A stretch of 20,256 nt of DNA from a virus, in IMG/VR virus record IMGVR_UViG_3300018421_000296, positions 1 through 20,256 of that record; one strand, written 5' to 3'. The position numbers and the translations under genes were made by a program. Below, one piece after another: positions 1 to 20,256 of the stretch. How positions within the stretch are numbered: position 1 is the stretch's first letter; each line of letters opens with the position of its first letter. A model generated the notes under the pieces. That model was given only the letters and a program-made list of their open reading frames with translations. It made no database searches and was not told where the DNA came from.

Positions 1-100
1 GATCTTCGAGCATTACTTCCGCGCATAGGTCGCACGTTGGTACGATGATGTTGTTGTTACGATCATCATATCTGTGTTCACATACTGAACAAATAAACAT
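1..100 (-). CDS. Small zinc-ribbon-like protein, C-terminus outside window
   Basis: Minus-strand reading frame starting with ATG at 100 and open to the left edge, so only the first 33 codons are visible. The translation begins MFICSVCEHRYDD and continues to a second pair, CDLC, giving two CxxC pairs (CSVC at residues 4-7, CDLC near residue 23). That spacing suggests a zinc ribbon or rubredoxin-like knuckle. AAGG lies about 8 nt before the ATG, as for the neighbouring minus genes. The stop codon of the upstream minus gene (123-125) is only 22 nt away, so the two are probably co-transcribed. The family is not recognised. A DNA-binding or host-RNA-polymerase-binding early protein would fit the size and place, but that is inference. 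Confidence 0.65.
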   Translation of the reverse strand, partial: MFICSVCEHRYDDRNNNIIVPTCDLCAEVMLED

Positions 101-122
101 ATTAAAACCTTTTGTGTGTGTG

Positions 123-299
123 TTATCGGATTGTGCCGGTGAGACTATCAAGCTCACTTCTCATCCGAGCTTCGTTCTTAATTGTTACAACCAGAATATC
201 AATGATTTGTTGCTTGTCGCATTGTTCCATCATTTCGCGGATTGCTTTTTCGTCAACAGTGTATTCGTTGTTGTTGTTGTTGTTGTTGTTGTTATTCAT
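123..299 (-). CDS. Small early-type protein with N-terminal poly-Asn tract
   Basis: 58-codon minus-strand frame. After the initial Met come ten consecutive Asn (AAT, then nine AAC), then EYTVDEKAIREMMEQ and a second charged helix-prone stretch (QQIIDILVVTIKNEARMR), ending LTGTIR. AAGGT sits 7 nt before the ATG, the same arrangement as the 370-537 gene. The helices look soluble, with no membrane segment or Cys pair. The family is not recognised. The antisense strand of this tract reads as long valine or leucine runs; those are shadows. A TATAAC element at 327-332 lies at the right distance for a promoter. The gene precedes the 1-100 zinc-ribbon gene with a 22-nt gap, probably as a two-gene unit. 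The Asn run is a pure trinucleotide repeat and may vary in length between isolates. Confidence 0.7.
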   Translation of the reverse strand: MNNNNNNNNNNEYTVDEKAIREMMEQCDKQQIIDILVVTIKNEARMRSELDSLTGTIR

Positions 300-326
300 T
301 CTTAAAACCTTAAAAGTGTTGTGTTT

Positions 327-348
327 GTTATACTATTATTATCGCACA
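327..348 (-). promoter_or_regulatory. Candidate minus-strand promoter, -10 only
   Basis: On the minus strand the sequence reads CGATAATAATAGTATAAC. It matches the extended -10 region of the two consensus promoters upstream (CGATAACTATAGTATAAT at 578-595 and CGATAATTATGTATAAT at 678-694). The -10 hexamer is TATAAC (327-332), which puts the start near 320, about 20 nt before the ATG at 299. Unlike those two promoters there is no TTGACA at 16-17 bp; CACCCA is found instead. It is either a weak promoter or one needing an activator. Confidence 0.45.
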
Positions 349-369
349 TGGGTGTGACACGTTAGGTCA

Positions 370-537
370 CTACTTGGTAGGAATCTCAAAAGAAATATCA
401 CATTCGTTTGGGTTGTTGTATAGGCAAGTTACCTTATTGCCATTGATGATTAACTCATCTGCCCAGATAGCAACGTGAAGGATATTATTTGAAACGCCTG
501 CTTTGCGAGCTTTGTTGATGATTTGTTGTTTAGTCAT
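370..537 (-). CDS. Small hypothetical early-type protein, 55 aa
   Basis: Minus-strand frame of 55 codons, too short for usual gene finders but well supported. It has a near-consensus sigma70 promoter at 578-605, a leader of about 34 nt, AAGGT 7 nt before ATG, and a TAG stop. The protein begins MTKQQIINKARKAGVSNNIL, a helical segment resembling a small HTH or ribbon-helix start. It continues with HVAIWADELIINGNKVTCLY, an alternating beta-type pattern, and ends FEIPTK. There is one Cys pair far apart (residues 38 and 46). The family is not recognised. The gene stands alone between promoters, as expected of a phage early accessory gene. Confidence 0.7.
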   Translation of the reverse strand: MTKQQIINKARKAGVSNNILHVAIWADELIINGNKVTCLYNNPNECDISFEIPTK

Positions 538-577
538 GTTGTTTACCTTAGTAGTGTTGTTTACTTGTTATGTCTTA

Positions 578-605
578 ATTATACTATAGTTATCGGATTT
601 GTCAA
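578..605 (-). promoter_or_regulatory. Sigma70 consensus promoter for 370-537
   Basis: The minus strand reads TTGACA (600-605), a 16-bp spacer, and TATAAT (578-583). Both hexamers match the bacterial sigma70 consensus exactly. The expected start is near 571, giving a ~34-nt leader to the ATG at 537. The spacer contains CGATAACTATAG, shared with the other two minus promoters nearby. Confidence 0.85.
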
Positions 606-677
606 GAGCAATCTTTAATAATTCTGAAAGTTTTTTTTATTACTTGCTTGATTGTTGTTGTCTCTTGTATGTCTCCC

Positions 678-705
678 ATTATACATAATTATCGGGATTT
701 GTCAA
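678..705 (-). promoter_or_regulatory. Second, distal sigma70 consensus promoter
   Basis: The minus strand reads TTGACA (700-705), a 16-bp spacer, and TATAAT (678-683), both perfect. No ATG frame begins between it and the proximal promoter, so it gives a longer leader for 370-537 or makes an untranslated RNA. A run of A residues on the minus strand (about 740-748) and dyad module A (755-836) lie just upstream. Confidence 0.8.
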
Positions 706-754
706 GACCCAATGCACCCTATTTTAGAATTTTGTGGATTTTTTTTCGTGTTGT

Positions 755-836
755 CGTAAGTCGTTGGTATCATTGGACTTACGTCGATTGGGCGGGGGTC
801 GGCGCGTCGTAAGTCCTTATGTGCCAAGGGTTTACG
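755..836. repeat. Paired-dyad module A
   Basis: Two 29-bp dyads, 755-783 and 808-836, are separated by a 24-bp G-rich spacer. The first has perfect 8-bp arms, CGTAAGTC and GACTTACG, around a 13-nt centre. The second shares the outer CGTAA/TTACG arms and can form an 11-bp stem (with two G-U pairs) around a 7-nt loop as + strand RNA. Start-to-start distance is 53 bp. A closely matching module lies at 1378-1459 with identical spacing. No T-run follows on either strand, so these are not ordinary intrinsic terminators. Operators, an origin element or RNA hairpins are the options. Confidence 0.7.
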
Positions 837-875
837 TCGCCTAGCGGATTTGTTTGGGTGATACTGAACAGATGT

Positions 876-1061
876 TTAGAACTTTCCAAGAATGTAGGAA
901 AGCCTGTTGGAAACTACCGTTGGGCAGTATCCGGCAGGATCACTGATTCGAGCGATGTGGTATCGCTTTTGAGTACGGGCATTGACTTGACCCTTGCCCA
1001 TATCAAAGATGGCGAAGGTTTGACCGTTGACGATTTTCGTTTTGATGATCTTGATTTCCAT
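876..1061 (-). CDS. Small hypothetical early-type protein, 61 aa
   Basis: Minus-strand frame of 61 codons starting MEIKIIKTKIVNGQTFAIF and ending SNRLSYILGKF. The start is set by AAGGA about 8 nt upstream and a promoter at 1095-1122. The protein is basic, with a beta-rich N-terminus and a KRYHIARI segment, and could be a small nucleic-acid-binding fold; the family is not recognised. A longer overlapping minus frame (914-1132, Lys/Ser/Arg-rich) uses another phase, begins upstream of the promoter's expected start and has no ribosome site, so it is a shadow. A 14-mer directly after the stop (862-875) recurs after the next minus gene. Confidence 0.72.
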   Translation of the reverse strand: MEIKIIKTKIVNGQTFAIFDMGKGQVNARTQKRYHIARISDPAGYCPTVVSNRLSYILGKF

Positions 1062-1094
1062 TTTCTTTTTCCTTTTCTTTTCTTCGTTTTCCTA

Positions 1095-1122
1095 AGTATA
1101 GCAGACTTTTCTGATTTGTCAC
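1095..1122 (-). promoter_or_regulatory. Sigma70-type promoter for 876-1061
   Basis: The minus strand reads GTGACA (1117-1122), a 16-bp spacer, and TATACT (1095-1100), each one base from consensus. The expected start near 1088 leaves a leader of about 27 nt before the ATG at 1061. Confidence 0.7.
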
Positions 1123-1141
1123 TACTGAACAAATGTTTTTT

Positions 1142-1279
1142 TCAGCAACTCCAATCTTCGTACACTACTTCGCAGTGTTCGCCACAGCATGGGCAAACTT
1201 CGTGGTCGAGTTGCTCACCACTCATCTGCTCGCAGCAGCACTCGGAGAAGGCCAAGATTTCGTTGATCGTGTTTTCCAT
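1142..1279 (-). CDS. Cys-rich zinc-finger-like miniprotein, 45 aa
   Basis: 45-codon minus-strand frame, MENTINEILAFSECCCEQ and onward, containing CPCCGEHC and ending DWSC then TGA. There are nine cysteines: CCC at residues 14-16, CPCC and C around 33-39, and the C-terminal residue. Together with two His this suggests a compact zinc-binding fold and a strongly acidic surface. AAGGAAA lies about 7 nt before ATG, and a perfect sigma70 promoter lies at 1318-1346. It is below the length most gene finders accept. The family is not recognised; small acidic Zn proteins in phage early regions often inhibit host factors, but that role is only inferred here. Confidence 0.7.
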   Translation of the reverse strand: MENTINEILAFSECCCEQMSGEQLDHEVCPCCGEHCEVVYEDWSC

Positions 1280-1317
1280 TTTCGTTTTCCTTTTCTTTCC
1301 TTACTTTCTATATCGAC

Positions 1318-1346
1318 ATTATACAGACTAGACTTGAGTTTGTCAA
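1318..1346 (-). promoter_or_regulatory. Perfect sigma70 promoter for 1142-1279
   Basis: The minus strand reads TTGACA (1341-1346), a 17-bp spacer, and TATAAT (1318-1323): full consensus hexamers at the ideal spacing. The start near 1311 leaves about 32 nt to the ATG at 1279. An A-run on the minus strand (1350-1358) directly upstream resembles an UP element. Confidence 0.88.
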
Positions 1347-1377
1347 GCGTTTTTTTTTGAGATTTTTTGGAATTGGT

Positions 1378-1459
1378 CATAAGTCGTTGGTATCATTAGA
1401 CTTACGTCAATTTCACGGGGGGCGAGTCGTCGTAAGTCGTTGGTGTCACTAGACTTAGG
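1378..1459. repeat. Paired-dyad module B
   Basis: Two 29-bp dyads, 1378-1406 and 1431-1459, with a 24-bp spacer containing a G-run; start-to-start distance is 53 bp, exactly as in module A (755-836). The first dyad differs from the first dyad of module A at two positions. The second repeats the same AAGTCGTTGGT core and ends AGACTTAGG. It lies 32 bp upstream of the -35 of the 1318-1346 promoter; module A lies about 50 bp upstream of the 678-705 promoter. Confidence 0.7.
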
Positions 1460-1518
1460 TCGGGTGGGGTTTTATTTTCAAAATCGCACCTTTCTCGCGG
1501 CGTGAAAAAAGGCTTGGT

Positions 1519-1834
1519 GGTGCAGACACAATCAACCAATCCTCTCTGTGTGTCTTACCTAAACTATCCCCTTAAATAGAATAAGTAAGTATAAGAAGAA
1601 GTTGCCCCACACGCGCCACTTCGCCCTACACGATTCATATGTCTACACCAAGACCATTTATACCTGTGAAGTATCAAACAGGTACTTGGTCGTGTTGGAT
1701 AGCAGCTAGGTCTTCGTTACTTGAAGATTCTCAATACTAAAATTTTCGCTTTCGCGCTTCACAGGACTGGGTTGACATGGTGGGTCATCGCCCAGATTTC
1801 AATTTTTGCCTAGCCTCGGAGTGCTTGTTCACTC
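1519..1834 (+). ncRNA. Candidate structured RNA (unassigned)
   Basis: Several complementary arms cluster here. CCTGTGAAG (1663-1671) pairs perfectly with CTTCACAGG (1757-1765), enclosing TCTTC/GAAGA (1711-1727). One base further on is a two-tier hairpin, CTGGG-TGAC / GTCA-CCCAG (1767-1795). Others are GACACA/TGTGTC (1525-1554) and GAGTG/CACTC (1819-1834). Two mutually exclusive hairpins share 1661-1687. The possible wobble pairs favour the + strand. No promoter is visible, and no known RNA family was recognised. A 7-bp hairpin at 1889-1912 followed by a short T-run is a weak candidate end. Short stems arise by chance, so confidence is low. Confidence 0.25.
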
Positions 1835-1917
1835 GCTCGTCACTATCCTATTCAACTGGACTTGGACACGCAAACCATAGCCCTTTTTAACGGATTTATA
1901 CAAATATTCGTTGAATT

Positions 1918-1944
1918 TTGATCACTTTACGACCATTGATCACT
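1918..1944. repeat. Tandem TTGATCACT repeat upstream of late promoter
   Basis: TTGATCACT occurs at 1918-1926 and again at 1936-1944, 18 bp start to start, about 70 bp before the -10 element at 2017. Each contains the palindrome TGATCA. It could be a pair of half-sites for a regulator, or chance. Confidence 0.4.
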
Positions 1945-2013
1945 CTATTCTAGTCTAAAAGTACGAGTTTCGCAGTTTCGTTTTTGGAAAATTGTGTCTT
2001 TCTGTGTATAATA

Positions 2014-2022
2014 TTGTGTAAG
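2014..2022 (+). promoter_or_regulatory. Promoter P1 (GTGTATAAT) for the 2058-9668 operon
   Basis: GTGTATAAT with -10 hexamer TATAAT at 2017-2022 and an upstream TG extension. No convincing -35 lies at 16-18 bp. The expected start is near 2029, giving a leader of about 29 nt before the ATG at 2058. The same GTGTATA core stands before 9739, 11820 and 14986. Confidence 0.65.
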
Positions 2023-2057
2023 ATTAATGCGCAGATGTAACCAAAAGGAAACGTAAG

Positions 2058-2225
2058 ATGTCAAATTGCAAAAAGAAGAAATGTGGAAGCTGTGATTCAG
2101 AGCTAGTTTGCAAAAGCACGGCGGCCCTTAACGAAGAAATAAAGGAAGATCTGTCGAAGACCGATGGATCACTAAAGGAACTGATCGAAAATGACGACAG
2201 AACACAAAAAACTATCGACCCTTAG
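2058..2225 (+). CDS. Cys-rich small protein, 55 aa, first gene of operon
   Basis: 55-codon frame starting MSNCKKKKCGSCDSELVCKS and ending DRTQKTIDP, TAG. Four cysteines at residues 4, 9, 12 and 18 form a compact knuckle amid lysines; the C-terminal half is an acidic helix. AAAGGAA lies about 8 nt before ATG and the P1 promoter about 35 nt upstream, so the start is firm. The last 35 nt overlap the next gene (2191) in another phase, implying translational coupling. It is too short for standard gene calls. The family is not recognised. Being first in the operon and possibly zinc-binding, it could be regulatory or a virion component; neither can be decided here. Confidence 0.7.
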   Translation: MSNCKKKKCGSCDSELVCKSTAALNEEIKEDLSKTDGSLKELIENDDRTQKTIDP

Positions 2226-2976
2226 TTATGGAATTATCGTCGGAGATGCTGAACTAGGACAAGACATTGCCCTGCTAGGATTATCATCAGATTATCTTAG
2301 GCTAGCAAACAGTTACCACCTAGAACTTCCGCAGGTCTGCGAACTTCATAGGGTTATACCACTTGAATCTCTATTTTTTTACAATGTTGAACTCTTTGAC
2401 AAAGAAAGATTCCCTAAAAGGAAGCTCCTCAAAGCAGAGATAGGCATTGGCTATACCTACAGAGATAAACACAAGAGGCTTAGACTAAAGAGAGTTCGCC
2501 CTATCAAGTACTATAGGGATACAGACGGCTGGAGTCAATCTTTACCGGAAAAATTTCTCAAGTTTCACACTCCAGAAACTGAAGAAAAGAAATATCCGAT
2601 AATCACCTCTATCAACCCAACGGGTGATCAAAACCTCTTTCTTATACAAAACTCCGTAATCTGCTCTCTTGGAAACGGAACGCCAGAAATTGTGCCGCTA
2701 AGAAACAGCGAATTTCTTGGAATGATTGACGACGATGTAAGATCCGTGTCACTGCAAGACATCTTCTCTATAGAAAGAAATCAGGTTTCTCTAAACACAA
2801 ACTCTTTTGACGTAACAGGGAAGAACTCTGAAGTTGTATCTAATTCCTTGAGGCTAAAAAGCCAGAGAAGTCGCCCTACAGACCCACAGCCCGGAACAAT
2901 CATATACAACAACAGGAAAAAGGCGTTTGAAGGTTGGGACGGAACTTCTTGGAAAACATTGAAAATGGAGGACTAA
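2191..2976 (+). CDS. Putative virion structural protein, 261 aa
   Basis: 261-residue frame, MTTEHKKLSTLSYG at the start. The body is hydrophilic and basic (KRKLLKAEIGIGYTYR and KHKRLRLKRVRPIKYY near residues 75-107) and has no signal peptide or membrane segment. The last ~30 residues (RPTDPQPGTIIYNN, then GWDGTSWKTL) match a motif common at the ends of phage tail or fibre proteins, where a PxPGTxxYN strand and a WDGTxW strand form a small beta module. That is the only basis for a structural call. AAGGA lies about 10 nt before the ATG, inside the preceding gene. It is followed after 2 nt by the sigma-factor gene, an unusual place for a fibre component, so another role remains possible. Confidence 0.5.
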   Translation: MTTEHKKLSTLSYGIIVGDAELGQDIALLGLSSDYLRLANSYHLELPQVCELHRVIPLESLFFYNVELFDKERFPKRKLLKAEIGIGYTYRDKHKRLRLKRVRPIKYYRDTDGWSQSLPEKFLKFHTPETEEKKYPIITSINPTGDQNLFLIQNSVICSLGNGTPEIVPLRNSEFLGMIDDDVRSVSLQDIFSIERNQVSLNTNSFDVTGKNSEVVSNSLRLKSQRSRPTDPQPGTIIYNNRKKAFEGWDGTSWKTLKMED

Positions 2977-2978
2977 CA

Positions 2979-3494
2979 ATGAAAATACCAAACGGAATGA
3001 CAGAGGAGCAGGTCACAGAACAAATTCAGATAGTTTGCGACAGAATTGCCCCTCGCTATACCTTTCACGGTTATACAATACAAGATATGAAGCAGGAAGC
3101 CTTTATTATTTGCATGGAAGCCTTACATAGATACGATGAATCTCGCCCTCTGGAAAACTTCCTCAGTGTAAATCTCTCTAATCGTTTAAAAAATTTCGTT
3201 AGAGACAACCATTACATCGCTGGAGACAGCTCTTGTAGAGTCAAGATAAGTCAACCAGCCCAGCTAGAACACGCAAACTCGATTGTTGATAACGAAGGAA
3301 GCATGTCAACCACTTATGAAGAAATAGAATCAAGAGATATGGTCTATCTTATTAACAAATACCTTCCGGCAAACATGAGAATGGACTATTTAAAGATGAT
3401 TAACGAAGTTTATATCACAAAACAAAAAAGAGATGATGTTATTGAGACAATTCTCGACATTTTAGAGGAACACGGTTACAATGAAGAAAGGTAG
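2979..3494 (+). CDS. T4 gp55-like late sigma factor
   Basis: 171 residues from the ATG at 2979, chosen because GGAGG lies 7 nt upstream; an in-frame ATG at 2934 inside the previous gene lacks a ribosome site. Residues 24-76 (IAPRYTFHGYTIQDMKQEAF, then ALHRYDESR and NRLKNFVRD) match sigma region 2 and in particular T4 gp55, which has RFNFSGYT, WKQEM and a FDET segment at the same spacing. Region 4 is not visible, as expected for gp55. The T4 protein directs RNA polymerase to late promoters with only a -10-like element. By analogy this one would recognise the GTGTATA elements in front of the head and fibre genes. Its final 14 nt overlap the next gene. Confidence 0.75.
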   Translation: MKIPNGMTEEQVTEQIQIVCDRIAPRYTFHGYTIQDMKQEAFIICMEALHRYDESRPLENFLSVNLSNRLKNFVRDNHYIAGDSSCRVKISQPAQLEHANSIVDNEGSMSTTYEEIESRDMVYLINKYLPANMRMDYLKMINEVYITKQKRDDVIETILDILEEHGYNEER

Positions 3495-4293
3495 AATCTC
3501 AAAAGATGAAGAAAAATTCATTAGAGACAACCTGAATCTCGGTTTAAACCGAATAGCAACCGAGCTAGACCGAGATCCAGACAGCGTTCTCGGTTTCATC
3601 AAGAAAAAAGCTGCAAAAAATGAGTTAGAACGCCCTGCTTGGATGGATAAGCCAGAAGAACTAGAGCAAGCGCAGTATGATCTTATGTTTAGACCATACT
3701 TTGTAGAGTTGAAACAACAATTTACTGATGATGAGCTTAAATTATTCCAATACCACTGGGCAAGAATCATTTCACAGTTTAAAGATGATGTTATTCCCAC
3801 AGAAGAATTACAAGTAGTAGACTTAATTAAACTAGAACTACTCATGAACCGCGCCCTCAAATGCAACAAAGATAACATCGAACAGATATCTGCCCTAGAA
3901 AGCCTCATACTGGCCGAAAGACAGCGTGATCCAGATCAGGTAGATAGAGACAACCTTTTTAATATGGAGCGTCAGGTGGCCTCCCTGAAGGCCTCACAAG
4001 AGTCTCTGAACAAAGACTACCGTGAGCTTCAGACAAAAAAGAACAGTATGCTTAAAGAGATGAAGGCAACAAGAGAGCAGCGTGTTAAAAGACTAGAAGA
4101 TAGCAAGACAAATTTCTCTGGATGGATGACCTACCTTGTCACAAACCCAGAAGTAACAATGCAGTATGGATTAGAGATGGAGAAGATGCGACTTGCGATG
4201 CAGAAAGAGAGAGAGCGCCTAGCGGAGTTTCACAAATATACAGACGAGATGGTAGATCAACCTTTCTTAACACCAGACACGGTTAAAGATTAA
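3481..4293 (+). CDS. HTH plus coiled-coil protein, candidate small terminase
   Basis: 270 residues. Residues 6-44 (KDEEKFIRDNLNLGLNRIAT, then ELDRDPDSVLGFIKKK) look like a Myb/SANT or recombinase-type helix-turn-helix. A linker with WMDKPEELEQ follows, then a helical region and a long coiled coil at about 145-255, rich in K, E, R and Q. An N-terminal HTH, central oligomerising helices and a C-terminal tail match the layout of phage small terminase subunits, which bind packaging sites and feed DNA to the large subunit. The large terminase is in the same operon, though eight genes on. Because it overlaps the sigma gene by 14 nt, a transcription co-factor paired with the gp55-like protein is the main alternative. 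Confidence 0.5.
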   Translation: MKKGRISKDEEKFIRDNLNLGLNRIATELDRDPDSVLGFIKKKAAKNELERPAWMDKPEELEQAQYDLMFRPYFVELKQQFTDDELKLFQYHWARIISQFKDDVIPTEELQVVDLIKLELLMNRALKCNKDNIEQISALESLILAERQRDPDQVDRDNLFNMERQVASLKASQESLNKDYRELQTKKNSMLKEMKATREQRVKRLEDSKTNFSGWMTYLVTNPEVTMQYGLEMEKMRLAMQKERERLAEFHKYTDEMVDQPFLTPDTVKD

Positions 4294-4976
4294 TGATTTC
4301 AGTTGCGACCCTAACATACAGAAGAGAGAGCATACTTGAAGAGGCTGTTCAATCTTTTTTATTACAAAATTGTCCAGACTGTGAAATGGTGATACTCAAT
4401 GATCACGCAAACGTAGAGTATCGGTCCTCTTACGACAATGTTAGAGTCATAAATAGTAATCATAGATTTCCATCCATAGGGCAAAAACTAAAGTATTGCT
4501 TTAGCAATTGTAAACATAATTATATTTATCGACTAGATGATGACGATCTATTATGCGAGGGCGCAATCGAAAACTTAAAAGAAGCGATAACAAATAATCC
4601 CGGATACGATATTTATAGATCCAACAGAACTCATTATTTTCAAAATAATAACTATAAAGGTTTGTCTGATAGTATAAACAATGGAAACTGCTACACCAAA
4701 GATTATGTAGCAACAATAGAAGACTGGAACAGGTCGTGCGACGAAGATATTCACATAACATATAATCACAACGCTAAGATCTATAACTCTCCAAAACAGA
4801 CAATGATCTATAGGTGGGGCATGGAAACCTACCACATTTCTGGGATTGGCGCTGGTAAGTCACATGATGAATATTTTGATATCGCTGATAGTGCCGGATC
4901 GAAGACCTCCGGTGACTACAAGTTAAAGCCACATTTTAAACAAGACTACTACAGGATGATAAAGGAACAACAATGA
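4293..4976 (+). CDS. Family 2 glycosyltransferase
   Basis: 227 residues with a GT-A fold signature. ISVATLTYRRESILEEAVQS at residues 2-21 is the typical first strand and helix, with VILND at 33-37. RLDDDDL at 80-86 supplies the DxD motif that binds the metal and nucleotide sugar. The C-terminal half (IYRWGMETYHISGIG near 172-186) is less typical. The length is short but complete for a soluble bacterial or phage enzyme, with no membrane segment. Start and stop overlap both neighbours (TAATG at 4291-4295, ATGA at 4973-4976). The next gene makes a GDP-sugar precursor, so the pair probably form a sugar-modification cassette. Acceptor and sugar cannot be told from the sequence. Confidence 0.85.
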   Translation: MISVATLTYRRESILEEAVQSFLLQNCPDCEMVILNDHANVEYRSSYDNVRVINSNHRFPSIGQKLKYCFSNCKHNYIYRLDDDDLLCEGAIENLKEAITNNPGYDIYRSNRTHYFQNNNYKGLSDSINNGNCYTKDYVATIEDWNRSCDEDIHITYNHNAKIYNSPKQTMIYRWGMETYHISGIGAGKSHDEYFDIADSAGSKTSGDYKLKPHFKQDYYRMIKEQQ

Positions 4977-6040
4977 AAGCTATTATTTTTGGTATTACAG
5001 GACAAGACGGAAGTCACCTCGCAGACCTACTATTAGAAAAAGGCTATGAAGTTGTGGGTGTATGTAGGAGAGCCTCCACCAATAATAAGGAAAGAATAAA
5101 GCATATTCTTGATAATAAAAGTCTCAAGCTGGTGGAAGGCGACATTACTGATGCCTTTAGCGTATCACGCATACTAACTGAACACGAAGACGTAGATGAA
5201 ATCTATAACCTTGCAGCACAATCACATGTAGCTGTGTCATTTAAGCAGCCAGCCTTGACTTGGGATATTACTGGAAAAGGCTGCTTAAACATCTTGCAGT
5301 GCATGGTCGATTTAAGAATGGGCAATACTAAATTCTACCAAGCAAGTTCCAGTGAGATGTTTGGTCGTAATTATGATACAGATAGAGATCAGAATAAATA
5401 TCAGAATGAAGAAACAAAATTCATGCCGCAAAGCCCTTATGCTATTGCAAAATGCGCGGCTCATCATATTACAAGATTATTTAGAGAGGGGTACGGTCTT
5501 CACGCAAGCTCTGGAATCCTTTTTAATCATGAAGGACCACGAAGAGGTGAGACTTTTGTAACACGAAAGATTACAAAGTGGATTGGGGATTACATAAGAT
5601 TCTACAATAAGGCTATACATCCAGAGAAAAGAGTCGCAGATTCATCCATATTCACCGCAGACGACGACTCGATTATAATTAATGGACATAAATTTCCAAA
5701 GCTGCGTTTAGGAAACCTTGAAGCATTTAGAGATTGGGGGTATGCAGGAGATTACGTGGAAGCGATGTGGATGATGCTGCAACAGGGTTGTCCTGATGAC
5801 TATGTTATCTGCACCGGCAAGACCTATACGATTCGAGAGTTCTTAGACGTAGCGTTTTCACATATTGGAATCGAAGACTGGTCTAGCTATGTAGTGCAAG
5901 ACTCAGAATTTTACAGACCAGCAGAAGTAGACTATTTGCGTGGCGATTGCTCTAAGGCTAATAATCAACTTGGCTGGACACCAAAGACTTCATTCGAGAA
6001 TCTTGTAAAGATGATGGTGGAGCATGACACAAAGGGTTAA
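4973..6040 (+). CDS. gmd: GDP-mannose 4,6-dehydratase
   Basis: 355 residues of an extended SDR enzyme converting GDP-D-mannose to GDP-4-keto-6-deoxy-D-mannose, the precursor of GDP-fucose, GDP-rhamnose and GDP-perosamine. Visible motifs are GITGQDGSHLADLLLEKGY (NADP-binding) at 7-25, YQASSSEMFG near 122-131 and SPYAIAK with the catalytic Tyr and Lys. Further on are GILFNHEGPRRGETFVTRKI, the substrate-side loop, then RDWGYAGDYVEAMW and RPAEVDYLRGD. The usual Thr of the TSE motif is Ser, as in plant MUR1-type enzymes. About 25-30 residues (HPEKRVADSSIF to NGHKFPK) are inserted relative to the common form. No fucose synthase or reductase gene is seen nearby, so the host may finish the sugar. Similar genes are known in some marine phages. 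Confidence 0.93.
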   Translation: MKAIIFGITGQDGSHLADLLLEKGYEVVGVCRRASTNNKERIKHILDNKSLKLVEGDITDAFSVSRILTEHEDVDEIYNLAAQSHVAVSFKQPALTWDITGKGCLNILQCMVDLRMGNTKFYQASSSEMFGRNYDTDRDQNKYQNEETKFMPQSPYAIAKCAAHHITRLFREGYGLHASSGILFNHEGPRRGETFVTRKITKWIGDYIRFYNKAIHPEKRVADSSIFTADDDSIIINGHKFPKLRLGNLEAFRDWGYAGDYVEAMWMMLQQGCPDDYVICTGKTYTIREFLDVAFSHIGIEDWSSYVVQDSEFYRPAEVDYLRGDCSKANNQLGWTPKTSFENLVKMMVEHDTKG

Positions 6041-6042
6041 CA

Positions 6043-6294
6043 GTGAAAATATTCAAGGTCAAAATGGACCTACTGTTAGTAATGAGTAGATTGGCAAAAT
6101 TTAATTTAGGCGAATACAACAGTCCATATCCAACTATATTTGTAGAGGCAGAAGATCCAGACGAAGCATGTTATAGCGCTCTTTACAAACTAGTAGAAAT
6201 TATATTAAAACAAGACGACTCTGAAAAGACATCGAACCTCGTAAAAGATATGGTGTACGATATTAGAGTTACAAAGGTGATTGTACCAAAATGA
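6043..6294 (+). CDS. Small hypothetical protein, 83 aa, GTG start
   Basis: 83 residues starting at GTG 6043, chosen because AAAGGG lies 6 nt upstream; an ATG at 6064 lacks such a site. It begins MKIFKVKMDLLLVMSRLAKF. The centre (PYPTIFVEAEDPDEACYSAL) is an alternating strand followed by a helix, and the end (VYDIRVTKVIVPK) is another strand. This alpha/beta pattern is like small phage proteins of the DUF-type that often sit beside nucleases. No catalytic motif is seen and the family is not recognised. It lies 2 nt after the dehydratase stop, and its TGA overlaps the ATG of the HNH gene. Confidence 0.7.
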   Translation: MKIFKVKMDLLLVMSRLAKFNLGEYNSPYPTIFVEAEDPDEACYSALYKLVEIILKQDDSEKTSNLVKDMVYDIRVTKVIVPK

Positions 6295-6557
6295 AAAGAA
6301 ACTACGAAGACCCAGTATATGCGGAATGGCGGTTAGCTGTTTACAAGCGCGATAATTTTACCTGTCAAATGCCTAGATGTAAAAGAAAATCCAGCCTTCA
6401 GGCTCACCATATTAGAAAATGGTCTTCTGCTTCTATTCTTAGGTTTGATGTGCAAAACGGAATCACTCTATGCAGAAACTGTCACAAAGAGGTGAACGGT
6501 CACGAAGAACAGTACGAAGGGTTGTTTCTAGATATAATAAGGGGAAAAAATGGGTAA
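6291..6557 (+). CDS. HNH endonuclease
   Basis: 88 residues. CQMPRC (25-30) and CRNCH (61-65) form the two halves of a structural zinc site. AHHI (38-41) carries the first catalytic His of the HNH beta-beta-alpha-metal fold, N56 in NGITLC the Asn, and H65 or H71 the last His. The size matches single-domain phage HNH enzymes. Such proteins next to terminase genes can be required for cos-type packaging in some phages, or can act as free-standing homing enzymes. Position within a tightly overlapping operon (ATGA at 6291; 8-nt overlap with the next gene) argues for an integrated phage function rather than a recent homing insertion. Confidence 0.88.
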   Translation: MKRNYEDPVYAEWRLAVYKRDNFTCQMPRCKRKSSLQAHHIRKWSSASILRFDVQNGITLCRNCHKEVNGHEEQYEGLFLDIIRGKNG

Positions 6558-7041
6558 GTCAAGGCCATTCACAATCATTAAAGATACTAGAGAGCAAGAA
6601 GGTTACACTTTCGAGGCTAGTAGTTCTAGATATCATGTCTGCAAGGGTATGGTAACAAAAAAGCTAGACACTGGCGATTATAGCATAGAAGGCTTGGAGG
6701 ACAAGCTGTGTATTGAGAGAAAAGCAAGTGTTGTAGAGTTTGCTAACAATATAGGCCACGACCAAGCTAGGTTCATGAGAGAAATAGAAAGGATGCAAGA
6801 AATACCCCATAGATATATGGTGTTCGAGTTTTCTTTATCAGATCTTATGAATTTTCCAGAGGGGTCAGGTATTCCAGAGAGTGACTGGGGAAAGCTAAAA
6901 GTTACAAACAGGTTTATGCTAAAAATGGTCATGGAGTTCCAGATGAATCATGGTATCCATGTGATGTTTTGTGACTCAAAGAAAAATGCGAAGTGGGCTG
7001 TTCTGAGTTTAATAAAAAGGGTCAATGAATTATATCAGTAG
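6550..7041 (+). CDS. ERCC4-type nuclease
   Basis: 163 residues. DTREQ (12-16), LDTGDYSIEG (39-48) and CIERKAS (54-60) reproduce the ERCC4/XPF nuclease signature GDXnERKX3D, which cuts branched or flapped DNA using a divalent metal. The final Asp of the motif is not at the expected place (ERKASVVEF, with Glu one position on), so activity should be judged with care. No HhH2 domain or helicase is fused; it is a stand-alone phage form. The start overlaps the HNH stop by 8 nt. Adjacent to an HNH enzyme and upstream of terminase, it may resolve branched replication intermediates before packaging; that role is inferred. Confidence 0.82.
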   Translation: MGKSRPFTIIKDTREQEGYTFEASSSRYHVCKGMVTKKLDTGDYSIEGLEDKLCIERKASVVEFANNIGHDQARFMREIERMQEIPHRYMVFEFSLSDLMNFPEGSGIPESDWGKLKVTNRFMLKMVMEFQMNHGIHVMFCDSKKNAKWAVLSLIKRVNELYQ

Positions 7042-7050
7042 GAGACTATG

Positions 7051-7698
7051 ATGAATTCTGAGTTAGTGGGTGATATACAGTCTTACGGAATTGATTATAA
7101 TAATAGGGAGCTATACTTACACTCATATGTGGCAAACACTGATGAAGAGCCGGGTGTTGACTATAGAATGAGTACAACGTTCTACAAAAACATTAGAATG
7201 TTAGACACAATGTCAAACGCGCCAATACTTATACATATGCATAGCATCGGCGGGAACTGGAACGACGGCATGGCGATTTATGACGCAATATCCCTCTGTA
7301 AATCATATGTCACGATCATAGTTTATGGTCAAGCAGAATCAATGAGTAGTATTATACTACAAGCGGCAGACAAGAGGGTTATGACGCCAAATTCATATTT
7401 CATGTGTCATTTCGGTTCATCTGGGTATTCAGGCAATTACTTGGACGTTCAAAAGGGGGCTGCTTTTGAAAAAAAGATGACAGACGCTATGTTAAACATT
7501 TATACAGAGCAGTGCATAAAAGGCAAATACTTTAAAGAACATTACAGTGAGCCAGAATTTGAGAAAGTCAAGAACTACCTCAAAAGAAAGTTGAAAGATG
7601 GAGATTGGTTTATGGAAGCCAACGAATCTGTCTATTATGGTTTTGCGGACTGTGTTTTGGATACTAGAAAATGCAAGGATATAAATAGTTTAAAATGA
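7051..7698 (+). CDS. ClpP-like serine protease
   Basis: Two adjacent ATGs exist at 7048 and 7051. AGGAG (7040-7044) is 3 nt from the first and 6 nt from the second, so 7051 is preferred. Numbered from 7048 the catalytic triad of family S14 is visible: Ser98 in GQAESMSS, His121 in YFMCHFG, and Asp186 in DGDWFMEANESVYYGFAD. The glycine loop SIGGNWNDGMAIYDAI (66-81) forms the oxyanion site. The residue before the Ser is Glu rather than the usual Ala or Ser. Length (about 215) is close to ClpP. It has no Clp ATPase partner here. In many phages such proteins mature the head, but a separate candidate head protease lies at 11820, so its substrate is open. The stop overlaps the terminase start by 4 nt. 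Confidence 0.85.
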   Translation: MNSELVGDIQSYGIDYNNRELYLHSYVANTDEEPGVDYRMSTTFYKNIRMLDTMSNAPILIHMHSIGGNWNDGMAIYDAISLCKSYVTIIVYGQAESMSSIILQAADKRVMTPNSYFMCHFGSSGYSGNYLDVQKGAAFEKKMTDAMLNIYTEQCIKGKYFKEHYSEPEFEKVKNYLKRKLKDGDWFMEANESVYYGFADCVLDTRKCKDINSLK

Positions 7699-9668
7699 GC
7701 GACTTAAAGAAGATCAACGAGGCTTGGCTTAATCTAGACATCCAAGACGACCAACTTTTCAATCCATTCTCGATAGTAAATTTTAGAGAAGATGATTTTC
7801 ACTATAGGATGCTCTGGCTGATGACTAGGCCAGAGTATTTTTCTTTCCTATGTAAGCACATCTTCAACATAAATATATTACCATCTCAGGCTTTGTTTTT
7901 ATGCGAGATGTGGAATAGAAGGTTCCCTATGCTTATCGCAAGCCGTGGTTTCGGTAAATCATTTATCTTGTCCCTATACTCTATGATTCGCGCCCTCATC
8001 CTACCAGAACGTAAAGTTGTTGTTGTAGGAGCTGCATTTCGACAGTCTAAAGTTTTGTTTGAGTATATGGAAACTATTTGGAATAACTCTCCCGTACTAA
8101 GGAGTATGTGTGATGCAAACAGTGGGCCAAGACGAGATGTTGATCGCTGCGTTATGCGTATCAACGGTTCTCGCGTCACTTGCCTCCCTCTTGGCGACGG
8201 ACAAAAAATTAGAGGCCAGAGAGCTAACGATATTATTAGTGATGAATTTGCTTCTATTCCAAGGGATATCTTTGAAACTGTTGTTGCCGGTTTTGCTGCT
8301 GTTAGCTCTGATCCTATAGAAAACGTTAAAAGATTAGCGGCCAAAAAGAAAGCGCAGGAGCTTGGCATAATAACAGAAGAAGAATCGGATTCAATAATAG
8401 AGAAAAAAGACAATCAGATTATACTCAGCGGTACAGCTTATTACGACTTCAATCATTTTGCTGAATATTGGAAGAAATGGAAGTCTATTATTAAAAGCCA
8501 AGGAAAAAAAAGTAGATTAAGGGATATCTTTGGGGAAGACCCGCCAAAAGACTTTAACTGGAAAGACTATTCGATTATACGTATTCCTTACGAGCTTTTA
8601 CCAGAGGGCTTTATGGACGCCTCACAGGTCGCCAGATCGAAAGCAACGGTTCATGCCGGAATATATCAGATGGAGTTTGGAGCTTGCTTTACGCGCGATT
8701 CTCAGGGCTTCTTCAAGCGTACACTAATCGAGGCTTGTGTCGCAAGCGATAAAGAACCAATTAAAGATAGCGATGGTAATGAAATTAATTTCCAAGCGCA
8801 GCTTCGCGGTGATCTTAAAAAGCAGTATATATTTGGAGTTGACCCTGCATCTGAGGTTGATAACTTTAGCATTGTGGTTATAGAAGTAAACAAAGATCAT
8901 AGACGTATTGTTCACTGCTGGACAACAAATAGAGAACAGCACAAAGAAAAGGTTAAGAGCGGATACTCTTCAGAGTCTGATTTTTATGCCTACTGCGCTA
9001 GAAAGATTAGAGATCTTATGAAGATATTTCCGTGCATCCACATATCTATGGACGCTGGCGGTGGCGGTATTGCTGTAATGGAATCTTTACACGATCAAGA
9101 CAAGATTAAAGATGGAGAAGTTGCTATATGGCCAACGATAGACGATAATAAACCTAAAGATACAGACGATCAAAAGGGCTTGCATATTCTTGAGATGTGT
9201 CAATTTTCTAAATACGACTGGTTAGCAGAGGCTAATCACGGTATGCGAAAAGATTTTGAGGATAAGGCGCTATTATTTCCAATGTTTGATTCTGTAAGCC
9301 TTGGTCTTTCAGAAATAGAAGACGAGCTAAAGGGAAGAACGTTCGATACTTTAGAGCAATGCGTAATGGAAATAGAAGATCTTAAAGATGAATTAGCTAT
9401 GATTCAAATTACACAAACAACTACGGGTCGGGATAAATGGGATACGCCTGAAACCGTTATTGGAACAGGCAAGAAGGGTAAACTTAGAAAAGACCGCTAC
9501 TCTGCATTACTGATGGCTAACATGGCTGCTAGAACGCTCGCTAGACTGCCAGAGGCCAGTGTTTACAATTTCTATGGCGGCTTTGCAACGGTTGAAAAAG
9601 TTGATAAAAAAGGCGACATGTATAGCGGTCCCAACTGGTTTACAGATTCCGTGAGTGATATTTACTAA
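7695..9668 (+). CDS. Terminase large subunit
   Basis: 657 residues; the ATP-driven packaging motor and DNA-cutting nuclease docked on the portal. The ATPase domain has a Walker A-like ASRGFGKS (82-89), Walker B IISDE (180-184) and the coupling motif LSGTAYY (244-250). The C-terminal RNase H-like nuclease domain begins near 375, with acidic residues in FGVDPASE (D383) and ISMDAGGGG (D453), and a late KDRYSALLMANMA that probably supplies the third Asp. Length and motif order match T4 gp17-type terminases. An insert of charged residues (215-240) separates Walker B from the coupling motif. It is the last gene of the first + strand operon, and a 70-nt gap holding promoter P2 follows. Confidence 0.95.
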   Translation: MSDLKKINEAWLNLDIQDDQLFNPFSIVNFREDDFHYRMLWLMTRPEYFSFLCKHIFNINILPSQALFLCEMWNRRFPMLIASRGFGKSFILSLYSMIRALILPERKVVVVGAAFRQSKVLFEYMETIWNNSPVLRSMCDANSGPRRDVDRCVMRINGSRVTCLPLGDGQKIRGQRANDIISDEFASIPRDIFETVVAGFAAVSSDPIENVKRLAAKKKAQELGIITEEESDSIIEKKDNQIILSGTAYYDFNHFAEYWKKWKSIIKSQGKKSRLRDIFGEDPPKDFNWKDYSIIRIPYELLPEGFMDASQVARSKATVHAGIYQMEFGACFTRDSQGFFKRTLIEACVASDKEPIKDSDGNEINFQAQLRGDLKKQYIFGVDPASEVDNFSIVVIEVNKDHRRIVHCWTTNREQHKEKVKSGYSSESDFYAYCARKIRDLMKIFPCIHISMDAGGGGIAVMESLHDQDKIKDGEVAIWPTIDDNKPKDTDDQKGLHILEMCQFSKYDWLAEANHGMRKDFEDKALLFPMFDSVSLGLSEIEDELKGRTFDTLEQCVMEIEDLKDELAMIQITQTTTGRDKWDTPETVIGTGKKGKLRKDRYSALLMANMAARTLARLPEASVYNFYGGFATVEKVDKKGDMYSGPNWFTDSVSDIY

Positions 9669-9682
9669 TTTTTGCTAGTTTC

Positions 9683-9691
9683 GTGTATACT
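9683..9691 (+). promoter_or_regulatory. Promoter P2 (GTGTATACT) for portal
   Basis: GTGTATACT in the only gap between terminase and portal, with -10 hexamer TATACT at 9686-9691. No good -35 is seen. The start near 9698 gives a leader of about 41 nt to the ATG at 9739. It shares the core of P1, P3 and P4. Confidence 0.55.
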
Positions 9692-9738
9692 ATATTAGAC
9701 ATTCTAAATCCATTTGAATTCATTGTATAGGAATCAAA

Positions 9739-11766
9739 ATGACAGAACACAAAGAATCGCTTATAACTTGGAACGATGCCGACGCTACCGGTAAGGCTAG
9801 AGCATTTGAAGAGTTCTCTTCGGCTCAAGAGGCTTACGAGGGCGTTTCTAAGGCTTATCATAGAGAATATTTGGATATTGAACCAAATAGATCCGTAAGA
9901 CCTAGCTTCACTAGTCATGACTATTACGCTTTTAGGCCAGAGGAGCAGGTGCCAAGGAGATCCAAGCGCATCATAAAGATGTGTATGGACGCATACGACA
10001 AAGTCGGGATTGTTCGTAATGTTATTGATCTAATGGGCGATTTTGGAAGTCAAGGTATTAATATCGTACATGAAAACAAAAGTGTAGAAAAATTCTACCA
10101 GCAGTGGTTCAAGAAGTGTAATGGTAAAGAGCGATCTGAAAGATTCTTAAACAATCTCTATAGAACTGGTCAAGTTTTTGTATATAAGAGCTACGCCAAC
10201 ATTACGCCGGAAATAACTACTTATGTCAAGTCTTTAGCCAGAGATATTACTCTAGAAGTTCCAAATATTGATAAGAACATGGTTCCTTGGAGATATAACT
10301 TCTTGAATCCAATGAATATAGATTATAAGGATGGCGTAGTAAACCTTTTTCTTGGCGTAAAAAACTACGAACTTACCGCACAGACGTTTTTTGATAACTT
10401 TAAAGACGGTGGCGTTCCAAAGAAAATGATGGAGAGTCTACCTCCTAATGTAAAAAATGCTATACAGAGTGGTAAAAAGAAGATAGCGCTAGAAGAAGAC
10501 AGACTAAGCGTATTCTATTACAAAAAAGACGATTGGCAGCAGTGGGCGCATCCTCTTACTTATGCCATTCTTGATGACATCATCATGCTAGAAAAGATGA
10601 GACTTGCAGACCTTTCGGCTCTTGATGGCGCTATCTCCAACATTAGACTATGGACTCTTGGCAGTCTTGACCATAAGATTCTCCCTAATAGAGCAGCTAT
10701 CAACAAGCTTCGCAATATTTTAGCTAGCAATGTTGGTGGAGGAACTATGGAATTAGTTTGGGGTCCAGAGCTTACCTATACAGAATCCAATAGTCAAGTT
10801 TATAAATTTTTAGGTTCTGAGAAATATACGTCTGTTCTTAATAGTATCTATGCCGGTCTAGGTGTTCCCCCAACGCTGACCGGGTCCGTTGGTCAGAGTG
10901 GTGGATTTACCAACAACTTCATCTCACTAAAAACGCTTGTAGAAAGACTGCAATACGGTCGTGATCAACTTGCTAAGTTCTGGGAGGCTGAAATTGAATA
11001 CATTAGAAAAGCTATGGGCTTTAGAAAGCCAGCCCATATTACATTTGACCAAATGAGCTTATCTGACGAGTCTGCTGAAAAGAACCTTCTGATTCAGCTT
11101 GCAGATAGGGATATTATATCTCATGAAACGATCCTTGAGAGATTTAAAGAAATTCCAAGCGTAGAGAAGATGAGGCTCAAAAGAGAGCAGAAAGATAGAA
11201 TAAATCCAGATCTTCCAGATAAGGCTAGTCCTTTCCATAACGCCAATCACAAGCAAGACATGGAAAAAATTGACCGTCAGGGAGAACTCAACAAACAGGC
11301 TCAAGACTCTAAGCAGGAGCAACAAAAGCAAGCGCCGCAAAATCCTAACGGAAGACCTCCTCTTAAACAAGATGATGGTCCTAGAAAGAAAAGGGTTGAT
11401 ACTCCACGCTCTAAGCCGGGAGTCGCGGAACTTGTTTCTTGGACTAGTGAGGCGTTCGAGGTTGTGTCCGATACTCTTAATAAGGCGTATCTTGCTATTA
11501 ACGAAAAGAAAAATCTTAGACAGCTAACAAAAGATCAAATATGTGACTTGGAGAATTTAAAAGTGCAAACGCTTGCATGTTTAGATGTTCTTAAAGATGT
11601 CGATGAGTCTACGGTGGCAGAGGCCATTAATAATGCTAAAAACACACCCATAGAATTAAAAAATATGCTAAAAACAAGTAAGGTTTCAGCGTCTGAACTC
11701 CCAATTAATTCTTACAAAAAGAGACTCATTGGGGTTTATGTTGAGTATTTACTCGGCCAGTTTTAA
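9739..11766 (+). CDS. Portal protein
   Basis: 675 residues. AGGA lies 6 nt before ATG. The protein shows portal features: an N-terminal alpha/beta region with MCMDAYDKVGIVRNVIDLMG (about 81-100), the beta-rich wing, and LSVFYYKKDDWQQWAHPL near 259-276. The following long helices (PLTYAILDDIIMLEKMRLAD) resemble the stem and crown of SPP1- and T4-type portals, and GLGVPPTLTG (374-383) is the common portal loop before the tunnel helix. The dodecamer sits at one head vertex and binds terminase. After about residue 510 a Q/N/P-rich linker leads to a further ~110-residue helical domain, longer than T4 gp20. Position between terminase and head protease supports the call. Confidence 0.9.
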   Translation: MTEHKESLITWNDADATGKARAFEEFSSAQEAYEGVSKAYHREYLDIEPNRSVRPSFTSHDYYAFRPEEQVPRRSKRIIKMCMDAYDKVGIVRNVIDLMGDFGSQGINIVHENKSVEKFYQQWFKKCNGKERSERFLNNLYRTGQVFVYKSYANITPEITTYVKSLARDITLEVPNIDKNMVPWRYNFLNPMNIDYKDGVVNLFLGVKNYELTAQTFFDNFKDGGVPKKMMESLPPNVKNAIQSGKKKIALEEDRLSVFYYKKDDWQQWAHPLTYAILDDIIMLEKMRLADLSALDGAISNIRLWTLGSLDHKILPNRAAINKLRNILASNVGGGTMELVWGPELTYTESNSQVYKFLGSEKYTSVLNSIYAGLGVPPTLTGSVGQSGGFTNNFISLKTLVERLQYGRDQLAKFWEAEIEYIRKAMGFRKPAHITFDQMSLSDESAEKNLLIQLADRDIISHETILERFKEIPSVEKMRLKREQKDRINPDLPDKASPFHNANHKQDMEKIDRQGELNKQAQDSKQEQQKQAPQNPNGRPPLKQDDGPRKKRVDTPRSKPGVAELVSWTSEAFEVVSDTLNKAYLAINEKKNLRQLTKDQICDLENLKVQTLACLDVLKDVDESTVAEAINNAKNTPIELKNMLKTSKVSASELPINSYKKRLIGVYVEYLLGQF

Positions 11767-11773
11767 GCCTTTT

Positions 11774-11802
11774 TTGATTTTTTTCTTTTTTTTGTGTATA
11801 AA
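11774..11802 (+). promoter_or_regulatory. Promoter P3 (GTGTATAAA) before protease-scaffold
   Basis: TTGATT (11774-11779), a 17-bp T-rich spacer and TATAAA (11797-11802), with GTG in front of the -10. The expected start near 11809 falls inside the GAGGT ribosome site of the next gene, leaving a leader of only about 11 nt. Either initiation is unusually close or this copy is degenerate. Confidence 0.45.
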
Positions 11803-11819
11803 CCACTGAGGTAAAAAAT

Positions 11820-13313
11820 ATGAGCATAAAAATATACCAAAAAGAAATCGAAGACGGTATTGGCGATCTCGTTAAGAGTACCGCTAGTGTTGCGTATTGT
11901 TCTGAAGCCACTGTCAAAAGGGGCGAGTTAGCGGTCGCTAAAGAAGTGATCTCTAATGTAGATGTTCTCGACAGAGTGGTTGCAGAAAACAAAGACCAAA
12001 TAGACCTATACTATCTAGAGTCTGTATTGGTTTCTTGTGGTTGGAATAAAAATGATGATGTTTTCATGCCAGAGGCAACTTGGGCAGCAAGAAACACACC
12101 TGAAGACAAACAGTTTAATTTTATGCACGATGAAAATGACATCATCGGACATATTACTGGTAGCTATGTCTTAACAAAAGACGGAAAGGCTGTTGCTGAT
12201 GATGCTGAAATGCCTGAAGATTTTGACATCATTACTCAAGCTGTCCTCTATAATAGTTGGACTAACGATGAAAATAGAGAAAGGATGCAACGAATCATTG
12301 CTGAGATTCAAAAAGGCAAATGGTTTGTTTCTATGGAGTGCCTTTTTGCCGGTTTTGACTATGCCCTTACTGGTGAAGACGGTGTTGGTAAAATTTTAGC
12401 AAGAAATGATGAATCGGCGTTTTTAACAAAACACTTGAGATCATACGGTGGAACCGGAGAATATGAAGGGTACAAAGTTGGTAGGGCGCTAAGAAATATA
12501 TCGTTTTCTGGAAAAGGCTTGGTTGAAAAGCCAGCTAACTCTAGAAGTATAATTTTAAGTGGAAATACATCAGCAAACATAAAATTTGATTTAGAAGATT
12601 GTAACTCTAAACTTTCAATAGGAGATGTAAATATGTCAGATAACACGCTGTTAGAAAAGCAGTTGGCTGACGTTCAGACTCAGCTTGTAGAAGCTAAGGC
12701 TGAAAACGAAGCTATTAAGGCTAAAGTCGAAGAGGCTAAAGAAAAAGAATTCGCTTCCCAGATTGAGGCTTTTGAAACTGCCGCTGAAGAAAGCAAGGCG
12801 ACCATTGATGAGCTTAATGAGCTTGTCAAGTCTACTCAGGCTCGCATTGCTGAACTCGAAGACGCTTTAACTCAGTCCAACGAGCAGCTTGCTCAGGCGA
12901 AAGAGCATGTGGACGAGATGAAGAAGAAAGAGAAGATGGAGAAGCGCAAGGCCGCTCTTGTCGAGGCTGGTTTTGAGCAAGAAGATGTAGAAGCAACTCT
13001 CGCTGCTTTTGACGCTCTTGAAGATGAAGCCTTTGATACTGTCGTTGCTATGTATGGCAAGAAAAAGGAAAAAAAGGCAGATGAAGCAGAAGCCGGTATG
13101 CCTCCTGAATTAAAGGAAGCTATCGAAAAGAAGAAGAAGGAGAAGGAAGCTAAGGCCGAAGAAGAGGCTGAAGCTGAAATTACTCCAGAGGCTTTTGAGG
13201 AAGTCGAAACGTCCGAGGCTGCTCTGGTAGAAGCTGACGAGTTCGATCCTGTTGAAGCAACAAGAGCTAGTGTTGCTGATTGGCTCACAAACCATGTACT
13301 TTCTAACAAATGA
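11820..13313 (+). CDS. Prohead protease fused to scaffold
   Basis: 497 residues, GAGGT 7 nt before ATG. Residues 1-250 resemble phage head maturation serine proteases. His103 lies in NFMHDENDIIGHITGSY, Ser171 in KGKWFVSMECLF, and the domain closes with ISFSGKGLVEKPANSRSIIL (227-246), close to the G(K/V)GLV(D/E)xPAN motif of that group. From 272 on the chain is a long coiled coil (KQLADVQTQLVEAKAENEAI onward) followed by Lys/Glu/Ala-rich repeats, as expected of an assembly scaffold that is digested during maturation. In T4 these functions are separate genes 21 and 22; here they are one frame with a probable internal start (12633). It is followed by decoration and capsid genes. Confidence 0.82.
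   Translation: MSIKIYQKEIEDGIGDLVKSTASVAYCSEATVKRGELAVAKEVISNVDVLDRVVAENKDQIDLYYLESVLVSCGWNKNDDVFMPEATWAARNTPEDKQFNFMHDENDIIGHITGSYVLTKDGKAVADDAEMPEDFDIITQAVLYNSWTNDENRERMQRIIAEIQKGKWFVSMECLFAGFDYALTGEDGVGKILARNDESAFLTKHLRSYGGTGEYEGYKVGRALRNISFSGKGLVEKPANSRSIILSGNTSANIKFDLEDCNSKLSIGDVNMSDNTLLEKQLADVQTQLVEAKAENEAIKAKVEEAKEKEFASQIEAFETAAEESKATIDELNELVKSTQARIAELEDALTQSNEQLAQAKEHVDEMKKKEKMEKRKAALVEAGFEQEDVEATLAAFDALEDEAFDTVVAMYGKKKEKKADEAEAGMPPELKEAIEKKKKEKEAKAEEEAEAEITPEAFEEVETSEAALVEADEFDPVEATRASVADWLTNHVLSNK
12633..13313 (+). CDS. Nested scaffold protein from internal start
   Basis: In-frame ATG at codon 272 of the protease-scaffold gene, preceded by GGAG with 8-nt spacing (12621-12624). The product starts MSDNTLLEKQLADVQTQ and runs 226 residues: coiled coil, then a highly charged K/E/A-rich tail ending VADWLTNHVLSNK. 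The start falls exactly at the junction between the protease domain and the coiled coil. This is the same arrangement as lambda C/Nu3, where scaffold is made in excess from inside the protease gene. Expression of the short form is inferred from the ribosome site and domain boundary. Confidence 0.7.
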   Translation: MSDNTLLEKQLADVQTQLVEAKAENEAIKAKVEEAKEKEFASQIEAFETAAEESKATIDELNELVKSTQARIAELEDALTQSNEQLAQAKEHVDEMKKKEKMEKRKAALVEAGFEQEDVEATLAAFDALEDEAFDTVVAMYGKKKEKKADEAEAGMPPELKEAIEKKKKEKEAKAEEEAEAEITPEAFEEVETSEAALVEADEFDPVEATRASVADWLTNHVLSNK

Positions 13314-13330
13314 ACAAGGAGAACTGAACT

Positions 13331-13831
13331 ATGGCTCTTAAATTAGATAGATATGAAGAATCTACTGACATCAGCTTTTTCTACAACGAAGGCACTGCCA
13401 CTCGTGGTGGAGTTGTTGTTTTAGATGCAGCTGCTGTTGCTGGCGCTTCTGGCGCAGCATTGGATCAGGGCGAAAACTTGGTTAAGTATGCAGCCGCGAC
13501 CGCCACAAGCGTTCCGGTTGGTATTTTGCTGAATGATGTTGTTAATAAGGACTTAACCAGAACTCACCTTAACCAGTTTAAGGATGAAGTTCAGAAGGGC
13601 GGTAAGGTTACTGTCTTGACGCGCGGTTGGGTTGTTACCAGCAATGTTGAAGGTAGTCCAAAGGCCGGTGATTTGGCTTTTGCTTCTTCGACTTCGGCTG
13701 GAAGTATTTGTAACGGAACAACTTTTGCTGCTCAGTCTGGTGAGCTTGCTATTGGACGTTTTATGTCCAGCAAGGACGCCGATGGATATGCAAAGGTTTA
13801 TGTCAACCTTCCTAACACCTACGGCTCTTGA
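13331..13831 (+). CDS. Putative head decoration (cement) protein
   Basis: 166 residues, AAGGAG about 9 nt before ATG. It is Ala/Gly/Val/Thr-rich and beta-pattern throughout: TRGGVVVLDAAAVAG near 24-38, VPVGILLNDVV near 61-71, a KVTVLTRGWVV strand pair, and KAGDLAFASSTSAGSI and GELAIGRFMSS toward the end. The GGVVV opening, a VGILLxDV segment and a GDLAF..GxAIGRFM ending match capsid-cement type proteins (DUF2190-like). Position between scaffold and major capsid is the usual one for decoration proteins such as lambda D. No signal peptide or membrane segment. The assignment rests on pattern and place, not on a firm family match. Confidence 0.65.
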   Translation: MALKLDRYEESTDISFFYNEGTATRGGVVVLDAAAVAGASGAALDQGENLVKYAAATATSVPVGILLNDVVNKDLTRTHLNQFKDEVQKGGKVTVLTRGWVVTSNVEGSPKAGDLAFASSTSAGSICNGTTFAAQSGELAIGRFMSSKDADGYAKVYVNLPNTYGS

Positions 13832-13859
13832 TACGCCCTAACTTAAAGGAGATTAAATA

Positions 13860-14864
13860 ATGCAAACTGAAAGACCAAGTGATGAATTCATCTCGCTGCT
13901 CAGAAAATCTGGCGACAGCGATCAGAACGTTGCTTATGCAGCACAGCGAGAATTCGCTAAAGCTTTAGAACTTCCTTTGCGTAAGGGTGTTCTTGTTGGT
14001 AATATTCTCGGAGATATCTTCGAGACTATCAATGTCGAGCCGGGAGCTTCCACAGAGTATCCTCTCGACTTAATTTCTCCGGGACTTGAGGGTGAGCATA
14101 TCGCTTACACTAATCCCGGTCACGGTCGTGTTCCAGAGCGAGCGGTCGAAAGCGATTACGTCACAATTCCTACTTACAGCATCACAAGCTCGATTGACTT
14201 CTTGCTTCGTTATGCTCGTGAGGCTCGTTGGGATATTGTGGCTCGTGCTATGCAGGCTCTCGAAGCTGGTTTCACCAAGAAGATGAACGACGATGGCTGG
14301 CACACCATTTTGGCTGCTGGTGTTGATCGTAACATCTTGGTGTACGATGGTGATGCAACCGCTGGCCTGTTCAGCAAGAGACTCGTCTCTCTGATGCAGA
14401 CCACTATGCGTCGTAACGCTGGTGGTAACACAGGTTCTGCAAATCGTGGACGCTTGACAGACCTTTACGTTTCGCCAGAAGCTCTGGAAGATGTGCGCAA
14501 CTGGGGTCTTGATCAGGTTGACGAGGTTACTCGTCGTGAAATCTACACCGCAAGCGAAGGTGGCGCTCCCATCACTCGCGTCTTTGGTGTTAACCTCCGC
14601 GATCTTGACGAGCTTGGAGAGGGTCAGGAGTACCAGACCTTCTTCACTGACGGGCTTGGCGGTAGTGTTCAGGCTGCTGACCTTGAATTGGTCGTTGGGC
14701 TTGATCAGGGTGCCAATGACAGCTTCATCATGCCAATGAAGCAGCAGATGCAAGTCTTTGAAGATCCTGCGCTTCACAGACAGCAGCGTGCTGGCTACTA
14801 TGGCTGGGCTGAACTTGGCTTCGCAGTCTTGGATAATCGAAGAATTATCTTAGGCTCGTTCTAA
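13860..14864 (+). CDS. Major capsid protein
   Basis: 334 residues with AAAGGAG 8 nt before ATG. The region YPLDLISPGLEGEHIAYTNPG (67-87) and VTIPTYSITSSIDFLLRYAR resemble the E-loop and spine-helix portion of HK97-fold capsids. GRLTDLYVSPEALEDVRNWG is the typical central helix; the C-terminus (QVFEDPALHRQQRAGYYGW, AELGFAVLDNRRIILGSF) matches the end seen in many capsid proteins. No N-terminal delta domain of HK97 type is seen, consistent with the separate scaffold. Arg is mostly CGT/CGC, in contrast to the AGA-dominated genes upstream, suggesting very high expression. A strong terminator follows 25 nt after the stop. Confidence 0.88.
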   Translation: MQTERPSDEFISLLRKSGDSDQNVAYAAQREFAKALELPLRKGVLVGNILGDIFETINVEPGASTEYPLDLISPGLEGEHIAYTNPGHGRVPERAVESDYVTIPTYSITSSIDFLLRYAREARWDIVARAMQALEAGFTKKMNDDGWHTILAAGVDRNILVYDGDATAGLFSKRLVSLMQTTMRRNAGGNTGSANRGRLTDLYVSPEALEDVRNWGLDQVDEVTRREIYTASEGGAPITRVFGVNLRDLDELGEGQEYQTFFTDGLGGSVQAADLELVVGLDQGANDSFIMPMKQQMQVFEDPALHRQQRAGYYGWAELGFAVLDNRRIILGSF

Positions 14865-14888
14865 TCGCCCTTGACAGTCTGAATAATG

Positions 14889-14928
14889 AAGAGTCATTCC
14901 TGATAATATTGGGAATGGCTCTTTTTTT
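14889..14928 (+). terminator. Intrinsic terminator after major capsid gene
   Basis: A 12-bp stem AAGAGTCATTCC / GGAATGGCTCTT with one T-G pair, an 11-nt loop, and a run of seven T (14922-14928). It closes the protease-decoration-capsid unit. Promoter P4 begins within it. Confidence 0.9.
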
Positions 14929-14937
14929 GTGTATAAT
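14909..14937 (+). promoter_or_regulatory. Promoter P4 (GTGTATAAT) overlapping the terminator
   Basis: TTGGGA (14909-14914), 17 bp, TATAAT (14932-14937), with GTG in front of the -10. The -35 and spacer lie in the loop, right arm and T-run of the terminator. The start near 14944 gives a leader of about 42 nt before the ATG at 14986. Confidence 0.65.
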
Positions 14938-14985
14938 AAGGTGTGATCACAGTCTCATTAAAGGACTTTTAGGAGGTAAAAATAC

Positions 14986-15486
14986 ATGGCTTCTTTATCT
15001 GACTATTTAGAATCAGGTTTACTTCACCACCTTTTTAGGGGTGAAACATTCTCAAAACCATTAAATATCGCCGTAGCACTCTGCTCTGGTGTACCAGTTG
15101 AATCCTGTGACGGTAACGCTCAATATCTTGGCGGCACTCTGCCAGAGATTCCGTCTGGAGACGCTAATAACAACGACACCGGCTATAGAAGAATTAATCT
15201 TGGAAATCCAGCAGACCTTGGAAACGCAAAGTGGAATTATACTCTAGAAGACCATTCTGCTGGTAGCGGGTTGATTAAAAACTCTTCCTCGCTTTTATTT
15301 GACGAGGGCGATGGTAGTGCCGCTCTTGTTGATTGGGGCTGGGTGTCTGGTATTGCCATAGTGGACTCTGGAGAATATGGCACTGGAAACCTCCTTATGT
15401 ACGCTGCTTTAGAAAATCCGAGGGTTATTTATACTGGTGACACTGTGAAGTTTGATACTTCAGCACTCCAAATAAAATTTAACTAA
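14986..15486 (+). CDS. Phage tail-fibre-like virion protein, 166 aa
   Basis: AGGAGGT lies 8 nt before ATG, the best ribosome site in the window. The protein begins MASLSDYLESGLLHHLFRG, then FSKPLNIAVALCSG, and ends GNLLMYAALENPRVIYTGD followed by VKFDTSALQIKF. This matches a widespread phage tail or fibre-associated family. Its members start with a helix (LxNxLLdHLFrG), have a P-x-x-hyAL strand, a central GYxRxxL stretch and a GNLL-GDTVxF end. It is beta-rich, with no membrane segment. First in the post-capsid transcription unit and followed by two large fibre-like proteins, it is probably a virion component. Confidence 0.7.
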   Translation: MASLSDYLESGLLHHLFRGETFSKPLNIAVALCSGVPVESCDGNAQYLGGTLPEIPSGDANNNDTGYRRINLGNPADLGNAKWNYTLEDHSAGSGLIKNSSSLLFDEGDGSAALVDWGWVSGIAIVDSGEYGTGNLLMYAALENPRVIYTGDTVKFDTSALQIKFN

Positions 15487-15500
15487 GTATAGGCGTTACC

Positions 15501-17051
15501 ATGATATTATCAAAATCTGATTATTTTGAGAGGATAAATCATCTCCTCCAAGACAATTCTACACAGCTTATTTCTCCGCAGGATCTTAGAATCTCATTAA
15601 GAGATTTAGTTGATTCTGTTCATCTTTTTACAGATGGCAACGAAATAGTAAGTTCTAATTTTGCTACGCCAGATACAAGATCGACTATTGCTGGCGAGCT
15701 TGCTTTAGGTAAGCTAAAGTTTGCCGGAAGAACAAGTGTAGACAATTCAGCTTTTGGTTATTATGCTATAGGCGCTAATTATGATGGCGAGAAAAATACA
15801 GGGGTTGGCTCTCACTCCCTTGGTTGTAATTTAAGAGGTGACTACAATACAGCTGTTGGTTTTAACTCTATAGCTGGAAATACTACTGGTTCTGGCAACA
15901 CAGCTATTGGTTCTCTTTCTCTACAGTCGCTCAGGACGGGTTCTTTTAACATAGCCATTGGTCACGGAGCAGGAAGCCACATACCAACTGACCATAGTTA
16001 TAAGTTCTATTTAGGTGTTGACCCCATAGACTCTGATTACACATGCCCAGATTTATCAGAGGTTTCTGGTGCAGTACCACTCCTATATGGAGATATGCTT
16101 AATAGAAAACTAGCTGTAGGTACTAGGAGTCTTCACGATTACGGCGCGCTTCAGGTTTCAGGCGATATTGCTCCGTCAGATAATGACTCCTTCAATCTAG
16201 GTAACTCTAATTATTCTTGGGGGTCTATTAACGAAAAGGTTTACTTTAGCGGTGGCTATGTTGGTATTGGAACTTCTACACCGTCTGGCGATGCAGGGCT
16301 TGTTACAGTAAATGGAAGTATCGTACCATCGAGAGATGGCTCTTATAGCCTCGGTTATCATAACGGCTCTGACAGACTCCTCTGGGACGGTTATTTTAAC
16401 GACGTAGTTGTTAGCGGTAGGTTTCACTGTAATGATATTAATATAACCGAAGTAAATGTCTGCTCTTACGATTGTAAGACCCTGCACTTGGCCAGTAGCG
16501 GTCTTTGCGGCGATGATATCTTTGGCGATGCATTTTGCGGGTTCTTAACAGACGAGGGTGTTGACGGCGCTGGTTTTGAAGTCCACTCTACCGGCAATGA
16601 TTATAGGCGAGATTATAAATTCTTATTCAGAAACGCGAACCCAAGCTTGACATGTCTTGACCACGACACACACTTTTCAAGATCCAGATGGCAATCAAAT
16701 ATTAGTATCGAGGTTCCAGAGGGTAGTCATTTTCAAGGCAATAGACTTATCGGTAAAGACCGTGTTGGCATTGTTCAGCAAAGCGGCTGCTACGGTTTAT
16801 TTATTAACGCTTACGAGCTAGAGCCGTCTGGAAATACAAGAGTTTTTCTTGGCTCTGAAGATCATAAAGGCGCATACGAAACAGTTAGGGATGTCAACTT
16901 TATATCTAATTCTGGCGGTTTAGATTATGCAGTCATGTACGGTACTGTTGATTCTGGTGTAAAAATAACGCAACAATTTGCTTCTAGGATTAGAACGCCT
17001 TCAGGTAAACGTGGTTTTAGTATTGTTTATCATGATGAAAGTGATACATAA
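15501..17051 (+). CDS. Fibre-like protein with YadA-type head repeats, 516 aa
   Basis: The N-terminus (MILSKSDYFERINHLLQDNS, then ISPQDLRISLRDLVDS) is a helical attachment segment seen in phage fibres. Residues 83-158 hold tandem IG-type repeats (SAFGYYAIG, NTGVGSHSLG, NTAVGFNSIAG, NTAIGSLSLQS, NIAIGHGAG) like the left-handed beta-roll of YadA heads, which trimerise. Further on come VGIGTSTPSGDA and two similar segments, GDIAPSDNDSFNLG and GSIVPSRDGSYSLG, typical of trimeric fibre shafts. No S74 self-cleaving chaperone motif is seen at the end. An AGG 7 nt before ATG is a modest ribosome site. Probably a receptor-binding or head-fibre protein; which structure it decorates is unknown. Confidence 0.75.
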   Translation: MILSKSDYFERINHLLQDNSTQLISPQDLRISLRDLVDSVHLFTDGNEIVSSNFATPDTRSTIAGELALGKLKFAGRTSVDNSAFGYYAIGANYDGEKNTGVGSHSLGCNLRGDYNTAVGFNSIAGNTTGSGNTAIGSLSLQSLRTGSFNIAIGHGAGSHIPTDHSYKFYLGVDPIDSDYTCPDLSEVSGAVPLLYGDMLNRKLAVGTRSLHDYGALQVSGDIAPSDNDSFNLGNSNYSWGSINEKVYFSGGYVGIGTSTPSGDAGLVTVNGSIVPSRDGSYSLGYHNGSDRLLWDGYFNDVVVSGRFHCNDINITEVNVCSYDCKTLHLASSGLCGDDIFGDAFCGFLTDEGVDGAGFEVHSTGNDYRRDYKFLFRNANPSLTCLDHDTHFSRSRWQSNISIEVPEGSHFQGNRLIGKDRVGIVQQSGCYGLFINAYELEPSGNTRVFLGSEDHKGAYETVRDVNFISNSGGLDYAVMYGTVDSGVKITQQFASRIRTPSGKRGFSIVYHDESDT

Positions 17052-17062
17052 AGAGGAACATA

Positions 17063-19777
17063 ATGAAAGATAGATTATCAATCCATATAGACAACGGTCA
17101 ATCGGAGGTTTTTGAGGCGGTTACGGTACTCAGAAACGGCGGAACCGTGTTGCAGTCTGGACTTGTTGGTATCACAAACATAACCCACGATACTGCCACT
17201 CCACCGATTACGCCTTCAACTATTCTAAATATTCAAACATCTGAAGACGCCTCTATAAGATCAACCGCTCGTAGCGCTGGGGCAAAAAGTAAGATAGAAC
17301 TACTTTCTGGTTCCAACACTCCCTCTAGCGGAGTTTCAATATCATTCACAAAGCTATCTGAAAACAGCGGCGTTTTTGATGTTTCTAAGTTTGACGATTA
17401 TGGAAATGAGACGAGTTTTATTGTTCATCAAAGCGGAACATTAGCGGTTGGAAAAATACGCACAAATACACAAGGCGTTGTTAATGACGCTTCAGTTATT
17501 GATGGAAACTCTGTGTTATTAGTGTCTAATACAGGTAGTCCTTCAAATAGTGGTACTATCGCAATAAGATCACAAACACAAAAAGCTTCACCGCTCTCTA
17601 ACTTTGGTAAAACATATGTTAAGCCATATGAGTTTAATACACAGGTCGGCCAGACGGACAATCAACAGTTTCACGCTCTATATTTTATAGACGGTTACGG
17701 TAATGAATACAACGCAACACCAAATATATGTGACAGCACTGCTGGCATTGTCTATGGTGGAGACGTTGGAAGCACTTTCGCAGGATGGTACACCCCAACG
17801 AATAGAACAAGCTGGAATTTTATAAACAGTTTTGCAGACAGCTTTTTTGGTCACGGTATTGATGTTAGACTCAATCTTGGAACTACTAGATTCAACAGTA
17901 TTTTTGGCTATCAAGCAGGAAGTGGCACATCTAGACCGGTAAGCAACACAGTCTTTGGTGCAAGCTCTTTTAATCACCTAGAGGCGAGTACCGGTAATAT
18001 AATTCTTGGTTTTAACTCTCTTACCAGAAGTATAAAAGAAGAGTATACGCCGTCTGTAGTAGAAACTGTTAATAACACAATCCTGATAGGAAATAATCTT
18101 TTTGTAGATGAGTTTCCCGATGATTACTCTTTTGCTTTAGGTCATGACGTTCCACTGGTAACAGGTCTGTTGCGCGGTTCTAATCGCAAGTTTGCTCTTA
18201 GAGCTTCAGACACAGAAGATACAAGACTTACAATCGAAAAAGACGTATATGACTTTAATTTTGGTTTAGAATACGAGGACGGCAGATTCTTAGGAACCTT
18301 TGGAAGTCAAGATAAATCATCGACCGCGCAGGCAAGATCAAAACTCTCTATGAGGTTTAAAAACGCAAACGGTCACAGCCAAACACTTGTTGACTACGAC
18401 CCCTCTGGAGTTTCTCCAAACAACTCACCGACTTGGTCTTATCCTACATTTAAGACTCCAACAGTTTCAATTAGTGGAGATTTAAGAGTTCTTGGAGCGA
18501 TTAGATTTTCTGATGGAACAGATCTTAGTGATGTTGCTTCGTTTAAAACCAATTTCGGCTCTGCTACATCCGGTATAAAAAGATTTACCGTCAATGGTGA
18601 TTACTATTTTGGACTAAATTATAACTATGTACCATTAATTTCATCATTAGCAAACCCTCTCAACACCTCTCAGGCTTATTTGGCTGTTGATGCCCCACAA
18701 GGTCTTGGTAAAATCAGCATAAGCGCGCTTTCTGCCTACGTATCAAGCGGTACAGCTAGGTTTGGAGACAACTGTAATGCCATGTTTACTAACGTGGATA
18801 ATGTTTCGTTTATTAACCAGACTAAGAACTACAGCTCTGTCTTCATTGGTTGCGATGTGGCCGCAAGCGCTACCGGCTGGAAAAACAGTGTCTTTATTGG
18901 TACAGAGGCAGGAAAAGGCTCAACAATACCAAACGGCAGTCTAGCAACAGATACAGCTTGTCTGTTTTTAGGCTATAGGTCTGGCTATGAGTCTGCCAAC
19001 ACCAGAGACGCAATATTTATTGGTAATTCTGCTGGTAAGAACGCTGACGGCTCACAGAAGTCTATCTTCATAGGTCAAAATGCTGGAGAAAATAGTACTA
19101 ACCCCAACTCGATTGGTATAGGCGCCCATGCGCTTGGAGGTACTATTGCTGGTAATGAAGGTGGCTCCAAGAATATAGAAATTGTAGCTGGCCTTGACGA
19201 TAACCAAAGACTGCTTTATGGTAGCGGCAACCTAAGCAACAGAATTAATATCCAAAACACCATAGCTGGAAATACAGAGTCAAGACAGCTTTCTATAGGA
19301 CATGTAACATTAAGCCCAGAGTCTCCACTTGATGTTGTTAGAAGCACTGTTGACTTTGGTACACACGCTGGTCATACCGGCGCTAATATCCAAAAATGGA
19401 ATAACCAGTCTTCTTGGACATCGTTTCAGGTTTCTGGTGTTGCTAGGGTTGATGAAAGTGGCTCATTTATAAAAAGAACAATAGGTAACAATTATAGCGG
19501 AGAAACTGGAGCTTGCGACTCATGGTTTGGAACACACGAAGGCTTCATGGATGACTATATTTACGCCCCAACGTCTTACACATCTCCGACAAGTGGCTGG
19601 ATGACGACTAGGACGTATGAAAATGGCTTTGGTACAGACAGAAAAATTCTTGTTGTCAATAGAGATAATAGGCTAAATATTCATGGACCCGGAGCTACTG
19701 GTGGTACAGCTTTTGTTGTCACAATGATGGTTAATGGCGAACACAGGCCAATATTTGTCAGTTGTTCTGGAATTTAG
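17063..19777 (+). CDS. Large fibre-like protein with two blocks of YadA-type repeats
   Basis: 904 residues, AGAGGAA 5-6 nt before ATG, 11 nt after the preceding stop. Two blocks of IG-repeats are seen. Residues 278-360 include FNSIFGYQAG, NTVFGASSF and NIILGFNSL. Residues 590-700 include SSVFIGCDVA, NSVFIGTEAG, CLFLGYRSG, AIFIGNSAG, SIFIGQNAG and SIGIGAHALGG. The first block ends FALGHDVPLVTGLLRGSNRK, similar to VSGAVPLLYGDMLNRKLAVG in the neighbouring 516-aa protein, suggesting shared modular ancestry. The C-terminal tip (about 790-904) is Gly/Ser/Thr- and aromatic-rich and ends MVNGEHRPIFVSCSGI. It is probably a trimeric fibre with a host-contact tip. Confidence 0.75.
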   Translation: MKDRLSIHIDNGQSEVFEAVTVLRNGGTVLQSGLVGITNITHDTATPPITPSTILNIQTSEDASIRSTARSAGAKSKIELLSGSNTPSSGVSISFTKLSENSGVFDVSKFDDYGNETSFIVHQSGTLAVGKIRTNTQGVVNDASVIDGNSVLLVSNTGSPSNSGTIAIRSQTQKASPLSNFGKTYVKPYEFNTQVGQTDNQQFHALYFIDGYGNEYNATPNICDSTAGIVYGGDVGSTFAGWYTPTNRTSWNFINSFADSFFGHGIDVRLNLGTTRFNSIFGYQAGSGTSRPVSNTVFGASSFNHLEASTGNIILGFNSLTRSIKEEYTPSVVETVNNTILIGNNLFVDEFPDDYSFALGHDVPLVTGLLRGSNRKFALRASDTEDTRLTIEKDVYDFNFGLEYEDGRFLGTFGSQDKSSTAQARSKLSMRFKNANGHSQTLVDYDPSGVSPNNSPTWSYPTFKTPTVSISGDLRVLGAIRFSDGTDLSDVASFKTNFGSATSGIKRFTVNGDYYFGLNYNYVPLISSLANPLNTSQAYLAVDAPQGLGKISISALSAYVSSGTARFGDNCNAMFTNVDNVSFINQTKNYSSVFIGCDVAASATGWKNSVFIGTEAGKGSTIPNGSLATDTACLFLGYRSGYESANTRDAIFIGNSAGKNADGSQKSIFIGQNAGENSTNPNSIGIGAHALGGTIAGNEGGSKNIEIVAGLDDNQRLLYGSGNLSNRINIQNTIAGNTESRQLSIGHVTLSPESPLDVVRSTVDFGTHAGHTGANIQKWNNQSSWTSFQVSGVARVDESGSFIKRTIGNNYSGETGACDSWFGTHEGFMDDYIYAPTSYTSPTSGWMTTRTYENGFGTDRKILVVNRDNRLNIHGPGATGGTAFVVTMMVNGEHRPIFVSCSGI

Positions 19778-19786
19778 GGGTAGTAA

Positions 19787-20256
19787 ATGACTCAATGCTG
19801 TCAGTGTGATGGTCTAGTGACACCTCCTCCACCGCCAGATCAGGGCGCGTGCTGTTACGATTCTAATTTCGATCCACTCACGGGCGCTGTTACTGAAAGA
19901 AGCTGTACAGATGATCTGTGGTTAAATGATTGTGAACAACTTCCAAATGGGGTGTTTTTTCCTAATGTTGCGTGTGTCGGGGTAGACTGTAATCCGACCA
20001 CCACCACTACTACTACTACTACCACAACAACCACGACAACCACAACCACTTCAGATCCGTGCGATTGCCCATACCAAAACTGTGGATGTCCTGACAGCCC
20101 CTCGGTTCTCTGTGGTATTGGGTGGGTTTTTGACTGTAACGTATGTGGCTGTGTCCCAGACCCAGACCCGCCAGACCCGCCAAATGAACCCGGATGTTGC
20201 TATGACGGTAATTGTATACAAGTTGAAGCCAGTTTGTGCGAGGCTCTTGGCGGCAC
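19787..20256 (+). CDS. Cys-rich repeat protein with poly-Thr linker, 3' end outside window
   Basis: Frame open from ATG 19787 to the right edge, 156 codons, with AGGGG 6 nt before the start and 9 nt after the previous stop. It has about 21 Cys in 156 residues. Modules are: MTQCCQCDG; GACCYDSNFDPLTGAVTERS with CEQLPNGVFFPNVAC; 18 consecutive Thr written with all four Thr codons; CDCPYQNCGCPD; a PD/PP linker (PDPDPPDPPNEP); then GCCYDGNCIQVEASLCEALG, the start of another unit. The GACC...C...C.ALGG pattern resembles a Cys repeat of extracellular bacterial proteins. It is likely disulfide-rich and exposed, with the Thr run as a stiff or glycosylated stalk. As it follows the fibres, a virion adhesin is the best guess. 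Confidence 0.72.
   Translation, partial: MTQCCQCDGLVTPPPPPDQGACCYDSNFDPLTGAVTERSCTDDLWLNDCEQLPNGVFFPNVACVGVDCNPTTTTTTTTTTTTTTTTTTSDPCDCPYQNCGCPDSPSVLCGIGWVFDCNVCGCVPDPDPPDPPNEPGCCYDGNCIQVEASLCEALGG

Follow-up and report, generated by a model that had tools for sequence, protein, structure and literature searches.

Paired 29-bp dyads phased to early promoters: a candidate transcription-control site in phages probably infecting Planctomycetota

The window analysed here, a complete IMG/VR record of 20,256 bp, carries two copies of a module in which a pair of 29-bp dyads lies upstream of a leftward sigma-70 promoter. Judged from sequence, spacing and placement, the dyad pair is very likely an undescribed transcription-control site, neither an RNA hairpin nor a replication repeat. 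We consider it probable that the dyads serve as paired operators, from which a putative dyad-binding protein acts on early promoters from one face of the helix. An operator pair for early genes was one of the roles proposed in an earlier note on this DNA, and it is now well supported by the spacing kept in relatives, by the 10.5-bp phasing to sigma-70 promoters and by the location in a leftward early region. The module is a widespread and precisely built element that has no cultured representative, and it provides a testable handle on early-gene control in phages that probably infect Planctomycetota.

The dyad modules of the window

A terminase large subunit and a Clp-type protease are encoded in the window. 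The remaining ORFs fit a tailed phage, and the left end is made up of small leftward ORFs. The two modules and their surroundings are as follows.

370..537, minus strand: small leftward ORF downstream of the module-1 promoter, without a Pfam or PHROG match
678..705, minus strand: module-1 promoter, TTGACA-16-TATAAT, 12/12 consensus positions
706..754, no strand: A/T-rich stretch from dyad A of module 1 to the -35, a gap of 49 bp
755..783, plus strand: dyad A of module 1, CGTAAGTCGTTGGTATCATTGGACTTACG, 11-7-11, the promoter-proximal candidate operator
784..807, no strand: spacer of module 1, 24 bp, G+C-rich
808..836, plus strand: dyad B of module 1, CGTAAGTCCTTATGTGCCAAGGGTTTACG, 53 bp from dyad A
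876..1061, minus strand: small leftward (early-type) ORF between both modules, without a Pfam or PHROG match
1318..1346, minus strand: module-2 promoter, TTGACA-17-TATAAT, 12/12 consensus positions
1347..1377, no strand: A/T-rich stretch from dyad A of module 2 to the -35, a gap of 31 bp
1378..1406, plus strand: dyad A of module 2, CATAAGTCGTTGGTATCATTAGACTTACG
1407..1430, no strand: spacer of module 2, 24 bp, G-rich
1431..1459, plus strand: dyad B of module 2, CGTAAGTCGTTGGTGTCACTAGACTTAGG, 53 bp from dyad A

The earlier note had described four 29-bp dyads in two pairs with a period of 53 bp and 24-bp spacers, and all of its coordinates are correct, as is its remark that the dyads at 755 and 1378 differ at two positions. 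A consensus minus-strand promoter does lie by each pair (12/12 at 705-678 and at 1346-1318, with the pairs upstream), and no T-run follows the dyads on either strand. The spacers keep the 24-bp length given for them but are G+C-rich rather than specifically G-rich. Three of the four window dyads match a degenerate pattern with at most one mismatch, where none is expected from 100 shuffles; the fourth, at 808, was recovered by a position weight matrix that gave no matches in shuffled DNA at 13 bits or more. The first degenerate pattern, which also gave three unrelated matches, was dropped as too loose. No terminator matches were obtained at the window dyads. Rfam yielded no match either, whether the whole window was searched at gathering thresholds or the 2.3 kb surrounding module 1 with E values of up to 1.

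Each dyad follows an 11-7-11 plan, consisting of CGTAAGTCGTT, 7 variable bases and AAGGACTTACG. The 11-bp half-site, with CGTAAGTCGTT as its consensus, has a nearly invariant TAA core, and the 7-bp middle is freely variable. Across 217 non-redundant modules, A4, A5 and T26 do not vary, and T25 almost never does. Dyad B is found in both orientations. A half carrying GTC is frequently combined with one carrying ACC or CCC, which we read as a sign that the two half-sites of each dyad may be recognised separately. The spacers have a G+C content of 76-93%, with a symmetric centre in the classes with dyads 50, 52 and 53 bp apart. In relatives, spacers of the 53 class contain a symmetric GGC-SS-GCC core and those of the 50 and 52 classes have similar G+C-rich centres; since the core is symmetric at the exact centre, the module overall is pseudo-two-fold symmetric. 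Both spacers of the window itself fit the GGC-SS-GCC core poorly.

Two other conserved non-coding blocks lie beyond module 2. The block at 1680-1990 (plus strand), between module 2 and the rightward operon, is kept in 12 relatives with and without dyads. Its predicted plus-sense RNA has 51 pairs, 21 of them with two-sided compensatory change, and no Rfam match; the block is likely a new structured RNA. A second, shorter block at 1504-1590, directly past the last module, is conserved with L016, L011, L013, L008 and L026 and is possibly a rightward promoter or RNA leader.

Recurrence in related phages

Recurrence of the pair and of its 53-bp spacing in relatives had been set beforehand as the check on the module, and both recur. 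Eighty relatives were collected by terminase, with the dyads playing no part in the choice, and were searched with the weight matrix, which was derived from the dyads of the window and of a few relatives. Including extended regions from nine records, 81 dyads were found, forming 46 modules. Twenty-eight of the 34 complete pairs are spaced at exactly 53 bp, or about five helical turns, 3 at 52 and 3 at 51, and the remaining modules are single. Whole-record scans revealed arrays of nine modules over 11 kb (G008), at least five (G010) and, in the 174-kb record G016, eight over 10 kb with one weak site elsewhere. The repeat unit returns every 1.1-1.8 kb.

When the dyad alone was used to scan IMG/VR, at least 120 loci were obtained, far above the few expected by chance on our estimate, and these contain at least 796 dyads. 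Neighbouring dyads are spaced at 53 bp (at least 142), 52 (at least 42), 50 (at least 52) or 41-42 (at least 39), and the spacing is mostly constant inside one locus. Every locus owes at least one of its dyads to selection by the pattern, which biases any consensus statistics from these loci towards it; spacing and promoter distance were no part of the selection. In fourteen records of 113-238 kb the pattern matches number from several to about 35 per record and, among the matches listed, fall mainly in one region. The dyad arrays span roughly 10-25 kb. None of the isolate phages carries the module, and the structural proteins have only distant relatives among isolates.

Some relatives, such as G001, have no dyads. 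In L091 (G001), another G+C-rich repeat, of the ACCCGGCCGGGGGGGCCCGG type, is found at the corresponding intergenic places (746-772, 3870-3896, 5606-5632, 6895-6921, 8496-8522 and others), so the dyad element appears to be replaceable. The T-tracts between this repeat and the promoter look helically phased.

Helical phasing to promoters

When a strong sigma-70 promoter lies within 200 bp, dyads are upstream of it at least 311 times and downstream at least 23 times, with both dyads of a pair counted, in the at least 120 loci. The phasing set was restricted to the nearest dyad, and promoters more than 75% alike were removed, leaving 117 gaps from 60 loci. These dyad-to--35 gaps peak at 17, 28-29, 39-40, 49-50 and 59-60 bp. 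Tested at 10.5 bp, they give a Rayleigh R (vector strength) of 0.63, with a p value of about 6e-21 and a best period of 10.3, compared with a maximum R of 0.30 across 2,000 uniform simulations, for gaps that are not fully independent despite the 75% identity filter, as modules of one genome share ancestry. Within the clade of the window the gaps cluster at 39-42, 48-51 and 59-61 bp; the module-1 gap of 49 bp is on a peak, and the module-2 gap of 31 bp is 2-3 bp off the 28-29 peak. We regard the phasing as the decisive result: because the gaps are phased to the promoter, the dyads should act at the DNA level, on a helix face set by the polymerase of the adjacent promoter.

Hosts and chromosomal dyads

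Searching one genome per bacterial or archaeal species for the dyad yielded 27 stretches, 15 of them in Planctomycetota genomes. One 9-kb contig, JAAEMV010000596, has at least 7 modules (L223, L228) and is probably a phage contig inside a planctomycete bin. We infer that phages with the module probably infect Planctomycetota. The phage record G016 also encodes, at 3359-4639 of L258 (minus strand), a DUF1501 protein (PF07394, E 8e-81), a hint at a planctomycete host; the DUF1501 family is typical of planctomycetes.

Planctomycete chromosomes also contain single dyads, which abut tRNA 3' ends within 2 nt. The tRNAs concerned are Glu (twice), SeC, Ala, Asn, Met (twice) and a further tRNA-Ala. Planctomycete integrase elements at different tRNA genes share the 29-bp dyad (L226, L229, L233, L236, L244 at 99-1445, L247 and L252). 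At L244, the neighbour gene is a tyrosine integrase (PF00589) whose reading frame runs through the dyad. ORFs resembling integrase C-termini by eye are present in L229, L236 and L238, two of which gave no Pfam match when tested. In a Phycisphaerales chromosome (G046; L320, L328, L330, L332), intergenic clusters have dyads 84 bp apart, or eight turns, mixed with AACGAACCCAA-type repeats.

Alternative explanations

The earlier note had also named RNA hairpins as a possible role. Read in this way, the dyads would sit at the 3' ends of leftward genes and signal termination, processing or antitermination, as their perfect or near-perfect stems and the position of the module between the end of a leftward gene and the next promoter might suggest. 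However, the arms do not covary: in the 217 non-redundant modules no compensatory change was found, with Watson-Crick matches at or below independence (in dyad B, observed versus expected pairing is 0.36 versus 0.49 for 6/24 and 0.42 versus 0.54 for 7/23). The test is a conservative one, since the selection pattern would favour pairing, and the lack of compensatory change argues for a DNA site. Arms drifting without compensation had been named in advance as evidence against the module; such drift is what we see, and it tells against the RNA reading and not against a DNA site. Unlike the G+C-rich hairpin of an intrinsic terminator, with its U-run, the dyads are also followed by no T-run; they have no Rfam match, occur as dyad B in both orientations and, if taken as hairpins, leave the promoter phasing unexplained. 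A GC hairpin in the spacer was likewise considered and rejected; stems of at least 5 pairs occur in 13.6% of spacers and in 13.9% of shuffles, so they reflect composition only. The plus strand seemed at first to show G-T wobbles, an impression that disappeared once dyad B was known in both orientations. We hold RNA hairpins to be extremely unlikely, and we place an origin of replication or a partition region (iteron- or parS-like) equally low. Repeats at fixed spacing, restricted to one region of the genome, would be in keeping with the latter, and origin iterons were another suggestion of the earlier note, one that is not supported. Iterons are clustered direct repeats at an origin, where an initiator binds them, whereas successive modules here are separated by 1.1-1.8 kb, with a single module for each transcription unit and in phase with its promoter, the several to about 35 dyads per record are placed by promoter over roughly 10-25 kb, and dyad-free relatives retain the same array.

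Inverted arms around a variable centre of 6-8 bp are the usual geometry of a tyrosine-recombinase core site, and the 11-7-11 dyads have it. They could accordingly be integrase-type sites, with the array a set of integron-like cassettes of promoter, genes and paired site. The same motif at tRNA 3' ends by integrase genes or remnants in planctomycetes (with PF00589 in L244), the return of units every 1.1-1.8 kb and one gene-promoter-module block displaced between relatives (L031 1080-1544 corresponds to L087r 4482-4948) all point in that direction. Apart from that block, however, the array blocks are colinear between relatives, even with a dyad-free one, rather than shuffled as cassettes, and a search for PF00589 in 24 phage records, 20 of them of 69-238 kb, returned no match for a cognate recombinase, while the control genomes were all positive. 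The integron idea is rejected because the arrays are colinear and no recombinase was found; recombination also gives no prediction of a 10.5-bp promoter phasing, and recombinase sites in general we judge very unlikely. Selfish palindromes of the REP type, spread through phage and host, are a further candidate, and the PVC superphylum is known to have REPs (PMC3733652). Planctomycete chromosomes can hold many copies (36 versus 0 in controls for G046, 114 versus 9 for G048), some of them in the intergenic clusters with 84-bp steps. A GTAG/CGTC REP is a hairpin with a stem of 5-13 bp and an unpaired tag at one end. Against this, no unpaired GTAG or CGTC end tag is apparent at the dyads, whose flanks, read from alignments by eye, are often a symmetric TCGT/TCGA; the stems do not covary, and fixed spacing and promoter phasing are not features of REPs. 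A REP origin is thus highly improbable.

Proposed mode of action

With a transcription-control site as the preferred reading, each module would be a two-fold symmetric DNA operator, in which two 29-bp dyads flank a G+C-rich centre. A putative dimeric protein with 11-bp half-sites would occupy both dyads cooperatively, bridged over that centre, and once bound would meet the RNA polymerase of the neighbouring early promoter, a leftward sigma-70 one. Since the pair spacing (41-42 or 52-53 bp and, less exactly, 50 bp, which at 4.8 turns is no exact multiple) and the gap to the -35 both step by one turn, the bound protein would keep to one helix face with respect to the polymerase. That a protein binds the dyads is very probable, and that it acts on transcription initiation is quite probable.

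As to the direction of control, we lean towards activation. If the -35 is counted as beginning at -36, dyad A has its centre near -67, -79, -90, -100 or -110. Activation is favoured over repression because these values approximate the ladder on which class-I activators sit. Sites of that class, for which CRP at -61.5 to -103.5 is an example, bind an activator that contacts the alpha C-terminal domain of RNA polymerase and are effective only at one-turn steps; the dyads share with them a place upstream of the -35 at helical-turn steps, a resemblance in geometry alone. Promoters with dyads are about as near consensus as dyad-free promoters, so nothing in them points to a need for activation, and neither promoter quality nor spacer length separates activation from repression. 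The paired dyads could instead be repressor operators that shut off the early promoters, for instance via DNA looping between modules. The adjacent promoters are near-perfect in consensus and would need no activator, and loops could arise between the several modules of a genome, every one of which lies upstream of an early promoter. However, the sites are upstream of the -35, without core promoter overlap in the main gap classes, and the tight promoter phasing better fits contact with the polymerase; repression by looping is in our view unlikely.

The protein that binds may be host-encoded rather than a phage product, a preference that we hold tentatively. It is mildly favoured because no regulator candidate tracks the dyads in 8 records and because the motif also occurs in planctomycete chromosomes; the phage genes that do track dyad presence in those records belong to glycosyltransferase-like families or to a few families whose function is not clear. 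The sharing of a motif between phages and integrase-tRNA junctions is the most surprising part of the analysis, given the 24 phage records without a tyrosine recombinase. It is conceivable, if rather unlikely, that a tyrosine-integrase-type site of planctomycete tRNA-linked elements was adopted by phages as a paired, helix-phased control of early promoters, read by an integrase-fold protein encoded by the host or the element. If so, resident mobile elements and infecting phages would share one recognition code, and an element could, for example, sense or tune a phage. If one protein reads both the phage and the chromosomal sites, phage transcription would be linked with chromosomal mobile elements.

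Comparison with known systems

Searches of open-access literature gave no description of the module. HrcA acts at CIRCE, an inverted repeat of about 27 bp with 9-bp arms and a 9-bp centre that is usually single and found at heat-shock operons; the dyad is an inverted repeat of similar length but of other sequence, and CIRCE differs further in being usually a single site. The attachment regions of planctomycete tRNA integrases have the same 29-bp motif with its variable 7-bp centre, but there it is single, abuts a tRNA by an integrase gene or remnant and has no phased promoter downstream. CRP-type class-I sites resemble the module, in geometry, by lying upstream of a sigma-70 promoter at one-turn steps; here the site is a 29-bp dyad with 18 bp between half-site centres, paired around a G+C core. 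Many copies of one protein-binding-type site per phage genome are also known from mycobacteriophage stoperators, which are described as immunity-repressor sites that also stop elongation (PMC9283540), and from cluster O mycobacteriophages, whose 17-bp dyads are mostly away from promoters (PMC4351075); neither kind is described as coming in pairs with a constant helical distance.

By analogy, the nearest functional analogue is protein p4 of phi29. This elongated dimer recognises long imperfect inverted repeats with a 6-15-6 consensus, each of which takes up a dimer independently. Once bound it contacts RNA polymerase, and one set of sites both represses early and activates late promoters (PMC3100819). 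The p4 sites number four, serve one promoter cluster and are of other sequence, with sites 1 and 3 overlapping the -35; p4 itself is phage-encoded, whereas here the binder is putative, the sites lie upstream of early promoters and the modules form arrays of many copies. What the two systems have in common is paired long imperfect inverted repeats in a phage genome, adjacent promoters for the host sigma factor, and A-tracts.
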